A stretch of 64,000 nucleotides of DNA from Actinopolymorpha cephalotaxi. GTDB lineage: Bacteria; Actinomycetota; Actinomycetes; Propionibacteriales; Actinopolymorphaceae. The stretch covers positions 2,812,850 through 2,876,849 of the forward strand of contig NZ_JACBZA010000001.1 of the NCBI RefSeq assembly GCF_013408535.1, read 5' to 3'. Shown here one piece after another: positions 1 to 64,000 of the stretch. The position numbers and the translations under genes were made by a program. Within the stretch, counting starts at the first letter, position 1; each line of letters opens with the position of its first letter. Below the pieces are notes generated by a model. That model saw only the letters and a program-made list of their open reading frames with translations, searched no databases and was not told the DNA's origin.

Positions 1-612
1 CAGATCGTCGTGCAGGATGGCGTGCGCGCGGACCGACGTCACCCCGATCTCGTCGGCCACCCGGCGCAGCGCCGCGAACAGCTCGGTGCCGATCTCGCGG
101 CCACCGGAGGTCTCTGTGCACAGCAGCTGGCTGAGCCGCTCACTGCCGATCATCGGCTGCCACGGCTTGTGCAACGTGAATCCCTCGGCGCCGGCGTCCG
201 TGGCCAGCGTGACCGTGGGCAGCGCGCCGCCCGGCGCGACCGGGGTGGCCTCCACGGCGGGGCCGACCTCGCCGGTGACGGTGACTTCCGGGACCGACGC
301 GACCGCGTAGTGGTAGGTCCTGCCGGGTTCACCGGAGGTGTCGACGTACCACAGGTCGGGCACCGAGAGCACGTCACCGCCGAGGTGGTCGACCGGGGTG
401 AACGGACCCTCGGGGGCGTCGGCGCGGTGGACGAGGTAGCCGACGGCACCGTCGACGGGCTCCCAGCGCAGGGTCACCTGGCCGACGCCCGGCTCGGCGA
501 CCAGCCCGGCGGGAGGAGGAAGCTGGGGCGGCTCGGTCGCGCGACTGTTGTCCGACCGGGTGGAGATCCGCGCTTCCCAGTCTGCACGGGCGCCGGCCAT
601 GGGCTTGCTCAC
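1..612 (-). CDS. GH39-like glycoside hydrolase with N-terminal FN3 domain (partial)
   Basis: Only the N-terminal 204 codons are in the window; the gene runs off the left edge. After a short linker comes a fibronectin type III-like domain (about residues 35-115, with VTLRWEPVDGAVGYLVHRA), then the start of a family 39-type catalytic barrel with KPWQPMIGSERLSQLL and a following GVTSVRAHAILHDDL. Family 39 includes beta-xylosidases and alpha-L-iduronidases; the substrate is not readable here. The GTG start at 612 has an AAGGAG 8 bases upstream (621-626); an in-frame ATG lies 4 codons later. It sits 42 bases behind the ABC ATPase gene, so it is probably the last visible gene of that operon and would act inside the cell on the imported oligosaccharide, since no signal peptide is seen. 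Confidence 0.75.
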   Translation of the reverse strand, partial: MSKPMAGARADWEARISTRSDNSRATEPPQLPPPAGLVAEPGVGQVTLRWEPVDGAVGYLVHRADAPEGPFTPVDHLGGDVLSVPDLWYVDTSGEPGRTYHYAVASVPEVTVTGEVGPAVEATPVAPGGALPTVTLATDAGAEGFTLHKPWQPMIGSERLSQLLCTETSGGREIGTELFAALRRVADEIGVTSVRAHAILHDDL

Positions 613-654
613 GTCAATTGCTCCTTGCTGCCACGCTTGAATGAATTGCCTGTA

Positions 655-2532
655 CTACTTGGTGCGGGCCGACCGGGTGTCGGGCGAGGGGATCGCCTCC
701 AGCAGCCGCCTCGTGTAGGCGTCCTTGGGGTTACGGATGACCTCCAGCGACGGCCCGGACTCCACTACCTGGCCCTGGTTGAGGACGATGACCTCATCGG
801 AGAGCATCCGGGCGCTCAGCAGGTCGTGGGTGATGTAGAGGATGCCGACGTTGCTGTCGTGGACGAGCTTGTTCAGCAGCTCGAGGATCTCCGCCCGGAT
901 GGAGACGTCGAGGCTGGAGATGGGCTCGTCGGCCACGATCAGCTCAGGTTCCACCGCGAGCGCGCGCGCGATGACCACGCGCTGGCGCTGCCCGCCGGAC
1001 AGTTCGTACGCGAAGCGGTTGATGTAGCGCTCCGGCGGGTTGAGCGCCACGGTCTCCAGCAGTTCGAGGACCTTCGCGCGGGCCGCGTCGCCCTTGATTC
1101 CCTTGTAGTTCGCCAGCGGCCGGCTGAGGGTGTAGCCGAGCGTCTTGGCCGGGTTGAGCGAGGAGTACGGGTCCTGGAAGACCATCTGCACGTGACTGCG
1201 GTAGTCGCGCAGATTCTTGCCGCGGAACGCGGCGACCTCCTGCGCTCCCCCGTCGCCGTGGAAGAGGATCCGGCCGGCCGTCGGGGTGTCGACGCCGGTG
1301 ATCATCGAGGCCAGGGTGGACTTTCCGCTGCCGCTCTGGCCGACCAGCGCGGCGACCTCACCGCGGCGCAGCTCGAACGACACGTCCTGCACGGCCTGCA
1401 CCCGGTGCACCTTCAGGCCGCGCCGGCGCTCGAACACCTTCGAGACGTTCTCCACCGACAGCAGCACCTCCCCGCGCAGGGCCGCCTTCGACTCCTCGGA
1501 GGTCTTGACGAACTTCGGGCCGGCGAAGGTCCGGATTGGCGAGCCGGCCTCCTCCGCGCCGTCCCCGCCGAGGCGCTGCAGCGCGGCCACGTGGCACGCG
1601 GCCCGTGCCGAACCGATCTGGAACAGCGGCGGGTCGTCGGTCACGCACCGCTCGATCCGCTCCGGACACCGCGGGGCGAAGTTGCAGCCGACCGGCCGCT
1701 GACTGAGGTCCGGTGGCCGCCCCGGGACGTAGGTGATCTGCACCGTCTCCGCGCGCGGGTCGCCGTAGGAGCCCAGCAGGCCTTTGGAATAAGGGTGCAG
1801 CGGATCCCGCAGGATCGAGTCCGCACCCTGCTCCTCGACGATCCGGCCCGCGTACATCACCAGGATCCGGTCCGACAGGTTGAGCACGGTGCCGATGTCG
1901 TGGCTGATGAACAGCACCGCGAAGCCCTGCTCCCGTTGGAGCCGGCGTACGTTCTCCAGGATCTCGTGCTGGACCACGACGTCCAGGCCGGTGGTGGGTT
2001 CGTCCAGCAGGACGAACCTCGGCTCGATCGCCAGTGCCATCGCGAGGTTGACACGTTGCTTCATCCCGCCGGACAGCTCGTGCGGGTAGGCGTTCGCGAA
2101 CTTCGGGTCGATGATGACCATCTCGAAGAGTTCGCGGACGCGCCTGGTGACCGCCTCACCGCGAAGCTTCGTGTGGTACTCGATGACGTCGCGGAACTGC
2201 GCCTCGACCCGGGTGACGGGGTTGAGGGAGTTCATCGACGACTGGAACACCGTGGAGACGTCCCGCCACCGCGTCGGCCGGAGCTCGTCCTGGCTCAGGT
2301 GGGTGATGTCGTTGCCGTTGAAGAGAATCTTCCCGTCGGAGATCCTCCCCGGCCGTTCCAGCAACCGCAGCAGCGCCATCCCCAGCGTCGTCTTGCCACT
2401 GCCCGACTCCCCGATCAGGCCGACGAACTCACCGTCCCCGATCGAGAACGTCACGTCCTGGACCGCCGTCAGGGCCTGGCTGCGCTTCGGCTCGTAGCGG
2501 ACCGACAGGTGCTGCATGTCCAGCAGGGGCAT
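655..2532 (-). CDS. Fused double-ATPase subunit of oligopeptide/oligosaccharide ABC importer (DppD-DppF type)
   Basis: 625 residues holding two complete ABC ATPase domains that are usually separate proteins. Domain 1 has Walker A GESGSGKTT (about 41-49), signature LSGGMKQRV and Walker B VLLDEPTTGLD, followed by the family's C-terminal extension with HPYSKGLLGSY. Domain 2 has Walker A GQSGSGKST, signature LSGGQRQRV and LIVADEPISSLD. It would hydrolyse ATP at the membrane to power uptake through the two permeases encoded just upstream. The ATG follows the stop of the upstream permease gene by one base, which suggests translational coupling. Peptide/nickel-family importers also carry xylo-, cello- and other oligosaccharides in many bacteria; the adjacent hydrolase gene favours a sugar substrate (inference). 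Confidence 0.93.
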   Translation of the reverse strand: MPLLDMQHLSVRYEPKRSQALTAVQDVTFSIGDGEFVGLIGESGSGKTTLGMALLRLLERPGRISDGKILFNGNDITHLSQDELRPTRWRDVSTVFQSSMNSLNPVTRVEAQFRDVIEYHTKLRGEAVTRRVRELFEMVIIDPKFANAYPHELSGGMKQRVNLAMALAIEPRFVLLDEPTTGLDVVVQHEILENVRRLQREQGFAVLFISHDIGTVLNLSDRILVMYAGRIVEEQGADSILRDPLHPYSKGLLGSYGDPRAETVQITYVPGRPPDLSQRPVGCNFAPRCPERIERCVTDDPPLFQIGSARAACHVAALQRLGGDGAEEAGSPIRTFAGPKFVKTSEESKAALRGEVLLSVENVSKVFERRRGLKVHRVQAVQDVSFELRRGEVAALVGQSGSGKSTLASMITGVDTPTAGRILFHGDGGAQEVAAFRGKNLRDYRSHVQMVFQDPYSSLNPAKTLGYTLSRPLANYKGIKGDAARAKVLELLETVALNPPERYINRFAYELSGGQRQRVVIARALAVEPELIVADEPISSLDVSIRAEILELLNKLVHDSNVGILYITHDLLSARMLSDEVIVLNQGQVVESGPSLEVIRNPKDAYTRRLLEAIPSPDTRSARTK

Positions 2533-2533
2533 G

Positions 2534-3475
2534 TCAGTCCTCCCTCAGGTGGGGGTTGCTGAGCAGGTCGACGCCGAAGTTGACGAAACACATCGCGGTG
2601 ATGAGGATCGCCAGCAACAGGCCGGGCGCGAAGACCCAGATGAACAGCCCCTGCGCGATCGCGCCCTGGGCGTTGCTCTGGTACAGCATCGTTCCCCACG
2701 ACACCTGGTTGTTGTCGCCGAGACCGAGAACCGCCAGCCCCGCTTCGGCTCCGATCGCCCCGGTCGCCGCGCCGACGAAGCTCGCCGCGACCAGCGACGT
2801 CATGTTCGGCATGATCTCGCGGAAGACGATCCGCAACGTTCCTTCACCGGAGAACTTCGCCGCCGTGACGAAGTCGCGGTTTCGCAACGTGATGATCTGC
2901 GCCCGTTTGGCTCGTGCGGCGCCCGCCCACGACGTGATCGCGATGACGAAGATGATCAGCGTCACCCCACGGGTCGACGAGTACGCGACGAGGGTGATGA
3001 TCAACGGAAGCACGGGGATGACCAGAGCGACGTTGGTGACGAAGGTCAGCACGTCGTCCAGCCACGTTCCCTCGGCGTACCCGGAGATCATGCCGATCAC
3101 CAGCGCGATCACCGTGGCGATCAGGCCGCCGAAGAGCCCCACGATCAGCGACACCCTGGTGCCGAAGACGAGCTGGGAGGCGACGTCCTGACCGTTGGTG
3201 GTGGTGCCGAGCCAGTTCGACCCGCTCGGGCCCATCAGCGGGGCGAACGAGGAGTCGGTCGGATCGTGCGGTGCGATCCACGGGGCGAAGATCGCGATCA
3301 GGATGAAGACCCCGACCGTGATGACGCCGACTCGGGCCTTCTTGCTGCTCCAGATGACCGAGTACCACGCCTCGGGCCGCTCGGTGGAGGCCTCCTTGGC
3401 GGTGCCCTCGGGGTCGACCTCGATGTTCTTCGCCTGGTCCGGAGCGCCGGCGGGGGTGAATCCCGATGTCGTCAT
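2534..3475 (-). CDS. ABC importer permease, DppC-like
   Basis: 313 residues. A hydrophilic N-terminus of about 50 residues precedes about six membrane segments, the first being VGVITVGVFILIAIFAPWIA, as is usual for DppC/OppC permeases. A cytoplasmic coupling (EAA) loop is visible around RDFVTAAKFSGEGTLRIVF. It should form the membrane channel with the DppB-like subunit. Its ATG overlaps the stop of the upstream permease gene by 4 bases (ATGA, 3472-3475), so the two are translated together. It belongs to the 655-6190 transporter operon. Confidence 0.92.
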   Translation of the reverse strand: MTTSGFTPAGAPDQAKNIEVDPEGTAKEASTERPEAWYSVIWSSKKARVGVITVGVFILIAIFAPWIAPHDPTDSSFAPLMGPSGSNWLGTTTNGQDVASQLVFGTRVSLIVGLFGGLIATVIALVIGMISGYAEGTWLDDVLTFVTNVALVIPVLPLIITLVAYSSTRGVTLIIFVIAITSWAGAARAKRAQIITLRNRDFVTAAKFSGEGTLRIVFREIMPNMTSLVAASFVGAATGAIGAEAGLAVLGLGDNNQVSWGTMLYQSNAQGAIAQGLFIWVFAPGLLLAILITAMCFVNFGVDLLSNPHLRED

Positions 3476-4461
3476 CGTTCGGCCCTCCTGGCCCGCGGAT
3501 CGAGAACTCCGTAGAGCAGGTCTGCGATGAGGTTGGCGATCAGAACCCCGGTCGTCGTCAGGAGCATCAGGGTCTGCAGCAGCGGATAGTCCTTGTTCGC
3601 GACCGCCTCACCCATCAGCCGGCCGAGACCGGGGTAGTCGAACGCCGTCTCCACCAGGATCGCCCCGCCCAGCAGACCGCCCAGGGCGAGGGCGAACCCG
3701 GTGACACTCGGCAGCAACGCGTTGCGCGCGGCGTACCGCAGGGCGACCGTGCGGTCCGGCAGCCCCTTCGCCTTGGCGAGCCGGATGTAGTCCTCGCCGA
3801 GGTTCATGATCATCGTGTTGCGCATGCCGAGGATCCACCCGATCGGCGTGACGATCATCAGCGCGACCGCGGGCAGGGCCGCGTGCGACACCGCGTCGTA
3901 CAGGAACCCGAGGTTCCACCCCGGTGTGGACTGGGAGTATCCACCCGAGGTGGGGAACCACCCCAGGGAGTACGCGAACACGTACAGCAGCAGCAGCGCG
4001 ATCCAGAACGGCTGCAGCGTCCCGACGAACGTCGACCCCAACGTGACGATCGAGTCGAACCGGGAGTTGCGCCGCCAGGCCGCATAGGCGCCGAGCATGA
4101 CACCGATGACGAACGACAGGATCTGGGTGCACGCCACGAGGACGAGCGTCCACCACAGCCCCTGCCCGATGACGTCGGTGACCTTGTACGGGAAGTACGT
4201 GTACGACAGGCCGAAGTCACCGTGGGCCAGGTGGCCCATGTACTCCCAGTACTGGCTCCACAGCGAACCATGCGGCGTACCCAGCATCGCGCGCATCGCC
4301 CGCACCTGGGCCAGGTTGAGCTGGGCGTCCTTGCCCGCCAACTTCTGGACCATGAGCTCCGCCGGATCCCCCGGCTGAAGCCGGGGGATCAGGAAGTTGA
4401 GCGTGATGACGGCCCAGAGCGTGAGCAGGAAGAAGCCGATCTTCCGAAGGAAGTACTTCAT
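3472..4461 (-). CDS. ABC importer permease, DppB-like
   Basis: 329 residues starting MKYFLRKIGFFLLTLWAVIT, the typical DppB/OppB first membrane helix. About six membrane segments follow, with a coupling loop near KAKGLPDRTVALRYAARNA. It pairs with the DppC-like subunit encoded next, overlapping it by 4 bases. It lies 43 bases downstream of the binding-protein gene. The order binding protein, DppB, DppC, double ATPase is canonical for peptide/opine/nickel-class importers. Confidence 0.93.
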   Translation of the reverse strand: MKYFLRKIGFFLLTLWAVITLNFLIPRLQPGDPAELMVQKLAGKDAQLNLAQVRAMRAMLGTPHGSLWSQYWEYMGHLAHGDFGLSYTYFPYKVTDVIGQGLWWTLVLVACTQILSFVIGVMLGAYAAWRRNSRFDSIVTLGSTFVGTLQPFWIALLLLYVFAYSLGWFPTSGGYSQSTPGWNLGFLYDAVSHAALPAVALMIVTPIGWILGMRNTMIMNLGEDYIRLAKAKGLPDRTVALRYAARNALLPSVTGFALALGGLLGGAILVETAFDYPGLGRLMGEAVANKDYPLLQTLMLLTTTGVLIANLIADLLYGVLDPRARRAER

Positions 4462-4504
4462 CTCCGCATCACCCTCCGCGTCGCCGGCCTCGTGGGTACG
4501 ACCA

Positions 4505-6190
4505 CTACTTGGCCGACTTGAGGTGGGTCATGATGAGCAGGATGGCGTCCTGCGGGTTGGCGTACGGGTCCTTCTCCGTCGGCCAGCCGACCGCCTTGTC
4601 GGTCCGGTAGATGCCCCGGGCCGGTGCGTAGAGGATCGGCATGACGGGGTATTCCGTCATCATCGTCTTGGCCAGCACCCCGACGTTCTCCTTGACGGCG
4701 GCCTGGTCGGTCGAGCCCTGAAGGGCCTTCACAGCCTGGTCGACGGCCGGGTCGGAGAACCGCTCGACGTTGCCCTTGACCTCGCTCTTGGTCGGGAACT
4801 GCGCGGTCTCCAGGCTCGCGCCGAGCCCGTTGGCGTAGTCACAGCCGGAGCCGACGAAGTTGATCATCATGTCGAACTGCCCGGTCTTCTTCTGCAGGTC
4901 CACCGAGTCCGGAGGCGACTTGACCTGCTTGACGTTCAGGCCGAGCTTGCGGAAGCCGGCGGTGATCGAGTCGGCCATCGCCTCGTAGTCGATCCAGCCC
5001 GCCTGCACGGCGAACTTGATGGTCAGCGGAGAGCCGTCCTTGTTGGTACGGAAACCGTCCGCGCCCTTCTTGTAGCCCGCCGCGTCGAGGAGCTGTCCGG
5101 CCTTGGCGAGGTCGAACGGGAGCGTGGTGTTCTCGGCGGTGTAGGGCTCGGGCAACATCGACTCACGCAGCGGCATGACGAGCCCGGACTGGCTGGCCAC
5201 GTGCATCATGTTGTAGGTCGCCTTGAGCGTGGCGTCCTGCTTGTTGATGCCGTACGCCATCGCCTCGCGGAACTTCACGTCGTCGAACGGCGCCTTCTTC
5301 AGGTTGGGCGCCAGCGCGGTGATGCCGTTCGGGGCGTACCACACGTGGTTCAGCTTCGGGTCGGAGGAGACGAACGCCTTGCGCGGGTTGGGAATCTCGC
5401 CGCTGTAGAAGTCCAGCTTGCCGGACCGCAGCTGCAGCAGGGCCTGGGTGGCGTCGGGCTGGCCCTCCAGGACGAGCTTGGAGACCTTGATCTTCTTGGC
5501 CTGCCAGTAGTCCGTGCGGCGTACGAGCTCGAGCCGGCGGCCGTTGAAGCTGCCGACCTTGAACGGACCGGTTCCGTTCGGCTGCTTGTCGATGTACTTC
5601 GTGGGGTCACCGACCGAGCCGTACTGCTTCTCGGAAACGATCTTCTGGGCGATGATCCCCTGGAACTTCGGCACCGCCGGCCCGCTGAACTGGAAGACGA
5701 CGGAGTCGCCCTGCGCGGTCACCGAGGTCGCGTGCGCGCCGAACGTGTCGTTCCAGACTGCCGCGGTGTCCATCGCGGGGTACTTCTTGGTGAGGTTGAA
5801 GGTGAACGCCACGTCCTTGGCGGTCAGCTCGGAACCGTCGGCGAACTTCACGCCCTTGCGGATCGTGAAGACGAGCTTGTCCGAGCCCTCCCACTTGTAG
5901 GCGGTCGCCAGCCACGGCGCGACCTTGCAGTCGAGGGAGTTCTGCATCATCAGCGGCTCGTACAACCAGGTCATGGTCGCCGGCTTGGCGGAGTAGGGGT
6001 TGTAGTTGACGAGACTCCCCACCGAGGCGTCGACCTCGGCCGGCAGGTTGAGCACCGGGACCATTCCGTCCCCGCCGCCGCTGCCCTTGCCGCCGCCTCC
6101 GGACGCGGCGTCCTTGGCGCTTCCGGCGCAGCCCGGCAGTAGCAGCAGCGAGGCAGCCGCTCCGGTGACCAGTATCTTCCTCAACAGCAT
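4505..6190 (-). CDS. Extracellular solute-binding lipoprotein, family 5
   Basis: 561 residues. The N-terminus MLLRKILVTGAAASLLLLPG followed by Cys-21 is a lipoprotein signal peptide with lipobox LPGC, so the mature protein should be anchored on the outer face of the membrane. The length and the segment ADGSELTAKDVAFTFNLTKK are typical of family 5 (DppA/OppA-like) binding proteins. The ATG is preceded by GAGGAG 9 bases upstream (6200-6205). It captures substrate for the importer encoded downstream. The 140-base gap to the LacI gene must hold its promoter, although no copy of the LacI dyad at 7376-7397 is seen there. Confidence 0.93.
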   Translation of the reverse strand: MLLRKILVTGAAASLLLLPGCAGSAKDAASGGGGKGSGGGDGMVPVLNLPAEVDASVGSLVNYNPYSAKPATMTWLYEPLMMQNSLDCKVAPWLATAYKWEGSDKLVFTIRKGVKFADGSELTAKDVAFTFNLTKKYPAMDTAAVWNDTFGAHATSVTAQGDSVVFQFSGPAVPKFQGIIAQKIVSEKQYGSVGDPTKYIDKQPNGTGPFKVGSFNGRRLELVRRTDYWQAKKIKVSKLVLEGQPDATQALLQLRSGKLDFYSGEIPNPRKAFVSSDPKLNHVWYAPNGITALAPNLKKAPFDDVKFREAMAYGINKQDATLKATYNMMHVASQSGLVMPLRESMLPEPYTAENTTLPFDLAKAGQLLDAAGYKKGADGFRTNKDGSPLTIKFAVQAGWIDYEAMADSITAGFRKLGLNVKQVKSPPDSVDLQKKTGQFDMMINFVGSGCDYANGLGASLETAQFPTKSEVKGNVERFSDPAVDQAVKALQGSTDQAAVKENVGVLAKTMMTEYPVMPILYAPARGIYRTDKAVGWPTEKDPYANPQDAILLIMTHLKSAK

Positions 6191-6330
6191 GTAACACCGC
6201 TCCTCATGAATGCCGGCGAACCCTCGGGTCCGGGCAGTCTCCGGTCTTGCAGATCACCTTTTTTCGTCCAACTGCGCCCCCGCGGCAGCCGACTCGACCC
6301 GGCCGGCCAGCGAACTGACCTCCGGTCCTT

Positions 6331-7350
6331 CTACTTCGTGGCAGGGCTTTCCACGCCGCAGCCGCAGCTGCCGCGTATGACGACCTGCGTCTCGAGTACA
6401 CGATCCAGGGACACGTCGAGGTCGCCCTCGACGTGCCGCAACAGTTGACGCGCGGTCTCGGCGCCGAGCTCGCGCATGGGCTGGTGAACGGTGGTGAGGC
6501 CCGACGCCGCGAGCCCGGCCATGGAGATGTCGTCGAATCCGGTGACCGCGAGGTCCTGCGGCACCCGCAGCCCACGGTCCATGAGTGCGACGACGGCGCC
6601 CAGTGCGATCTCGTCGTTGGCACAGACGATCGCGTCCGGGAGTTCCTTCTGGTCGAGCAGCCGGCTCACGGCGATGAACCCGTTCGACTGTGCGAGACCG
6701 ACGCGGATCGGCTCACCCGGTGGGTCGGCACCGAGCCGCCGATGTGCCTGCAGGAAGCCCTGCCAGCGGTACGTCGTGTCCGAGGAGCCGTCGGGATTGC
6801 CGACGAAGACCAGACGTTCGTACCCGTGGTCGGACAACAGGTGGGTGGTGAGCCGCGCCATCGCGGCGAGGTTTTCCGTACGGATCGTCGGAACACCCAC
6901 CAGGGGGCCACCCGCGAGCAGCACCACCCGCTCACCTCGGTCGGTGAGCCGGCGGACCGCGTCCTCGGGGATGACGTCACCCATCACCGCGATGCCGTCG
7001 ACCCGATCCGCCATGTCCAGAACCATGTCGACCGACTGGCGCAGGAAATGCGTGCCCATGATGTGCACACTCACCTGCGCGTTCACGGCCTCTTCCTCGA
7101 AGCCGTTGATCACGTCGGAGTAGTAGGGCCCCGACAGACCGGGAAAGACGATTCCGAGGGCCCCGTGCCGCCGGTTTACCAGGGCACGGCCGAAGTGGCT
7201 CGGACGGAAGTTGTGCCGGTCGATCGCTTCCTGCACCTTCATCCGGGTGGCCGGCGAGACCTGGCCGACCCCCCGCGCCACGCGGGACACGGTCGCGATG
7301 GAGACGCCCGCGTCTCGCGCGATCTCGTGCAGGGTCGACCCTTTGCCCAT
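6331..7350 (-). CDS. LacI-family transcriptional regulator
   Basis: 339 residues. The N-terminal helix-turn-helix (about 5-60) reads TLHEIARDAGVSIATVSRVA and is followed by a periplasmic-binding-protein-like sensor domain ending in a Cys-rich tail (GSCGCG). LacI proteins bind palindromic operators and release them on binding a sugar. A dyad with the AAACGTTT core lies 26 bases upstream of its ATG, suggesting autoregulation. It is the first gene of the block that continues into the ABC importer and GH39-like hydrolase, so it probably controls them. No strong ribosome site precedes the ATG. Confidence 0.93.
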   Translation of the reverse strand: MGKGSTLHEIARDAGVSIATVSRVARGVGQVSPATRMKVQEAIDRHNFRPSHFGRALVNRRHGALGIVFPGLSGPYYSDVINGFEEEAVNAQVSVHIMGTHFLRQSVDMVLDMADRVDGIAVMGDVIPEDAVRRLTDRGERVVLLAGGPLVGVPTIRTENLAAMARLTTHLLSDHGYERLVFVGNPDGSSDTTYRWQGFLQAHRRLGADPPGEPIRVGLAQSNGFIAVSRLLDQKELPDAIVCANDEIALGAVVALMDRGLRVPQDLAVTGFDDISMAGLAASGLTTVHQPMRELGAETARQLLRHVEGDLDVSLDRVLETQVVIRGSCGCGVESPATK

Positions 7351-7375
7351 TGCGGTCCCGTCATGAATGCGGCAG

Positions 7376-7397
7376 TTGCGGTAAACGTTTGCAGCAA
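7376..7397. promoter_or_regulatory. Probable LacI-type operator
   Basis: A 22-base dyad centred between 7386 and 7387: TTGC at the left end, AAACGTTT in the centre, GCAA at the right end, with only two mismatched pairs. LacI-family operators characteristically have a central CG and A/T-rich flanks of this form. It lies 26 bases upstream of the LacI ATG at 7350. Confidence 0.65.
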
Positions 7398-7498
7398 CGT
7401 GTCGAGAAGATTAACGACATCACACGAACCCGCAAGACAAGCGTCCGGAACCGGACATCGGGTGAATCGGAGCATCATTCGCCCGTCACCGCAACGGG

Positions 7499-8035
7499 TC
7501 AGCGACTCCCGCCGAGGAGGCCGAGGTGGTCCAGCGCCCGGTAACCGCAGTCCTGGTCGGTGAGCTGTCCCCCGCGGACGTGCTCGACGAAATCCTTCTC
7601 GTCCAGCAGGACGACCTCGGTGAACTCCTCGGGGCCGGGGTCGGGTTCGGTCACCCACCGGCAACCGTCCGCGACCAGGAAGTGGCGCTGGACCTGGAAG
7701 TTCGCGGCCAGCCAGGTGGAGCCGAGGTAGGTCGTGGACGCGGGTGCGTAGCCGGTCTCCTCCAGCAGTTCCCGTACACCCGCCTCGACGACGTCCTCAC
7801 CCGGGTCGACGTGCCCGCCGGGGATCTCCAGCAGTGTCCTGCCCGGCCCGGCGCGGTACTGCCGCGCGATGACGAACCGCCCGTCGGTCGTCCGCGCGAC
7901 CACGGCGACGGCGTGCCCTCCGGTCAGGACGTCCCACTCCGACCGGTGTCCGTCCGGGAGGACGTACGTCCTGCGAGAGATCTTCAGCCAGCCGTCGTAG
8001 ACCGGCCGCTGTGACTCCAGCACCCACTCGTCCAT
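7499..8035 (-). CDS. Nudix hydrolase, ADP-ribose pyrophosphatase-like
   Basis: 178 residues. The complete Nudix box G-x5-E-x7-REUxEExGU is present as GGHVDPGEDVVEAGV followed by RELLEETGY. Upstream, the YDGWLKISRRTYVLPDG region matches proteins that cleave nucleoside diphosphates linked to sugars or similar groups with Mg2+. I start at the ATG at 8035 (MDEWVLESQ). The frame stays open further upstream, but that part runs antisense to the signal peptide of the divergent gene at 8184 and looks unlike protein. The exact substrate cannot be told. Confidence 0.85.
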   Translation of the reverse strand: MDEWVLESQRPVYDGWLKISRRTYVLPDGHRSEWDVLTGGHAVAVVARTTDGRFVIARQYRAGPGRTLLEIPGGHVDPGEDVVEAGVRELLEETGYAPASTTYLGSTWLAANFQVQRHFLVADGCRWVTEPDPGPEEFTEVVLLDEKDFVEHVRGGQLTDQDCGYRALDHLGLLGGSR

Positions 8036-8183
8036 CCGGCAGAACCTACCCGCCGGCCTGGTGGCGGCCGACGCACCCTCGCGACGCGCGGTCGTACGAC
8101 TCGCCTGACTGGGCAACGCGCCGCTGTGACCGATCCAGGAAAGGTCGCCGCCGAGGCTCTCCGGGTGCTGGTACGACTGAACG

Positions 8184-9035
8184 ATGATCTTGACGAGGTG
8201 GCGCGTACGCCGATGCGCCTGGCTGACATTCCTGCTCGCTGTGGTCTTCGCGCTCGCCTCACCTGTCGCGAACGCGGAGACCACGACGACCACGACCACC
8301 ACGACCCCCGCCACAGCCGCGGTCCGGCCGCAGTCGTACAAGCTGCTGCAGTTGAACCTGTGCCTGTCCGGGATCGCCGGCTGCTATGCGGGTACGCAGT
8401 ATCCGGCGGTCGTGGACGAGGCCATCGACAAGATCCGGACGAACGCTCCGGACGTCGCCACCCTGGTGGAGACGTGCAGCGGCGACGCGCAGCGGATCGC
8501 CGATGAGACGGGCTACCACCTGGCGTTCGGTGCCGTGATCTACAAGGGCGCGGAGTTGCCGTGCGTGAAGCCGACCGGCCGCGGCGTCTTCGGGATCACG
8601 GTCCTCACCCGCCGGCCGATCGCCTCGGTGGACGACGCGGCCTACCAGGCCCAGAACGGAAACGAGCAGCGCCGGCGCGTCTGCGCCACCACTGTCGACG
8701 GGGCGACCGCCTGCGTCACCCACCTGGCGGTCCGCGACGCCGACCCCGCCGGTCCGAACTCGGTGGCGAACGACGGCCAGTGCGCGGAGTTCGGCGCACT
8801 GCTTGCCGGCTACGCGTCCACCGGCAGGCCCGTGATCGCCGCCGGCGACATGAACCGGCAGACGAGCTGTGCGCCGGTCGGCTTCTGGAGCCGCCAGGAC
8901 AGCGCGGCTTCGCAGAGCCCGGGAATCCAGCACGCGTACGGCACCTACCGCTGGTTCCACCGTCCCGTCGCCACCACGCCGCCGATGACGTACTCCGACC
9001 ACGACGCGCTGCTGGTCACTTCGCTGTTCAGCTGA
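8184..9035 (+). CDS. Secreted endonuclease/exonuclease/phosphatase-fold protein
   Basis: 283 residues with an N-terminal signal peptide (LTFLLAVVFALASPVANA), followed directly by a run of nine threonines. The domain begins YKLLQLNLCLSG, has AAGDMNRQTSC in the middle and ends MTYSDHDALLV; these correspond to the N-, DxN- and SDH-type motifs of the Mg2+-dependent EEP superfamily (DNase I-like, sphingomyelinase-like). Several cysteines fit an exported protein. It may cleave extracellular phosphodiesters; the substrate is unknown. A TACGAC -10-like box ends 6 bases before the ATG and no ribosome site is seen, so the transcript may be leaderless. Confidence 0.82.
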   Translation: MILTRWRVRRCAWLTFLLAVVFALASPVANAETTTTTTTTTPATAAVRPQSYKLLQLNLCLSGIAGCYAGTQYPAVVDEAIDKIRTNAPDVATLVETCSGDAQRIADETGYHLAFGAVIYKGAELPCVKPTGRGVFGITVLTRRPIASVDDAAYQAQNGNEQRRRVCATTVDGATACVTHLAVRDADPAGPNSVANDGQCAEFGALLAGYASTGRPVIAAGDMNRQTSCAPVGFWSRQDSAASQSPGIQHAYGTYRWFHRPVATTPPMTYSDHDALLVTSLFS

Positions 9036-9141
9036 GCAGCACGGGTGCGTGCTCCGGCAAGGTGAGATTGACGTCGATTCTTCTTGTGGGTAAGGGGTTT
9101 CCCGCGGGCAAGAGTCGATCATGTCCGGTAGACTCGAACAC

Positions 9142-11217
9142 ATGAGCGACGGCGGTGAGTTCTTCGGCGGCGACCTGGGTGAGGGCCCGGGTCGTCGCCG
9201 GGTGCTGCCGGACGGGTTCGCTGATGTGCGGGGTGGGCCGCGGCTTGCGGTGCTGCTGGCTTCGGTGGATCGCGGGGTGTGTAACGGGTTTGAGATGGAG
9301 GAGCGGGCCAGGGCGTGGCGGCGGGTGATCGGCTGGGCGGAGGCGGAGTGCCTGGCGGAGGTGAACGAGCTGGCCTACGCCGAACCCGGTATGCCCGACG
9401 AGCCGGCGCAGCGCAGTGCCGAGATGGACCCGATGACCCAGGCCGTCCTGGAACCTTTGCTGCGGTGGTCGGGCTACCGCGCCAGCTGGTACCTCGCACT
9501 GGCCCTCACCCTGCCCCGCCTGCCGCGCACACGTGCGGCGCTGGCGTCCGGTGGGCTGGAGCTGCCCGACGTGCGGGCGATCGTGGACCGGATCACCGAC
9601 GCGAAACCCGACCTGTGGGATGCGATCGAGGACGCCATCTTCCCCAAGGTCCTCGAACTGCGCGGCGGACTGTTGCGAGCCAAGGTCGAAGCCGAGGTCG
9701 TGAAGGCCGACCCCGAAGCTGCCGGCAAACGGCACCGCGCCGCGCGGACGGGGCGGAACGTCGCGATCTGGCCCGCCGTCGACGGTGTCGCCGACCTCGC
9801 GATCCGTGGCCTGTCCGCTGACCAGGCCGCGGAGGCGTACGGGTACATCGACGCGATCGCCCGTGCCGTGAAGTCCGCCGGTGACCCGCGCAAGCTGAGC
9901 CAACTACGCGCGGACGTCGCCTTCTCCCTGCTCAGTGGTTCCGCCGACCTCGTTGACTGTTCCGCTCCCACAGCCACTGCCGACCAGGGCGACAACCAGG
10001 CCGCCCAGGACACCGCCCCACACGGGCGGGCCGGCACCGAGGCCGACGACCAGACCCCGGCCGAAGGTGCGTCCGAGCAGCAGCCCGAGGAGCGGGCCAA
10101 GGACGACTCTGGGCAGGACGACCCTGGGCATGACGACTCTGAGCAGCGCCCGGCGGAAGCCGAAGCTCCGCAGGAGCAGGCCGACGGCGAGCAGGTCGAC
10201 ACCGAGCAGGTCGAAGACGAGCCGCGAGCCCGAGGCGACGTCCAGCCCGAGAACGAGCGGGCGCAAAGCGAGACCGAGCGGACCGAGGCCGAGCCCGAGA
10301 ACGAGCTGGCGCAGGGAGAGACCGAGCAGGGTGGGGAGGGGCACTGTGCCGTTCACCGGTTCCCCGACCACGACCTGCACGACAGCTGGTGTGAGTGTGG
10401 GAACTGTTCTCCGGTACCGGTGGCCAGCTGCACTGTGTGTGGTGCGGCCGCGATGAACGGCGTCCGAGTCCACGACACCGCCGCCCACGAGGCCGCCCGC
10501 AATGTCGAGCCGCCGGGACAGCCCGACCCACCCGATCCGCCGGGTCGGCCTGATCCACCGGGTCGGCCTGATCGGCCGACAGACAACTCCACACCGCCAC
10601 CGCCAACGCCGCCACCGCCGTGGACCTCTTCGCAGCCGAGCTGGGGTCCGATCAAGACGCGCGCCAAGGTGCAGCTGAACATGCCGCTGACCACGCTCAT
10701 GGGGCTGTCCACCCGACCCGGGGAACTCGGCGGAGTCGGACCGATCATCACCGAGGTGGCTCGCCGGATCGTGGCGAACCACCTCGACAACCCCGAAGCC
10801 AGATTCAGCGTCGGGGTCACCCACCCGGTCACCGGACGGTTACTTCACCTGCATCCGATACCGGCGAGGTTCCTGCGCGGACTGCAAGCAGAGCTCGTCC
10901 ATGCCCGCGACCAGCGCTGCGTGTGGACCACCTGCAGACGCCCCGCCGCGACCTGTCACCTGGACCACAACACCGAGTACGCCAACGGCGGCGAAACCTC
11001 CGTCGACAACATCGCGCCCCTGTGCCCGCGCCACCACAAGGCGAAAACCCAGAGGGACTGGAAACTGAAGCAGACCGGACCCGGCGAACACACCCTCACC
11101 GACCCCTTCGGCCGCCAGTACAAAGGCACAGCGCCGGCCCTCACCGACCCGGTCGACGAACCAGCACCCGCCACCGCAGGCACACGGTCGGCCGACGGCG
11201 ACCTGCCGCCGTTCTGA
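9142..11217 (+). CDS. DUF222 / HNH endonuclease protein (13E12-repeat family) with zinc-ribbon-like insertion
   Basis: 691 residues from the ATG at 9142. I prefer this to the ATG at 9121 because TAGACT (9129-9134) lies 7 bases before it, as a leaderless promoter would. An N-terminal DUF222 domain (about 20-290) is followed by a long Glu/Gln/Asp-rich linker (about 290-400). A Cys-rich segment comes next (Cys 402, 417, 419, 422, 430, 433, giving CxCxxC and CxxC), then a Pro-rich stretch encoded by 18-base tandem repeats (10540-10573). A C-terminal HNH nuclease domain (about 590-640) contains CHLDHNTEY and LCPRHHKAK. The family is very common in actinobacterial genomes, often in many copies, and its biological role is unsettled. 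The zinc-ribbon-like part is not, as far as I know, standard. Confidence 0.85.
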   Translation: MSDGGEFFGGDLGEGPGRRRVLPDGFADVRGGPRLAVLLASVDRGVCNGFEMEERARAWRRVIGWAEAECLAEVNELAYAEPGMPDEPAQRSAEMDPMTQAVLEPLLRWSGYRASWYLALALTLPRLPRTRAALASGGLELPDVRAIVDRITDAKPDLWDAIEDAIFPKVLELRGGLLRAKVEAEVVKADPEAAGKRHRAARTGRNVAIWPAVDGVADLAIRGLSADQAAEAYGYIDAIARAVKSAGDPRKLSQLRADVAFSLLSGSADLVDCSAPTATADQGDNQAAQDTAPHGRAGTEADDQTPAEGASEQQPEERAKDDSGQDDPGHDDSEQRPAEAEAPQEQADGEQVDTEQVEDEPRARGDVQPENERAQSETERTEAEPENELAQGETEQGGEGHCAVHRFPDHDLHDSWCECGNCSPVPVASCTVCGAAAMNGVRVHDTAAHEAARNVEPPGQPDPPDPPGRPDPPGRPDRPTDNSTPPPPTPPPPWTSSQPSWGPIKTRAKVQLNMPLTTLMGLSTRPGELGGVGPIITEVARRIVANHLDNPEARFSVGVTHPVTGRLLHLHPIPARFLRGLQAELVHARDQRCVWTTCRRPAATCHLDHNTEYANGGETSVDNIAPLCPRHHKAKTQRDWKLKQTGPGEHTLTDPFGRQYKGTAPALTDPVDEPAPATAGTRSADGDLPPF

Positions 11218-11255
11218 AAGATCAGTGCTCACAGCGAAACGGTAGGTTGACGCCC

Positions 11256-11852
11256 ATGGAACGGCCTGGCACGACAGTCGGAGCAGGCACGGCGAGCGCC
11301 GGAAGAGTTCCCCGGCACACCGGCCGGGTGATCGTGGTGGACGACGGTGAACGGGTTCTCCTGTTCGGCATGGACAATCCGGAAGGTCCGGGTCGGCAGT
11401 GGATCACTCCGGGCGGCCGGCTCGAGCCCGGCGAGACTCCCCGCGACGCCGCGGTTCGCGAGCTGGCGGAGGAGACCGGGCTCGTCGTCACCGCAGACGA
11501 GCTCGGCAGCGTGGTCGCGTACTTCGAGACCTTGTGGGACACGCCGGACGGCGTTCGCTACGACGTGCGGGACGAGTTCTGGCTACTCCGTACGACATCG
11601 TTCACCCCGGACACCTCCGGCATGGTCGCCGGTGAAGAGGACGCACTGAGCATGCACCGGTGGTGGCCGGTGGCAGAGCTGTCACCCACTCGGGAAGACG
11701 TGATTCTGCCTGTCGGGCTGGGCGAACTGACGGCAGACGTCCTCGCGAACGGGCCTCCGGGCGAACCCGTACGACTGGTCGAGGACTCCGATCAGCGTTG
11801 TGCACAAGGGGGTTACGACCCCGGGGGCGCCGCCGATGAGATCAGCCGATGA
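11256..11852 (+). CDS. Nudix hydrolase
   Basis: 198 residues. The Nudix box is intact: GGRLEPGETPRDAAV then RELAEETGL. The fold begins about residue 22 (TGRVIVVDDGERVLLFG), a housecleaning-type arrangement that could act on damaged nucleotides or nucleotide derivatives; the substrate is not predictable. The ATG has no ribosome site, but TAGGTT (11243-11248) lies 7 bases upstream, fitting a leaderless mRNA. The stop overlaps a small ATG-started remnant (11849). Confidence 0.85.
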   Translation: MERPGTTVGAGTASAGRVPRHTGRVIVVDDGERVLLFGMDNPEGPGRQWITPGGRLEPGETPRDAAVRELAEETGLVVTADELGSVVAYFETLWDTPDGVRYDVRDEFWLLRTTSFTPDTSGMVAGEEDALSMHRWWPVAELSPTREDVILPVGLGELTADVLANGPPGEPVRLVEDSDQRCAQGGYDPGGAADEISR

Positions 11853-11977
11853 CCGTACGGGAACTGGCCGTCGAGGACATCGACTGTGCGGCGCGGCAAT
11901 TCTGAAACACCGACGAGCCAGGACTCGCCGAAGCGCCGAGGCGGCAGCTGCCAGAGGCGCTGGCGGCGCGCGGCTAG
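11849..11977 (+). pseudogene. Possible 5' stub of an acetyltransferase-like gene
   Basis: Starts with ATGA overlapping the Nudix stop and reads MTVRELAVEDIDCAARQF, similar in style to the first strand and helix of GNAT enzymes. A TGA then interrupts the frame, and 23 further codons follow to TAG. No GNAT core follows. It may be a decayed gene or simply a short leader-like reading frame; very uncertain. Confidence 0.25.
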
Positions 11978-12017
11978 GCTGACCGGGACCGACCCCTGAG
12001 TTTTTCCGGAGGAACGC

Positions 12018-13043
12018 ATGAGCGCCTACCGCGTCGCCCAGGTCACCGAACCGGGTGGAAGCTTCGAGCTGGTCGAGCGGGACGTCCCGCAGCCGGGTCC
12101 GGGTCACGTGCGGATCGCCGTGGAGGCATGCGGGGTCTGCCACAGCGACGCGATGTTCGTGAACGCCGGAGTCCCCGGCGTGTCGTTCCCCGTGGTGCCC
12201 GGGCACGAGATCGCCGGGCGGATCGAGGAGCTCGGCGACGGCGTGGCAGACCGAGGTTGGCAGGTCGGTGACCGGGTGGCGGTCGGCTGGTTCGGCGGCA
12301 GCTGCGGTCACTGCCGGTCCTGCCGGCAGGGCGACTTCATCGTGTGCGAGCGCCTGAAGGTCCCCGGCTGGGCGTACGACGGAGGGTTCGGCGAGAAGGT
12401 GGTCGCACCCGCCGACGCGCTGGCCCGCATCCCCGACGGGCTGGACGCGAGTGACGCGGGACCGATGGCCTGCGCGGGCGTGACGACGTACAACGGCCTG
12501 CGGCGCAGCTCCGCCCGGCCGGGTGACCTGGTCGCCGTGCTCGGGCTCGGTGGTCTCGGGCACCTCGGCGTGCAGTACGCCGCGGCGATGGGCTTCGAGA
12601 CCGTCGGGATCGCCCGTGGTCCGGAGAAGGCGGAGTTCGCCGAGCGGCTCGGCGCCCACCACTACGTCGACAGCACCTCCGGCACCCCGGTCGCCGAGGC
12701 ACTGCAGTCGCTCGGCGGCGCGAAGGTCGTCCTGGCCACCGCCGGCAACTCAGCGGCGATCACCGCGACCGTGGACGGCCTGGCCCCTCGCGGGGAGCTG
12801 GTCGCCATCGGCGCCGACCTCGAGCCGCTCGGCATCAGCCCGGTACAGCTGCTGATGAGCGCCCGCGTCGTACGAGGACACCCGTCCGGCACCTCGCAGG
12901 ACGTGGAGGACACGATGGCGTTCAGCGCGCTGCACGGCATCCGCCCGATGACGGAGAAGGTCCCGCTGGACCGCGCGGGTGAGGCGTACCAAAAGATGAT
13001 GAACGGCAAGGCCCGCTTCCGGATGGTGCTCACGAACTCCTGA
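12018..13043 (+). CDS. Zinc-dependent alcohol dehydrogenase (MDR superfamily)
   Basis: 341 residues. Catalytic-zinc ligands are seen in GVCHSDAMF and PGHEIAGRIEELG, and the structural-zinc lobe in CGHCRSCRQGDFIVC. The NAD(P)-binding motif is VLGLGGLGHLGVQYA. The enzyme should oxidise a primary alcohol or reduce the matching aldehyde in the cytoplasm; the substrate is not evident. The ATG has a good GGAGG site 5 bases upstream. It appears to be transcribed alone or with the SDR gene 129 bases downstream. Confidence 0.93.
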   Translation: MSAYRVAQVTEPGGSFELVERDVPQPGPGHVRIAVEACGVCHSDAMFVNAGVPGVSFPVVPGHEIAGRIEELGDGVADRGWQVGDRVAVGWFGGSCGHCRSCRQGDFIVCERLKVPGWAYDGGFGEKVVAPADALARIPDGLDASDAGPMACAGVTTYNGLRRSSARPGDLVAVLGLGGLGHLGVQYAAAMGFETVGIARGPEKAEFAERLGAHHYVDSTSGTPVAEALQSLGGAKVVLATAGNSAAITATVDGLAPRGELVAIGADLEPLGISPVQLLMSARVVRGHPSGTSQDVEDTMAFSALHGIRPMTEKVPLDRAGEAYQKMMNGKARFRMVLTNS

Positions 13044-13172
13044 CAGCAGGGGACCCCGACGAGGCGGTGGACGCGTTCCTGGACGAGGCGTTCTGCGGGT
13101 GACGGGCCCGGAAAAGGGGTACGCGCCTGATGGCGGGTTCGTCCGCCGACTCCCCCACCTGCCGGAGGAAGC

Positions 13173-13928
13173 ATGCCGGGCAGCGACTCGCCGGCCCTCG
13201 CCCCACCCGAGCCGGAGCTTGCCGGACAGAACGTCGTTCTCATCGGCGGCAGCGCCGGCATCGGGCTGGAGACGGCTCGACGTGCACGGGCCCAGGGCGC
13301 GGACGTGATCCTCACCGGGCGGCGGGCCGATCGGCTCGAACAGGCCGCGCTCGACGTCGGCGCGCGGCGGACGGCTGCCTTCGACGTCAACGACGAGGAC
13401 GCTGTAGAGAGTTTCTTCGGTGAGCTGTCCGCACCGATCGACCATGTGATGATCACCGCCGGTGGACCGCGGTACGGACCGATGCTCGACCTGGACTCCA
13501 CCCAGGTGCGCGAGGGGATCGCCGACCACGCGGTGCTCGCCCTGGTGGTCGCCCGCAACGCGCTGGCGAAGATGCGGCCCGGGGGCTCGCTGGTGCTCAT
13601 GGGCGGCACCGGAGCCCGCCGGGTCGCCCCCGGCCTCGGCATCGCCTCGGCTGCGACGGTCGCGCTGCCCGCGTTCACCGCGGCGCTCGCACTCGAGATC
13701 GCCCCGGTGCGGGTCAACCTGATCGCCGCCGGGTTCGTGGACACACCGTTGTCGGCGACGCTCCTCGGAGACCGGCTGGAGGAGCGCCGGAGCGAACTCC
13801 GGGCGAAACTGCCGATCGGCCGCGTCGTAGGCCCAGCCGACGTGGCCGCCCTGGCGGTTCACCTGATGGCCAACACGGCCCTGACCGGCGCGACGTACGA
13901 CATCGACGGCGGTCAGCAGTTCGTCTAG
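13173..13928 (+). CDS. SDR-fold protein lacking the Ser-Tyr-Lys catalytic residues
   Basis: 251 residues, a normal SDR length. The cofactor glycine motif is present (VVLIGGSAGIGLETARRA), as are the NAG-like strand (ITAGGPRYG) and the C-terminal YDIDGGQQF. Where SDR enzymes have Ser and YxxxK, this one reads GGTGARRVAPGLGIASAATV, with neither Tyr nor Lys. It may bind a nucleotide without classical chemistry or use another mechanism; relatives with this pattern exist among actinobacterial SDRs as I recall them. GGAGGAAGC precedes the ATG. It converges with the MerR gene and the two share the bases CTAG for their stop codons (13925-13928). Confidence 0.82.
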   Translation: MPGSDSPALAPPEPELAGQNVVLIGGSAGIGLETARRARAQGADVILTGRRADRLEQAALDVGARRTAAFDVNDEDAVESFFGELSAPIDHVMITAGGPRYGPMLDLDSTQVREGIADHAVLALVVARNALAKMRPGGSLVLMGGTGARRVAPGLGIASAATVALPAFTAALALEIAPVRVNLIAAGFVDTPLSATLLGDRLEERRSELRAKLPIGRVVGPADVAALAVHLMANTALTGATYDIDGGQQFV

Positions 13929-14302
13929 CGCCCCGGCCGAGCCCTGTCCAGTCGGCGGTAGTGGTCGAGCTTCCCGTCGAGTACGCCGAGTGCGATCCGC
14001 AGTTTGTCCATCTGGTCGAGCAGCTTGGCGCGGTGTTCCTCCAGCAGGTCCACCACGTCGGCCGTGCCGTTCGGGCGGGTGCGCAGGTTTCCGATCAGCT
14101 GCTGCAGATCGGTGATTCCCAGGCCCGCGTTGCGCAGGCAGATCAGCAGCTTGAGCCAGGCGACGTCGCGGTCGCTGTAGATCCGTTTGCCGCCGGCGGT
14201 CCGCTCGACCGGACCGAACAACCCGAGGCGTTCGTAGTAGCGCAGGGTGTCCTGGCTGAGGCCGGTGCGCTGCGACGCCTCGGCCGGTGCGTACGAGGTC
14301 AT
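13925..14302 (-). CDS. MerR-family transcriptional regulator
   Basis: 125 residues from the ATG at 14302 ([20 protein letters not shown]). The winged helix-turn-helix contains [20 protein letters not shown] and the dimerisation coiled coil follows. There is no Cys cluster, so a metal or redox sensor of the MerR/SoxR type is unlikely and a drug or aldehyde effector is more plausible. MerR proteins activate promoters with overlong 19-bp spacers by bending DNA; exactly such promoters precede both this gene and the divergent aldo/keto reductase. The start at 14302 lies 7 bases after the -10 box, so the mRNA is probably leaderless. ATGs at 14311 and 14314 fall inside the -10 box and are unlikely starts. 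Confidence 0.9.
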
Positions 14303-14309
14303 GGCCACC

Positions 14310-14340
14310 ATCATCGGACCCGGAGTGCACTCCAGGTCAA
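14310..14340 (-). promoter_or_regulatory. MerR-type promoter of the MerR gene itself
   Basis: On the minus strand: -35 TTGACC (14340-14335), a 19-base spacer holding the perfect palindrome GGAGTGCACTCC (14322-14333), and -10 GATGAT (14315-14310). The ATG at 14302 begins 8 bases beyond, so no leader is expected. The layout mirrors the promoter at 14368-14398. Confidence 0.7.
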
Positions 14341-14367
14341 GTCGAGAAGCACAGGCGGTGTGCGGAC

Positions 14368-14398
14368 TTGAGTTGGAGCGCGCTCCAGGTTCTAGCCT
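14368..14398 (+). promoter_or_regulatory. MerR-type promoter of the divergent aldo/keto reductase
   Basis: -35 TTGAGT (14368-14373), a 19-base spacer containing the perfect palindrome TGGAGCGCGCTCCA (14374-14387), and -10 TAGCCT (14393-14398). The ATG at 14406 comes 7 bases after the -10 box, implying a leaderless mRNA. A 19-bp spacer with a dyad inside it is the hallmark of MerR-activated promoters. Confidence 0.78.
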
Positions 14399-14405
14399 GC
14401 CGGGC

Positions 14406-15410
14406 ATGGACTACAGACTTCTCGGAGCGACCGGCCTCGAGGTCAGTGAGCTGTGCCTGGGCGCGATGATGTTCGGCAGCCAGACCGACGAGCAGACCAG
14501 CACGCAGATCCTGGACACGTTCACCGAAGCGGGCGGAAACTTCGTCGACACCGCCGACGTCTACGGCGACGGCAGGTCGGAGGAGGTTCTCGGCCGGTGG
14601 CTCAAGGGCAGGCGGCGCGAGGATCTCGTCGTGGCGACCAAGGTGTGGGGGCCGATGGGGGCGGGACGCAACGACCGCGGGCTTTCCCGTAAGCACATTC
14701 TCGACGCGGTGGAGGCGAGCCTGCGCCGTCTCGGCACGGACCACATCGACCTCTACCAACTTCACCGGTGCGATCCCGCCACGCCGATGGCCGAGACCCT
14801 CTCCACTCTCGACCTGCTCGTCCGCACCGGCAAGGTGCGCTACGTCGGCGTCAGCAACTTCAGCGGATGGCAACTGCAGAAGGCGATCGACCTGTGCCGT
14901 CAGCACAGTTGGGAGTCCCCGGCCAGTCTGCAGCCGCTCTACAACCTGCTCGACCGCGAGGCCGAGTGGGAGCTGCTGCCCGTGTGCCGCAACGAGGGTG
15001 TCGGCGTGATCACCTGGTCCCCGCTGCGGTCCGGCTGGTTGTCCGGTGCCTACCGGCGCGGCATGACGGCGCCGCCGGCGAACAGCAAGGTCAGCTCTCC
15101 CGGCACGCACTCCTGGGAGAGGTACGGCAACGAGCACACCTGGCGGGTGGTCGACGAACTGGTCGCGGTCGCCACCGAGGTCGGCTGCACCCCGGCGCGG
15201 GTCGCCATCCGTTGGCTGCTGCAACGACCCGGCGTCACCGCCCCCATCATCGGCGCGCGTACGCACGCTCATCTCGATGACGCCCTCGGCGCCGTGGGCT
15301 GGTCGCTGTCGCCGGGACAGGTGAGCCGGCTCGACGCCGCCAGCGAACCCGAACGACTCCCCTATCCGTACAACCTGGCTCCGCTCCTCGACCGCTCACG
15401 ACAACCGTAG
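14406..15410 (+). CDS. Aldo/keto reductase
   Basis: 334 residues. The (beta/alpha)8 NADPH-dependent reductase is recognised by [18 protein letters not shown] (Asp and Tyr), VVATKVWG (Lys) and YQLHRCD (His), the four catalytic residues of the family. It should reduce aldehydes or ketones in the cytoplasm. Its promoter is a 19-bp MerR-type element shared back-to-back with the MerR gene, so it is the likely target of that activator. Translation appears leaderless from the ATG at 14406. Confidence 0.93.
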
Positions 15411-15419
15411 AGGCGGAAT

Positions 15420-15451
15420 CGGCCCGGGCCGCCGAACGGTGACCCGGGCCG
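15420..15451. terminator. Hairpin between convergent genes
   Basis: CGGCCCGGG (15420-15428) and CCCGGGCCG (15443-15451) form a 9-bp GC stem with a 14-base loop, just after the aldo/keto reductase stop and 45 bases before the end of the convergent hydrolase. There is no clear T tract. Confidence 0.5.
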
Positions 15452-15496
15452 GTCTCACGGTGTCAACTGCGGCTTGTCACCTGCCGAGAAGGTGCC

Positions 15497-16345
15497 CTAC
15501 ACCAGGTGGGAACCGAAGAACGCCAGTGCCTCGGCGGCGACGGTCTCCCGCACGGGTGTGCCACCCTGGTCTCCATCACCGAAGGCGAAGTGGCCGACCT
15601 GCTCCCCCATCGACCTGCCGTCCGCACCCGGAATCAGCCGGGTGTAACGTCGGCCGTTGTCCTCCGGTGCCTCCACCTCGTCGGCGTCGCCCCAGCGCAC
15701 GAGCACCGGTCGCCGTACGGCGGCAAGGCTCGTGTCGTCGAGGATTGGGCAGATCGCCGGCGCGAGCAGCACACCTGCTCCGAACCTGCTGTCCCGATAG
15801 TCGGCCACGGCTCTCGCCGTCACGGCGTCCCGGCCGCCGTGCTCGGCCAGCAGGCCCGCGACCTCCGCGGCGATGTCCGGGCGGCCCGGCGGGATCGGAA
15901 GCACCGGCTCCCCGGCGTACAACCGTTCCAGCTTTCGGGTGTCGATCCGCGCGCCGAGCACGGCTGCCGCGGCGTAGCCGCCGAGTGAGTAGCCGACGAC
16001 TCCCACACTCGCGAGGCTTTCGGTCCGCTCGAGGTGGTCGACCACGACCGACAGATCAGGTGCCCGCTCCCACCAGAACGACATTCCCTCAGGGAGGTTC
16101 TCGTCGTTGTTGTTCCCGTGGTGTCGCACCGCGGCGACCAGGAAACCCTGTGCGGACAGCGACTCCGCCAGCCAGGCAAGGTCTTGCGGGGAACCTCCGG
16201 AGCCGTGCGAGACGACGACCAGCGGGCGAGCTCGCCGATCATCCGACGCCGGTCGCCACACCAGAGTGGGTACCGGCCGCGGCCCACCGCCATGCCATGC
16301 CGTCCGCGTCGGGTCGTGAAGGTCCAGGGCCTGCGGATCCACCAT
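15497..16345 (-). CDS. Alpha/beta hydrolase, dienelactone-hydrolase-like
   Basis: 282 residues. The nucleophile elbow is GYSLGGYAAAAV (G-x-S-x-G). The oxyanion region reads VVVSHGSGGSPQDLAWL, and a late Asp and His are visible in RWGDADEVEAP and VGHFAFGDGD. The layout resembles predicted dienelactone hydrolases/esterases. No signal peptide is seen, so it is probably cytoplasmic. The gene appears to stand alone and converges with the aldo/keto reductase. Substrate unknown. Confidence 0.83.
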   Translation of the reverse strand: MVDPQALDLHDPTRTAWHGGGPRPVPTLVWRPASDDRRARPLVVVSHGSGGSPQDLAWLAESLSAQGFLVAAVRHHGNNNDENLPEGMSFWWERAPDLSVVVDHLERTESLASVGVVGYSLGGYAAAAVLGARIDTRKLERLYAGEPVLPIPPGRPDIAAEVAGLLAEHGGRDAVTARAVADYRDSRFGAGVLLAPAICPILDDTSLAAVRRPVLVRWGDADEVEAPEDNGRRYTRLIPGADGRSMGEQVGHFAFGDGDQGGTPVRETVAAEALAFFGSHLV

Positions 16346-16398
16346 GCCGCGAACCTAGTGCATTTCTCCGCGAGACCGTGAGACCGAAGCAAAAGAAG

Positions 16399-16430
16399 AA
16401 GGGGGCTGCTCCCTCAGGAGCAGCCCCCTT
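16399..16430 (-). terminator. Rho-independent terminator of the symporter/small membrane protein operon
   Basis: A perfect 14-bp stem, AAGGGGGCTGCTCC (16399-16412) against GGAGCAGCCCCCTT (16417-16430), with a 4-base loop. Read on the minus strand it is followed by a T-rich run (TTCTTCTTTT), fitting termination after the gene ending at 16460. It also lies upstream of the divergent-facing hydrolase start at 16345. Confidence 0.85.
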
Positions 16431-16459
16431 CGTGGCGGGACCTCGCAATCAGCCGGAGG

Positions 16460-16861
16460 TCAGCGCCGGGACTTCTTCTTCGCGCTCGAGGTCTTCTTCG
16501 CGCCGGACGCCTTCTTGGCGCTCGAGGTCTTCTTGCCGGCAGGACGCCCGCCCGCGGGACCGGCGTCCTCGGCGGGACTCTCCGGGGAGGTGACGACCAC
16601 GGGCCGCAGGCGTGCCCAGACCACGAACGCCGCGGCGAAGACCACCATCCCGATGCCGGCCCACAGGTTGGCGTTCACGTCGCCGGTCTTGGCCCGGGCC
16701 GCGGCGTCGTCCGCGACCAGTCCCATGACGACCAGCACGACGCCGTAGAACCCGATCAGTCCCGCGATCACGATGCGGACGTCGAAGGCGCCGGCCTTCG
16801 TCTTCTTCGCCTCTCCTTGCGCGCTGCCGCTCCGGCTCGCGCTGCGCTGGCGGTCGTTCAT
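16460..16861 (-). CDS. Small two-helix membrane protein with histone-H1-like Lys/Ala/Ser tail
   Basis: 133 residues from the ATG at 16861, chosen because GGAAGGGA stands 8 bases upstream. Two membrane helices are seen (about IVIAGLIGFYGVVLVVMGLV and LWAGIGMVVFAAAFVVWARL), then a tail of about 45 residues. The tail's last half repeats SSAKK/SGAKK units, is strongly basic, and is encoded by repetitive DNA. Such tails resemble histone H1 and could bind nucleic acid or other polyanions on the cytoplasmic side. It follows the sodium symporter gene by 31 bases and probably is co-transcribed, so an accessory role in transport is possible. No known function. Confidence 0.78.
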   Translation of the reverse strand: MNDRQRSASRSGSAQGEAKKTKAGAFDVRIVIAGLIGFYGVVLVVMGLVADDAAARAKTGDVNANLWAGIGMVVFAAAFVVWARLRPVVVTSPESPAEDAGPAGGRPAGKKTSSAKKASGAKKTSSAKKKSRR

Positions 16862-16892
16862 GTGCCGATTCCCTTCCACTGAAGACCGATGC

Positions 16893-18566
16893 TCATCGGA
16901 AGACCACGTTGAGCGCGATGACGAGCACCAGGGAGACGCCCGCGAGCTTCACCGGTGCTTGGTACCAGGGCTGGCGGCCGGCGGCCGGGTCGGTGCGCTG
17001 TTCCTTGGGTGTCAGGGACAGGACGAAACCACGTAGTTCGCCTTCCGGCTTGGGCTGGGTCACCAGGCTGACCAGGACGCTCACCACGATGTCCACGACG
17101 AACGCCGCCCCTGCGGACAGGAACGCCGCCCCCTGGCCGGGCAGGCTGATCACGCCCAGCTCGTTCAGTCCCCACACGAAGACGGCCCCCAGCGTTCCGG
17201 ACACCAGTCCGACCCAGCCGGCGGTCGCCGTCATCCGCTTCCACAGAATGCCGAGCAGGAAGGTGGCGAACAGCGGTGCGTTGAAGAAGCCGAACAGCGT
17301 CTGGAGGTAGTTCATCAGGTTGTCGTACTGCGAGGCGATGAACGCGGTGCCGATCGCCAGGATCGTCGCACCGACCGTCGCCCACCGGCCGACCTTGAGG
17401 TAGTAGCCGTCGGGGCGGTCCTTCTTGACGTACTGCTGCCACAGGTCGTAGCTGAAGACGGTGTTGAAAGCCGAGATGTTGGCCGCCATGCCGGCCATGA
17501 AGGCTGCCAGCAGACCAGTCAGCGCGATACCCAGCAACCCGGTGGGCAGCACGTCGCGCATCAGCAACAGGATCGAGTCGTTGTAGGTGATCCCACTGGC
17601 CGCGTCGCCCGACTTCATCTTGATCACCTCGGGCACCAGCACACCGGCGATCATGCCCGGGATGACGACCAGGAACGGGATGAACATCTTCGGGAACGTG
17701 GCGATGATCGGCGCACTGCGCGCGGCCGACATCGAGTTGGTGGCCATCGCGCGCTGGACCTCGACGAAGTTGGTGGTCCAGTAGCCGAAGGAGAGTACGA
17801 AACCCAGGCCGAACACGATGCCCACGACCGACAGGAAGGAGCTGCTGAACCCGGCGAGGTCGTTGCCCGGCCAGGAGTTGAGCTGCTCGGCACCGCCGCC
17901 CATCGCGGCGGTCACCTTCTTGGTCAGCCCGTCCACCCCGCCGATGCGGTGCAGCCCCACCAGGGTCAGCGGCAGCAGTGCGGCCACGATCACGAAGAAC
18001 TGCAGGACCTCGTTGTAGATGGCCGCGGACAGTCCGCCGAGGGTGATGTAGCTGAGCACGATCGCGGCCGCGAGGACGAGTGCCACCCACAGCGGCCAGC
18101 CGAGGAGGCCGTGCACCACGGTGGCCAGCAGGAAGAGGTTGATGCCGGCGATGAGCACCTGGGCCAGGGCGAACGTGAGCGCGTTGACCAGGTGGGCGCC
18201 GGTGCCGAAGCGGCGGCGCATGAACTCCGGAACGCTGCGTACCTTCGACCCGTAGTAGAAGGGCATCATCACCACGCCGAGGAACAGCATGGCGGGAACG
18301 GCGCCGATCCAGTAGTAGTGCATGGTCGGCATGCCGTACTGCGCGCCGTTGGCCGACATGCCGATGATCTCCACGGCACCGAGGTTGGCCGAGATGAACG
18401 CCAGGCCGGTGATCCAGGCGGGCAGCGAACGGCCCGACAGGAAGAAGTCGAGGCTGCTGGAGACTCCGCGGCGTGCGGCGAGCCCGACCAGCAGGACAAC
18501 GGCGAAGTAGACGAAGATCAACGCGTAGTCGACGAACCCGGCGCCGATCTCCAGTGAGTTGTCCAC
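16893..18566 (-). CDS. Sodium/solute symporter (SSS family, sugar-type)
   Basis: 557 residues from a GTG at 18566 with AAGGGAA 5 bases upstream. It is very hydrophobic, with about 13-14 membrane helices, and starts with an outward-facing helix as in the SGLT/PutP family. The region LTGLLAAFMAGMAANISAFN followed by TVFSYDLWQQYVKKD matches the SGLT-type helix 8-9 area that lines the sodium site. It would import a sugar or related solute with Na+. It is the first gene of a two-gene operon with the H1-tailed membrane protein and ends at a strong terminator. Confidence 0.92.
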   Translation of the reverse strand: MDNSLEIGAGFVDYALIFVYFAVVLLVGLAARRGVSSSLDFFLSGRSLPAWITGLAFISANLGAVEIIGMSANGAQYGMPTMHYYWIGAVPAMLFLGVVMMPFYYGSKVRSVPEFMRRRFGTGAHLVNALTFALAQVLIAGINLFLLATVVHGLLGWPLWVALVLAAAIVLSYITLGGLSAAIYNEVLQFFVIVAALLPLTLVGLHRIGGVDGLTKKVTAAMGGGAEQLNSWPGNDLAGFSSSFLSVVGIVFGLGFVLSFGYWTTNFVEVQRAMATNSMSAARSAPIIATFPKMFIPFLVVIPGMIAGVLVPEVIKMKSGDAASGITYNDSILLLMRDVLPTGLLGIALTGLLAAFMAGMAANISAFNTVFSYDLWQQYVKKDRPDGYYLKVGRWATVGATILAIGTAFIASQYDNLMNYLQTLFGFFNAPLFATFLLGILWKRMTATAGWVGLVSGTLGAVFVWGLNELGVISLPGQGAAFLSAGAAFVVDIVVSVLVSLVTQPKPEGELRGFVLSLTPKEQRTDPAAGRQPWYQAPVKLAGVSLVLVIALNVVFR

Positions 18567-18989
18567 GGGTGTTCCCTTCTGGTCGGGCGGCCCGCCGACC
18601 CTACTCCGGTGCTGCCGCAGACGCTTGGCGCGCCGTCCTGGGACTGTACGCCTCACCGCCGAAGGGCCGCAGCCGATGGCCGGACGAGGCATGAAACCCC
18701 TTCTCCGGTTCGGATGTCACGCGCATGATGGCCGCCTGGCCAGGTCGGTCCATGCTCCGCACCGACTGTGCCGAGTAACCACTCGGTCACCGGCAGATCG
18801 CAGGCGCTCCACGAGCCCTGGGACCGAGGTTCCGAAGCGGCGACCGCGAGTGAACAACAGCCCGTGTAGCAGCCCGATGCGAGAAAGGTCACGCCGTTGC
18901 CGCGGGGTCCGGTCAGCTCCGGGCCGGCGCTCGGTCCGAACGCCGGTCGGAGCGCGTCGCGTTGCGCCACGGCTGTGACCGCCGCGGCG
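18567..18989. other. 423-base intergenic region without a recognised gene
   Basis: Lies between the symporter start and the end of the cytochrome b gene. It must hold the symporter promoter. Short reading frames exist on both strands but none has a ribosome site, a family resemblance or convincing residue composition. A small 6-bp stem, CCGAGT-AACC-ACTCGG, lies at 18771-18786. Nothing else stands out. Confidence 0.5.
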
Positions 18990-20459
18990 TCAGGGCAATG
19001 GCGACAGTTCGTGGTTCGCGGGCGGGGTGATCGCCGCCGGCTCCCGCTCGCCCGGCCCGACCTGCGCGGCCGGCCCGACCTGCGCGGCCGGGTTGCGTGG
19101 CCCGGCCACGCGGACCGGCTCGTGGATCTCGACGTACCCGCCGCTCGGCGTCCGTACGATCCGGCCGGTCTCCCGTCCGTGCTGGAGGACCTCCCGCTCG
19201 GCTCGCTGCAGTCCGAGGCAGATCCGCCGGGTGACGTCGAACCCGATCACCGGGCCGAGCACGACGAGCGCCTGCAGGATGTACATCAGCCACTCCACCG
19301 AACCGTGGAAGACCAGGGCGATCGTGTTGGCGCCCGCGGCGGCCCACAGCACGCCGTAGAAGACGATCCCGGCCACGCCGACGCCGGTACGGACGGGGTG
19401 CTCGCGCGGGCGCTGGAGCTGCTGGTGCTCCGACCTGTCCCGCGTCACTCGTTGTTCGAGGTACGGATAGGCGGCCAGCACCGCGAAGAAAAGCGTGCCG
19501 ACGAGCAGCGGAAGCAGGATGGCGACGGACCAGGTTCGTCCCAGCCAGCCGAACTCCCAACCGGGGGCGAGGCGAAGGGCGCCGTCGAGGAAGGCGAGGT
19601 ACCAGGTCGGGGTCGACCCGGCGGTTGCGCTGGCCGGGTCAGCCGGGCCGTACCGCCAGACCGGGTTGACGGTCAGCGCCGCGCCCATCGTGACGACCAC
19701 GCCGCTCACGATCAGGAACAGCCCCGCGCTCCGGACCAGGAACGTCGCGAGGTTCGTGCCCGGCCGCTCCCGTCCGGCCCACTGCGCGGGCTTACGGCGG
19801 AGGCCGAGAACCGCCATCGCCACGAAGACGATCACCAGGGCCGCGGGAAGAGCCACCACGTGTACGGGATAGAAGACCGCGGTGACGTCGCCGGGGGTCC
19901 GGCCGCCGAACAGCACCTGCGACGCCAGCCCACCGACGAACGGCGTCGCCGCGAGCACGCCGTCGAGGACCGCCATGCTGCTTCCGGACAGCAGGTCGTC
20001 GGGCAACGCCGAACCCGTCAGGCCGCCGCCCATCGCCAGCAGCAGCGCCGCGACCCCGAGCAGCCAGGTCCACTGCCGAGGCCTGCGGAACGCGCCGGTG
20101 AAGAACAGCCGCAGCAGGTACACCATCAGCGCAGCCGTCATCACCAGGGAACTCCAGTGGTGCACCTGGCGCATCAGCAGGCCGCCGCGTACCCCGACCG
20201 ACAGGTCCAGGGTGGACGCGAACGCCCGCGACATCTCCACACCCGTGAGCGGTGTGTACGGCCCGGCGTACGTCACCTGCTCCATCGACGGGTCGTAGAA
20301 GAACATCAACGCGACGCCGCTGATCGCGACCAGGACGAAGCTGAAGACCCCGATCTGGGCGAGCAGAACGGACAAGTCGTCCGGAAAGGCCCTTCTCCGC
20401 AAACCGGCCGCGATCCGGCCCGTCCGCGGCTGGTCCCAGGCCCTGAGCAACCGGCGCAT
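18990..20459 (-). CDS. Orphan cytochrome b (QcrB-like) missing both ligands of one haem
   Basis: 489 residues from the ATG at 20459, chosen for GGGAGG 6 bases upstream (a GTG at 20492 is also in frame). It resembles actinobacterial QcrB along its length: RQVHHWSS (His-100), LFFTGAFRRPRQ, LPDDLLSG, FYPVHVVALP (His-200), a Qo-type PTWY at 284-287 where PEWY or PDFY is usual, and QRPREHPVRTGV near the C-terminus. About eight or nine membrane helices. His-100 and His-200 would bind one haem. The partner positions 14 and 15 residues later are Tyr-114 and Met-215 instead of His, so the second haem should lack its usual ligands. No QcrA, QcrC or oxidase genes are nearby. Function unknown; perhaps a one-haem membrane electron carrier. 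Confidence 0.85.
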   Translation of the reverse strand: MRRLLRAWDQPRTGRIAAGLRRRAFPDDLSVLLAQIGVFSFVLVAISGVALMFFYDPSMEQVTYAGPYTPLTGVEMSRAFASTLDLSVGVRGGLLMRQVHHWSSLVMTAALMVYLLRLFFTGAFRRPRQWTWLLGVAALLLAMGGGLTGSALPDDLLSGSSMAVLDGVLAATPFVGGLASQVLFGGRTPGDVTAVFYPVHVVALPAALVIVFVAMAVLGLRRKPAQWAGRERPGTNLATFLVRSAGLFLIVSGVVVTMGAALTVNPVWRYGPADPASATAGSTPTWYLAFLDGALRLAPGWEFGWLGRTWSVAILLPLLVGTLFFAVLAAYPYLEQRVTRDRSEHQQLQRPREHPVRTGVGVAGIVFYGVLWAAAGANTIALVFHGSVEWLMYILQALVVLGPVIGFDVTRRICLGLQRAEREVLQHGRETGRIVRTPSGGYVEIHEPVRVAGPRNPAAQVGPAAQVGPGEREPAAITPPANHELSPLP

Positions 20460-20596
20460 CGGGTGCCTCCCATGGTGATCGACGTTCGTCACCCCTAGGA
20501 CAGGGCGGCCGGTGAGAACGTGACGCCCGATCGGCGTTCCGGGCGGAGACCTTCCTCACATCCGCGCCCGAAGGTCGCCCGCGGGACATCCCTTGG

Positions 20597-21160
20597 CTAG
20601 ATCGACTCCCAGCGCCAGCCGTTGTCGTCCTCGCACCTGATGGCATCGCCGTCGGCGTCGACACCGGTCGCACCGTGGTCGGACTTCCGGCAGAACTGAC
20701 CCGGCTTGTAGCAGTTGCCGCTGTTGCTGCGCGGGTAGCAGGCCGGCTTGGGTGCGGGCGCGGGTCGATGGGGCTTCGGCTTCGTCGGCCGGTGGGTCAC
20801 CTTCGGCCGTACCGGCACCGGCTTCGGAGCCGACTTCGCCCGCGGAGCCGTCCGGTGGACGCTTGCCTTAGCGGCCACGGTGACCGTGACGGTCGGCGCG
20901 GGCTCCGGCGTCGTCGTCACGGTGACGGTCGGCGCGGGTTCGGGCGTCGCCGTCACAGTGACCGTGGGCACGGGCTTGGCCGTGCCGGCCGTCGTCGCAC
21001 CCGGGTCGTCCGAGCCTCCGGCCGCGCACGAGGTGAGCAGGACGCCCAGAACCAGGCCGACGGCCGCGACGGCCGTACGGGCAAGTCCCCCGCGGCGCCA
21101 CCTCGCCCGCGAATGCGCCGGTGCCGAACCACTGGCCGGCTGGTGCAGCTGATCGGTCAT
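20597..21160 (-). CDS. Lipoprotein with Val-Thr/Pro repeats and Excalibur-like Cys-rich C-terminus
   Basis: 187 residues. A lipoprotein signal ends LLTSC (Cys-54 region), followed by a spacer with three copies of a PTVTVT..TPEPA unit and a Lys/Pro/Arg-rich wall-spanning stretch. The last 45 residues hold Cys in YPRSNSGNCYKPGQFC and end GVDADGDAIRCEDDNG, close to the Excalibur calcium-binding motif DxDxDGxxCE found on secreted nucleases and wall proteins. It is probably displayed on the cell surface. The ATG at 21160 has a GGGGGA about 8 bases upstream. Role unknown. Confidence 0.72.
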   Translation of the reverse strand: MTDQLHQPASGSAPAHSRARWRRGGLARTAVAAVGLVLGVLLTSCAAGGSDDPGATTAGTAKPVPTVTVTATPEPAPTVTVTTTPEPAPTVTVTVAAKASVHRTAPRAKSAPKPVPVRPKVTHRPTKPKPHRPAPAPKPACYPRSNSGNCYKPGQFCRKSDHGATGVDADGDAIRCEDDNGWRWESI

Positions 21161-21326
21161 ACGTGAATCCCCCAAGATTCGCCGTCGAGGTGCCGCCGGC
21201 ACCTCCGGGAGCGCGGGAGCCGTCCCCATGCGGCTCCTTCCGGCGGTCAAACGCCCCAGGCCATCCCCCGGTTGCAGGGTCCGGAAATCGGTGGCTGATT
21301 CGCCGCGACCGGCCTAGGGTCCTCCG

Positions 21327-22256
21327 GTGATCTATCAGCAACCGTTGGCGTATCTGCTCGGCGTCGAGGGTCTCGCGCTCCTGCACGCGTGGGCCGGCGA
21401 CAACGGCCTCGACCAGCGGTTCGTGACAGCTCGGCTGGCCGAGATCCGGCGGCTGCTCGACGACGAGACCCTGTCCGCCCATCCCGGCGTACTCGTCGAA
21501 CGCGACGCGACCGGCACGGCCTACCAGCAGTGGGCGGCCGGCTACGACGACCCCGGCAACGGGCTGTTCGACCTCGACCAGCCCGTGGTGGAGGAGATCC
21601 TCGACTCGCTGCCGGTCGGGACCGGGGTGCGGACCGCGGTCGACGCCGCGTGCGGGACAGGCCGGTTGTCCGCGCCGCTGGTGGATCGCGGGTACCGCGT
21701 CGTCGGCGTGGACGGCTCACCCGACATGCTCGCCCGGGCCCGCCGGCGGCTCCCCGGCACCGAGTTACTGGCAGGAGACCTTGCCCGGCTGCCGGTAAGC
21801 GACGGCTCGGCCGACCTGGTGGTGACGGGACTGGCGTTGACCCACGTCGCCGACCTGGTGCCGGTCTTTGCCGAGTTCGCCCGGGTGCTCCGGCCGGGCG
21901 GCGATCTCGTCGTCTCCGACGTCCACCACGACCTGGTCCTCCTCGGCTCGGTGGTCAAGGCCGTGGGAGCCGCCGGGCAAGCGCAGCTTGCCACCACCCA
22001 TCGCCACACCACGGCGGACTTCCTGCGCGCCGCGCTGGCCACCGGGTTCCGCGTACGCCGGTACGAGGAACGGCCGCGGCCGGCGGCACCGGAGGAGCCG
22101 CTGCCCGAGGCGACCCCGGAGCCGAATCCCGAGCCCACCAAGGGCATCAGCGACTGGCGGGACTGGCCCTGGTCCCTCCTCGGCCTCGTCCCCGACGCGA
22201 CCCGCGCCGCCTGGAACCATCCGGCCGTCGCCGTGTGGCACTTCCAGCTCGGCTGA
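21327..22256 (+). CDS. Class I SAM-dependent methyltransferase
   Basis: 309 residues. The SAM-binding motif I is VDAACGTGRLSAPLVDRG, followed by VVGVDGSPDMLARAR and, after motif IV, VLRPGGDLVVSDV. An N-terminal cap of about 100 residues and a Pro/Glu-rich insert near 250-275 surround the core. It would methylate a small molecule; the acceptor is unknown. The GTG start has TAGGGT (21315-21320) 6 bases upstream and no ribosome site, so it is probably leaderless. Confidence 0.85.
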   Translation: MIYQQPLAYLLGVEGLALLHAWAGDNGLDQRFVTARLAEIRRLLDDETLSAHPGVLVERDATGTAYQQWAAGYDDPGNGLFDLDQPVVEEILDSLPVGTGVRTAVDAACGTGRLSAPLVDRGYRVVGVDGSPDMLARARRRLPGTELLAGDLARLPVSDGSADLVVTGLALTHVADLVPVFAEFARVLRPGGDLVVSDVHHDLVLLGSVVKAVGAAGQAQLATTHRHTTADFLRAALATGFRVRRYEERPRPAAPEEPLPEATPEPNPEPTKGISDWRDWPWSLLGLVPDATRAAWNHPAVAVWHFQLG

Positions 22257-22281
22257 CCAGACGCTCACCCGCGGGCGGGAC

Positions 22282-24618
22282 TCAGCGCGACCACTCCACC
22301 AGCACCGGCGTCGTGAGCAGGCCGGAGTGCAGGTCGTCGCCGGCCCGATCGAGTTCCTGCATGGCGAACCGGCGGCCGTACCGCCCCTCGCTGTCGGCGG
22401 CGAGCCGGTGGATCTCCGTCTCCTCGGTCAGTGCGTTCGCCGCGGTGTTGCTGACGACCAGCCGCAGCGTGTTCTCGCCGGCGCGCAGCAGGTGGGTGAG
22501 TTCGACGCGGTACGGCGCCGACCACACCACGCCGGCGTCGGAGCCGTTGACGACGACGCGGACCACCTCACCGACCGGTGGGCGTACCAGCGCCCGGAAC
22601 GACCGCAGGGTTCGCGGCCGGTCCTCCCGGATCGGGCGCGGGTCGCCGAAGTCCAGGAAGAACCGGCGGCCGGTCACCGAGTCAACGTGGAGTTGCGTCT
22701 CGTACTCACCCTGACCGGAGTGCCCGGCACGCGTGTCCTCCCAGCGATGCGGCAGCTCGACCGGCTCCCCGCCGAAGGTGAAGCCGGTGAGCGGTCGCCG
22801 GCCGACCTCGGCACCGGACGTGTGTGCCGGGACCGGCCCGTCGAAGGCGACGATCACGGTTGCTTCGTACGCGTCCAGAGCGAGGTCGACCGTGGGACCG
22901 CTGCCTGTCAAGGTGACCTTGCCGGTCTTCGCGTCCCACAGTTCGTACGACGAACGACGGGTGCGGGGCGTGAACGTCGTTACCTGGTGGGTGTTCGCGG
23001 TGTTGGCGACGAAGTAGACGTCGACGTCTCCGAGCTGCCGGTGGGTCACGCCGATCGCGTCGGAGTCCACCACGAAGTCCGGCTCGGGCAGGCCGGACAG
23101 GTCGGCCGGGTCGTCCAGCTCGGCCGGCGTCAGCACGGACTCCAGCCCCAGTTGGGCGATCGCCTCGTCGTCGACCAGGTCGAAGTCCCAGCCTCCGGTT
23201 CGAATCCGGCGTACGACGTCACCGAGCTTCTCCGCCGTGGCCTTCCACAGGTCGAGCTGGGGATAGACGTCCTCGAACGGCACGCGGAGCTGCACGTCCG
23301 CCACCGGGTCGCCCTGCCGCAGCAGCCAGCACAGCCGCTGGAGGTACGCCGTGAGTTCGGGGGCCGCGTCGTCCCACCACGGGTTCCGGTCGTCCAGCGC
23401 GCCGGCGGCGTAGAAGAACCAGCCGAGCCCGGGCGCGTCCACCGGGGTGTACGGCAGACCGTGGCCGACCAGCTGGTTGACCCCGCACAGGAAGTGCTCG
23501 TGCGCCTCGGCCTGCAGGTCCAGCGGGGTGGCGCGAAAGGACGGCGAGTGCACCCACGTCCACACCTCGGAGGAGACGATCTTCCGGCCGTAGAGGTGCG
23601 CCGCCGAGGATGCCCACCTCGTCTGCGGCAGGCCGGTCCAGCCCCAGCCCTCCCCCTCGGCCACGTCGGCGTACCGGAAGCTGCTGACCGAGGCCGGCGG
23701 CACTCCGTAACTCTGGATGCGGAACGGCACACCTCGTCCGCGTGCCCAGTCGCCGATGACCGCGACGAAGTTCTCCTGGTAGAGCTCGGACAACGTGCGG
23801 AGGAAGTCGGCGCGGAAGGCGCGGAAGTCACCGATGTCGAAGTGCAGCAGCGGAAGCAGGTGCAGCGCGTCGTAGCCGCGCCGTTTGCCGAACTCCGCGA
23901 GCACCTCCGGTGTCCAGTCCGAGCTGTAGACCTCCAGGCTGTCGCAGAAGACCGACCCGACAGGTGCGGGGGCGACGGCGTCCAGCAGGGGCGCGGCGAC
24001 GCTTCGGATGTGGGCCTCGGTCGCCGCGGCCGAGTAGTGGTCGAGCACCGGTCCCTCCGCACCGGCCGCCGCCCGCTTGACGTTCTGCCCGGTGGGCCGG
24101 GACGTCGCGACCAGCAGAGTGCGGGGGCCGGTGCCGGACGGAACGTCCTCCGTGTCCAGAAGCGTGTAGTCCCCGGACCGGTCGTGGATCGAGCCGGGAA
24201 ACACGTACGCCGCGACGAGCTCGTCGCCCGGCATCACCGGCACCCGCGAGGGACCCGGCGTCAGCTCGCGGACCTCCCAGCGCAGCCGGCGGGCGGCGAG
24301 GTCCGGCGTGACGTGCGGGCCGCCGAACGACCAGCCGCTGCCCAGCGTCAGGTCGAACCGCAGCCCCAGCTCCTGGCAGCGCAGCCCGGCATGGCGAAGG
24401 TGTTCGTGGAACCGCGGTGAACCGAAGTCGCACGTGGCAGGCCCGAGCGGATAGACGTACGCCACCTCGACACCGCCGAACCCGGCCGCCGCCACTGTCT
24501 CGAGCTGGCGGTCCAGCGACGACTCCTCGACCGCGGGCCCGAACCACCACCAGCGCAGCATCGGCCGTGCGTCGCTCGGCGGATCGGCGAAACCCTGTCG
24601 CAACTCCTCCAGCAGCAT
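22282..24618 (-). CDS. GH106-like alpha-L-rhamnosidase
   Basis: 778 residues from the ATG at 24618. The start of the barrel has RPMLRWWWFGPAVEESSL and AAAGFGGVEVAYVYPLG, and later FDLTLGSGWSFGGP, all characteristic of family 106 (alpha-L-rhamnosidase-type) proteins. The C-terminal 200 residues contain jelly-roll-like strands (RTLRSFRALVRPPVGEVVRV). Family 106 proteins are usually longer (about 900-1100 residues), so this is a compact member. No signal peptide, so it should be cytoplasmic, acting on imported oligosaccharides. TAGGGT lies 8 bases before the ATG, suggesting a leaderless mRNA; no transporter gene adjoins. Confidence 0.8.
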   Translation of the reverse strand: MLLEELRQGFADPPSDARPMLRWWWFGPAVEESSLDRQLETVAAAGFGGVEVAYVYPLGPATCDFGSPRFHEHLRHAGLRCQELGLRFDLTLGSGWSFGGPHVTPDLAARRLRWEVRELTPGPSRVPVMPGDELVAAYVFPGSIHDRSGDYTLLDTEDVPSGTGPRTLLVATSRPTGQNVKRAAAGAEGPVLDHYSAAATEAHIRSVAAPLLDAVAPAPVGSVFCDSLEVYSSDWTPEVLAEFGKRRGYDALHLLPLLHFDIGDFRAFRADFLRTLSELYQENFVAVIGDWARGRGVPFRIQSYGVPPASVSSFRYADVAEGEGWGWTGLPQTRWASSAAHLYGRKIVSSEVWTWVHSPSFRATPLDLQAEAHEHFLCGVNQLVGHGLPYTPVDAPGLGWFFYAAGALDDRNPWWDDAAPELTAYLQRLCWLLRQGDPVADVQLRVPFEDVYPQLDLWKATAEKLGDVVRRIRTGGWDFDLVDDEAIAQLGLESVLTPAELDDPADLSGLPEPDFVVDSDAIGVTHRQLGDVDVYFVANTANTHQVTTFTPRTRRSSYELWDAKTGKVTLTGSGPTVDLALDAYEATVIVAFDGPVPAHTSGAEVGRRPLTGFTFGGEPVELPHRWEDTRAGHSGQGEYETQLHVDSVTGRRFFLDFGDPRPIREDRPRTLRSFRALVRPPVGEVVRVVVNGSDAGVVWSAPYRVELTHLLRAGENTLRLVVSNTAANALTEETEIHRLAADSEGRYGRRFAMQELDRAGDDLHSGLLTTPVLVEWSR

Positions 24619-24673
24619 GGCGTCCAACCCTATGTCGCACCGGTCGGCCAAGCCTCGTCCTGACCAGGTGCGG

Positions 24674-24829
24674 TCAGCGGCCGGTCATGATGTTTTCGAG
24701 GGCCGCGATCCGTTCGGGTGTCAGGTCGTACGCGGTGGCGAGGAAGTCGCCGAAGGAGCCGTACTGCCGATCGATGTTCGCCCACAGCGTGCCGAGGTGA
24801 ATCGCGGCGCCGATCCCCGTCCGTGTGCG
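24674..24829 (-). pseudogene. C-terminal remnant of a tyrosine-phosphatase-like gene
   Basis: An open stretch of 51 codons with no usable start, bounded upstream by an in-frame TGA. It contains WANIDRQYGSFGDFLATAYD and LTPERIAALENIM then stop. This is close to the extreme C-terminus of actinobacterial PtpB-like protein tyrosine/lipid phosphatases (pattern ID..YGS...YL...G). The catalytic CxxGKDR part is absent. Likely a decayed leftover; moderate to low certainty. Confidence 0.4.
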
Positions 24830-24900
24830 TCAACCCGCTCTTGCTCGTGCATCCGGGGCGAGAAGCCGTACCGGTCCAGCAGCGCCTCGATCCAGCGCGA

Positions 24901-25254
24901 TCAGTGGTACTGACACAGGCAGAACTCGTTTCCTTCCGGGTCGGCCATCACGACCACGACGCCCTCGTCGTAGTCGTGGCGTTCCCCGGTGAAGGATCCG
25001 CCGAGTGAGACCACGTGATAGATGCCGGTCTCGATGTCGTCGACGGTGACATCCAGGTGGATTCGGGTCTTGCCCCGCTTCGGTTCGGACACGGGCTGGA
25101 ACACCAGCCTGGGAAGGTCCTCGGATCGTCCACCGAGATAGACCCAGCCGGGCTCGGACGGCCCTTCCTCCCGCCCGAGCAGCGCACTCCAGAACCGCGC
25201 CACCCGCCGCGGGTCCAGGCAGTCGACGGTGACCCCGCTCCATCGATACGCCAT
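24901..25254 (-). CDS. VOC (glyoxalase/bleomycin-resistance-like) family protein
   Basis: 117 residues. It begins with the usual VTVDCLDPRRVARFWSALLG and ends MADPEGNEFCLCQYH, with KTRIHLDVTVDDIE in the middle: two beta-alpha-beta-beta-beta units of the vicinal oxygen chelate fold. Members bind metals or small molecules for isomerase, dioxygenase or resistance functions; none can be picked here. The ATG has AGGGAG upstream. Confidence 0.86.
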   Translation of the reverse strand: MAYRWSGVTVDCLDPRRVARFWSALLGREEGPSEPGWVYLGGRSEDLPRLVFQPVSEPKRGKTRIHLDVTVDDIETGIYHVVSLGGSFTGERHDYDEGVVVVMADPEGNEFCLCQYH

Positions 25255-25279
25255 CCGTGTCTCCCTTTCCGCCTTATGG

Positions 25280-26122
25280 TCAGGCGCGCCACCAGTCGTC
25301 GAGGGGGGTGACCGGGACGGTCCGCTTGTGCCGGGTCGCGAGGTAGACCGACTCCACCCGCGCCGCCACCTCGGGGGTGACATCCGCACCTTCCAGGTAG
25401 TCGTCGATCTGGGCGTACGTCAGACCGAGGGCCACCTCGTCGGGCAGCGCCGGCCGGTCGTCCTCCAGGTCCGCGGTCGGCACCTTCTGCCACACACTCT
25501 CCGGGGCGCCCAGCTCCTGCAGGAGTGCTGCGCCCTGGCGCTTGGTCAGCCCCGTCAGCGGGGTGAGGTCGACCCCGCCGTCGCCGTACTTCGTGAAGAA
25601 GCCGGTGACCGCCTCGGCCGCGTGGTCGGTGCCGACGACGAGGAGGTTCAGCTGCCCGGCGAGGGAGTACTGGATCACCATCCGCTCGCGGGCCTTGATG
25701 TTGCCGCGAACGAAGTCCCGCAGCCCGGGCTCGGGGCCGAGCAGTTCACGCAGGCCTGCTGCGGACTCCGCGGCCACGGCATCCGCACCGGGCTTGACGT
25801 TCACGGTGATCGAATGGTCCGGCCGGACGAACTTCAGTGCGACCTGCGCGTCGTCCTCGTCGGCCTGGGTGCCGTAGGGAAGCCGCACCGCGACGAACGT
25901 CGCGTCGCCTCCCTCGGCCCGCAGCTCCTCACCCGCCAGCTGGCACAGCCGGCCGGTGAGGGTGCTGTCCTGGCCGCCGCTGATCCCCAGCACGTATCCC
26001 CTGGCCGGGGTCGTCCGCAGGTAGTCCTTGAGGAAGTCGATCCGCCGGCGGATCTCTGCCCTGGGCTCGATGGTCGCCCGGACGCCCAGCTCGGCACGGA
26101 TCTGATCACGTTGGTTCGCCAC
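25280..26122 (-). CDS. nadE: NAD+ synthase, ammonia-dependent
   Basis: 280 residues. The PP-loop ATP site is seen in [17 protein letters not shown]. Further family segments are [33 protein letters not shown] and [12 protein letters not shown]. It converts nicotinic acid adenine dinucleotide to NAD+ using ATP and ammonia; there is no glutaminase domain, and the length matches the E. coli-type enzyme. I take the GTG at 26122 (reading [13 protein letters not shown]). TACATT lies 6 bases upstream of it and there is no ribosome site, so the mRNA looks leaderless. Confidence 0.95.
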
Positions 26123-26201
26123 CCGCACAATGTAGCGGCCGGGGAGTCGGCCAGGTCCGAGCGCTCGGGCAGCTGCCGAGCCGCCCCGACCTCCTGGGAA
26201 C

Positions 26202-26699
26202 TCACCCGGCGACGGTGTCGCGCTGGTACCAGCTGCCCTGCTTGCCGCCGATGTCGGCCGGATCGGCCGGGCCGACCTCCGCGAAACCGGCCTTCGCGAG
26301 AACCTTCTGCGATGCCGCGTTGGCATCGGCCGCCGCGGCCCGGATGACGCGGATCCCGTGGTCGGCGGCTGCGACGCGGCACAGGTCGAGCACCGTCGCG
26401 GTCGCCACGCCACGGCCGGCGGCGTGCTCGGCGACCCGGTAACCCAGCTTCGCGACACCGTTCCCGGTGAACTCGAGGTTGAACCGGCCGAGGACCGACC
26501 CGTCCTCGGCCACGAGAACGTAGAACGCCCCGGCTCCCGCGTCCTGATCCGTCAGCAGATCCCGGAGCCGGTCGGCGAAGTGCTCGAAGTAGTCGTCGCC
26601 GCGGTCGGAGATGAAGCCGGCGAAGTAGGCCCGGTTCACCGTCTCGAAGGACAGGATCGCCGGCGCGTGGTCGGCGCGCAGCAGCTGCAACTCGGGCAT
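26202..26699 (-). CDS. GNAT-family N-acetyltransferase (RimJ-like)
   Basis: 165 residues. The fold is seen from [19 protein letters not shown], the acetyl-CoA site [15 protein letters not shown] (Q/RxxGxG/A-type loop) and [17 protein letters not shown]. It transfers an acetyl group from acetyl-CoA to an amine on a protein or small molecule; the target is unknown. The ATG at 26699 has TTTACT 6 bases upstream and no ribosome site, again a leaderless arrangement. Confidence 0.87.
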
Positions 26700-26782
26700 G
26701 ACCGAAGTAAACATCGTCGCGGCCGGCCCTGGCCAGGTAATAACCCGGCCAGGGGCGCCGCTCACCGCGGCCGGGACGGCCC

Positions 26783-27217
26783 TCACAGATCGATCTGGTA
26801 ACGAAGAAACCCGCGGTTGACAGCCACCCGATCGTAGAGGCGACGCGCCCGCGCGTTCGACTCGTGGGTCGACCAGTACACCCGGCTGCACCCCCGGGAC
26901 CCGGCCCACACGGTCACCTCGCGGATGAGCGCCCGGGCCACGCCCTGCCCGCGAGCGTCGGGTGCGGTGAACAGGTCCTGCAGGTAGCAGACGTCCGCCG
27001 CGGTGGTACTGGGATGGACGAGGAAGTGCGTGATGCCGACGAGCCGGCCGTCGAGCTTCGCGCCCAGTGCGTGCAGCGCGGTGTCGCGGCGAAACTCGTC
27101 CCAGGCGCGGTCGTACGCCTCGTCCGGCAAGGTGTGCTCGTAGAAGGTGTTGTAGGCGACGAACAACTCCTGCCATGCGGGCCGGTCTGCATCAGTGAGT
27201 TTGCCGATGGTCAGCAC
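26783..27217 (-). CDS. GNAT-family N-acetyltransferase
   Basis: 144 residues from a GTG at 27217 that overlaps the end of the upstream membrane-protein gene by 7 bases. The acetyl-CoA loop is APDARGQGVARALI and a C-terminal STHESNARARRLYD supports the fold. Substrate unknown. The overlap implies co-transcription with the YczE-like gene. Confidence 0.87.
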   Translation of the reverse strand: MLTIGKLTDADRPAWQELFVAYNTFYEHTLPDEAYDRAWDEFRRDTALHALGAKLDGRLVGITHFLVHPSTTAADVCYLQDLFTAPDARGQGVARALIREVTVWAGSRGCSRVYWSTHESNARARRLYDRVAVNRGFLRYQIDL

Positions 27218-27912
27218 GGGCGGCCTTTCGTCGGGGTGGTCCGGTGGTCGCTTCGGTCGGGTGGCGCAGTGATCGGGTACCGCTGGGTGGTGATCTGCAC
27301 CCTGGGCAGTACCCATTGGACTACGGGCCCGATGCACAGTGCGTAGAGAGCTGTACCGATGCCTACCGGACCACCGAGCAGCCATCCGCTCCCCAGTACG
27401 ACCACCTCGATGCCCGGTCGCAGCAGACCGATGGGCCGTCCGGTCACTCGGTGCAGCCCGGTCATCAGTCCGTCACGTGGCCCGGGACCGAGCTGTGAGC
27501 CGATGTAGAGGGCGCTGCTGAGTCCGTTGAGGAGGATTCCCGCAGGCAGCAGAACGGCTCGCAGAATCAGGTCGCCGGGCCGGGTCACGACGGCGAGGGT
27601 GACGTCGCACGCCACCCCGACGCACACGCAGTTGGCGAGCGTGCCGATGCCGGGTTTCTGCCGCAGCGGCCACCAGAGAGCGAGTACGGCGAAGGACACG
27701 ACGACGACAACCGTGCCGACGCTGAGCCCCGCCGTCCGGGCGATGGCGACCTGGAGCACGCCCCACGGGCTCACCCCCAGTCCTGACCGGATGAGCAGCG
27801 CCAGCGAGGCTCCGTAGCCGCACAGCCCGGCGAACAGCACCATCAGGCGCAGAGGCAGCCGGTCGAGCCCGAGCTGGGCGCGGGGTCCAAGATTCTCCAA
27901 CTTCAGGTGCAC
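27211..27912 (-). CDS. YczE/YitT-type integral membrane protein
   Basis: 233 residues with about five membrane helices. It starts LPLRLMVLFAGLCGYGASLA, then GLGVSPWGVLQVAIARTAGL, and contains GLSSALYIGSQLGPGPRDGLM, the conserved pattern of the YczE family. The role of YczE proteins is not well known. In many bacteria the gene sits next to a MocR regulator, and here too a MocR gene is divergent 61 bases away. The GTG start lacks a clear ribosome site. Confidence 0.82.
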   Translation of the reverse strand: MHLKLENLGPRAQLGLDRLPLRLMVLFAGLCGYGASLALLIRSGLGVSPWGVLQVAIARTAGLSVGTVVVVVSFAVLALWWPLRQKPGIGTLANCVCVGVACDVTLAVVTRPGDLILRAVLLPAGILLNGLSSALYIGSQLGPGPRDGLMTGLHRVTGRPIGLLRPGIEVVVLGSGWLLGGPVGIGTALYALCIGPVVQWVLPRVQITTQRYPITAPPDRSDHRTTPTKGRPC

Positions 27913-27931
27913 GTCTTCGAGGGTGCCGCGG

Positions 27932-27956
27932 ATTGGACTTGCCGCAGAGGGCCAAT
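27932..27956. promoter_or_regulatory. Possible MocR binding dyad in the divergent intergenic region
   Basis: ATTGG (27932-27936) and CCAAT (27952-27956) are inverted around 15 bases in the short gap between the YczE-like and MocR genes, a natural place for shared control. Confidence 0.35.
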
Positions 27957-27973
27957 TCTGATGTCGTGGACCG

Positions 27974-29362
27974 GTGCAGAACCCCGTGAGCCTCGATCAC
28001 CTGGTCCGTCAGCTGGGTGTTCCCGCCTCGCGGATGCCGGCGTACGTCTGGCTCGCCGACCGGCTGAACCTGCTGGTGGCGGAGGGGCGGCTGACACCCG
28101 GCGCCACGCTGCCCGCCGAACGGGCCATGGCCACGGCACTGGGACTGTCCCGGACGACGGTCGTACGAGGTCTGGCCCTCGCGGAGGCGCAGGGCATCGT
28201 GGCGGCTCGCCGTGGGGCGGGCCGCACGGTGAGGTCTCCCAGGCGCCGATCCTCGGCGTTCGAGCCACTCGAGCCCGGACTCGGCGGTCCGGAAGGTGAT
28301 CAGCTCGACCTGCGCTCCAGTCAGATGCCACCGGTGGACGGCATCGGCGAGGCGATGAGACACGCCACCGAGTCGACGCTCGCCCGGCTGACGCCGGGCG
28401 GCTACCACACCGCCGGCATCCCCGAACTGCGCGAGGCGATCTGCGCTCACTACGCATCACGGGGACTGCCCACCACGCCGGATCAGGTGCTGGTGACGAC
28501 CGGCGCGGTCAACGGCGTGCACCTCGCCGTCCGGGCGCTGGCCGGCCCGGGCCGCCGCGTCGTGGTCGAGAACCCCTGCTACCCGAACACGGTCCGCACC
28601 ATCGCGTTCGCCGGATCTCGTTCGTCGCCCGTCGACACCGAGGACGACGACGCCGGACACGCGATGGCGCACGCCCTGACGAATTCGGATGCTCCCTGTG
28701 CGCTCCTCATTCCCGAGTTCCAGAATCCCACCGGGCGCCTGATGGGCGAGCAGGCGCGGTCCCGCGTGCTGCGCGCCGCGCGCCGGCGCGGCGTCGCGTT
28801 GGTGGTAGACGAGACGTTGGTGGCGACCAACTGGCGCGAGCTGGAGATGCCGTCCCCCCTGACCGCCCGGGGGGTGACCACCGTGCTCGTCGGGTCCATG
28901 AGCAAGTCCCACTGGGCAGGGCTGCGCATCGGCTGGGTACGAGCGCCGCGACGGGTGGTCGACCTGATCTCCCACCAGCGTCTCGGCGCGGACCTCGGGG
29001 CACCCCTGCACGCTCAGGTGCTGGCCGCGGACCTGCTTGCTCGCCCCCTGCCGCACCAGCGATGGAAGCGGGTGGCCGACAACCATGACCTGCTGCTCCG
29101 GGAGCTGCGCACCCGCCTTCGGACCTGGCGGATCGATCCGGTCGACGGCGGCCTCAACCTCTGGTGCCGCCTACCTGCCCCGAAGTCCGAGCAACTGGTG
29201 AGGGCGGCGGGCAGCCGAGGGCTTCTCCTGGCCACCGGGCACGTCTTCTCGCCCGGAGGGCACGGCTGGGGAGCCCGGTTGCGGCTGCCGTTCACCGCGC
29301 ACTCCGACGATCTCGTCCGAGCGGCCGGAATCCTCGCCGAGGTCGCCGGCGAGCACCTCTGA
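27974..29362 (+). CDS. MocR-type GntR regulator with aminotransferase domain (YczR-like)
   Basis: 462 residues. The N-terminal GntR winged helix (about 20-85) includes LTPGATLPAERAMATALGLS, and a fold-type I aminotransferase domain follows. That domain has NPCYPNTVRTIAF, IPEFQNPTGRLM and the PLP-lysine region VGSMSKSHWAGLRIGWV. MocR proteins bind pyridoxal phosphate and control nearby genes. Divergence from a YczE-like gene matches the known YczR-YczE pairing. The GTG start at 27974 is only weakly supported by a ribosome site. Confidence 0.9.
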   Translation: MQNPVSLDHLVRQLGVPASRMPAYVWLADRLNLLVAEGRLTPGATLPAERAMATALGLSRTTVVRGLALAEAQGIVAARRGAGRTVRSPRRRSSAFEPLEPGLGGPEGDQLDLRSSQMPPVDGIGEAMRHATESTLARLTPGGYHTAGIPELREAICAHYASRGLPTTPDQVLVTTGAVNGVHLAVRALAGPGRRVVVENPCYPNTVRTIAFAGSRSSPVDTEDDDAGHAMAHALTNSDAPCALLIPEFQNPTGRLMGEQARSRVLRAARRRGVALVVDETLVATNWRELEMPSPLTARGVTTVLVGSMSKSHWAGLRIGWVRAPRRVVDLISHQRLGADLGAPLHAQVLAADLLARPLPHQRWKRVADNHDLLLRELRTRLRTWRIDPVDGGLNLWCRLPAPKSEQLVRAAGSRGLLLATGHVFSPGGHGWGARLRLPFTAHSDDLVRAAGILAEVAGEHL

Positions 29363-29366
29363 CGCC

Positions 29367-29405
29367 GTCGCCCCCGGCCAGGCGCTGACCCCGGCCGGGG
29401 GCGAC
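29367..29405. terminator. Bidirectional hairpin between convergent MocR and Gfo/Idh genes
   Basis: A perfect 13-bp stem: GTCGCCCCCGGCC (29367-29379) against GGCCGGGGGCGAC (29393-29405), with a 13-base loop, directly after the MocR stop and 17 bases from the Gfo/Idh stop. Confidence 0.75.
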
Positions 29406-29422
29406 AGAGGTGGATCTCGTGA

Positions 29423-30481
29423 CTAGAGCTGGACTTCCTTGCCCTGGGCGGCGGAGGTGTAGACGCCGTCCAGGATCTTCATCATCTCCGCGCCCTGCCA
29501 CGCCGGCGCGACGCTCTCGGCCTCGCCCAGGCAGGCGGCGACGAAGTTCTCGATCTCGTTGCCGAAACCGTCGTCGAGGTCGAAGGACTCGAACCCGATC
29601 TGCGGCGTCACCTTCAGCAGCGTCTCGTGCTTCTCCGAGGCGATCTGCAGCTTGGGCTCGAGGTCCGCGCCACCCTTGTCGCCGTACACCGAGACGTTCA
29701 GCGAGTCGCTCGTCGCGTGCAGCGAGAACGACGTGTCCATGATCAGCGACGCGCCGTTCTCGAACCGGATCAGGGCGTTGGCCATGTCCTCGACGTCGTT
29801 CTTCGTCGGGTCGTAGTCGGCCACCTGGTACCGCGGCAGGGTGGTGATGTTGGACCGGTTGCCCAGCTTCTCGTAGGTGTTCGCACTGACCGACGTCACC
29901 CGCGGGGTCCCCATGAGGTACCAGCACAGGTCGATCACGTGCACGCCGATGTCGATCAGCGGGCCGCCGCCGGAGATCGCCTTGTTGGCGAACCATCCAC
30001 CGGGGTTGCCCATCCGGCGGATGCAGCTGGCCTTGGCGTAGTAGATGTCACCGAGGTCGCCGGCCTCGATGAACGACTTCAGCACCCGGCAGTTCGCGGA
30101 GTGCCGCCGGACGAAACCCACCTGGACAACGCGGTCGTGCGCGTTCGTCACGTCCTCGAGCCGCTGCGCCTCGGCGTAGGTACGGCTCATCGGCTTCTCC
30201 ACCAGCACGTGCTTGCCGGCCTCGACCGCCGCGATCGCCAGCTCTGCGTGGGTGTTGTTCCAGGTGCAGATGCTCACCGCGTCGACGTCGGGGTCGGCGA
30301 ACAGCTCGGCCGCGTCGCTGTAGGCCCTGGCGGCACCCCACTGCTTGGCGACCGACTTCGCCCGGTCGGCGTTGATGTCGGCGACCGCGACGAGTTCGAC
30401 GCGCGGGTTGGCCTGGTAGGCCTTCAGGTGAAGGGCCGCGATGCTACCGACGCCGACGACGCCGATCCTTACCTTCTGCAT
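29423..30481 (-). CDS. Gfo/Idh/MocA-family oxidoreductase
   Basis: 352 residues. The Rossmann motif is VGVGSIAALHLKAYQ, the conserved EKP signature is VEKPMSRTYAEAQ, and DIGVHVIDLCWYLMG gives the catalytic His region. The enzyme should oxidise or epimerise a sugar, inositol or similar polyol with NAD(P). AAGGAG stands 7 bases before the ATG. It is the third gene after a ROK regulator and an isomerase, which points to catabolism of one sugar or cyclitol. Confidence 0.94.
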   Translation of the reverse strand: MQKVRIGVVGVGSIAALHLKAYQANPRVELVAVADINADRAKSVAKQWGAARAYSDAAELFADPDVDAVSICTWNNTHAELAIAAVEAGKHVLVEKPMSRTYAEAQRLEDVTNAHDRVVQVGFVRRHSANCRVLKSFIEAGDLGDIYYAKASCIRRMGNPGGWFANKAISGGGPLIDIGVHVIDLCWYLMGTPRVTSVSANTYEKLGNRSNITTLPRYQVADYDPTKNDVEDMANALIRFENGASLIMDTSFSLHATSDSLNVSVYGDKGGADLEPKLQIASEKHETLLKVTPQIGFESFDLDDGFGNEIENFVAACLGEAESVAPAWQGAEMMKILDGVYTSAAQGKEVQL

Positions 30482-30527
30482 GACTCTCCTTGTGGGGAAC
30501 GATTCTGGGCGTGACCGGCGGGCCGGC

Positions 30528-31412
30528 TCAGGCCTCGGCGTAGATGCGCTTGGCGTTGGCGATGCCCCGGCTGCAGCCGATCAGGCAGTCCTCGTGGCCC
30601 TCGAACTCGATCGAGGCGAAGCCGTCGTAGCCGGACTCCTTGATCGACTTCGCGACGCTCCACGTGTCCAGGTCGCCGTTGCCGACGATCGCGCCGCGGA
30701 GGTACTTGCCGCCCCTGCTGCGGAACCAGCCCTCGCCGGGGTTGCGGCCGGCCGGACGGACGTAGAAGTCCTTGAAGTGCACGATCATGGCGTACGGCAG
30801 GTTGGACGGGACCGCGACCGTCGGGTCCTCGTCGACACAGAGGAAGTTCCCGATGTCCAACGTGGTCTTGAAGTTGGGCTCGTCGACGGCGTGCACGATC
30901 CGGCGTACGCGGTCGCTGCTCTGGACGAAGAAGCCGTGGTTCTCCAGGCTGGTGGTGACGCCCTTCGTCGCGGCGTACTGCGCGATCTCCTTTGCCGCCT
31001 TGACGATCTTCGGCAGCGCGGCCTCGAAGGCGGGCGTGTCGTCGCCCTGGATCCCGGCATGCGCGACCACGTCGTGGCGCATCAGCTTGATGCCCAGCCG
31101 TTCGATCAGGTCGACGTGGGCCTTGACCCGCTTCACCTCGGCCGCGGTCTCGGCGTCGTCGCCGATGAAGCTCGCGCCGATCGCCATGTTGGACAGGGTG
31201 ACGCCGCGATTGGCCGCGTGCTCGACGATCTTGTCGACGAACGCCGGGTCGGAGTCGGTGTTGGGGATCGGGCTGTCGGCCCCTGCGTAGATCGACGCGA
31301 GCTCGAGGTGTTCGCCCTCGCTGTCGGCGATCCAGTCGATGACGTCGAAGAGGGTCATCTCCCCCGTGCTGAGCCGCTGGTGGAAGCTGTAGGAGCTGAA
31401 TCCGAACTTCAT
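30528..31412 (-). CDS. Sugar phosphate isomerase/epimerase (xylose-isomerase-like TIM barrel)
   Basis: 294 residues. Metal-binding residues of the AP endonuclease 2-like family are seen in TTSLENHGFFV (Glu), TTLDIGNFL (Asp), IVHFKDFYVR (His) and FASIEFEGHED (Glu). It should isomerise or epimerise a keto-sugar or inosose-type compound. AAGGA precedes the ATG, which overlaps the ROK stop by 4 bases (ATGA). It is followed by the Gfo/Idh gene, a common catabolic pairing. Confidence 0.91.
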   Translation of the reverse strand: MKFGFSSYSFHQRLSTGEMTLFDVIDWIADSEGEHLELASIYAGADSPIPNTDSDPAFVDKIVEHAANRGVTLSNMAIGASFIGDDAETAAEVKRVKAHVDLIERLGIKLMRHDVVAHAGIQGDDTPAFEAALPKIVKAAKEIAQYAATKGVTTSLENHGFFVQSSDRVRRIVHAVDEPNFKTTLDIGNFLCVDEDPTVAVPSNLPYAMIVHFKDFYVRPAGRNPGEGWFRSRGGKYLRGAIVGNGDLDTWSVAKSIKESGYDGFASIEFEGHEDCLIGCSRGIANAKRIYAEA

Positions 31413-32773
31413 CTGGACATCCTTCTCGTCGATCGGGCGGCGGGTACTTCGGGTGTTGCGGGTATGGCGGGTACTGCCGGTGGGTGGGACAGGAGTACGT
31501 CGGAGAGGGCGTCGGCCGGCGGGACTGCCTCGGACGGCGGGCCGTCGAGGGTGCCCGGCCAGCGATGCCAACGGGTGGGCACGCGGGGAACCCCGAGGAT
31601 CTGGGCGGAGTGGGTCTCGAAGGTGGAACCGAGGGCGCCGCAGAGGGTTCCACCGGACCTCAGCAGCGAGGTGGTGATCATCGGCTTCTCGTCGGTCATC
31701 AGCATGTGGTGGACGGCCTCGGTCAGCGGAGCGAGCAGGTCGTCGCCGGCCCGGGACAGTCCGCCGCCGATGACGATCAGCGCGGGGTCGACGGTCAGCG
31801 CGATGGTGGCGATCATCGGCGCGATCTCCGCACAGAACCCGGCGATCTCGGCGGCCGCCTGCGGGTCGCCGTCCCGTGCCCTGGCGAACACCTGCTCCCC
31901 CGTACGCCCCGAACGCCACTGCAGCCGGCCGCGCCGGGAGGACTCGGTCCAGCGCATCCCGCGCAGGCTTCCCAGCTCGCCGGCCAGCCGGTGCCGGCCC
32001 TGCAGGATCGCGCCGTTCATGATCAGCGCCGTCGAGATCCGGTGGCCGATCTGCAGAAAGATCAGGTCGTCGTCGTGGCCGGAGCCGGGCTCGGTCTCGG
32101 CGGCGCCGGAGTCCGGTTCGGCGCCGCCCGCGGGCGCGGCCCGAAGCCGCTGCTCGGCGAGCGCGGCCAGCTTGATGTCGTTCTCGACCAGCACCGGGCA
32201 GTCCCAGGACGCCGAGAGCCGGCTCGCGGGGTCGACACCGATCCAGTCCGGCACCGCGAGGCTCTGGGTGATCCGGCCGTCGCGGTCGAGGATTCCGGGT
32301 ACGCCGAGCCCGGCGGCGCGCAAGTCGGTGAGGTCCGCACCCGAGGCGCGGACCGCCTGGCGTACGGCACTTCGGACGATCCGGAGCCGGCCGGCGCCGT
32401 CGATCCCGGCGGGCACCTCCGCCTCCGTACGGCCCACGATGTCGCCGGCCAGGTCGGCGATCCGGACCCGCACGCTGTCGCTGCCGATGTCGATCCCGGC
32501 CACCCGTCCGGCGCCGGCGGTGAACGCGTAGGCCCGCGCGGGCCGGCCGGCTCCCGCACCGCGCTGCGGCTGGGCCGGGCGGATCGGTCCCGTCCGGAGC
32601 AGGTCACCCACGACCGCGTCGACGGTCGGGCGGGCGAGCCCGGTCGCGGTGGCGAGCTCGGCGATGGTCAGCGGTCGCTGCTGGTCGCGCAGCACCGCCA
32701 GACACGCCGCGGCGTTGGCGCGGCGCACAGCCGCCCCGGCCGGATCCTGAGTGGTCAGGAGAACTCCGTACAC
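31409..32773 (-). CDS. ROK-family transcriptional regulator lacking the zinc motif
   Basis: 454 residues. An N-terminal winged helix (about 15-80, LTIAELATATGLARPTVDA) precedes a ROK domain with GIDIGSDSVRVRIADLAG, GLGVPGILDRDG and PVLVENDIKLAALAEQ. The usual ROK zinc site CxCGxxGCxE with its upstream GH is absent; the region reads GELGSLRGMRWTESSRRG. A Pro-rich tail of about 45 residues ends the protein. It probably represses this operon in response to a sugar. The GTG start has no ribosome site, but a CATAAT box lies 13 bases upstream, so the leader would be only a few bases. Confidence 0.88.
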   Translation of the reverse strand: MYGVLLTTQDPAGAAVRRANAAACLAVLRDQQRPLTIAELATATGLARPTVDAVVGDLLRTGPIRPAQPQRGAGAGRPARAYAFTAGAGRVAGIDIGSDSVRVRIADLAGDIVGRTEAEVPAGIDGAGRLRIVRSAVRQAVRASGADLTDLRAAGLGVPGILDRDGRITQSLAVPDWIGVDPASRLSASWDCPVLVENDIKLAALAEQRLRAAPAGGAEPDSGAAETEPGSGHDDDLIFLQIGHRISTALIMNGAILQGRHRLAGELGSLRGMRWTESSRRGRLQWRSGRTGEQVFARARDGDPQAAAEIAGFCAEIAPMIATIALTVDPALIVIGGGLSRAGDDLLAPLTEAVHHMLMTDEKPMITTSLLRSGGTLCGALGSTFETHSAQILGVPRVPTRWHRWPGTLDGPPSEAVPPADALSDVLLSHPPAVPAIPATPEVPAARSTRRMSR

Positions 32774-32786
32774 ATGAGGGGAAAGG

Positions 32787-32812
32787 ATTATGAAACCCGG
32801 TTACCTAATTAG
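32787..32812 (-). promoter_or_regulatory. ROK operon promoter region with palindrome
   Basis: On the minus strand CATAAT (32792-32787) is a good -10 box. CTAATTAG (32805-32812), a perfect 8-base palindrome, lies in the spacer/-35 area and is a candidate operator. The stretch is markedly AT-rich against its surroundings. No clear -35 box. Confidence 0.5.
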
Positions 32813-32918
32813 AGACTAGGCGTCCCCTCCGCACCGGGTCAACCCCGTTCGGGTGGGATCCGGGCGATACGACCGGGCCTGGTCACCTCGGGCGGGTCAC
32901 CCCGGGGCGGGTCGCGCG

Positions 32919-33899
32919 TCAGACCTTCGCCACCGGCGCCGGCGGCCACTCCTCCGACAGCCCGAGGTCGACGACGCTCTCCAGTCCCTCGGGCCGCTCA
33001 CGGATGCGACGGTCCGAGGTGAGGAACCACGACTCCACGTGGTCGTCGAGCAACCCGCTGACCGCGGGCAGGTACGCCGTGAACATCGGGAACTCGCCGA
33101 GATCCAGGTCGTGCAGCGACCGGACCTCCGGCGCATCCCCGAGCACGAGGCGCCCGGTCGCGCGCGGCGCCACCGCGACGTAGGCGTCGCCGGTGAAGTA
33201 GATCGTGGACCGCATCAGCATGCCGCGGAACGACGCGTAGGCGACCGCCGCCGCCCGCAGCGGAAGCGGCCCGAACGACGGCCGGTCGATCTCCGCCCGG
33301 GCGGCGAGCAGCCCGTCGCTGTCGTACTGCGCGGCGACCCTGCGGTCGGTGACGTCGAAGCTCAGCGGCGCCCGGTGCTTGGGCATGCCCCAGATGCCCT
33401 TGCCGCCCTTGACCGAGATCTCGGTCGACACCGGCAGGTCGAGGAGGTAGAGCCCGGTGCCGAACCTCCCGCGCAGCAGACCGGGCAGCAGCCGCGGCGC
33501 CGGGCGGACGCCGTGCGTGCACATGATGCCGATGGAGTACTCGATGTAGCGTCCGATGTCGGTGTGCTGGTAGCTGAGGACCGTGACGAGGAGCACGCCG
33601 CGGCCGTTGGCCAGCCGCAACGGGTGCAGCTCGTCCCCGGGCAGTTTCGCCGCCGCGGCGTCGCCGTCGATGCTGAACGCCGCCATCATGGCCGGGGTGC
33701 CCCGGGAGTCGACCGGCATCACGAACGGCACGCCGTCCACGAGTGCGTGCCGACCGGCCTCGCGCCGCTGGCGGCGCGGCACGGGTGAGGGCGCGAGCCG
33801 GAACGCCAGGCCGGCGGCGCGAAGCAACGAGCCGTTGACAGTACCGAGTGCGTTGCCGAGTACGTTGCCGAGCACGCGACCGTTCGCAGAACCGTTCAT
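32919..33899 (-). CDS. Acetoacetate-decarboxylase-family protein
   Basis: 326 residues. The central region VSTEISVKGGKGIWGMPKHR matches the acetoacetate decarboxylase fold, where the lysine of the (W/Y/F)G.PK motif forms a Schiff base with a beta-keto acid. The protein is longer than the classical enzyme by about 80 residues. Its ATG overlaps the upstream hydrolase stop by 4 bases. It is the last of four coupled genes. Whether it decarboxylates or merely binds a keto compound is unknown. Confidence 0.8.
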   Translation of the reverse strand: MNGSANGRVLGNVLGNALGTVNGSLLRAAGLAFRLAPSPVPRRQRREAGRHALVDGVPFVMPVDSRGTPAMMAAFSIDGDAAAAKLPGDELHPLRLANGRGVLLVTVLSYQHTDIGRYIEYSIGIMCTHGVRPAPRLLPGLLRGRFGTGLYLLDLPVSTEISVKGGKGIWGMPKHRAPLSFDVTDRRVAAQYDSDGLLAARAEIDRPSFGPLPLRAAAVAYASFRGMLMRSTIYFTGDAYVAVAPRATGRLVLGDAPEVRSLHDLDLGEFPMFTAYLPAVSGLLDDHVESWFLTSDRRIRERPEGLESVVDLGLSEEWPPAPVAKV

Positions 33900-34960
33900 C
33901 GGGCCAGCTCCTCGAGGATGAGTGGGTAGGTGTCCCGGGCCGCGTTCTGACCGATGAACACGTCCAGGTGCCCGTAGCCGGGCAGGAGGTGCAGGGCATC
34001 CCTGCCGGGACGGTGCCCGGCGAAGAAGTCGAAGGAGCGTTGCTGGCTCGCGGGCAGGAAGCAGCGGTTGTCCTCCCCCGCGACGAACACGAAGCGCGCC
34101 TCCGTCCTGGGTGCCCCGGCCACGTACGACGCCGGAAGGCCGGGCAGGTTTCGCACCGGCACGAGGTGGCCGGCGTTCACCGATCGGCGCATCTGGGCGA
34201 AGAAGGTGAGCGGCACGTCGCCGAACTCCCCGCGGATCCACTGGTGAGTCGTCTCGTCGAGGTTCCGGTGCGACCACAGCGCGGGAAAGCCCGCCCCGTA
34301 CACGAAGGACACCATCCGGCAGACCGTGTTGCGGCACTCCCGGTGGGTGGCGCGTACGAGATCACGCATCAGGTGGGCGAACAGGCCGACGGGCCGGTCA
34401 CCCCAGGCCGGCGACACGTGGCTCACGAACCGGGACACGACCGGCGCCACGAACCCGATCTTGAAGCGGGACCAGTCCGGGATCACCGGGTGCAGCGACA
34501 CCGCGTTGGAGACGATCGTGTCGACCTCGGGCACCAGACCGGACACCGCCGAGATCGTGAACGACGTCGAGCCCTGGCAGTGGACGACGGCCTTCATCCG
34601 GTCCCGCCCGGTGAGCCGGCACACCTCCCGTACCGCGGCCGGATGGTCGTAGGCGGCGGCGTCGTCCAGCGTCCAGGACAGCGGGGGAAGGTCGATGGAC
34701 GCGCGCCAGTTGAGCAGCCACACGTCCCAGCCCGCGGCCAGGAGCGCGTCGACGAAGGTGTGTTCCAGCGGTGGGCGGAAGAGCTCCGCGCGCACTCCCG
34801 AGCCGTGCACGACGAGTACGGGCCCGCGCCGTGCGGTGCGCCCCGTACCCTCCGAATTCTCCACGTGCACGAGGGTCAGCGGCACGCCGTCCAGCGCCCG
34901 GAACGGGTGGATGGTGGTGTGGTGGCGCGCGGCGGCATCCGTCGCCGCGGTGACCGTCAT
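33896..34960 (-). CDS. Alpha/beta hydrolase, PhaC/lipase-like
   Basis: 354 residues. GPVLVVHGSGVRAELF gives the oxyanion region. The nucleophile position reads VVHCQGSTSFTI: where PhaC synthases have GxCxG, here Cys is followed by QGS, so Cys or Ser may serve. A late GYGHLDVFIG supplies the His. WDVWLLNWRASIDLPP is typical of PhaC-like and cholesterol-oxidase-associated hydrolases. It is coupled by ATGA overlaps on both sides. Confidence 0.82.
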   Translation of the reverse strand: MTVTAATDAAARHHTTIHPFRALDGVPLTLVHVENSEGTGRTARRGPVLVVHGSGVRAELFRPPLEHTFVDALLAAGWDVWLLNWRASIDLPPLSWTLDDAAAYDHPAAVREVCRLTGRDRMKAVVHCQGSTSFTISAVSGLVPEVDTIVSNAVSLHPVIPDWSRFKIGFVAPVVSRFVSHVSPAWGDRPVGLFAHLMRDLVRATHRECRNTVCRMVSFVYGAGFPALWSHRNLDETTHQWIRGEFGDVPLTFFAQMRRSVNAGHLVPVRNLPGLPASYVAGAPRTEARFVFVAGEDNRCFLPASQQRSFDFFAGHRPGRDALHLLPGYGHLDVFIGQNAARDTYPLILEELAR

Positions 34961-36759
34961 CGAGGTTCCTTCCGGGGAGCCTGCCCGGGAGCACACCGGG
35001 GGCCACTCCGGGGAACGCGGAACGGCGGCTCGGCGAGCCTGGGGACGGGCGGCTCGCCGGCGGGCGCGATCCAGGCCGCGTTCGGCTCGGCGTCGGGGGT
35101 CGCCCTCCACGTCCGGCAGACCGTGTCGACGACCACCGGATGAACGGTGAGCGAGCCGTCGCGGCCGATGTACATGCGCAGGAAGCCCTTGTGGTCCTCG
35201 ATGCCCCGCCCGGAGAAGATCCAGCCACGGACGACGGGCAGGTCCCGGTAGGCGAACAGCCAGCCGGCGAACAGTTCGACGCCGGCGATCCCGGCCACCA
35301 CCACGGCCGCGGCGAAGGCGGCCACCGCCGCGACCAGCCCCGGCACCCCTGCGGGCAACGGGACCGCCGCGAGCCCGGCGAGTACGACGAGGGCGAGGAC
35401 GACCTCGGCCGCGACGAGCGTCGCCGGCGCTCGGGCGAGGACCGGGCGCCGCCTGCGTACCAGGGCGAACGCCACGTCGACCACCACCGCGGCCGCGACG
35501 ACGAGCCCGATCCGCAGGCCGAGACCGAGCACGTCGCCGACGTCGCCGGTACGCAAAGCCGCCACCGGTGGCCGTCGCGTCGTCAGGGCCAGGGCGGCGA
35601 CGAGCAGCACCAGCAGCCCACCCTGCAGGAGGGTCGCGAGCCCGGCCAGGCCGCTGTTGCGCCACGGGATGCCCCACACCTGCCGGCCGAGGCGGCGCGA
35701 GGTCTGCTGGTCCGGGTACGCCGAGTCCGCCAGGTCCACGGTCAGCGGCTCGGACTTCTCCCGCGCTCTGGACCGCACCGGCGGAACCTCCAGCGACGCG
35801 GGCATCGCGTGGGTCGCCGACAGGTAGGCGCCACCCAGCCCGCACGTCACCATCTGCCGCGACCCGTCCCGCTCGGCGTACCGCACGTAGTGGTGGCTGT
35901 CGCCCGACACCCACAGCCGCACCTGCGCACCCGAGTCCTCGAGCAGCCGGCGCTGCAGGTAGTCGAGGGTGCCGAACGCGTCCGGGTCGGTGGCGGTGTC
36001 CACCCAGCTCGGCTTGCCGGTGGCCACGATGACGCCGTCGCCTGGCCGCAGCCGCGGCCGGACCTGTTCGGCGAAGAACCGCAACTGTGGCTCGTCCACG
36101 TACCCCTCGAGCTGGATGTCGACGCCCACCAGCCACCACCGCCGCGGCAGCCGGACGGCGAAGTACGAACGGGGCTGGCCGGTCTGCCAGCCGCCGATCG
36201 CCCGGCCCTGGCAGAACACCCGCAGGAACGAGGTCAGCCCGTCGTACCAGTCGTGGTTGCCGGGCAGGGCGAGCAGCATCGATGAGTCCTCACCCGGGCC
36301 GGCCGGCTCGGGCAGCGCCGCGCGGTAGCGGCCCTTCGTACGGTCCTCGTACTCGCGGGTGGACGCCGTCGGGTACACCTCGTCGCCGCCCATCAGCAGG
36401 AGCGCGGAACGCGGCAGCGTCAACCTGCCGTTGCCGCTGCCGCTGCCGTTGCCGTTCCGGTGGGCGGGTGCGACCTCGAGCTTGTCGTGGGCGAGCAGCC
36501 AGGCGATCGTGTACGTCGCGTCGAAGCCGTCGCCGAGGTCGGCGACGAAGTCCAGCCACAGCTCGTCAGCCTCGGGTTGACAGGTCAGCAACGGCTGGTC
36601 GAAGGTGCCCTGCAACTCGCGCTTGTCGGCGTACGCACCGAACATCTCCGAGATCACCAGCTTGGTCGCGGTGTGCCGCAACTGTCCCGGCGACAGCCAC
36701 CGCACCGGTTGTCTCCTGGCGAACCCGAGCGCGGACTCGGTGAGGTCGCCCGGCCTCAT
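34957..36759 (-). CDS. Membrane-bound metallophosphoesterase
   Basis: 600 residues. The first two thirds are a calcineurin-like phosphoesterase: DLGDGFDAT, MGGDEVYPTAS, LPGNHDWYDGL and VSGDSHHYVRY give the metal ligands. From about residue 375 four or five membrane helices follow (one is LAGLATLLQGGLLVLLVAAL), then a soluble tail of about 100 residues. The catalytic domain therefore precedes the membrane part and probably sits in the cytoplasm. A Gly/Asn/Ser-rich linker lies near residue 103. Target unknown. The ATG overlaps the GMC gene's stop (ATGA). Confidence 0.83.
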   Translation of the reverse strand: MRPGDLTESALGFARRQPVRWLSPGQLRHTATKLVISEMFGAYADKRELQGTFDQPLLTCQPEADELWLDFVADLGDGFDATYTIAWLLAHDKLEVAPAHRNGNGSGSGNGRLTLPRSALLLMGGDEVYPTASTREYEDRTKGRYRAALPEPAGPGEDSSMLLALPGNHDWYDGLTSFLRVFCQGRAIGGWQTGQPRSYFAVRLPRRWWLVGVDIQLEGYVDEPQLRFFAEQVRPRLRPGDGVIVATGKPSWVDTATDPDAFGTLDYLQRRLLEDSGAQVRLWVSGDSHHYVRYAERDGSRQMVTCGLGGAYLSATHAMPASLEVPPVRSRAREKSEPLTVDLADSAYPDQQTSRRLGRQVWGIPWRNSGLAGLATLLQGGLLVLLVAALALTTRRPPVAALRTGDVGDVLGLGLRIGLVVAAAVVVDVAFALVRRRRPVLARAPATLVAAEVVLALVVLAGLAAVPLPAGVPGLVAAVAAFAAAVVVAGIAGVELFAGWLFAYRDLPVVRGWIFSGRGIEDHKGFLRMYIGRDGSLTVHPVVVDTVCRTWRATPDAEPNAAWIAPAGEPPVPRLAEPPFRVPRSGPRCAPGQAPRKEPR

Positions 36760-39194
36760 CGGCGCTCCTCCGACCCTTCCCGCACAGCGTTCTCCCGCAG
36801 AGCACCTTCGTGCACAGCGCCTTCCGGCTCGGCGGCCTGCGTCCTCGACCCGTACACCGACCACAGCTCGCCGAGGAACAACCGGCCGAACGCCGCCAGC
36901 GCCGTCGGCCCGTCCGGCCCGCGGGTGCGGAACGTCGTCAACTGGTGCAGGAAGTCCAGCGGCGCGATGGTGATGACCGCGGCGCCGAGCACGTCGGCAC
37001 GGTCGTCCGCCGCCGGATCGACGTGGCCGCCGAGCAGCCGGACGTACAACGTCGTCGTGTCCGGCCACAGGTCGGCGCCGGCATCGTCGTGCACGTCCTT
37101 CCGCCCGACGAGGGTCACCGGGTTGCCGCCGCCGTCGGTGAACCACAGCCGGTAGCGCATCGCCCGGCGGGTGTGGTCGCCGTCGGTGGTGAACAGGTTG
37201 AACACTCCCCGGCTCACCGGACGCCTCCCGCCGAGCAGGTCGCACTCGATCCAGCCCTCCGCCCGGCCCTCGTGGGCGGGGTCGGCGACGAACCGTTGTA
37301 CGTCGTCCGCGGTGATGGTGAGGCGGAACGCCAGCCGGTCGCCGCGGGCGCGGCCCAGTCGTGCGCCCTGCTCCGGATCGGTCACGCCGAGCGCGGCGAA
37401 CCCCTTCATCTCCTCGGTGAACGACAGCGACGTGACGTCCGCGGTGGTACGTCGTTGCGCGGGCACCCGCGGCGCCGGGCCGGGTGCGCTGACGCCACGC
37501 GAAACCCGCCCGGACAGCAGCCGGTCACAGGCACGGTCGGCGAGGGCGGCGATCGTGAAGGAGGGGTTGGGCCCGACCGGACCGGGCATCAGCGAGCCGT
37601 CCGCGACCGCCATCCCCGGATAGCCGAACACCTGCCCGGTCGCGTCGCACACCCCAGCGCCCGGGTGGTCCGCCATCGGCGCCCCTCCGACCGGATGCAC
37701 GGTGATGACGCGCTTGCCCCACCACAGCGGGTTGTCCGCGAAGCCTCCGCCCGCGGCGTCGGCGATGGCGCGCATGGTGTCCCGCATGCGGGTGAAGTAC
37801 TCCTCGGACGTGGCGAGCGTCCACGTCGACTCCAGGTAGCCGCGGTCCAGGAACAGTTTCCCGTCGGGCACGTCCCGTCCCATGCCGATCAGCGGCAGGG
37901 TCGCCGCGGAGGTGTCACCGGCCCCGAGCAGTGCGGCGACCTCGGCGCTGATCCCGGTCTTCGGCGAGTGCTCCAGCCGCGCCCGCAGCCGCTGGAGCCC
38001 GAACCGGATCGTCCGTCCCAGCGAACGATCCGCCCGGGTGGTCTCGACCAGCCAGTCGGCGAAGCCCGGATAGCCGGCGTCCTCCACGTAGTAGCCGCGG
38101 CCACCGCCGCCGTCCACGGCGTCCGGCACCCGGATGGCGCTGGTGATGACCGGGCCACGACTGCCTTCCAGGCGCTCCGGACGCCCGCCCTCGCGCGCGT
38201 GCTTCACGAACGTGAGCAGGTCGCCGTTGCCCGAGAACCGGGTGCCGAGCGCGCCGCTCAGCCCGGGGAACGCCGCGCGGTTGCGCAGCAGCAGGTAGGT
38301 GGTCCCGAACGTCCCGGCGGCGAGTACGAGCTTGTCGCAGGTGAGGGTGTGCAGCGGCAGCCTGCTGGTGCGGGTGCGCCGCCCCTCCCGATCCGGCTCG
38401 TGTACGACGTACCGGACCTCGTACCCTCCCTCCGCACGCGGGGACAGGGTGCGTACCTCGCACCGGGTGCGCAGGTCGGCGCCGTGATGCTGCGCGGCGG
38501 ACAGGAAGGTGTGGTCGAGAGTGTTCTTCGCGCCGTCGTTGCAGCCGATGTCGCACTCCCCGCACAGCCGGCAGGTACGCCGTGGCAGACCGTGCAGGTT
38601 GCCGTACTCCGGAGTGGGAATGGGCGCGCCCACCACAGGTGCCTGGCCTGGAACGGGTGCGAAGGACACCGCCAGGGGCGGCAACTGCCAGTCGAGATCG
38701 AGGCGTTTCGCGGCACGGCGCATGGCGATCGTCTTGCCTGTCCCGTCGTAGCCCTGGGCGTCGAGCGGGAAGCGCTGCGGCGCGAGCATCCGCTCCACGC
38801 TGTCGTAGTGGGGGTCGAGCTCGGTGCGGGTGACCGGCCACGACTCGTAGCCGCCGCCGGGGATCGGGGACTCGTGCACGAACCAGCGCTCGTCCTTGCG
38901 GAGCAGCACGTTCGCGTAGATGAGCGAACCGCCGCCGAGGCCCGCGGACACCACCGCCTCGATCCCCCGGAACGTCCACACGTCGAACAGCCCCTGCAGT
39001 CCCTCGCTGGGATCCCAGAAGGCGCGGGAGAAGTCGGCCGGCGAGCGTGGGAACGAGCCGGGCGGATACGCCTTGCCGCGTTCGAGTACGATGACCCGCA
39101 GTCCCGCCTCGGCAAGCCTGAAAGCAGAAACCGACCCGCCGAATCCGGAACCGACCACCACCGCGTCGACGTGCTCGGACCTGGCCCTGGCCAT
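36756..39194 (-). CDS. GMC-family FAD oxidoreductase, cholesterol-oxidase-like, with extra C-terminal domain
   Basis: 812 residues from the ATG at 39194, preceded by GGGGGTGA. The FAD site is VVVGSGFGGSVSAFRLAEAG. Cys-rich RRTCRLCGECDIGCNDGAKN and the C-terminal HPVGGAPMADHPGAG and VGPNPSFTIAALADR are diagnostic of GMC oxidases related to cholesterol oxidase. After about residue 580 a further domain of about 220 residues (FTEEMKGFAALG onwards) has no catalytic signature I know. It should oxidise a sterol or other alcohol to a ketone with O2 or another acceptor. No export signal. It is the first of four ATGA-linked genes. Confidence 0.88.
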   Translation of the reverse strand: MARARSEHVDAVVVGSGFGGSVSAFRLAEAGLRVIVLERGKAYPPGSFPRSPADFSRAFWDPSEGLQGLFDVWTFRGIEAVVSAGLGGGSLIYANVLLRKDERWFVHESPIPGGGYESWPVTRTELDPHYDSVERMLAPQRFPLDAQGYDGTGKTIAMRRAAKRLDLDWQLPPLAVSFAPVPGQAPVVGAPIPTPEYGNLHGLPRRTCRLCGECDIGCNDGAKNTLDHTFLSAAQHHGADLRTRCEVRTLSPRAEGGYEVRYVVHEPDREGRRTRTSRLPLHTLTCDKLVLAAGTFGTTYLLLRNRAAFPGLSGALGTRFSGNGDLLTFVKHAREGGRPERLEGSRGPVITSAIRVPDAVDGGGGRGYYVEDAGYPGFADWLVETTRADRSLGRTIRFGLQRLRARLEHSPKTGISAEVAALLGAGDTSAATLPLIGMGRDVPDGKLFLDRGYLESTWTLATSEEYFTRMRDTMRAIADAAGGGFADNPLWWGKRVITVHPVGGAPMADHPGAGVCDATGQVFGYPGMAVADGSLMPGPVGPNPSFTIAALADRACDRLLSGRVSRGVSAPGPAPRVPAQRRTTADVTSLSFTEEMKGFAALGVTDPEQGARLGRARGDRLAFRLTITADDVQRFVADPAHEGRAEGWIECDLLGGRRPVSRGVFNLFTTDGDHTRRAMRYRLWFTDGGGNPVTLVGRKDVHDDAGADLWPDTTTLYVRLLGGHVDPAADDRADVLGAAVITIAPLDFLHQLTTFRTRGPDGPTALAAFGRLFLGELWSVYGSRTQAAEPEGAVHEGALRENAVREGSEERR

Positions 39195-39519
39195 GGCGTC
39201 ACCCCCGAATCGCGCGACCTCACACGAGGCGTTCTCGCAGACTCGCGGGCTGACCGTCGTCCTGTCGCTCACCGGGCAAGCCCGCGTTGACAGTCGTTCG
39301 GGGGACGATCCCTCAACCGGCACAGGGCGGAAGAGCAGGTGCCGTGGAAGGACAACACTGCTTGGGCCGCGGAGTCCCGGCGACCTCACATCACCGGCGG
39401 GCGCGGCCGTTCCACCCCGGCCTCGCCGCCGGCATCTCTCACAGTGTGGCCCAGAAACACAGCTGGCGGTAATCGTGCGCTATGCGGTGTTTGGACCCGG
39501 CCGGTCGGCTGCAACAGCC
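39195..39519. other. 325-base gap before the GMC operon
   Basis: No convincing gene. It should contain the GMC operon promoter on the minus strand, but no clear pair of boxes is visible there. A TTGACA hexamer lies on the plus strand at 39287-39292 with no gene downstream of it. Confidence 0.45.
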
Positions 39520-40158
39520 CTAGGGCCAGCCTCGTTCCCTGATCGGCGCCACGACGGCTTCGGTCACGACGAGGTGGTCGGGAGCGGTCACCAGCCACGC
39601 GATGTAGTCCGCGACCTCACGTGCGGGCAGCGACTCCTCGGCCGGTCTCGGCTCGCGCCGCATACGGTCCGACGGCTCGAACGAGCCCCAGTGCGTGGCC
39701 ATCGAACCGGGATACATGGACATGACCCGGATGCCGTGCGGCGCACCTTCGGCGGCCAGCGCCTGGGTGAGGCCGGTCAACCCGAACTTCGTTGCGCAGT
39801 AGGCGGTCGCGTTCGGCCATCCACGTCGCCCGGCGACCGAGGCCACGTTGACGATCGTGCCGCCACCGGCCTGTCGCATGTACGGGAAGGCGAGCTTGGC
39901 CAGCAGGAACGGTGCGGTCAGGTTGACGCGGACGACCCGCTCCCAGTCCTCGACGGCAAGGTCCTCAGCCGGTCCGGGGGCGTCGGTGGCCGCGGCGTTC
40001 ACCAGAACGCGTGGGGCTCCGATCTCCGACGACACCCGCTCCACAGCGGCCGTCGTGGAGGCGAGGTCGGACAGGTCGGCCGGTATTGCCGTGGCGGTCC
40101 CGCCGGACTCGGCGACGGCAGCAACACCTCCTGGACGGGTCGTTCGCGAGGTCAGTAG
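39520..40158 (-). pseudogene. 5'-truncated SDR oxidoreductase
   Basis: The open frame covers SDR homology from the second strand (LLTSRTTRPGG) to the end. It includes VLVNAAATDAPGP, the catalytic Ser region IVNVASVAG and the YxxxK motif AYCATKFGLTG. The first about 35 residues with the TGxxxGIG cofactor loop are missing, and the homology begins exactly where the preceding epimerase ends (overlap 40152-40158). The first in-frame start is a GTG at 40044 without a ribosome site, well inside the fold. The simplest reading is a deletion that removed the 5' end. Confidence 0.7.
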
Positions 40159-41051
40159 GGGCAGGTGAGGGCGTGCACCGCGTCCGGACCGCCGGCGCTG
40201 TCCAGCTTCCGCAGCTCGTCGAGGAACGTGCCGAAGTGGTGCGCCGGCGTGAAGCCGATCGCGGCGCCGGCGCCTTCGTCGCCCCCGGCCACGACCGAGG
40301 GCCGGCGGCGCACGTCGATCGCGTACCGCTCGAGGAGGTCACGCGAGCCCGGGAACACCCGCTCACACGCGGCGAGCGGGTCGTCCTCCCAGTCGCGCAC
40401 CTGCTCCTCGGCGTAGGCGTTCCGTCGTACGGCGTCCACGACGAGGCCTTCGGGATCCGCACCGCCGGGGAGGTCCGGCCCGAGGTGTTCGACCGCCGCC
40501 TCGACGTACCCGAGGACGTCCTCCCGGTCGACCCCGCCGTACAGCAGCCGTGCGCCGTAGCGGTTGAGGTAGTCGCCTCCCCAGGGCGTGAAGTCGTGCG
40601 GACGGATCGCGACGTACCGCAACCCGTGGTTGCGCCGGTGGTACTCGCACAGCTCCTCACCGACCTGCTTGGTGAAGCCGTACTTGTCGTAGTGGGCGTG
40701 CCAGGACTGCGAGGACAGGAAGACCAGCCTGTGAATGCCGGCCGAACGCGCCGCCTGCAAAGCCCAGAACGTGCCGTCGACGTTCAGCCGCCAGAAGTCG
40801 GCCTCGGTCTTGGTGCGTGAGTGGATGCCGTGCCAGGCAGGCAGGTGCAGGAGTACGTCGCAGCCCTGCGCGGCCCCCTCGAGCCCGAACCCGGCCTGGA
40901 GGTCGCACTGCACGAACGGCAGGTCCGCGCCGGGGTGCGTGTCCGGAAGGACCTCGAGGTCGGACAGCACGAGGCTGTGCCCGGCGGCCCGCAGCCTGGG
41001 CACGATCCCCTTCCCGACGTTGCTGCCCGCACCGGTGACCAGAATCCGCAT
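40152..41051 (-). CDS. NAD-dependent epimerase/dehydratase (paralogue A)
   Basis: 299 residues. The extended-SDR motif is ILVTGAGSNVGKGIVPRL. The catalytic YxxxK is in YDKYGFTKQVGEEL, with FLSSQSWHAH upstream. It shares a distinctive PHDF/YHDF, GGVDR.DV and PGS..LLERY pattern with the epimerase at 43150-44040, so the two are paralogues. AAGGAA precedes the ATG. It is probably the fourth gene of the epimerase/aldo-keto reductase operon. Likely acts on a nucleotide sugar or free sugar acid. Confidence 0.88.
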   Translation of the reverse strand: MRILVTGAGSNVGKGIVPRLRAAGHSLVLSDLEVLPDTHPGADLPFVQCDLQAGFGLEGAAQGCDVLLHLPAWHGIHSRTKTEADFWRLNVDGTFWALQAARSAGIHRLVFLSSQSWHAHYDKYGFTKQVGEELCEYHRRNHGLRYVAIRPHDFTPWGGDYLNRYGARLLYGGVDREDVLGYVEAAVEHLGPDLPGGADPEGLVVDAVRRNAYAEEQVRDWEDDPLAACERVFPGSRDLLERYAIDVRRRPSVVAGGDEGAGAAIGFTPAHHFGTFLDELRKLDSAGGPDAVHALTCPY

Positions 41052-41088
41052 GCTTGGTTCCTTTCCTGCAGGGGCTTGTCGCCTGGAC

Positions 41089-42069
41089 CTAACGTCCGAG
41101 TGCGGACTCCACCGCCGCCATTTCGTCGGCCGACAACGGGCCGTGCCGCAGCGCGCCGGCGTTCTCCCGGGCCTGCGCGACCGTACGGCAGCCGGGGATC
41201 GGCACGAACGCCGGACTGCGGGCCAGCAGCCAGCACAGCGCGCCCTGGGCGAGGGTGCGCCCGTCGGACGTGAGGACCTCACGGACCCGGTCGACCGCGG
41301 CGAGCGTGTCGGCCTGGCTTCCGCGGAAGTCCCAGCCGTGGCGTACGTCGTCGGCGGCGAATCGCGTGTCCCCGCTCATCTTTCCCGACAGCACACCCAT
41401 GCCGAGCGGGCCGCGGACGATGCTCGCCAGCCCGGCGGCCTCGCAGATCGCGAGCGTCTCGGCGTTGCCGCCGAGCACGTTGAACGCCTGCTGGATCGCC
41501 GCGCAGTGCGGGCTGGCGGCGAACATCGCGGCGCGTTCGGGATCGTCGGTGCTCCAGCCGAACGAACGGATCTTGCCCTCGTCGACCAGGTCCTCCAGGA
41601 CGCCCAGCACGTCCTGCGCCGCGGCCGGGTCACAACCACCGAGGTGGAACTGCAGCAGGTCGATGACGTCCGTCTCCAGCCGGCGCAGGCTCGCCTCGCA
41701 CGCGGTGCGGACGTACGCCGGAGAGTCGTCGGTGCCCGGCGACTCCCGGCGTTCCTCGTCGTAGGTGAACCCGAACTTCGTGGCCACCACCACACCGTCG
41801 CGCCGGCCGCGCAGGGCGCGGGCAAGCACCCGCTCGCTGTGCCCACAGCCGTACACGTCGGCGGTGTCGAAGAAGGTGACGCCCTCGTCGAGCGCGGCGT
41901 GGATCGCGGCGACCGACTCCTCGTCGTCGACCTCGCCCCAGCCGATCGGATCGCCGTTGCGGCTGTGCGGCCCGCCGATCGCCCAGCAGCCGAATCCGAT
42001 CGCGCTGACCTCGAGCCCGGACCGCCCGAGTGGCCGGCGCTGTGCCGGCACGGTGTTCTCGGTCATCAT
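41089..42069 (-). CDS. Aldo/keto reductase
   Basis: 326 residues (ATGs at 42069 and 42066 both possible; GAGAAGGG lies upstream). Family motifs are FFDTADVYGCGHSERVL (Asp/Tyr), VVATKFGFTY (Lys) and LLQFHLGGCD (His). It lies 2 bases from the preceding aldo/keto reductase gene and 37 bases before an epimerase gene. It probably reduces or oxidises a sugar carbonyl within the same pathway. Confidence 0.92.
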   Translation of the reverse strand: MMTENTVPAQRRPLGRSGLEVSAIGFGCWAIGGPHSRNGDPIGWGEVDDEESVAAIHAALDEGVTFFDTADVYGCGHSERVLARALRGRRDGVVVATKFGFTYDEERRESPGTDDSPAYVRTACEASLRRLETDVIDLLQFHLGGCDPAAAQDVLGVLEDLVDEGKIRSFGWSTDDPERAAMFAASPHCAAIQQAFNVLGGNAETLAICEAAGLASIVRGPLGMGVLSGKMSGDTRFAADDVRHGWDFRGSQADTLAAVDRVREVLTSDGRTLAQGALCWLLARSPAFVPIPGCRTVAQARENAGALRHGPLSADEMAAVESALGR

Positions 42070-42071
42070 CG

Positions 42072-42992
42072 TCAGCCCTTCTCCGGGGATTCGCCGGCTT
42101 CGTCGAGCCTGCGCTTGGCCTCTGCGTACACGTCGTCGGCGAGCGCACCCGCCGCGGCCGCCCGGACGTTCTCCGCGAGGTGCGCGGGGTTCAGGGTGCC
42201 GACGATGATCGTGTCGACGCCGGGGTGGCTGAGGGTGAACCTCAGCTGCCACTGCGTACGGCTCTCGCCCTCGTCGAGGAACTCGTCCAGTTTCGCCCGC
42301 TCCCAGATGTCCCACCGGTCCGCCGCGCCCAGTCCGGCGCCGGGCTCGCCCCGCGCCACACCGCCGCGGATGATCGTGCCGGCACCTGCCGCGTGCGCCT
42401 TCGTGATGAGATCCTCGTGGCGTCGTTCGAGTGCGGAATAAGGGATCTGGAAGGCGTCGAAGACGCCCCAGTCGATGTAGGTGCCAAGGTCGGGCGAGGT
42501 CGACGAGGCGCCGATGAACCTCGCCTTGCCCGAGGCCTGGATCTCGCGCAGGGTGTCGACCAGCTTGTGTTCCTCGGCGAGCGCGACCGAGGGATTGTGC
42601 AACTGCAGCAGGTCAACCTGGTCCGTGCCGAGCTTGTACAGGCTGTCGTCGATGTTGCCCAGCAGGTGCTTGCGGTCCCACTGGTGCGGGGTCTCGTCGT
42701 GGTCACCGGCCGGGATCATCGAACAACCGCACTTCGTCGCGAGGACGTACTCGTTACGCCGCTCGGAGATGTAGCGGCCGATGTAGGCCTCGCTCTTCCC
42801 GTAGTCGTTCGCGGTGTCGACGAACGTGATCCCGGCGTCCAGGACCGCTCCGAGAATGTCGCGGGCCTGCTCGTCGCGGACCGGCCGACCACCCCAGATC
42901 CGTTCGCCGCGAACCTCCATGGCGCCGAACCCCAGCCTGGTGACCTCCAGGCCCGTGGAGCCCAGCTTCCGAGTGGCAAGCGTGCCGGTCAT
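42072..42992 (-). CDS. Aldo/keto reductase
   Basis: 306 residues; AAGGAG stands 6 bases before the ATG. Motifs: FVDTANDYGKSEAYIG, YVLATKCGCS and LLQLHNPSVA. The protein is only distantly similar to its neighbour at 41089 and has a shorter C-terminus. It is likely the first gene after the 157-base gap that follows epimerase B and co-transcribed with 41089 and 40152. Confidence 0.92.
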   Translation of the reverse strand: MTGTLATRKLGSTGLEVTRLGFGAMEVRGERIWGGRPVRDEQARDILGAVLDAGITFVDTANDYGKSEAYIGRYISERRNEYVLATKCGCSMIPAGDHDETPHQWDRKHLLGNIDDSLYKLGTDQVDLLQLHNPSVALAEEHKLVDTLREIQASGKARFIGASSTSPDLGTYIDWGVFDAFQIPYSALERRHEDLITKAHAAGAGTIIRGGVARGEPGAGLGAADRWDIWERAKLDEFLDEGESRTQWQLRFTLSHPGVDTIIVGTLNPAHLAENVRAAAAGALADDVYAEAKRRLDEAGESPEKG

Positions 42993-43149
42993 CGACTCTC
43001 CTTCGCTCACTGTCGTCGGTCGTTGCCGGTGCGTCGCCGGCGCATGATCCACCGTGGCGCCGCGGCCGGCCACCCAGCCTGGCCGGGCCGGATCGGGGAT
43101 GTCCAATAGCCAGCCCTGCTCGGCCCGAGCGGCCATCCTGCTGAATCCC

Positions 43150-44040
43150 TCAGTCGGGGGTCTGTCCCGGTGCCCACAACGTGGTCACGTCCTCGCCGCG
43201 GGCGTCGCGCTGGCGCAGGTCGGTCAAGAAGTCGACGATGCCGTACGCGGGCCGCCAGCCGAGCACCTCGCCGGCCTCGGTCAGGTCGTGCTGTTCCACC
43301 TGGGCGGGCAACGCGATCCCGTACCGCTCCAGCAGTGCACCCGAGCCGGGGACCTGCTCGTCGCACCATGCCCTGCCACGGTTGGCGAAGTCGCCGGCGA
43401 CGGCCGCCGGCATGCCGTGGGCGGTGTGCACGATCGTGCGGAACACGTCCACCTTGTGCTCCACGACGCCGTGCAGGGCGGCGACCGTGGCCGACGCCAC
43501 GTCACGCCGGTCCACACCGTTGCGCAGCAACATCGCACCCCAGGCGAGGTAGGGCTTGGGTACGAAGTCGTGGTAGCGAAGCAGCGCGACGGACGCTCCG
43601 GTGGTCTCGTGGTGCATGCGCCACAGGTCCTCGCCGATCACCTTCGTAACGCCGTAGACACCGCCCCACCCGTAGGCCATCGACGACGCGAAGACCACCG
43701 ACGAGACCCCATGGTCGCGACAGGCCTGGACGACGTTGAACGTGCCGTCCACGTTGACGGCGAAGATCGTCTCGTCACTGACCGGCGGCTCGTGCGCACA
43801 GTGCCAGGCCGCCAGGTGAACCACCGCGTCACAGCCGCGCACGGCCCGGTCCACGTCGGCCGGCGTCCGTGTGTCACACCGGACGAACTCCACGTCACGA
43901 AGGTCGTGATCCGCCGGCGGCGCGACGTCGGCCATGCGTACGTCGAAACCGGCCTCCCGGGCCAGCCGGACGACCGCACTTCCGGCGTTGCCTGATGCGC
44001 CGGTGACCAGCACCCGGCGGCGTGTGCTCGCAGTTGTCAT
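43150..44040 (-). CDS. NAD-dependent epimerase/dehydratase (paralogue B)
   Basis: 296 residues. VLVTGASGNAGSAVVRLARE binds NAD, VFASSMAYGW and VYGVTKVIGEDLW carry Ser and YxxxK. It keeps the C-terminal VLGWRPAYGIVDFL segment typical of NAD-epimerases, which paralogue A has lost or diverged. Together with A and two aldo/keto reductases it suggests an undefined sugar or sugar-acid route. No close ribosome site; starts ATGACAACTGC. Confidence 0.88.
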   Translation of the reverse strand: MTTASTRRRVLVTGASGNAGSAVVRLAREAGFDVRMADVAPPADHDLRDVEFVRCDTRTPADVDRAVRGCDAVVHLAAWHCAHEPPVSDETIFAVNVDGTFNVVQACRDHGVSSVVFASSMAYGWGGVYGVTKVIGEDLWRMHHETTGASVALLRYHDFVPKPYLAWGAMLLRNGVDRRDVASATVAALHGVVEHKVDVFRTIVHTAHGMPAAVAGDFANRGRAWCDEQVPGSGALLERYGIALPAQVEQHDLTEAGEVLGWRPAYGIVDFLTDLRQRDARGEDVTTLWAPGQTPD

Positions 44041-44196
44041 GGGCGAACCCTCTCAGGACCCGACGGGCCGAGGGCGCCGACGTCCGGCATCCGGCACCTT
44101 CGCTCTCCTCCGGCTGTCCCCGAACGGTATGAACCGTTGCGCCACGCGACTCGTGATACGGGCACATCAGCACTGTGCCGAGGAACGGAGACAACG

Positions 44197-44706
44197 ATGA
44201 AACGGCGCCTGGCCCAACTGGTCGCGAGCGTGCTCGCCGGGTTCCTGGTTCTTCCCGTGGCCGCCGCGAGCGCGGGCGGCGGCCGGAAACTTCTGTCCTT
44301 CGACGAGATGGCTCCCGTCACCGAGCCGTACACCGGGGCCGCCAACGCCGTTCGAGCCGTACCCGGAGGTGGCCTGCCGTGGGAGATCGAGTCCGCCCAT
44401 GGCGAGCTGCGAAGCGACGGCAGGGTGCAGGTCACCGTCGAAGGACTGGTCCTGGCCCGCCGCGCCCCCGTACCCTCCGGCCGTCAGGGCACCAACCCGG
44501 TCCCGGCGTTCAAGGCCGTCGTCAGCTGCATGTCCACCAGCCAGGGTGCCGCCACCACCGTGAACGTGGCGACAGCCACCGCACCGGCTACGCCGGACGG
44601 CGACGCCGTGATCAAGGACAGGATCGACCTCCCCTCCCCCTGCCTCGCCCCGATCGTCTTCGTCACCTCCCCCGACGGCGCCTGGTTCGCCGTCACCGGC
44701 CAGTAG
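44197..44706 (+). CDS. Secreted protein of unknown function
   Basis: 169 residues from the ATG at 44197, with AACGGAG 6 bases upstream. The signal peptide (LAQLVASVLAGFLVLPVAAA) ends near ASAGG. The mature part starts KLLSFDEMAPVTEPYTG, has IRG-like AVRAVPGGGLPWEI, and contains two Cys (VVSCMSTS and PSPCLAP) that could pair outside the cell. I know it only as a type of actinobacterial secreted protein without assigned function. It converges with the TIM-barrel gene at 44767. Confidence 0.75.
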   Translation: MKRRLAQLVASVLAGFLVLPVAAASAGGGRKLLSFDEMAPVTEPYTGAANAVRAVPGGGLPWEIESAHGELRSDGRVQVTVEGLVLARRAPVPSGRQGTNPVPAFKAVVSCMSTSQGAATTVNVATATAPATPDGDAVIKDRIDLPSPCLAPIVFVTSPDGAWFAVTGQ

Positions 44707-44766
44707 GACAGCCTGACCGCGTTGCCCGGATGACGCGCCACCGTCGGCGTCGTCGTTCGGGCACCG

Positions 44767-46944
44767 TCAGCTCAGGACCACCACCTCGTGATCGGTGACC
44801 CGCTCGGCTCGGAACGACACCCATCCGCCGTCGTGTCCGAGCGGGACCTCGCCCCCGGCGACGAGCAACTCCGCCTGCGTGAGGGACACACCCTCCGGCG
44901 GCCGTACGCGCACCTCGAACGGGCCCGACGGGGTGAGCTCCTGGAGCCGGCCCCGCCAGGCGCCGCCCTGGTCGAGGTTGACCAGGTGGAGCACCAGCGA
45001 CGCGCCCTTGCGGTAGAGATGGCAGTCCAGTACGCCCGCTCCCTCGACCGCGAGCGGCACGTCGTCGCGGGCCGCCCAGCGCACGATGTTGGCGAGCAAC
45101 CTTCCGTGGTCGGGGTGGTGATGCCTCGCGTAGCAGCGGTCGACATCGGCCGCGAGGTAGGCCACCCTGCTCCCGTTGGCGCGTGAGCGGGTCACGACCG
45201 CCGGCAGGTCCGTACGCGGCGTGGCCATCCAGGACTTCTCCGGCGGGTAGATCGGGAACGGCGGAACCCATGTCAAGGCAACGTTGACATCGGCGACATC
45301 GGGGTCCACCCGCACGACCTCCAGCCTGCCGCCGAACGGCAGCACCTCGGTGTCCTCGAAGCCCGCGCCGAGGTCGCCGAGATCGCCCGCCTGTGAGGTC
45401 CCGGGGCCAAGCCGGAGGTAGGTGTGGGCCGGATAGGCCTCCCAGTTCGCCGGCGAGACGCCCGAGTCGCCGTGGTGGGTCCAGGTCTGGTGCACACCGA
45501 GCAGGTCGGCCAGGCCGAGGTCGGCGCGCCGGTCTCCCCACTCGTCGTATCCGCCGGACTCCCCGCTCACCACCAGTCCGCCGCCCGCCTCGGCGTACGC
45601 CCGGATCGCGTCGCACTGTGCCTCGGTGAGCACGCCGACGTCCGGCACGACCAGCACCGCGAAGCCGGCGCCGTCCCTGGCCACGTGGTCGGCGTGCACC
45701 GGCAGGTACGGAATCCGGGCACGGACCATCGCGTCGGTGAACCCGCGGTAGGGCAGCAGGCTGCGGCTCTCCGGATCGTCGCGGCCGTGGAAGTCGATGC
45801 TGCGCTGGCTCCACACGACCCCGACCGTGGCCACCGGCGTGCGGTCGAGCAGGACGTCCTCGTGCCGCTCGTGCCAGCCGAACAACCGCGGCGCGGTGGC
45901 GTACTGCCGGCGGTCTTCGTGCACCGATCCGATGTGGTGCCACCACGGCTGGATGCCCGCGGCGAAGCCCTCGACCGCCCACATCCGGGCTTCCGGCTCG
46001 GGCTTGCTGCCCAGCCGGAAGGTCGGCGTTCCCGCGTCGTACATCGCCGTGCTCTCCGGGACCAGCGCGTCCCAGCCGAGCAGACCGTGCAGCACCTTGC
46101 CGCTGTCGCCGTTGGCCTGGAAGCCGGACTGCTCGTGTCTGTACTGCGAGTCCAGCATGAGGATCGGGGTCCGCTCACAGATCGCCTTGTGGTCGCGGAA
46201 CCTGCGGCTCTGCGACACCAGGTCGCCGCCGTTCATGCCGATCCACAGGCAGTCCGGACCCCCTGCGCGGGTGGTCACCTCGTTGTTGAGGTCCCAGACG
46301 GCGAGTCGCTGCCGGTAGCTCCACTCGACCCAGCGCCGGTAGGCGTGGTCGGCCCAGTCCACCGAGCCGGGCAAGGCGAGGTTGACATCGCGGCCGAACG
46401 CTTCCCGGCAGCTCTCGCAGTAGCAGATGTGGTCCCGGTCCAGGCCGCTCCAGCTGTTGTCGGTGATCCCGTCCGGAGCACTGCGGGCGATGATCTCCTC
46501 CAGCACCGACGGCAGGTACGACCGGTAGTACGGGCCGTTGACGCACGCCACGTAGAGGTCGCCGGCCCGGTACGGCCGGCTGCCGGCGTCGACGGCGAAC
46601 CAGTCCGGGTGCTCCAGGTAGAAGTCCTCGGCCGCGCGGTTGGAGTCCATCCGGGCGAGGACGGTGAGCCCCTCCTCCCGCGCGGCCCGCACCACGTCGC
46701 CGTAGAGGTCCTTCTCCCCGAGGAAGGCCGCACGGTGCTGGAGCCGATGGGTGCTCGGGTAGTAGGCGACGATCCCACCGGCGTTGACGATCACGCCCTG
46801 CACCCGCGTCCGGCGCCAGTAGTCCCGCCACCACTGTGCGTCGTAGCGCACCGGATCCTTCTCGGTGAGGTTCGTCTGCCCCCACCGGACGGTGCGGCGA
46901 TACCACGGGTCCTTGCGTGCCGGCTCCCTCTGCGAGGCGGCCAT
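44767..46944 (-). CDS. TIM-barrel glycosidase-like protein with beta-galactosidase-trimerisation-type domain and CxCxxC
   Basis: 725 residues. The N-terminal barrel (about 1-370) includes VQGVIVNAGGIVAYYPS, HPDWFAVDAGS and the Cys motif CYCESC within DHICYCESCREAFGRD, as in hypothetical glycosyl hydrolases of the GHL6 type. A flavodoxin-like middle domain follows (about 375-530, VLVVPDVGVLTEAQCDAIRA and GGGLVVSGESGGYDEWG), as in family 42 enzymes. A beta-rich C-terminus ends the protein. No signal peptide. It overlaps the upstream barrel gene by one base and belongs to the sugar transporter operon, so it should act on the imported sugar. Substrate unknown. Confidence 0.78.
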   Translation of the reverse strand: MAASQREPARKDPWYRRTVRWGQTNLTEKDPVRYDAQWWRDYWRRTRVQGVIVNAGGIVAYYPSTHRLQHRAAFLGEKDLYGDVVRAAREEGLTVLARMDSNRAAEDFYLEHPDWFAVDAGSRPYRAGDLYVACVNGPYYRSYLPSVLEEIIARSAPDGITDNSWSGLDRDHICYCESCREAFGRDVNLALPGSVDWADHAYRRWVEWSYRQRLAVWDLNNEVTTRAGGPDCLWIGMNGGDLVSQSRRFRDHKAICERTPILMLDSQYRHEQSGFQANGDSGKVLHGLLGWDALVPESTAMYDAGTPTFRLGSKPEPEARMWAVEGFAAGIQPWWHHIGSVHEDRRQYATAPRLFGWHERHEDVLLDRTPVATVGVVWSQRSIDFHGRDDPESRSLLPYRGFTDAMVRARIPYLPVHADHVARDGAGFAVLVVPDVGVLTEAQCDAIRAYAEAGGGLVVSGESGGYDEWGDRRADLGLADLLGVHQTWTHHGDSGVSPANWEAYPAHTYLRLGPGTSQAGDLGDLGAGFEDTEVLPFGGRLEVVRVDPDVADVNVALTWVPPFPIYPPEKSWMATPRTDLPAVVTRSRANGSRVAYLAADVDRCYARHHHPDHGRLLANIVRWAARDDVPLAVEGAGVLDCHLYRKGASLVLHLVNLDQGGAWRGRLQELTPSGPFEVRVRPPEGVSLTQAELLVAGGEVPLGHDGGWVSFRAERVTDHEVVVLS

Positions 46945-48395
46945 CACGCGTCCAGCGCCCGCACCGCGTCGCCCGCGCCGGACAGGTTGTCCAGCCGCAT
47001 CTCGGAGTACTTCCTGGACAGCACGACTCCCTGCGCACCACCCTCGAACGCGGCGAGCACGGCGTCTCGCACCGACTCCCGCGAGCACTGCGTCAGGTCG
47101 CCCCGCGTCGTGTCCCAGTTGGCCTTGCCGACATGGGTGGACGGCTCGAGGTTCTCGCTGGGCTGGCCGACCGGGATGTCGATGTCGATCCCAGGGTAGA
47201 TCGCGGCCCTGCCGGCCACTCCCCGGACCGCGCGCTCGGTCTCCCGGCGCACGTAGTCGGCCGAGAAGCCGGTCTGCGGTAGTTTCTCGTACGCACCCTC
47301 GTCCAGCTGCAGAAGCTTGAGCATCAGCGGGTAGACGTCCTCGGGCTCGGCGTCGGCGAAGAGACCCGCACAGATGTTCTTCACCCAGGTGTAGAAGCGG
47401 GGGCCCGCGCAGTTGTTGTAGATCACCACCTTGATGAAGTCGGAGAACTTCGCCATCTCCTCGTAGTTCTGGTCGGCACGGTAGAACGGGCTGAACGAGA
47501 TGTTGTGGTAAACGTGCCACCCGACCTCGATCTCGGGCGCTCCCGCCTTCGCCGCACCGTAGATGTCGCGGTAGAGCTGGCGCTGGCTCTCGGTCCACAA
47601 CGTCTGCCAGGCAAGGATCTCCGGGTAGGTGAGGAGGATCCGCCAGAACGTCACGAACGCGCCGTCCGCGGGCCGCTCCCCCGCACCGACCTTCGCGTTC
47701 CACTCCACCAGGGCGCGGTATCCCTCCTGCGCACGGGCCACGTCGATGCCGCGCTCCCGGCCGATCCGCGCACAGTGCGGGCAGAAGCAGCCGACGTCGC
47801 CGACCTGGACCGGCCCCTGCAGAAGGAGGTTGAGCGGTCCGGGGCGTTCCGAACACCAGGCGAGGCCGTCGAGCTCGTAGCTGTGCACGTAGTCCTCGAC
47901 GAAACCCAGGTGCCAGTTGCGGTAGTCGGGGTTGTTGAAGCAGGGCCGCAGGCCGGGCCGCGACCACGCGTCCACCTCGAGCACCTTGGCGAAGTTCGGG
48001 TAGGTGCGCAGCTCCCTGGCGGATCCACTCTCCTCCATCCAGGCGTACGACTTCATCCCGCGTGCCCGGGCCCGAGGCACCAGCGTCGCCAGCAGGTCGA
48101 GGTCGGGATGCTCCGGTGCCCGTCCGGCCGCGCCGAGGACGGTGTTGCCGTAGTACTCCGGGTGCGGCGTGGCGTAGTTGCCGCCGCGCCAGCCGAGGTC
48201 GTACGACTGCACGCCGTGGTCGGGCAGCGGGTAGCCGGGCACCTGGCGGCCCCCGGTCCCGCGGGTCCACGTCGGTGTCGCGAGAAACAGCGCGTTGACA
48301 CCCCCGCGTTCGGCCAGCACGTCGAGCGTGGCGTCGACACCCTCGTCGACGAACGACACCGCCCCGATCTGGATTGCCACCACAGGATCGTTCAC
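46944..48395 (-). CDS. Uncharacterised TIM-barrel (glycosidase-like) protein with CxCxxC
   Basis: 483 residues. The start VVAIQIGAVSFVDEGVDATL and later strands (NALFLATPTW, MKSYAWMEESG, LDGLAWCSERPG) look like a glycosidase-type barrel. The motif CFCPHC in DVGCFCPHCARIGRERGID parallels the CYCESC of its partner. Conserved acidic positions such as the Glu-Glu of WMEESG could be catalytic. No signal peptide. It lies 40 bases after the permease gene and is followed directly by the 725-residue barrel. I do not recognise a named family. Confidence 0.72.
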   Translation of the reverse strand: MNDPVVAIQIGAVSFVDEGVDATLDVLAERGGVNALFLATPTWTRGTGGRQVPGYPLPDHGVQSYDLGWRGGNYATPHPEYYGNTVLGAAGRAPEHPDLDLLATLVPRARARGMKSYAWMEESGSARELRTYPNFAKVLEVDAWSRPGLRPCFNNPDYRNWHLGFVEDYVHSYELDGLAWCSERPGPLNLLLQGPVQVGDVGCFCPHCARIGRERGIDVARAQEGYRALVEWNAKVGAGERPADGAFVTFWRILLTYPEILAWQTLWTESQRQLYRDIYGAAKAGAPEIEVGWHVYHNISFSPFYRADQNYEEMAKFSDFIKVVIYNNCAGPRFYTWVKNICAGLFADAEPEDVYPLMLKLLQLDEGAYEKLPQTGFSADYVRRETERAVRGVAGRAAIYPGIDIDIPVGQPSENLEPSTHVGKANWDTTRGDLTQCSRESVRDAVLAAFEGGAQGVVLSRKYSEMRLDNLSGAGDAVRALDA

Positions 48396-48435
48396 CGAAC
48401 TGCTCCTTCTTCGTTGGCGTCGTTCGTTCTTGAAG

Positions 48436-49257
48436 TCATTTCAGCCCGGTCATGGTGATGCCCTGGATGAAGTACCGCTGGGCCAGCAGGAACACGATGA
48501 TCACCGGCACGACCGAGACCGTCGCACCCGCCATCAGGAGGCTGAGCTGGCTGAAGTACTCGCCCTGGAACTGCGCCAGCGCGACCGGCAGGGTCTGGAG
48601 GTTCTCGGAGTTCAGGTAGATCAGCGGCCCGAACAGGTCGTTCCAGGAGTCGAGGAAGGTGAACACTGCGATCGCCGCGAGCACCGGCTTGGTCTGGGGC
48701 AGCATGATCCGCCAGTAGATCCCGAACGTCGACGCGCCGTCGATCTTCGCGGCATCCTCCAGCTCGTTCGGCACGGTCTTGAAGGCCTGCCGCATCAGGA
48801 AGGTCGCGAACACCGGTGTCAGCACCCGCGGCACCCACAGCGGGTAGTGCGTGTCGATCCAGCCGATCTGCCGGAAGACGATGTACTGCGGAATCAGGTA
48901 GGCGATGCCGGGGATGATCGAGGTGGCCAGCAGGACCATGAACGCCACGTCCCTGCCGGCGAACCGCAACCGTGCGAACGCGTACCCCGCCATCGAGGAG
49001 ACCACCAGGATCCCGACCACGTTGTACGCCGCGAGCTTGACGCTGTTGAACAAGAAGACCGGGATGCGGCCGAAGACATCCGCGTAGTTGCTCCACAGCG
49101 GGTGGTTCGGGAAGAAGTCCGGTGGGATCGTCAGCACCTGCGCCTCGGGCTTGAGGGAGCTGGACAGCATCCACACCAGCGGCAGCAGGAACGCCGCCGC
49201 GAGCACGAGCATCACCACGTAGAGGACTGCCTTGACGCTGAGTCTGCCGATGCTCAT
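48436..49257 (-). CDS. Carbohydrate ABC importer permease, MalG-like
   Basis: 273 residues with six membrane helices (first LYVVMLVLAAAFLLPLVWML). The cytoplasmic EAA loop reads LEDAAKIDGASTFGIYWRI. It forms the channel with the MalF-like subunit, overlapping its gene by 4 bases. No ATPase gene is present in the operon, so a shared MsiK-type ATPase encoded elsewhere is expected. Confidence 0.94.
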   Translation of the reverse strand: MSIGRLSVKAVLYVVMLVLAAAFLLPLVWMLSSSLKPEAQVLTIPPDFFPNHPLWSNYADVFGRIPVFLFNSVKLAAYNVVGILVVSSMAGYAFARLRFAGRDVAFMVLLATSIIPGIAYLIPQYIVFRQIGWIDTHYPLWVPRVLTPVFATFLMRQAFKTVPNELEDAAKIDGASTFGIYWRIMLPQTKPVLAAIAVFTFLDSWNDLFGPLIYLNSENLQTLPVALAQFQGEYFSQLSLLMAGATVSVVPVIIVFLLAQRYFIQGITMTGLK

Positions 49258-50195
49258 GCGTAGAACACCCACCTGTTCTGGAGCTTCCACTGCGCGTAGG
49301 TCACGCTCGCGATCACCGCGAAGAGGATCCACGCCAGTGCACAGGCGTAGCCCATCTTCCCGTACGCAAAGGCGTTCTCGTACAGGTTGTAGATGTAGAC
49401 GCTGGTGGAGTGCCCGGGTCCGCCCTTGGTCATGACGTAGATCAGGCCGAAGACCTGGAACGAGCTGATGAACTGCGTGATCAGCAGGAAGAGGAAGTGC
49501 GGGGTCAGCAGCGGCAGGGTGACGTACCTGACCCGGGCGAACGAACTCGCACCGTCGATCTTCGCCGACTCGTACAGCATCTCCGGGATCCCCTGCAGGC
49601 CGGCCAGCAGGATGATCATCGGGTAGCCGACTCCCTGCCAGACGCTGACCAGGATCACCGCCGGCATCGCCCAGGTCGAACTCGAGAGCCACTCCGGGCC
49701 ATGGATACCGACCTGCTGGAGCAGGCCGTTGACCACTCCGTCGCTGGGGTGGAAGAACCAGAACCACACGAAGCCGATCGCGACGACGTTCGTCACGTAC
49801 GGAGCGAAGAAGGCCGTCCGGAAGAACGAGACTCCGCGGACCCGCTGGGCACAGAGCACGGCGAGGAGGAAGCCGATGCCCACGGTCAGCGGGATGCTGG
49901 CCAGCGTGAAGTACGTCGTGTTCCACAACGTCGTGTAGAACAACGGGTCGTCGGTGAAGATGTCGGTGAAGTTCGACAGCCCGACGAACTCCGGCGGTGA
50001 GATCCCGTCCCACTTCGTCAGCGACGCCGCCATCGACACGAGGATCGGGAAGAACTGGAACGCCACCACGCCGACGACGATGGGACTGATGAACAGCCAG
50101 CCGGTGAGGTTGGTCCGTCGCCGCGCCACCCGGGAAGGGTCGGGTGTGGCGCCGGGTGTTTCGCGTGTCGTCTCGGCTGTCACCAGTGACTGCAT
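49254..50195 (-). CDS. Carbohydrate ABC importer permease, MalF-like
   Basis: 313 residues from the ATG at 50195, chosen because GGTGGAG stands 6 bases upstream; a GTG at 50207 is also possible. Six membrane helices; the EAA loop reads LYESAKIDGASSFARVRYV. FFRTAFFAPYVTNVVAIGFV is typical of the family. Partner of the MalG-like permease. Confidence 0.94.
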   Translation of the reverse strand: MQSLVTAETTRETPGATPDPSRVARRRTNLTGWLFISPIVVGVVAFQFFPILVSMAASLTKWDGISPPEFVGLSNFTDIFTDDPLFYTTLWNTTYFTLASIPLTVGIGFLLAVLCAQRVRGVSFFRTAFFAPYVTNVVAIGFVWFWFFHPSDGVVNGLLQQVGIHGPEWLSSSTWAMPAVILVSVWQGVGYPMIILLAGLQGIPEMLYESAKIDGASSFARVRYVTLPLLTPHFLFLLITQFISSFQVFGLIYVMTKGGPGHSTSVYIYNLYENAFAYGKMGYACALAWILFAVIASVTYAQWKLQNRWVFYA

Positions 50196-50258
50196 CCTGG
50201 GCTCCACCTGACCTCTGGGTTCCGGCTCGGTCGTTCGCGCGGCAGATACTGCGAAACC

Positions 50259-51548
50259 TCAACCCTGCAGGGCCTTCTCCACCTGTGCCTTGACCCCGGT
50301 CAGCACGTCGCGCACCGGCTTCTCGCAGTTGTAGGCGTCGTCCAGGGCCGGGCGGTACAGGTCCCGCGCGCCCAGCGTGTTCTTCGTCTGGTTCGGCGCG
50401 GTGAGATGCTTCGCGGCCACGCCGAAGAGGTTGAGGTGCGCGGGGCTCTTGTCGCCCGCGCCGAGCTGGGCGGCCACCGCGTTGTTGATCGGGGTGAACT
50501 GCCCGCCCTCGAGGAGGATCTTCCCGCCCTCCTCACTCGCCAGGAACTTCAGCAGCTCCCATGCCTTGTCCGGGTTCTTCGCCGCCTTCGGGATCGTGAA
50601 GACGATGACGCTGGACTCGGTTCGCTGCTGTACGTCACCGGGCGGCGGTGCGACGTCCCAGGTGAAGTCCTTGATGGTGCTGCGCAGGTAGGGCACCGCG
50701 CCGAAGGTGGCGAAGTACATCGCGACCTTGCCCTGCGCGAACAGCTGGTTGTCGATGCCGTCCTGCTGCAGCTGCGACCAGGGCGGCTGGGCCTTCTCCT
50801 TGCAGGTGAGGTCGGTCGCCCACTGCAGGGCCTCGCTCTCGGTGCTGCCCGCGAGGGTGAACTTCGTGCCGTCGTCGGAGAAGATGCCAGTGGGGCTTCC
50901 GTGGTTGATGGTGAAGGTCTGCTCGTACCCGGTGTCGTAGTAGACGAGCGCTCCCCAGCGTTTGCCGGGCACGGTCAGCTTCTTCGCCCGGTCGGCGAAG
51001 TCGTCCCACTTCCAGCCGTCCATGGTCCACGTCGTCGGCGGCAGTTCGACGTTCGCCTCCTTGAAGGCGTCGACGTTGTAGAACATCAAGCGGGGTTGGT
51101 ATCCGAGGACCCAGGCCGTGTGCTGCCCGTTGGGCTGCCGGGCGAACTCGAACGACTCCTTGGCGTACGCGGTGACGTCGAGCTTGTCCTTCCTGATGTA
51201 CTTGTTCAGGTCGAGCAGGGCGCCGCGTGCGGAGAAGCCCCGGACGAAGTCGTCGTTGATCCGCATGATGTCCGGCGGCTGACCGCCGGCCAGCAGCGTC
51301 CGCATCTTGGTGTCGTAGTCCGCCGTCGGCGTCGGCTGGACGACGACCTTGGTGCCGCTCTTCTTCTCCCACGCCCTGATCGCCTTCTCCAGGGGCGTGC
51401 CCTTCAACGTGTCCCAGTTCAGGAAGGTCACCTCGTCGGAGGAGGACGACGCCTTGCCGCCACATCCGGACACGAGACTCCCGCCCGCAAGGCCGAGCGT
51501 CCCTGCCACGAAGGCGCGGCGGCTCACCGCTGAGGCCGTCTGATTCAC
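50259..51548 (-). CDS. Sugar-binding lipoprotein of ABC importer (family 1), Tat-type signal
   Basis: 429 residues from a GTG at 51548 with GGAG 6 bases upstream. The signal SRRAFVAGTLGLAGGSLVSG followed by Cys combines a twin-arginine-like start with a lipobox (VSGC), so the protein is probably exported folded and lipid-anchored. EVTFLNWDTLKGTPLEKAIR and the late SVIVFTIPKAAKNPDKAWEL are typical of family 1 sugar-binding proteins. It delivers the substrate to the two permeases downstream. It is divergent from the LacI gene at 51805. Confidence 0.93.
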   Translation of the reverse strand: MNQTASAVSRRAFVAGTLGLAGGSLVSGCGGKASSSSDEVTFLNWDTLKGTPLEKAIRAWEKKSGTKVVVQPTPTADYDTKMRTLLAGGQPPDIMRINDDFVRGFSARGALLDLNKYIRKDKLDVTAYAKESFEFARQPNGQHTAWVLGYQPRLMFYNVDAFKEANVELPPTTWTMDGWKWDDFADRAKKLTVPGKRWGALVYYDTGYEQTFTINHGSPTGIFSDDGTKFTLAGSTESEALQWATDLTCKEKAQPPWSQLQQDGIDNQLFAQGKVAMYFATFGAVPYLRSTIKDFTWDVAPPPGDVQQRTESSVIVFTIPKAAKNPDKAWELLKFLASEEGGKILLEGGQFTPINNAVAAQLGAGDKSPAHLNLFGVAAKHLTAPNQTKNTLGARDLYRPALDDAYNCEKPVRDVLTGVKAQVEKALQG

Positions 51549-51676
51549 CGGAATCTCCGATCGTCGACCGTCGCGCGGGCAGGCGCCGCGCTCGAAGGGT
51601 CCCCCTCGCCAGGTGTCTGGCGCCGGTGCCTGTCGCCGCGTGGTCGGCGGACTTCGGCATCGGATGGATCGGGTTG

Positions 51677-51704
51677 TGAATACGTATCTACGCTTGCCCC
51701 GCAA
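51677..51704 (-). promoter_or_regulatory. Promoter and likely LacI operator of the sugar ABC operon
   Basis: Minus strand: -35 TTGCGG (51704-51699), 16-base spacer, -10 TATTCA (51682-51677). The perfect palindrome ATACGTAT (51680-51687), with the central CG typical of LacI operators, overlaps the -10 box, a position that would block transcription. Spacing and box match are moderate. Confidence 0.5.
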
Positions 51705-51804
51705 GGTGGTCAACAGTTCCGCGTGGATCACGTCCGGACTAGGACGGCACCGACGGTGAGGTGATTTCCTTGTGCTCCGAGGACGAGCGCAGGCGGAGGT
51801 TGCC

Positions 51805-52824
51805 ATGGCGAGTGTGGAACGAGTGGGTACGAGCAGGGACCTGGCCCGGCTGGCCGGTGTCTCCCAGTCCACGGTGTCCCGCGTACTCACCAACCATCCG
51901 CGGGTCAGCGCCGAGACGCGGGCCAGGGTCCTGAAAGTCCTGGCCGAGACCAACTACACCCCACATGCGCTCGCGCGGGCGATGAAGACCGGGCGTACGG
52001 ACTCCATCGGCGTCTTCATGTCCCGGGTGACCAGCCCCTTCCACGCCACCCTGCTCGACGCGATCGCCCGGCGCCTGCGCAGCCTCGGGCTCCACATGAC
52101 CCTCTGGGACGTCGAGCACGACGACATCGCGGCGTCCAGCCGGTTCATCCAGCAGCGGCTCGTCGACGGTCTGGTTCTGACCTGCGCCACCTTCGACTCC
52201 CCGCTGCACTCGGTCGCGGTCGCGTCGGGACTGCCCACGGTCCTCCTGCACCGTGGAATCGACGATCTCGCCTGCGACCAGGTGATCGGCGACAACTGGC
52301 AGGGCGCCTTCGACGTGGGCAGGTACCTCGTCGACGCCGGTCACACCTCCGTCGGGCTGGTCACCTCTCCCCTGGTGGTGTCGACGGCGCGGGACCGCGA
52401 GCTGGGATTTCGCGCCGCGCTCACCGAGGCCGGCCTCACGGTCAGCCGGCGCAACACCGTCGTCGGCGGCTTCTCCCACAGCGACGGTCATCGCGCCGCG
52501 CAGCGGCTGCTCGCCCGGAGGAAGCCGCCCTCGGCGATCTTCGCCATCACCGACATCCTGGCGTTCGGGCTCCTCGACGGCGCACGGTCCCTCGGCGTCG
52601 GCGTTCCCGGCGACCTGTGGGTGGTGGGCTACGACAACACCGACATGGCGTCCTGGGAGTCCTTCGACCTGACCACGGTGAACCAGCCCGTCCAGGCCAT
52701 CGTCGAGACGGGCATCGACCTGCTTCGCCGTCGCATCGCCGAGCCGGCCGTCCCACCCACCGTCGTCCGGCTGCCGTGCGAGATCGTGCCCCGGGGATCG
52801 ACGGCCAACACGCAGGTCGGTTAG
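51805..52824 (+). CDS. LacI-family transcriptional regulator
   Basis: 339 residues from the ATG at 51805, which has GGAGG 5 bases upstream. The helix-turn-helix is SRDLARLAGVSQSTVSRVL, with the hinge FALARA-like HALARAMKTGRTDSIG. The sensor domain ends with WVVGYDNTDMASWESFDLTT, usual for LacI proteins. Divergent from the binding-protein gene, it very likely represses the 44767-51548 operon until its sugar is present. Confidence 0.93.
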   Translation: MASVERVGTSRDLARLAGVSQSTVSRVLTNHPRVSAETRARVLKVLAETNYTPHALARAMKTGRTDSIGVFMSRVTSPFHATLLDAIARRLRSLGLHMTLWDVEHDDIAASSRFIQQRLVDGLVLTCATFDSPLHSVAVASGLPTVLLHRGIDDLACDQVIGDNWQGAFDVGRYLVDAGHTSVGLVTSPLVVSTARDRELGFRAALTEAGLTVSRRNTVVGGFSHSDGHRAAQRLLARRKPPSAIFAITDILAFGLLDGARSLGVGVPGDLWVVGYDNTDMASWESFDLTTVNQPVQAIVETGIDLLRRRIAEPAVPPTVVRLPCEIVPRGSTANTQVG

Positions 52825-53019
52825 TCCACCCACGCCGGCGGCTGCGCCGACGATGGCCGGTCTTGGTAGGGCAGTCGCGGACACGAGGAACTCGACCGAC
52901 CACCCGGCCGAAGTAGCCTGCGGCAGGATCGGACCGCCTGCGGCCGCTGGAAGTGCTAGTGGGAGCGTGACGCGGCGGAACACCGCGCGAAAGTCGCGCC
53001 AGGCCGTTAGGAGGCGGCG

Positions 53020-53955
53020 ATGCGTCCATCCGAGTCGAACCCAGGGCCGAACACCAGACAGTTCCCGCGCCGCACCGTCCTCACCGCGGGCGGGCTGATC
53101 CTGGCGTCGGGCACCGGCGCGCTCGCTGCCGCCAGCCCCGCGACCGCCCGGCAGACCGCGACCCGACCCGGCGGCCTGCCCGACAACGACGAAGCCCTGG
53201 TCTGGCGAGCCCGGGGTCCACTCGACGGCTATGGCATCGACCCCGAGTGCGATCCCGGCGGCACGACCGGTCTGCCGTGCGGCACCGAGGACGTCGCCAT
53301 CACCTCCACCGCGGACCACAGCGAGGTCACCGCGAACCCACGTGGCATCACGACCTTCGTCAACGCGATCGGCCGGATCAAATTCGGTGACAGGACGCCC
53401 GACCACCGCCCGATCAGCCTGGCGACGTACCACTACGCCTACTCGATCCGGCTGCCGCTCGTGCCCTCCCCCAGCACCGCGCCGCACCTGCCCGAACAGA
53501 CCCACCAGATGATCCAGTTCTGGGACGGCTCGAGCCGACTCTGGAACGCCGACCAGCACACGCTGGAGGCCGCCACCTTCTGGAAACTGAACCCCTGGGA
53601 CCCCAGCTTCGGCAAGATCTTTGCCTACACCATGGTCGACGGACACCTCGCCGCCCACGACACCGGCATCGTCCTCCCTCCGGACACCGACTGGCATCGC
53701 TTCGAGGTGGTGGCCGACCTCGCCCGGCAGACCTACGTCGGCCTTGCCGTCGACGGCCGTTGGCTTCCGCTGACCGGACTTCCGCTCGCCTCGATCCACC
53801 ACCCCGACTGGGGCCCCGACCTCACACTGGTCCTCACCGCCGAATCCGAGAACGCCTGGCCAGGCTCGAACCCGATCGTCACCCAGTGGACGACGCAGTA
53901 CAGGGATCCGCAGCTCACCCGGCGGCGGCACCCATCGCCGAGGCCGAACGCCTGA
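53020..53955 (+). CDS. Tat-secreted protein of unknown function, lectin/lyase-like jelly-roll composition
   Basis: 311 residues; AGGAGG stands 5 bases before the ATG. The N-terminus FPRRTVLTAGGLILASGTGA is a twin-arginine signal. The mature part is rich in Trp, His and Asp and in short strands, e.g. HQMIQFWDGSSRLWNADQHT, WHRFEVVADLARQTYVGLAV and LTLVLTAESENAW, a style seen in concanavalin-like glucanases and polysaccharide lyases. No catalytic signature is recognised. It may bind or cut a polysaccharide outside the cell; it stands alone between a LacI gene and a kinase gene. Confidence 0.72.
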   Translation: MRPSESNPGPNTRQFPRRTVLTAGGLILASGTGALAAASPATARQTATRPGGLPDNDEALVWRARGPLDGYGIDPECDPGGTTGLPCGTEDVAITSTADHSEVTANPRGITTFVNAIGRIKFGDRTPDHRPISLATYHYAYSIRLPLVPSPSTAPHLPEQTHQMIQFWDGSSRLWNADQHTLEAATFWKLNPWDPSFGKIFAYTMVDGHLAAHDTGIVLPPDTDWHRFEVVADLARQTYVGLAVDGRWLPLTGLPLASIHHPDWGPDLTLVLTAESENAWPGSNPIVTQWTTQYRDPQLTRRRHPSPRPNA

Positions 53956-53995
53956 GCGTCGATGGTCACTGGAGGTCGCGCCCGCGGCTCCCGAG

Positions 53996-55093
53996 GTGGT
54001 GGCCCGCGACAGGAGGCGGACCAGGTGGGAAGCTCTGCGGGTGGCCGATACCAGTAGCACGCCGTCCTCCGCCGACTTCGACGCGTCGGACCGGACCACC
54101 GACACCGAACGCGCCGTGCACGGGACGGAGTCGGTGGCCGAGTTGCGGGCCTTCCTCAGCGCGTACGCCGGCGAACACCTCGGTAGCCCCATCCGTACGG
54201 TCAGGTTCCGCGCCGGGCGCATCGACGCCGTGTGGGGCGTCGAACTCGACGACGGGCGGGCGGTGGTGATCAAGGGGCACCGCACCCCGGCCGGCCCGGA
54301 CACCGTCGGCGCCCTCGACACGATCGTCGCCGCGCGGGATGCGCAGCGGTACCTCGCCGCGGCCGGCTTCCCGTGCCCGGAGCCGCTGTCGGGTCCGGAC
54401 GAGATCGACGGGCGGGTCCTCACCGCGGAGACGCTCCTCGCGGGCGAGGTGCCGGCCGGACGCGCCTCCGCCACCCGCCGGCTGCTGGCGGAAGGTCTCG
54501 CCCGGCACATCGACCTGCTGCGTGCCCGGCCCGGCCTCCGGGAGAAAGCGGGACCGGGCCCGTCATGGTGCCGATACCAGGCCGGCCCCTGGCCCGTACC
54601 CCACGACCCGATCGTGAACTTCGACGTCACTCCTGCCGGCTACGACTGGCTCGACGAGTACGCGCGACGTGCGTCCGACCAGATCCTCACCTGCCGCGAG
54701 GGCGCGGAGCTGGTCGTGGGTCACGCCGACTGGTACGCCGGCAACACCGCCGTCCTCGACGGTGTGCTCGTCGGCACCTTCGACTGGGAACTCGTCGCCG
54801 ACACCGAGGCCGTCATCGCCGGCTTCGCCGCGGCGTGTTACGCGGCCAGTTCCACCAGCGGGGCCGGCCTTTCCACCCCCGACGAGGTGGCGGTCTTCCT
54901 GCAGGACTACCAGGCCGCCCGAGGTGCCGGCCTCTACGGCCGCGAACGGCGCTCCGCGTGCGCGGCAGCCGCGTGGATCATCGCCTTCAACGCCCGCTGG
55001 GAAGTCGGCATGTCCGGCGGTAAGGGCGAGGAAGGCCCCAACCTGACGCTGGCGCGCGAGCACGGACAGGACTACCTCGACCTGATCTGGTAG
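53996..55093 (+). CDS. Aminoglycoside-phosphotransferase-like kinase (APH family)
   Basis: 365 residues from the GTG at 53996; a GTG at 54041 (reading VADTSSTPSS) is an alternative and neither has a good ribosome site. The catalytic loop is VVGHADWYAGNTAVLDG (HxD.....N) and the metal-binding VGTFDWELV follows. The N-lobe has RAVVIKGHR with the ATP lysine. APH-fold enzymes phosphorylate small alcohols or antibiotics; the substrate is not evident, and resistance is not implied. Confidence 0.82.
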   Translation: MVARDRRRTRWEALRVADTSSTPSSADFDASDRTTDTERAVHGTESVAELRAFLSAYAGEHLGSPIRTVRFRAGRIDAVWGVELDDGRAVVIKGHRTPAGPDTVGALDTIVAARDAQRYLAAAGFPCPEPLSGPDEIDGRVLTAETLLAGEVPAGRASATRRLLAEGLARHIDLLRARPGLREKAGPGPSWCRYQAGPWPVPHDPIVNFDVTPAGYDWLDEYARRASDQILTCREGAELVVGHADWYAGNTAVLDGVLVGTFDWELVADTEAVIAGFAAACYAASSTSGAGLSTPDEVAVFLQDYQAARGAGLYGRERRSACAAAAWIIAFNARWEVGMSGGKGEEGPNLTLAREHGQDYLDLIW

Positions 55094-55208
55094 CACAGCC
55101 ACCGCCGGCTGGTCAGCGTGGTCGGCGTGGTCGGCATGTCGGCCGGCGAGCTGCCCTTGGAAAATCCATTGTGCCGTCCGGCCCGGTCCCGCTCCCTATC
55201 GTGGAGCC

Positions 55209-56012
55209 GTGACGATCCCGCGGCGCCGCCTGTTGTGGCGTGCGGTGTCGTGCACCGCCGCCGGTGTTCTGCTCGGTGCCTGTGCGGCCGCGAGGCCCAG
55301 GGATCGCTCGGCACCGGCGACGTCCCAGCCCGGACAGCCCCGCCGCACAGACGACCACGGCGCCTCGGTCCGGCAGTCGCCGACGACGGCTACCCGGGCA
55401 GGCAAGCCGGCCCGCGTCGTCGAGATCGGGCACGCTCCACGATCGGCACCTCGGGTGGCGCTCACCTTCCACGGCGCAGGTGATCCCTCCACCGCGGAAG
55501 CACTGCTACGCGTGGCCGAGCACGTCAAGGCACCATTGACAGTGCTGGCTGTCGGCACCTGGCTGTCCCAGAACCCCACCATGGCGGACAGAATCCGGCG
55601 CGGCGGCCACGAGCTCGGCAACCACACCCTGCACCACCTGCCGATGCGCACGCTGGACCAGTCGCAGGCGTACGACGAGATCTCCGGCTGCGCCGCAGTC
55701 CTACGTCGGCTCACCGGCAGCGCCGGCACGTGGTTTCGCGCATCGGGGACGCAGCACACCACCCCGCTGATCCGGACGGCGGCGGCCCGGGCCGGCTACC
55801 GCGTCTGCCTGTCGTACGACGTCGACACCCTCGACTACCTCGACCCGGGGCCGGCCGCGGTCGTGCGCAACGGAGTGGACTCCGCGAAGCCCGGTTCGAT
55901 TCTGAGCCTGCACATGGGGCATCCCGGCACGGTCCAAGCCTTGCCGGCGCTCGTCGCCGGACTCCGCGCCCAGGGCCTGCAACCGGTGACGGTGACGGAG
56001 TTGCTCCGATGA
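55209..56012 (+). CDS. Polysaccharide-deacetylase-fold lipoprotein with altered catalytic motif
   Basis: 267 residues. The signal ends with lipobox LLGAC (Cys-25). The NodB fold begins at PRVALTFHGAGDPSTAEALL. The family's TFDDG, which supplies the catalytic base and a metal ligand, is replaced by THHG-like TFHGAGD (His-88, Gly-89). The metal His pair is kept in HELGNHTLHH (His-139, His-143). A late LSLHMGHPGTVQALPALV is also typical. It could be a binding protein or a deacetylase using Asp-92. The GTG has TATCGT 6 bases upstream, so a leaderless mRNA is likely. Its stop overlaps the next start (ATGA). Confidence 0.8.
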   Translation: MTIPRRRLLWRAVSCTAAGVLLGACAAARPRDRSAPATSQPGQPRRTDDHGASVRQSPTTATRAGKPARVVEIGHAPRSAPRVALTFHGAGDPSTAEALLRVAEHVKAPLTVLAVGTWLSQNPTMADRIRRGGHELGNHTLHHLPMRTLDQSQAYDEISGCAAVLRRLTGSAGTWFRASGTQHTTPLIRTAAARAGYRVCLSYDVDTLDYLDPGPAAVVRNGVDSAKPGSILSLHMGHPGTVQALPALVAGLRAQGLQPVTVTELLR

Positions 56013-57217
56013 GCCGGCCACCCGTGGCACACCTGCTCTCCGCCCTGCTCGTCCTGGCCGTGCTGGCCACCGCTGCGGCCGGGTGCTGGACCACCGCCGG
56101 AACCGCCCACCCCACACCGACCAGGAACCCGGACCGGGTACGTCCCGGCGCCGCGGCCACCGCGGCGCACGCGGCGCCACACACCCCCGCATGGCTGCCC
56201 GGCATGCCACCGCCGCTGCGTGCCGACGACGTGTGGGCGGCCGACCGGCCCGGCCGGCTCGCTCCGGCCGTGCGGAAGGACCCGTACCGGGTGTACGTCC
56301 CCAACACCAACAGCGACACCGTCACGGTGATCGACCCGAAGACGTTCAAGGTGATCAAGACCATCCCGGTGGGCAGCCAGCCCCAGCATGTCGTTCCCAG
56401 CTGGGACCTTCGCACTCTCTGGGTCAACAACGACGTGGGCGACTCGCTCACACCGATCGATCCGCGCACGACCAAGGCCGGAAAACCCGTGCCCGTCGAC
56501 GATCCGTACAACCTCTACTTCACACCCGACGGACGGTATGCCGTCGTGATGGCCTCGCTTCTGCACCGGATCGATTTCCGCGACCCGCACACGATGCGGC
56601 TCGAGCACTCGACTCCCGCAGACTGCGCCGGCGTCAACCACGCCGACTTCTCCGCCGACGGACGTTATTTCGTCGTGAGCTGTGAATTTTCTTCGGAGCT
56701 GCTCAAGGTCGACACCGCCGGAAGGCGGATCGTCGGGAGAATCGAACTACCCGGCGATGCCAAGCCGCAGGACGTCAAGCTCTCCCCCGACGGCCGTACC
56801 TTCTATGTTGCCGACATGAACGCGGACGGAGTCTGGCGGGTCTCCGGTAACCCGTTCAGGATCAGGAACCTCCTGCCGACCGGTCTCGGCGCGCACGGCC
56901 TCTACGTCACCCGCGACTCGCGCCGCCTCCTGATCACCAACCGCGACGAAGGGTCGATCTCCGTGCTCGACTTCGCCTCCGACCGGCTGGTCGGCAAGTG
57001 GCGGATACCGGGAGGCGGGAGCCCCGACATGGGAAACCTCTCCCCCGACGGCAGGATCTTCTGGCTGTCCGGGCGCTACGACGGCGTCGTGTACGCCCTC
57101 TCCACCGTCAACGGCGCCTTGCTGGCCAGGATCGACGTGGGCAGTGGGCCACACGGCCTGTCCGTGTGGCCACAGCCCGGACGCTACTCCCTTGGGCACA
57201 CCGGCGTCATGCGCTGA
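56009..57217 (+). CDS. YVTN/YncE-like beta-propeller lipoprotein
   Basis: 402 residues. The N-terminal signal ends AAAGC, a lipobox, so the protein is probably surface-anchored. Repeated blades are evident: VYVPNTNSDTVTVIDPKTFK, KPQDVKLSPDGRTFYVADMN, LYVTRDSRRLLITNRDEGSI and GPHGLSVWPQPGRYSLG. Propellers of this type usually bind partners or polymers. It is translationally coupled to the deacetylase-like lipoprotein, so the two probably act together at the cell envelope. Confidence 0.88.
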   Translation: MSRPPVAHLLSALLVLAVLATAAAGCWTTAGTAHPTPTRNPDRVRPGAAATAAHAAPHTPAWLPGMPPPLRADDVWAADRPGRLAPAVRKDPYRVYVPNTNSDTVTVIDPKTFKVIKTIPVGSQPQHVVPSWDLRTLWVNNDVGDSLTPIDPRTTKAGKPVPVDDPYNLYFTPDGRYAVVMASLLHRIDFRDPHTMRLEHSTPADCAGVNHADFSADGRYFVVSCEFSSELLKVDTAGRRIVGRIELPGDAKPQDVKLSPDGRTFYVADMNADGVWRVSGNPFRIRNLLPTGLGAHGLYVTRDSRRLLITNRDEGSISVLDFASDRLVGKWRIPGGGSPDMGNLSPDGRIFWLSGRYDGVVYALSTVNGALLARIDVGSGPHGLSVWPQPGRYSLGHTGVMR

Positions 57218-57255
57218 ACAGGTCCGTCCGGGCGGCTACGGTCATCCCCGGCCGG

Positions 57256-57534
57256 TCACGGCCTCAGCCGCGGCCTGCGGCGCGCCGCGACGTCCTCGAT
57301 CCAGCCGAGTGCGAGGACGGCGACACCGATCAGCGGCCAGCCGAGGAGATACAGGAACCACTGCGAGTCCAGCGGCAGGTGGTTCTCGAAGGCGGGGATC
57401 TGCCACATCAGGTCGATGAGGGGCACGCAGACGATCAGCGCGATCTCGTGCCACAGGTACACCGTCACCGCGCGCGCGTTCAGCACCGTGACGACCCGGC
57501 CCAGCCGTCCGACCCTGGCGGGAAGGCGTTCGGA
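57256..57534 (-). pseudogene. C-terminal remnant of an acyltransferase-3 membrane protein
   Basis: The frame opens just after a TGA and reads ERLPARVGRLGRVVTVLNAR, then AVTVYLWHEIALIVCVPLID and a last helix WFLYLLGWPLIGVAVLALGW. This is the typical end of OafA-like acyltransferase-3 proteins (N.ra.tVYLwH). These proteins normally have about ten helices; only two remain. The internal ATG at 57486 could start a 76-residue product, but a truncated gene is more likely. The sequence upstream (57540-57650) is less GC-rich and holds an unrelated GGAATTC/GAATTCC hairpin. Confidence 0.65.
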
Positions 57535-57599
57535 TCAACTCCGGATTGACAGTCGGCAACATTCGAGCGCCTGACAATCGGTTACGAGTTGCTGACGTC

Positions 57600-57618
57600 G
57601 GAATTCTCTTTGAATTCC
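57600..57618. repeat. Short inverted repeat in AT-rich gap
   Basis: GGAATTC (57600-57606) and GAATTCC (57612-57618) form a 7-bp stem around TCTTT. It lies between the acyltransferase remnant and the end of the YdcF-like gene. It could be a weak terminator for the latter, though no T tract follows on the minus strand. Confidence 0.4.
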
Positions 57619-57654
57619 CCTTCTCATTCCAGCGGATCCTGTCAGCAGCGCCGC

Positions 57655-58464
57655 CTACTGGCTTTTCCACCGTTGATCGACCCGCCGAACGGTGTGGCCG
57701 GTGGTGTTCCGCAGCAGCGTGAACGCCTGCTCGACTTCGTCCGGTACGTCGACGTGGGCGATGTAGTCCCGGCCCGACGGCCCGTACCCGCCGGCGTCGT
57801 CCCTCAGGCGCGGGATCTCCCCCAGCAGCAGCGACACGTAGCGTTCGAGGTCCCACATCCCGTCCGGCGCCGACTCGTACTCCAGCAGACCGGCGCCGGC
57901 GCCGGCACCGGCACCGGCACCGTCGACCTCGCGCACCATCGTCCGGTGCGAGGCGAAGTTCACCAGCGTCGTCGTCGGCGGGACGTGCCGGCGAAAACCG
58001 GCGTCCATGCGCTGCTGCATGGTGGCGTCCTGAACCAGCACGATCCGGTCGTGCCTGACACCACCCGCGGCCAGCAGGGCGAGGGCGTTGGTCACGTTGT
58101 TGCCGCAGTTGGTGGACTTCTCTTCGAGGGCGTCCACCGCGAGACCGTGCCGATCGCGCAGGTACCGGTCGAAGAGCGCGGCCTCGGTGAGCTCGTCGAC
58201 GTCCGGCCACCCGGTGCGGTCGCGCACCTGCCGGCGCAACGCGTCGGTGCTGTGCCCCTCGCCGCCCACGATCAGGTAGAAGCCGGCGACCTCGGACCTG
58301 ATGGCGTCGGCGAACACCGCCGCCCCGGCGAGGACGCTTCCACCGAACAGGATCGCGACGTCGGCCCTCCCGCCGAGGTGACCAGGCGTCAGCGCGGCCA
58401 CGTCACGTCGCGCGCAGAACCGCACCAGCGTGTTGACGCTCTCCGCCACCGAACACCGTCGCAT
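57655..58464 (-). CDS. YdcF/DUF218-family protein
   Basis: 269 residues. [18 protein letters not shown] and the following [17 protein letters not shown] match the DUF218 Rossmann-like core, and [18 protein letters not shown] carries the conserved E-S-T-N motif. [20 protein letters not shown] is the usual third block. E. coli YdcF binds S-adenosylmethionine; related SanA/ElyC proteins affect the envelope. An Ala-Gly run of six repeats (near residue 183, from a GCCGGC-like hexamer repeat) is probably a flexible loop. No membrane segment. Confidence 0.78.
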
Positions 58465-58664
58465 CGCCAGAGCTTATGTCGGCTGCGACGGCTGTCGGCC
58501 CTTCCGCAATCCCAGGTTGCTCGACGCCCGAGGAGCGGTCGAGGTAGGGCCGCCACGGGACAGGCGATCCGCGCATACCTCCGATATCGCACGTGGCGGT
58601 AACCGAACAGGGCCTTCTTCCTTTCGGAGAAGGAGCGTAGCGTTTGCGATCGAGGAAATTAGTC

Positions 58665-59540
58665 ATGAATGATGTCGCTCAGCAAGTCGTCGGCCGGATG
58701 CGGGTCGGCGACCATCACTGCCTCAGCTTCGACACCGATGCCGAGCAGCGTGAGGTGCTCACCTCCTACATCCGCAACGGACTGGCTCGGCACGAGCAGG
58801 TGATCTACTTCGCCGCAGTCGACCCTGTGACGGTGTTCGACCTTCTACGCGAGAGCGGCCTCGCCCCAGCGCGGTTCAGCGAAAGCGGCCAGCTCCGGGT
58901 GATGGGTCCCCGGGAGGGTTACCTCGCATATCTACCGTTCGATCCTGACGTGATGGTGGCGGTGCTGAGACGAAACGCCGGCGAAGCGCTCGCCGCCGGG
59001 TACCGAGCTCTGCGAATCACCGGAGAACCCAGCGTCCTTCGCGGCCGGCCGGGCTCGGACAAGTGGACCGATTACGAACGCAAGGCCGCCGACGTCTACG
59101 GCGACACGCCGGTGATGGGGATGTGCCAGTACGACCGCCGCATCTTCAGCCCGGCGGAGATCGCCGCGGTCGAGGCCTTGCACACCCACACGGTGGTTCC
59201 GGACCCCGTTTATGAGGACGCGCGGCTGTCGATCTTCCCGACGTACCACCCCCGGGGGTTCCGCATGGTCGGCGAGCTGGACCTCTCCCAGGTGACGGCC
59301 TGGTTCGACTGGATCCACCAGGCGGGCGCAGACGTCGAGGAGGATCTGCTGCTGAACCTGGTCGAGCTGCGCTTCGTCGACCTCGCTGGCGTCCGCATGC
59401 TGGCCGAGCTGTCCGACCGGCTCGCCCACGACGGCAGACGTCTCCTCCTGCAGGACCTGAGACCCTCTCAGAGTCTCGTGTTCTGCCCGGCCGGCTGTGA
59501 CCATCTACCCAACCTCGTCCTGACGGAGACCCAGCGATGA
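58665..59540 (+). CDS. MEDS-STAS regulatory protein (anti-anti-sigma type)
   Basis: 291 residues from the ATG at 58665 with GAGGAA 7 bases upstream. An N-terminal MEDS (DcmR sensory) domain (about 10-185) begins VGDHHCLSFDTDAEQREVL and includes GYRALRITGEPS and FSPAEIAAVEALHTHTV. A C-terminal STAS domain (about 195-285) has FRMVGELDLSQVTAWF and LNLVELRFVDLAGVRML. STAS proteins capture anti-sigma kinases; MEDS is thought to sense a ligand. In LRFVDLAG the usual phosphorylatable Ser/Thr is not obvious. It is coupled to the next gene by ATGA. Confidence 0.87.
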   Translation: MNDVAQQVVGRMRVGDHHCLSFDTDAEQREVLTSYIRNGLARHEQVIYFAAVDPVTVFDLLRESGLAPARFSESGQLRVMGPREGYLAYLPFDPDVMVAVLRRNAGEALAAGYRALRITGEPSVLRGRPGSDKWTDYERKAADVYGDTPVMGMCQYDRRIFSPAEIAAVEALHTHTVVPDPVYEDARLSIFPTYHPRGFRMVGELDLSQVTAWFDWIHQAGADVEEDLLLNLVELRFVDLAGVRMLAELSDRLAHDGRRLLLQDLRPSQSLVFCPAGCDHLPNLVLTETQR

Positions 59541-60511
59541 GTACCTGGACGCCGGGCACATACGCCGGCAACGTCCACGAGGTGGGGTTCTACCAGTCGG
59601 ATGAGGAGTTCCAGGCGATGATCGTGCCGTTCGTCGACGAGGGCGTCGCCAACGGCGAGCCGGTCGTCATCGGCTACGACGAACCGAAGTCCGCCTTGCT
59701 TCGGTTATGGCTGGACGACCCGTCGAAGGTCAACTTCATCACCGATACGAGTCTGTACGCCACGCCGGCACGGGCGATCGCGACGTACCGCGGACTGTTC
59801 AAACGCCACGTCGCGGCCGGCGCACCACAGGTCCGGATCGCCGGTCAGGTTCCACATCCGGGCAACGGCGGGAGCTTCGCCGGCTGGGACCGCTACGAGT
59901 TCGCCGTCAACTCCGTGTGGGACGAGTTTCCCGTACGCAGTCTCTGCCTCTACGACGCCACGACCGTTCCCGATCCGGTCCGGCAGGTGGTCGAGCGGAT
60001 GCATCCCTGCACCGTCACCGCTGCCGGAGCGCACCAGACCAACGGCCGCTATGACTGCGATGCCAGGAACGCACGGGTTCCCGTGTCTCCTGACCCGCTG
60101 GAAGCCTGCCCGCCCAACGTCGAACTCGTGGACCCCTCCACCGCCGAGGCACGCCACGCCCTGGAGCGGCTCGGCCGCGGTCTGGTCGACGACCGCAAAC
60201 TCGACGACCTGCTGTTCGGCATCTCCGAGGCCGTCACCAACGCGCGGCTGCACGGCGTACCGCCCGCGACGGTCCGGATCTGGGCCACCGCCGAACGCCT
60301 GGTGGCCGACGTATCGGACAGGGGTCGCGGCCCCACCGACCCCCTCGCCGGGCTCGTGCCGATGGCGAACGCGAACCTGGGCACCGGTCTCGGTCTGTGG
60401 ATAGCCCACATGCTCGACATCGGCGCCCTGCTCGTCCCCACCGAGGACGGCTTCTCGTTCCGGCTGTGCGCCGGCCGGGACCGCACGCCGCGCGGCCAGG
60501 AAGGCACGTGA
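59537..60511 (+). CDS. MEDS-HATPase anti-sigma-type kinase (RsbA/RsbW-like)
   Basis: 324 residues. An N-terminal MEDS domain (about 10-190, VHEVGFYQSDEEFQAMIVPF) is joined to a GHKL ATPase domain (about 205-315). The N box is GISEAVTNARLHG, with ADVSDRGRGPTDPL and GTGLGLWIAHMLD as ATP-lid motifs. Such proteins phosphorylate STAS partners or sequester sigma factors. The preceding STAS protein, overlapping by 4 bases and carrying the same sensor domain, is the obvious partner. Confidence 0.87.
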   Translation: MSTWTPGTYAGNVHEVGFYQSDEEFQAMIVPFVDEGVANGEPVVIGYDEPKSALLRLWLDDPSKVNFITDTSLYATPARAIATYRGLFKRHVAAGAPQVRIAGQVPHPGNGGSFAGWDRYEFAVNSVWDEFPVRSLCLYDATTVPDPVRQVVERMHPCTVTAAGAHQTNGRYDCDARNARVPVSPDPLEACPPNVELVDPSTAEARHALERLGRGLVDDRKLDDLLFGISEAVTNARLHGVPPATVRIWATAERLVADVSDRGRGPTDPLAGLVPMANANLGTGLGLWIAHMLDIGALLVPTEDGFSFRLCAGRDRTPRGQEGT

Positions 60512-60550
60512 CGACAACAGCCGGCCGAGAACACCGGGGGCCTCGTGCCG

Positions 60551-61300
60551 TCACACCTGGATGGCGCCGCCGTCGACGAACATCTCGGTACCCGTGACGA
60601 AGCTGGATTCGTCGGTGGCCAGAAAGAGGGCCAGAGCGGCGACCTCCTCCGGCCGACCCATCCGGCCGAGGGGGACGGAGGCGGCCAGGGAGCCACGCAG
60701 TTCCGCGGCCTGCTCCTCGTCGGGGGCGAGCCCGTCGATTCCCGGGGTGGCGACGGGCCCGGGTGCGAGGGCGTTGACCCGGATCCCGCGGGTGCGCAGT
60801 TCGTTGGCCCAGGTGCGGGCGAAGGAACGAACAGCGGCCTTGGACGCGGCGTAGACACCGAAGGCCTCGGTGCCGACGTGGCCGGCCGTGGAGCTGGTGA
60901 GGATGACGGAGGACCCGTCGTTCAGCAGGGGCAGTGCCTTCTGGACGCTGAAGAGCACGCCCTTGACGTTGGTGGCGAAGGTGTCGTCGAAGTGCTCCTC
61001 GGTCACCTGCTCGAGGGTGGCGAACTCGCCTCCGCCGGCGTTGGCGAACAGCACGTCGATGCGGTCACCGCGTTCGGCGACGGTGCCGTAGAGCCGGTCG
61101 AGATCGGCCAGGTCGGCGCTGTCGGCCTGAACGGGGATGACGTCTCCCCCGACCTGCGCGGCGGCTCGGTCGAGTGTCTCCCTGCGGCGCCCCGTGATGT
61201 AGACCCGAGCACCTTCCTCGCGAAACCGGCGGGCAGTGGCCAACCCGATGCCGCTCGTCCCGCCGGTGACGACCGCCGTCTTTGCGTCCAGACGTCCCAC
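60551..61300 (-). CDS. SDR-family oxidoreductase
   Basis: 249 residues from a GTG at 61300 with GAGGAGGAG just upstream. Complete classical SDR: VVTGGTSGIGLATARRF, FANAGGGEFA, ILTSSTAGHVG and VYAASKAAVRSFA (YxxxK), ending GTEMFVDGGAIQV. NAD(P)-dependent oxidation or reduction of an unknown alcohol. It is the third gene after the Tat hydrolase and DUF4331 genes. Confidence 0.93.
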   Translation of the reverse strand: MGRLDAKTAVVTGGTSGIGLATARRFREEGARVYITGRRRETLDRAAAQVGGDVIPVQADSADLADLDRLYGTVAERGDRIDVLFANAGGGEFATLEQVTEEHFDDTFATNVKGVLFSVQKALPLLNDGSSVILTSSTAGHVGTEAFGVYAASKAAVRSFARTWANELRTRGIRVNALAPGPVATPGIDGLAPDEEQAAELRGSLAASVPLGRMGRPEEVAALALFLATDESSFVTGTEMFVDGGAIQV

Positions 61301-61315
61301 GATCTCCTCCTCGGA

Positions 61316-62335
61316 TCAGGAAGATGCTGCCGGATGCGGGTCTCCGAGGTAGGGGAACCGGTCGAGGGTGTCGGTGTGCGGTGAGAGGCCCGTGGGCGGC
61401 GCCTCGTTCTTGGTGAGGAACGCGACGCGGATGTCGATCACGTCCTCGGCGAACGTCCGTCCGTTGGGGTACGCGGCCGGCTTGGAGGGGTCGAAGTGCA
61501 GCACGTCCGGCAGGAGACCGTGCTCCTCCAGAGCGGCGATCGCCTCCTCGCGTGAGTATCCGCCGGTGTGCCCCATCAGATGGACGAACTGGTCCGTCCA
61601 CCTGGCCCGGTCGTTGACCGGTTCGCTGGCGTTGTACTCCTCCTTCGTGTCGTCGGTGTTGAAGAAACTGCTCATCGACGGATGCCCGGCCCGGTCCGCG
61701 TGGACGAGTTCGCCGTCGCGCAGGACGCTGCACCTGCCCCAGATGTGCAGCTCGGGCTTCGGCGCCAGCTCTGCGGTCGGCAGTTCGATGGCCATGGAGA
61801 AGACGTTCGCCGTGGTGTTGGAGTCGACACCTGTCCACGGGGACTGACCACCCAGATGTGGTGCGGTGAAATTGCGCTTGCCGCTGGTGTCGAACAGATT
61901 CTTGATTCCGTCGAAATCGAAGAAGAACGCGTCGCTGCGGCTGCCGGCGGCCACCTGGTAGTCGCCGCTGCCGACCACGTTTGCCCGCGGGCCGAAGGAG
62001 ACCGCAGCGTCCGACACGATCCTGGTTCCGACCGCCTCGGGCCTGCGGGACTCCGCACCGGATGCCGCGTAGACGCTGTAGGTCTGGGAGCCGTCGGGGG
62101 CCGGCGGGCCGAACACCCAACTGAACGCGACGTCGGTCAGGTAGTCACCGTCGTTGTCGATGTTCAGGCGGTAAACCGCGTCCGGGTGCAGGGCGTCCGC
62201 GTTGGGATTGGCGTTCAGGATGATCACGGTCCTGCCCGGGTCGCCGGGTGCGCCGAAAGCGTAGAGGTCACACAGATCGAGGCGCTGGTCGCCGAGTGGT
62301 GGCCCCAGGCTGAGTCCCGTGAAGTGGTTGGACAT
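61316..62335 (-). CDS. DUF4331-family protein
   Basis: 339 residues from the ATG at 62335; an ATG at 62353 is also in frame. The start HFTGLSLGPPLGDQRLDLCD is followed by LYAFGAPGDPGRTVIILNAN and NADALHPDAVYRLNIDNDGD, and FSMAIELPTAELAP later, the recurrent blocks of DUF4331. The family's function is unknown; members are often surface-associated, but no export signal is seen here. It is flanked by a Tat-exported hydrolase and an SDR in the same orientation. Confidence 0.8.
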   Translation of the reverse strand: MSNHFTGLSLGPPLGDQRLDLCDLYAFGAPGDPGRTVIILNANPNADALHPDAVYRLNIDNDGDYLTDVAFSWVFGPPAPDGSQTYSVYAASGAESRRPEAVGTRIVSDAAVSFGPRANVVGSGDYQVAAGSRSDAFFFDFDGIKNLFDTSGKRNFTAPHLGGQSPWTGVDSNTTANVFSMAIELPTAELAPKPELHIWGRCSVLRDGELVHADRAGHPSMSSFFNTDDTKEEYNASEPVNDRARWTDQFVHLMGHTGGYSREEAIAALEEHGLLPDVLHFDPSKPAAYPNGRTFAEDVIDIRVAFLTKNEAPPTGLSPHTDTLDRFPYLGDPHPAASS

Positions 62336-62417
62336 GGCGGGGCGCCTACCCATTACCAGTTGGGCAAAACTCCATGCGTACTTGCCCTCTCCGATCCAGG
62401 TGGTGTCCTCCTGACCT

Positions 62418-63464
62418 TCAGAGTCGATCGGCGTCGATGACGGCCTGGGCGAAGTCGCGTGGTGCTTCCTGGGGCACGTTGTGGCCGACATCGAAGGTCC
62501 GGTGCTGGTACTTGCCGGTGAAGTGCGCCCGGTAGGACCTGCCGTCACCGGGCGGAGTGAACGGGTCGTACCTCCCGTCGACCGCGATCGTCGGGACCGT
62601 GATCTTCGGCACGCTCTGCAGCGTCCCCTCCAGGGCGGCGTACTCCGGCTCGGCCGGGAGCAGACTCAGTCGCCAGCGGTAGTTGCCGATCACGATGGCC
62701 TCGTAGTCGGGGTTGTCGAAGGCGGCCGCAGTGCGTCCGTACGTCGAAGGGGCGAACTTCCAGGTCGGTGAGTTGAACTTCCAGATGAACTCACCGAGTT
62801 CGCGCTTGTACCGCCTGAGTCCATTCACTCCGCGCTCGGTGGCGAAGTAGTACTGGTACCACCACGCGTTCTCGGCCGCGGGTGGCAGCGGTGCCTTGTT
62901 GGCGTCGAGATTCGTGATCAGATACCCGGAGACCGAGACCAGCGCCTTCACCCGCTCCGGCCACAACGCGGCGATGATGTCCGCCGTCCTCGATCCCCAG
63001 TCGTAGCCGGCCAGCACCGCCGGCGGCATCCCGAGAGTGTCCATCAGGGCGAGAACGTCCAGGGCGAAGGCGGCCTGGTCGACGTTGCGCGGGGTCGAGG
63101 CCGAGCGGAACACCGTCCTGCCGTGCCCGCGCAGGTAGGGCACGACGACGCGGTATCCGCGCCGGGCGAGCAACGGGGCAACGCGTTCGTAGCTGTGGAT
63201 GTCGTACGGGAAGCCATGCAACAGAACGACCGGGGTTCCGTGCGCTGGTCCCAGGTCGACGTATCCGACGTCGAGCACACCCGCGCGAACCTGACGTACC
63301 GGGCCGAAACCGCCGTTGGCCGATGTACGGGTGGGCGGGGACTCCGCGGCCTCCGCCCTGCCGGACACGACCCGAACGAGGCCGGCAGCCAGCGCCGCAC
63401 CACCGGTCGCTCGCAGAAACTGCCGGCGACTTCGGTCCTCTCCCCCGCGTCGATCACGGTTCAC
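62418..63464 (-). CDS. Tat-exported alpha/beta hydrolase, epoxide-hydrolase/dehalogenase-like
   Basis: 348 residues. SRRQFLRATGGAALAAGLVR is a strong twin-arginine signal. The hydrolase core has VVLLHGFPYDIHSYERV (oxyanion HGFP), the Asp nucleophile in LAGYDWGSRTADI, VDGRYDPFTPPG and a final His in FDVGHNVPQEAPRDFAQ. An Asp nucleophile in GxDxG context is typical of epoxide hydrolases and haloalkane dehalogenases. It would act outside the membrane. The GTG start has only a weak ribosome site. Confidence 0.87.
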   Translation of the reverse strand: MNRDRRGGEDRSRRQFLRATGGAALAAGLVRVVSGRAEAAESPPTRTSANGGFGPVRQVRAGVLDVGYVDLGPAHGTPVVLLHGFPYDIHSYERVAPLLARRGYRVVVPYLRGHGRTVFRSASTPRNVDQAAFALDVLALMDTLGMPPAVLAGYDWGSRTADIIAALWPERVKALVSVSGYLITNLDANKAPLPPAAENAWWYQYYFATERGVNGLRRYKRELGEFIWKFNSPTWKFAPSTYGRTAAAFDNPDYEAIVIGNYRWRLSLLPAEPEYAALEGTLQSVPKITVPTIAVDGRYDPFTPPGDGRSYRAHFTGKYQHRTFDVGHNVPQEAPRDFAQAVIDADRL

Positions 63465-63690
63465 AAGCGTCGTCCGTCACTGTCAACATCGGCTTGCCCG
63501 GAGTTTCGAATCACTCAACACCTGCACACGTTGCGAGGTCAAGGCACATGGGTCTCCGCCACCAAGAACCCCGGCGTAGGAACTCGGAGTGCCATGGCCA
63601 GGAGCCCTTTGAAACCGGGCCGGCCCTGTGCCTACGGTGGGAACGGCTGGGCCCGACAGTTTGGGAGCAAAGCCAGGAGGGCCGACGTAA

Positions 63691-64000
63691 TGGCGAAAAT
63701 CCTCTTCATAGTCAGCGGGGCGACCTACTGGGTCCTCAAGGACGGCACTCGGTATGCGACCGGGTACTGGGCCGAAGAGTTCGCGATGCCGTACAAGAAG
63801 ATCACCGAAGCCGGGCACGAGGTCACGGTGGCGACACCGGGCGGTGTGACACCGAACGTGGACATGATGAGCCTGCGCCCGTCCATGGCCGGTGGCGAGG
63901 ACGGCGCACTGGAACTCGAGGAGATCATCCGCTCCGCCGAGGTGATGCGGCGGCCACTCGCGCTGTCGCAGGTCCGGCTGGAGGACTACGACGCGGTGTA
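63691..64000 (+). CDS. DJ-1/PfpI-family protein (partial)
   Basis: The first 103 codons are in the window. AGGAGGG stands 8 bases before the ATG. MAKILFIVSGATYWVLKDGT and TGYWAEEFAMPYKKITEAGH, then VTVATPGGVTPNVDMMSL, match the start of class I glutamine-amidotransferase-like Hsp31/PfpI proteins, including the conserved Glu after GYW. The nucleophilic Cys lies beyond the edge. Members are chaperones, glyoxalases or proteases. Confidence 0.85.

Follow-up and report, generated by a model that had tools for sequence, protein, structure and literature searches.

The locus raises the question of what role is left to a QcrB-like cytochrome b that stands apart from respiratory genes and has lost both ligands of one haem. 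Two haems per cytochrome b are regarded as essential to the Q cycle, and cytochromes b without haem bH are known from laboratory mutants.

Sequence and Predicted Structure of the Protein

The gene was located on the minus strand of the window (the whole analysed stretch of 64,000 nucleotides from Actinopolymorpha cephalotaxi) at 18990–20459. This ORF runs from the ATG at 20459 to the stop at 18990 and encodes a predicted orphan QcrB-like one-haem cytochrome b of 489 aa. A ribosome-binding site, GGGAGG, precedes the ATG at 20466–20471 (minus strand), and both the site and the start were also present in three other Actinopolymorpha (L112, L113, and L114).

In the phmmer search, the protein matched the QcrB of C. 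glutamicum, M. smegmatis, and M. tuberculosis from residue 15 or 22 to residue 450, with E values of 1e-101 to 1e-107, which bore out the full-length likeness claimed in the first-pass annotation. Nine distinct sequences of solved actinobacterial QcrB were matched. The Pfam matches were PF13631 (Cytochrom_B_N_2, 121.9 bits) and PF00033 (Cytochrome_B, 58.6 bits), and the score against NF050120, the NCBIfam model of actinobacterial QcrB, was 499.2 bits, just below the cut-off of 500. The AlphaFold2 model had a pLDDT of 82.8 and was confident in the membrane part. Its top structural matches were actinobacterial QcrB chains with Z of 39–44, indicating a cytochrome b fold. Judged from its sequence, the window protein is a cytochrome b of the QcrB type by descent. 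It lacked several features of a functional QcrB, namely the four His, the Qo motif together with Tyr153, Glu38, and the linkage to qcrC and qcrA.

Haem-Ligand, Qi, and Qo Columns

The ligand columns were read from the alignment to the nine solved QcrBs (all codons given here are on the minus strand). Both ligands of haem bL were kept, and His100 in helix B (20160–20162) and His200 in helix D (19860–19862) were invariant in 79/79 rows. The bH-ligand columns held Tyr114 in helix B (20118–20120; His117 of C. glutamicum) and Met215 in helix D (19815–19817; His219 of C. glutamicum), the latter also followed by parsimony. The residues were those named in the first-pass annotation, and its statement that both losses strike one haem proved correct, the haem being bH on the cytoplasmic side. 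The possibility that other His residues had been moved away from the ligand columns by misalignment was rejected, as the solved-QcrB alignments, the profile HMM, and MAFFT concurred. Moreover, Gly135, the helix-C glycine on the bH side, was retained in the window protein; here and below, the assignment of glycines to the bL or bH side is our assumption from general cytochrome b knowledge and the 14-residue spacing.

In C. glutamicum QcrB, Glu38 is the Qi menaquinone ligand, and Tyr153 and Asp295 are Qo-site residues (PMC8795186). In the window protein, the alignment placed Gln35 (20355–20357) at the Glu38 column and Ser150 (20010–20012) in place of Tyr153. The Qo motif at residues 284–287 (19599–19610) was PTWY, the canonical form being PD(W/V/F)Y, and PDDLLSG was kept at residues 153–159 (19983–20003); both motifs had been read in the same way before. 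At the Glu38 column, Glu was found in 30/30 canonical rows versus 0/42 rows of the clade that lacks the bH His pair (the bH-less clade, described below).

Gene Context and Selection

The neighbours of the orphan gene encode an SSF sodium:solute symporter, two small proteins (one a membrane protein, the other without Pfam matches), a methyltransferase, and a GH106 protein, which have no relation to respiration. Annotation of these neighbours agreed with the earlier remark that qcrA, qcrC, and oxidase genes are absent next to the window gene. The same genome contains a second QcrB at G000:C1:1597987-1599300, with 48% identity to the orphan and all four His. This canonical gene adjoins a Rieske (QcrA) gene, at 1599468-1599752 and far from the orphan, and oxidase genes. 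Upstream of the orphan, the sequence at 20472–20560 was conserved among four Actinopolymorpha, with the blocks GATGTGAG-AAGGTCTCCG, GTCACGTTC, and CTGTCCT, and is possibly a promoter.

In a comparison of five Actinopolymorpha, the orphan had a dN/dS of 0.26–0.39, far below 1, and the gene is thus under purifying selection. It was about 2–3 times that of the canonical QcrB of the same species, and the constraint on the orphan is therefore weaker. A pseudogene or a sequencing error was ruled out by the intact orthologues in many genomes and by the dN/dS. The first-pass annotation had proposed selection for a one-haem protein rather than random decay. The part concerning decay was supported by these dN/dS values, while the one-haem state is the best inference from the ligand columns.

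Orthologues in Actinopolymorphaceae and Kribbella

A profile of the orphan was run against 294 genomes of the order. It separated the orphans (730–901 bits) cleanly from canonical QcrB, which did not score above 587; a single intermediate lay at 613. The orthologues (group A) were present in 5/6 Actinopolymorpha, one further member of the family, and 29–30 of the 38 Kribbella genomes. No further group-A members were found outside Actinopolymorphaceae and Kribbella in 395 genomes of the class at the threshold used, in a scan that could miss divergent members scoring under canonical QcrB.

The bL His pair was retained in all 36 distinct group-A proteins, and the helix-D bH His was gone in 35 of them; the one protein that kept it (L146) carries Tyr at the helix-B position. 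Thus, no member has a complete bH His pair, and the four-His orthologues that would make this copy a simple degenerate were not found. The helix-B position was His in most Kribbella and Gln in two Kribbella; in the Actinopolymorpha group, it was Tyr in four, His in A. pittospori, and Leu in G007. The joint conservation of Tyr and Met, which the first-pass annotation had suggested, did not hold. The Tyr/Met pair was confined to two Actinopolymorpha genomes, and the relatives had Tyr/Lys, Tyr/His, His/Met, Leu/Leu, His/Gly, His/Ala, His/Ser, His/gap, and Gln/Ala. Group A was also changed at the Qo site, with Ser/Thr for Tyr153 and Thr/Ser/Ala for Asp295. All 103 canonical-scoring QcrB matches were H-H-H-H, and the departures all belonged to the bH-less clade.

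The gene contexts of group A varied between loci, with synteny conserved within Actinopolymorpha. In a subset of Kribbella (L269, L271, L272, L274, L276, and L278–L283), genes for an Rrf2 regulator, a cupin, and a phospholipase D-like protein were near the orphan, and an XdhC-family gene was downstream, facing it. One Kribbella copy (L123, genome G027, 6956–8266) had an in-frame deletion of about 45 residues, by which the region from helix E to the Qo motif was gone. In addition, one Actinopolymorpha contained a divergent third QcrB-like protein (L124, 6932–9256; G002:C1:3483446-3484843) with 34% identity and four His kept, and its gene adjoins cytochrome c and haem-copper oxidase genes.

Phylogeny of the bH-Less Proteins

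A tree of 79 proteins was built from an alignment stripped of all four ligand positions, the Qi and Qo columns, and the bH-glycine columns; the Tyr/His member L004 was left out as a near-copy. All 49 non-redundant bH-less proteins formed one clade with 100/100 support, found in 100% of 200 bootstrap trees, and a smaller tree agreed with a single bH-less clade. Separate origins for group A and a second group from other genera (group B, below) were not favoured by either tree.

Parsimony over the 49 rows gave zero changes for the bL ligands and the bL-side glycines (Cg51 and Cg152). The helix-B bH ligand was lost in five events, and the helix-D bH ligand was lost once and then went through 16 residue changes, making 22 changes for the two bH columns together. 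The Qi Glu38 was gone in 49/49 proteins, with one loss and eight residue changes. The helix-C bH-side glycine (Cg Gly138) was lost in 48/49, the sole exception being the window protein, and Val, Leu, or Ala stood in its place in nearly all members. What the clade conserves, on these alignments, is a perfect bL site and a bH His pair that is never complete.

The losses at canonical-invariant columns were also compared between the two sides of the protein. In group B, 18/36 columns were lost on the bH/Qi side versus 6/58 on the bL/Qo side (Fisher p = 5e-5). For group A, the numbers were 13/36 and 12/58 (p = 0.15), without significant bias because the Qo site had changed too. The C-terminal region (after Cg310) kept about 93% of the canonical-invariant residues in groups A and B alike.

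Groups B and C

Group B occurred in 27/60 genomes of one genus and 5/20 of another. The main genus probably belongs to Microbacteriaceae, judging by the likeness of a sister genus to Cryobacterium. The ligand columns of group B were His-Gln-His-Arg (with Trp or Leu at the last in a few), and PDWY and the Qo Tyr were retained. Group C consisted of one divergent protein that had Asn and Ile at the bH columns. A phylum scan with a mixed profile returned mostly canonical genes and no new family members.

An NDH-2-type gene was near the group-B cytochrome b in 9/27 loci, usually directly upstream and overlapping. An NDH-2-like gene overlapping or directly upstream of a bH-less cytochrome b gene was observed in L122, L197, L245, L246, L251, L262, and L263, and in L197, L198, and L262, an SdhA-like flavoprotein gene was also close by. 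Furthermore, an ECF sigma gene extended by SnoaL_2, which is the ECF41 layout, was near the cytochrome b gene in eight group-B loci and likewise in group C; one group-A locus had a nearby sigma gene of which region 2 alone was matched. The ECF41 promoter consensus was taken from a previous study (PMC3426412). An exact TGTCACA-N16-CGTC was found directly upstream of the cytochrome b gene in eight group-B loci (L195, L196, L247, L248, L250, L253, L254, and L259), and the chance expectation for a looser form of the motif over 60 loci was 0.46. No such promoter was found before the window gene or before the other group-A cytochrome b genes.

Proposed Function and Alternative Explanations

The window gene probably belongs to a distinct actinobacterial QcrB paralogue family that carries only haem bL and is without the Q-cycle branch. 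The tree and the parsimony counts show shared ancestry. In an ancient QcrB duplicate, the helix-D bH ligand and the Qi glutamate that binds menaquinone were lost, and the bH site afterwards drifted or was refilled (Gln/Arg in group B), the bL ligands and bL-packing glycines staying fixed. The product would retain the membrane cytochrome b fold with one bis-His haem near the outer face. Electrons would not cross the membrane to the Qi site, and therefore no Q cycle would be expected. Its most likely task would be non-energy-conserving redox or quinone-interacting work at the outer membrane face, where haem bL would exchange electrons with menaquinol or with a partner protein; a guess would be that this happens under stress. 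In group B, the co-encoded NDH-2 would feed haem bL through menaquinone. The window subgroup has lost the Qo Tyr and Asp as well, which makes menaquinol oxidation by these proteins doubtful; it would need another mechanism, or the haem may instead have a sensing role or relay electrons to a partner protein. A broader proposal, which we offer as tentative, is a natural "half cytochrome b" family in several actinobacterial families, in which the bH/Qi side was dismantled once in the distant past, the bL side was retained, and the protein may serve as a stress-controlled menaquinol outlet or relay outside the Q cycle. In group B, it would be controlled by ECF41 and work with NDH-2; the evidence for both links was obtained from group B and not from the window gene. 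Several observations stand against the bL-only reading: most Kribbella keep the helix-B bH His, Gly135 is kept in the window protein, the losses in the window subgroup are not restricted to the bH side, the dN/dS exceeds that of canonical QcrB, and one Kribbella copy has a deletion through the Qo motif.

The same helix-B His would fit a two-haem protein whose bH pocket still binds haem via unusual ligands, with the inner haem retuned or gas-binding. The ligand sets would be Tyr/Met here, His/Met in A. pittospori, Tyr/Lys in A. rutila, and a five-coordinate single His in Kribbella. Lys and Met can stand in as haem b ligands in membrane cytochromes, where an H212K revertant was functional and a His-Met haem b was cited for the B. 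subtilis succinate:quinone reductase (PMC4807273). However, the helix-D residue drifts through its 16 changes, with Gly, Ala, Ser, Leu, and Val among the replacements as well as gaps, and Gln/Arg is fixed in group B. With Val, Leu, or Ala at the helix-C bH-side glycine nearly everywhere and the Qi glutamate absent from every member, retention of the inner haem seems unlikely; the His/Met and Tyr/Lys members may still bind a second haem. The well-kept C-terminal region and the intact qcrB in the same genome would suit a variant subunit of the bcc-aa3 supercomplex, which would pair with canonical QcrB or, in some conditions, take its place. In such a dimer, one half would be without the Qi branch and electrons would cross by bL-bL transfer, by which engineered asymmetric dimers do turn over (PMC4330944). 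None of the group-A loci examined had qcrCAB/ctaCDEF linkage, however, and group A has lost Tyr153 and Asp295, so the Qo site of the orphan half would also be impaired; we consider such a subunit improbable.

A relic, that is, a qcrB duplicate slowly decaying after the loss of its role, would account for the dN/dS above that of canonical QcrB, the Kribbella copy with an internal deletion, and the patchy presence in Kribbella. But dozens of species have an intact reading frame, the dN/dS is about 0.3, the bL ligands and glycines show no change over the 49 non-redundant rows against 22 at the bH ligand columns, and the proteins form a single ancient clade, which leaves decay very unlikely.

Comparison with Known Systems

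The clade shares with actinobacterial QcrB (C. glutamicum 7q21 and M. smegmatis 9gy6/6adq) the full-length homology, the bL His pair, PDDLLSG, the C-terminal region, and the Pro and Tyr of the Qo motif. It differs in having no bH His pair and no qcrA/qcrC linkage, in the replacement of Glu38, and, in nearly all members, in that of the helix-C bH glycine; group A differs further in the replaced Qo Asp and Tyr153. The closest laboratory counterpart concerns H212 of R. capsulatus cytochrome b, which we take to be the helix-D bH ligand. In the H212N mutant, an engineered "bH knockout", haem bL still undergoes reduction (PMC4330944). It resembles the clade in that a bH ligand is gone and the bL site is untouched. 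However, H212N is one laboratory substitution in a complete bc1, whereas the clade is natural and ancient and is also without the Qi residue and linked partners.

The paralogue family is real, and no description of it was found in the literature searched. No natural one-haem cytochrome b of the Rieske type was found there either, most subscription papers lying outside the coverage of the search. A natural bL-only clade would be a ready system for studying the haem bL/Qo side alone, including quinol oxidation, superoxide formation, and bL-bL transfer. Many actinobacterial genes annotated as QcrB or "cytochrome b" would then not encode subunits of respiratory complex III.

The group-B loci resemble the ECF41 modules with COE genes in that they adjoin genes for an ECF41-like sigma factor, an NmrA epimerase, and an FAD oxidoreductase. 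In the ECF41 study, COE genes (and the sigma genes) were the only detectable targets (PMC3426412). In contrast to those modules, cytochrome b would be an additional target in group B, as judged from the promoter match, and ECF41 targets would extend past the known COE genes. In one Kribbella locus (L119), an exact ECF41 promoter was observed about 74 bases before the cytochrome b ORF, on the opposite strand and directed towards a divergent NmrA-like gene, which is another hint that group A, too, may be linked to ECF41.

Follow-up and report, generated by a model that had tools for sequence, protein, structure and literature searches.

The window analysed here is a 64,000-nucleotide stretch of Actinopolymorpha cephalotaxi DNA, and its minus strand carries, from 39194 to 32919, four genes in the order GMC oxidoreductase, metallophosphoesterase (MPE), alpha/beta hydrolase (ABH) and acetoacetate-decarboxylase-like (ADC-like) protein. 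The first encodes an 812-residue GMC-family FAD oxidoreductase with a C-terminal barrel domain (36756..39194), the second a 600-residue membrane MPE with a purple-acid-phosphatase fold (34957..36759), the third a 354-residue, acid-lipase-like ABH with Cys128 as nucleophile (33896..34960), and the fourth a 326-residue ADC-family protein with a putative Schiff-base lysine, Lys174 (32919..33899). A sequence-only reading had described four ATGA-coupled genes, and all four open reading frames and all three ATGA junctions, each a 4-base overlap, are indeed present. Its family assignments also hold, as GMC, the hydrolase and the ADC-like protein score above Pfam cut-offs and the phosphoesterase is backed by its fold. 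Three consecutive 4-base overlaps are unusual, yet ordinary for an operon (4 of the 37 other same-strand neighbour pairs in the window overlap in this way). By themselves the overlaps say little, and the strong evidence that the genes form a unit is their conservation in relatives.

GMC matches Pfam GMC_oxred_C at 53 bits (cut-off 24.6) and GMC_oxred_N at 23.9 bits (cut-off 23), and carries a GxGxxG FAD motif. Its closest solved relatives by sequence are cholesterol oxidases, and it shares with the class I enzymes (1coy, 4u2l) the FAD-binding GMC fold and the catalytic His/Asn pair; H500, within HPxGG, and N543, within NPS, are conserved in the alignment and align with 1coy. Unlike cholesterol oxidase, GMC has a Cys-x5-Cys-x3-Cys motif, an added barrel and a diverged substrate domain, and its hydropathy profile contains no hydrophobic signal stretch. 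The NCBIfam cholesterol oxidase model CholsOxChoxAB scores 196.6 bits on GMC, below its cut-off of 850.

The cysteine motif (Cys208-(Cys211)-Cys214-Cys218; 38541..38573, minus strand) is a predicted Fe–S cluster site. Every relative that could be aligned across the site has Cys208, Cys214 and Cys218; Cys211 is variable, and the three conserved cysteines are absent from the aligned cholesterol oxidase 1coy. In the alpha subunit of Burkholderia cepacia FAD-dependent glucose dehydrogenase (BcGDH), itself a GMC enzyme, the 3Fe–4S ligands are Cys212, Cys218 and Cys222 (PMC6719666), and this spacing of +6 and +4 residues is identical in GMC. Because of this match, GMC is probably a dehydrogenase rather than an O2-dependent oxidase, and would be loaded with an Fe–S cluster. 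GMC differs from BcGDH in that overall similarity is weak, a fourth cysteine is optional, and no hitchhiker gamma subunit or multihaem or other cytochrome was recognised among the adjoining genes. The earlier description of GMC as cholesterol-oxidase-like is misleading as a label for mechanism, given the predicted Fe–S site.

Residues 588–782 of GMC (36849..37433, minus strand) form the C-terminal domain (CTD), which the sequence-only reading had listed as an unexplained 220-residue extension. The structure prediction proposed there was run, and the AF2 model (pLDDT 88, pTM 0.84) is a barrel of eight long strands. Profile searches matched the CTD on GMC proteins, patatins, alpha/beta hydrolases and thioester reductases, as well as in stand-alone proteins. 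The extension is therefore a real extra domain, and what was unexplained is now, as modelled, a mobile eight-strand beta-barrel carried by several partners and uncatalogued in Pfam, where it has no match. A profile search against the PDB returned no match to the CTD, Foldseek returned nothing below 1e-3, and VIA gave Z-scores of 8–9 to avidins and designed barrels, which is near background. The barrel may bind lipid; its likeness to lipid-binding folds is weak and no ligand was seen. A divergent ADC-like domain was also considered, as the top Foldseek rows were MppR, an ADC-superfamily enzyme, but was rejected on TM-scores of 0.17 and on a profile comparison with the ADC alignment (probability 0.2). 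In Rhodococcus pyridinivorans and in a genome of the window's class (L263), the CTD lies behind an ACP-thioester reductase and is followed by the same Cys hydrolase; in R. pyridinivorans, this arrangement closes a polyketide synthase region.

MPE scores 12.9 bits with Pfam Metallophos, under the cut-off of 21.5. Its model (AF2 pLDDT 85) matches the purple acid phosphatase 5uq6 in VIA with a Z-score of 23.5 over 263 residues, placing the fold within the purple acid phosphatase/PhoD/GpdQ superfamily. Helices at residues 369–394, 407–434, 439–465 and 474–503, followed by strands at 524–582, place a membrane bundle inside the phosphoesterase domain, before its last strands. The claim of a membrane-anchored phosphoesterase is borne out by hydropathy and the model, which both show a four-helix transmembrane bundle (residues 369–503; 35251..35655, minus strand). 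The five purple acid phosphatase motifs are DxG, GDxxY, GNH, VxxH and GHxH. MPE retains DxG, GDxxY and GNHD, has lost VxxH and has GDxHH in place of GHxH, so the full set of five is incomplete and, like the inserted bundle, sets it apart from the superfamily; residues D74, D126, Y129, N168, H169 and H289 are invariant. As two canonical metal-binding histidines are missing, MPE may be some other kind of phosphoesterase, or an anchor without catalytic activity. VIA also returned Plasmodium GAP50, titled as an anchor, with a Z-score of 22.6.

ABH matches Pfam Abhydrolase_1 at 28.3 bits (cut-off 25.8). The motifs HC.G and YGH.D and residue N298 are invariant in 19 homologues, the nucleophile position Cys128 is Cys in 29 of 30 members, and His331 and Asn298 are the other putative active-site residues. 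Gastric and lysosomal acid lipases (1hlg, 6v7n) are the best profile matches, led by gastric lipase 1hlg at 3.4e-17; the lipase box and the YxHLD region align, with the lipase Ser opposite the ABH Cys. ABH differs from these lipases in the Cys-for-Ser nucleophile and in the conserved Asn298 of the putative acid region. With the PHA synthase PhaC (9knj, 6k3c), ABH shares the alpha/beta hydrolase fold, the Cys nucleophile and a weak profile match, but NCBIfam PhaC models score far under cut-off (18.9 bits against 365.3). Of the label 'PhaC-like hydrolase', the Cys nucleophile survives, whereas the nearest relatives are acid lipases.

The ADC-like protein scores 57.1 bits with Pfam ADC (PF06314; cut-off 29.8), and Lys174, within the motif GIWGMPK, is invariant in 12 homologues. 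From this PK motif, Lys174 is presumably the classical Schiff-base lysine. In classical acetoacetate decarboxylase a second lysine adjoins the first (KK), whereas the ADC-like protein has His at the second position; its alignment found no match to a solved structure in the PDB.

The four genes recur, in the same or a slightly rearranged order, in Streptomyces, Cellulomonas, Arthrobacter and other Actinomycetota. The order GMC-MPE-ABH-ADC is kept in same-genus genomes, in two of which the GMC orthologues are 91% identical, and in S. fragilis, S. torulosus, Cellulomonas, Arthrobacter and other classes. The synteny check across Actinomycetota that had been proposed thus found conserved order, and the absence of synteny named as refutation did not occur. 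Within the genus, the four-gene block is gained or lost as a unit between identical flanks, which lie 1.2 kb apart in a genome without the cassette (G297) and 7.4 kb apart with it. Among 395 other Actinomycetota genomes, a close ADC occurs in six, a close ABH in seven and both in five (p 1.6e-9), and ABH was found only together with the CTD (9/9, p 4e-14). The distance matrices of the four proteins are correlated (r 0.78–0.94).

GMC, CTD and ABH form a single polypeptide in Azospirillum, Rhizobium, Leptospira and Bernardetia (Pseudomonadota, Spirochaetota and Bacteroidota), a phylogenetic breadth that is a lower bound, since other phyla were sampled through named plasmid records only. MPE lies directly upstream of the fusion in Azospirillum, and in Ensifer a PhoD phosphatase is fused with GMC and ABH; no homologue of the query phosphoesterases was found in the fetched regions around the Rhizobium, Leptospira, Bernardetia and Persicobacter fusions. 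Of 26 CTD loci that were not selected by phosphoesterase, 15 have phosphoesterases, of several families, no more than about 3 kb away. As ADC is absent from the fusions and limited to some Actinomycetota clusters, decarboxylation lies outside the core. Many homologous loci further encode a patatin as well as a pair of small membrane proteins; the window contains none of these, and a patatin is also absent elsewhere in its genome (searched with a positive control in G341). Conserved order, fusions, co-presence and gain or loss as a unit together support one functional unit, and it is well supported that the four genes serve one pathway.

Computation shows which genes belong to the set, that their order is kept, where they are fused, how they co-occur and are present or absent as a unit, which residues are key and which folds are predicted; from these findings we infer the substrates and the order of steps. 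The chances are about even that the cassette is a membrane-associated route that acts on a hydrophobic alcohol or an ester of it. The membrane-anchored phosphoesterase would release a hydroxyl from a lipid phosphate, and the GMC flavoprotein would oxidise a hydroxyl to a carbonyl, passing electrons via its Fe–S site to an acceptor that is not O2. The barrel may keep the greasy intermediate beside its partner enzymes while the lipase-like ABH cleaves or transfers an acyl group through its Cys nucleophile, and the ADC-family protein could act on the beta-keto compound so formed, with Lys174 providing the Schiff base. The lipid-like theme proposed earlier for the gene set is supported.

The same enzymes might build rather than degrade, in a biosynthetic tailoring module where GMC makes a lipid aldehyde or ketone and the barrel presents it to the Cys hydrolase, acting as acyltransferase or condensing enzyme, to yield a specialised lipid. 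The thioester-reductase loci of R. pyridinivorans and L263 favour this idea, since barrel and hydrolase then have two distinct carbonyl-forming oxidoreductases as partners. The distribution is patchy and, within the genus, all or nothing, as is typical for specialised metabolism, and a Cys hydrolase with Asn in its putative acid region is suited to acyl transfer. However, the window cassette neither contains nor is fused to a synthase, regulator or exporter, and patatin and the acid-lipase-like fold point to ester breakdown; we regard such a module as a serious but rather unlikely explanation. It is improbable that the genes form a conventional operon for the catabolism of lipids or sterols, in which the hydrolase (elsewhere patatin) frees an alcohol from its ester, a cholesterol-oxidase-type GMC oxidises it with O2, and the phosphoesterase serves solely for anchoring or regulation. 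The relatedness of GMC to cholesterol oxidases and of ABH to gastric and lysosomal acid lipases fits such an operon, as do the altered metal ligands of MPE and its GAP50 match. The cholesterol oxidase model score (197 bits against 850) and the conserved GMC cysteines missing from cholesterol oxidase do not, and the recurrence of several phosphoesterase families beside GMC suggests that phosphoester cleavage is needed.

It is very improbable that the genes are functionally unrelated and adjacent only through dense operons, even though 4-base overlaps are common in the window and the MPE family is also solitary in many Micromonosporaceae: an order kept from class to class, fusions in several phyla, the two co-occurrence tests and correlated divergence weigh against this, and the fusions and synteny already contradict it. 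An anti-phage defence role was rejected, as PADLOC gave no match for the four cassette proteins or for patatin.

Returning to the lipid-processing route, its broadest form is put forward tentatively: an undescribed lipid pathway present in four or more bacterial phyla, where the mobile barrel would pass a greasy substrate among interchangeable catalysts, namely an Fe–S GMC dehydrogenase or polyketide thioester reductase, a Cys-nucleophile acid-lipase homologue, patatin, a membrane phosphoesterase of purple-acid-phosphatase fold and a Schiff-base decarboxylase. The module joins known superfamilies in a recurrent, partly fused arrangement that has no name in public family libraries, and what links them is a domain for which Pfam has no model. 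If correct, this would add a bacterial route to oxidise and trim lipid alcohols, and would account for many genes annotated merely as 'GMC oxidoreductase', 'alpha/beta hydrolase' or 'metallophosphoesterase'. Whether a cholesterol-oxidase-like flavoprotein contains iron would test directly if such enzymes supply electron transport rather than produce peroxide. In agreement with the earlier statement that no such pathway is described, no pathway or paper with this gene combination was found among the papers searched, and the cassette is apparently undescribed so far. A suberin proteome study mentions ADC together with patatins, in unrelated organisms (PMC5158114).

The cassette consists of four minus-strand genes, encoding a GMC oxidoreductase (39194–36756; Pfam-supported ORF), a membrane metallophosphoesterase (MPE; 36759–34957), an alpha/beta hydrolase (ABH; 34960–33896; Abhydrolase_1) and an acetoacetate-decarboxylase family protein (ADC-like; 33899–32919; Pfam ADC). 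The four ORFs match an earlier, sequence-only reading, and the ATGA overlap that it claimed is seen at all three junctions. Pfam also supported its GMC, hydrolase and ADC assignments, but the MPE ORF scored under the Metallophos cut-off. Among window genes called with a codon-usage script, 4/37 other same-strand neighbour pairs also overlap by 4 bases, so the cassette overlaps are by themselves ordinary. Flanking genes, named by eye from their sequences, look unrelated to the cassette: one side has a ROK-like regulator and sugar isomerase/dehydrogenase-like genes, the other aldo-keto reductases and epimerase-like genes. Beside the cassette, a short SDR-like ORF lacking a clear start (39520–40152) takes the place of a cysteinyl-tRNA-synthetase/MshC-like gene present in the two cassette-bearing congeners (L180:11773–13128, L181:5552–6904).

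The host genome is a single contig of 6.86 Mb. The cassette is present in two of five same-genus genomes, with GMC identity of ~91% and the same flanking genes. In congener G297, the flanking genes are 1.2 kb apart, compared with 7.4 kb in the window, and no cassette DNA lies between them, indicating that the block is present or absent as a single unit. As the sequence-only reading proposed checking, the four-gene order recurs across Actinomycetota: it is unchanged in Streptomyces fragilis, S. torulosus, Cellulomonas, an Arthrobacter megaplasmid and loci elsewhere in the phylum (L165, L175), with MPE shifted to the front of the cluster in L166. Pairwise distances of the four proteins correlate across loci (r 0.78–0.94). 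In a set of 395 further Actinomycetota genomes, 6 have a close ADC homologue, 7 a close ABH homologue and 5 have both (p 1.6e-9, kinship ignored), and ABH is confined to genomes with the GMC C-terminal barrel domain (9/9; p 4e-14, kinship ignored). The four genes almost certainly form one functional module. The literature searched contained no description of this gene set, which does not prove that none exists.

In the GMC protein, the catalytic pair H500/N543 is conserved. Cys208, Cys214 and Cys218 occur in every relative aligned over the site, and position 211 varies, being either Cys or one of I, V, G, T, S, L and F. In Burkholderia FAD-GDH, Cys212, Cys218 and Cys222 bind a 3Fe–4S cluster that passes electrons from FAD to another protein (PMC6719666), and their spacing of 6 and 4 residues is that of the window GMC. 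In contrast, none of the aligned positions is Cys in cholesterol oxidase 1coy. This combination predicts that GMC is probably an Fe–S dehydrogenase. Loci L171–L173, from same-order genomes, carry a stand-alone GMC with a diverged barrel and just three of the four cysteines; MPE, ABH and ADC were not seen beside it.

The extra C-terminal domain noticed previously is real, spanning GMC residues 588–782 (~195 aa) with no Pfam match. The structure prediction suggested for it gave a confident AlphaFold2 model (pLDDT 88, pTM 0.84) of an antiparallel barrel with eight long strands and C-terminal helices, resembling avidins, designed barrels and retinol-binding protein in general architecture only. 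The domain is C-terminal on GMC proteins and patatins, N-terminal on hydrolases, central in fusions, and also stand-alone. It further occurs behind ACP-thioester reductases, followed by the same Cys-nucleophile hydrolase family. From this company and its shape, we infer that the barrel may hold a hydrophobic substrate between partner enzymes. The reductase-barrel and Cys hydrolase pair occurs at L263:4853–8481 and, on Rhodococcus pyridinivorans plasmids, inside a polyketide cluster (L194:4214–8948, L193:5677–9041); these Rhodococcus clusters also contain a crotonyl-CoA carboxylase/reductase and glycosyltransferases.

ABH had been called PhaC-like. Its nucleophile is indeed Cys (29/30 family members, the remaining one unmatched by the search pattern), but gastric lipase (3.4e-17) and lysosomal acid lipase (3.1e-13) match the family profile better than PHA synthase does (1.7e-6). 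Cys128 aligns with the lipase Ser, and HC.G, N298 and YGH.D show no variation across 19 homologues. The ADC-like gene occurs only in a subset of the Actinomycetota clusters. Lys174, within GIWGMPK, is invariant in 12 homologues and presumably corresponds to the Schiff base-forming Lys of the family. As other superfamily members are aldolases or dehydratases, decarboxylation is just one option for this protein.

The AlphaFold2 model of MPE has a purple-acid-phosphatase fold (pLDDT 85; Z 23.5 over 263 residues). Ahead of its last strands sits an inserted four-helix membrane bundle (residues 369–503). Motifs DxG, GDxxY and GNHD are fully conserved; VxxH is absent and GDxHH stands where GHxH is expected. 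Catalytic activity of this putative enzyme is plausible. The family is also stand-alone in many Micromonosporaceae.

GMC, C-terminal domain and ABH form a single protein of 1120–1169 aa in Azospirillum oryzae, Rhizobium leguminosarum, Leptospira borgpetersenii, Bernardetia and Persicobacter, and are likewise fused in Variovorax. An MPE homologue (32% identity over ~600 aa) lies directly upstream of the Azospirillum fusion, and MPE and GMC genes adjoin in Cupriavidus. PhoD replaces MPE in L168 and L259, and is joined to GMC and ABH in a 1908-aa protein on the Ensifer sp. PDNC004 plasmid (L192:9812–15538), annotated merely as an alpha/beta fold hydrolase. Other calcineurin-type phosphoesterases adjoin GMC-barrel genes in L254, L255, L256, L260, L261 and L191. 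A phosphoesterase lies within ~3 kb in 15 of the 26 barrel-containing loci whose retrieval did not involve a phosphoesterase query. The swapping of phosphoesterase families points to phosphoester cleavage as a required step. The substrate may well be a hydrophobic alcohol, ester or phosphate; the sequence of dephosphorylation, oxidation, cleavage and decarboxylation put forward previously is unlikely as written.

On Leptospira borgpetersenii plasmid lbp2 (L196:5504–20685), the GMC-barrel-hydrolase fusion lies near sphingomyelin phosphodiesterase and zinc-dependent phospholipase C family genes, as does a further GMC oxidoreductase. In other Actinomycetota (L254, L255, L260, L261), GMC, a stand-alone barrel protein, a calcineurin-type phosphoesterase and a fused response-regulator/thioredoxin-reductase-like flavoprotein recur together as another cluster; some of these loci also have an SRPBCC-like gene close by.

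None of three further genes that follow ADC in many homologous loci adjoins the cassette in the window's genome, and a search with G341 as positive control found no patatin of this type anywhere in it. They encode a 155-aa Anthrone_oxy/DUF1772-like membrane protein, a 130-aa DUF4345-like membrane protein and a patatin-like lipase, and form a conserved trio after ADC at L055:9381–11694, L079:13880–16124 and L165:5662–8454. The trio patatin often ends in a diverged C-terminal barrel.
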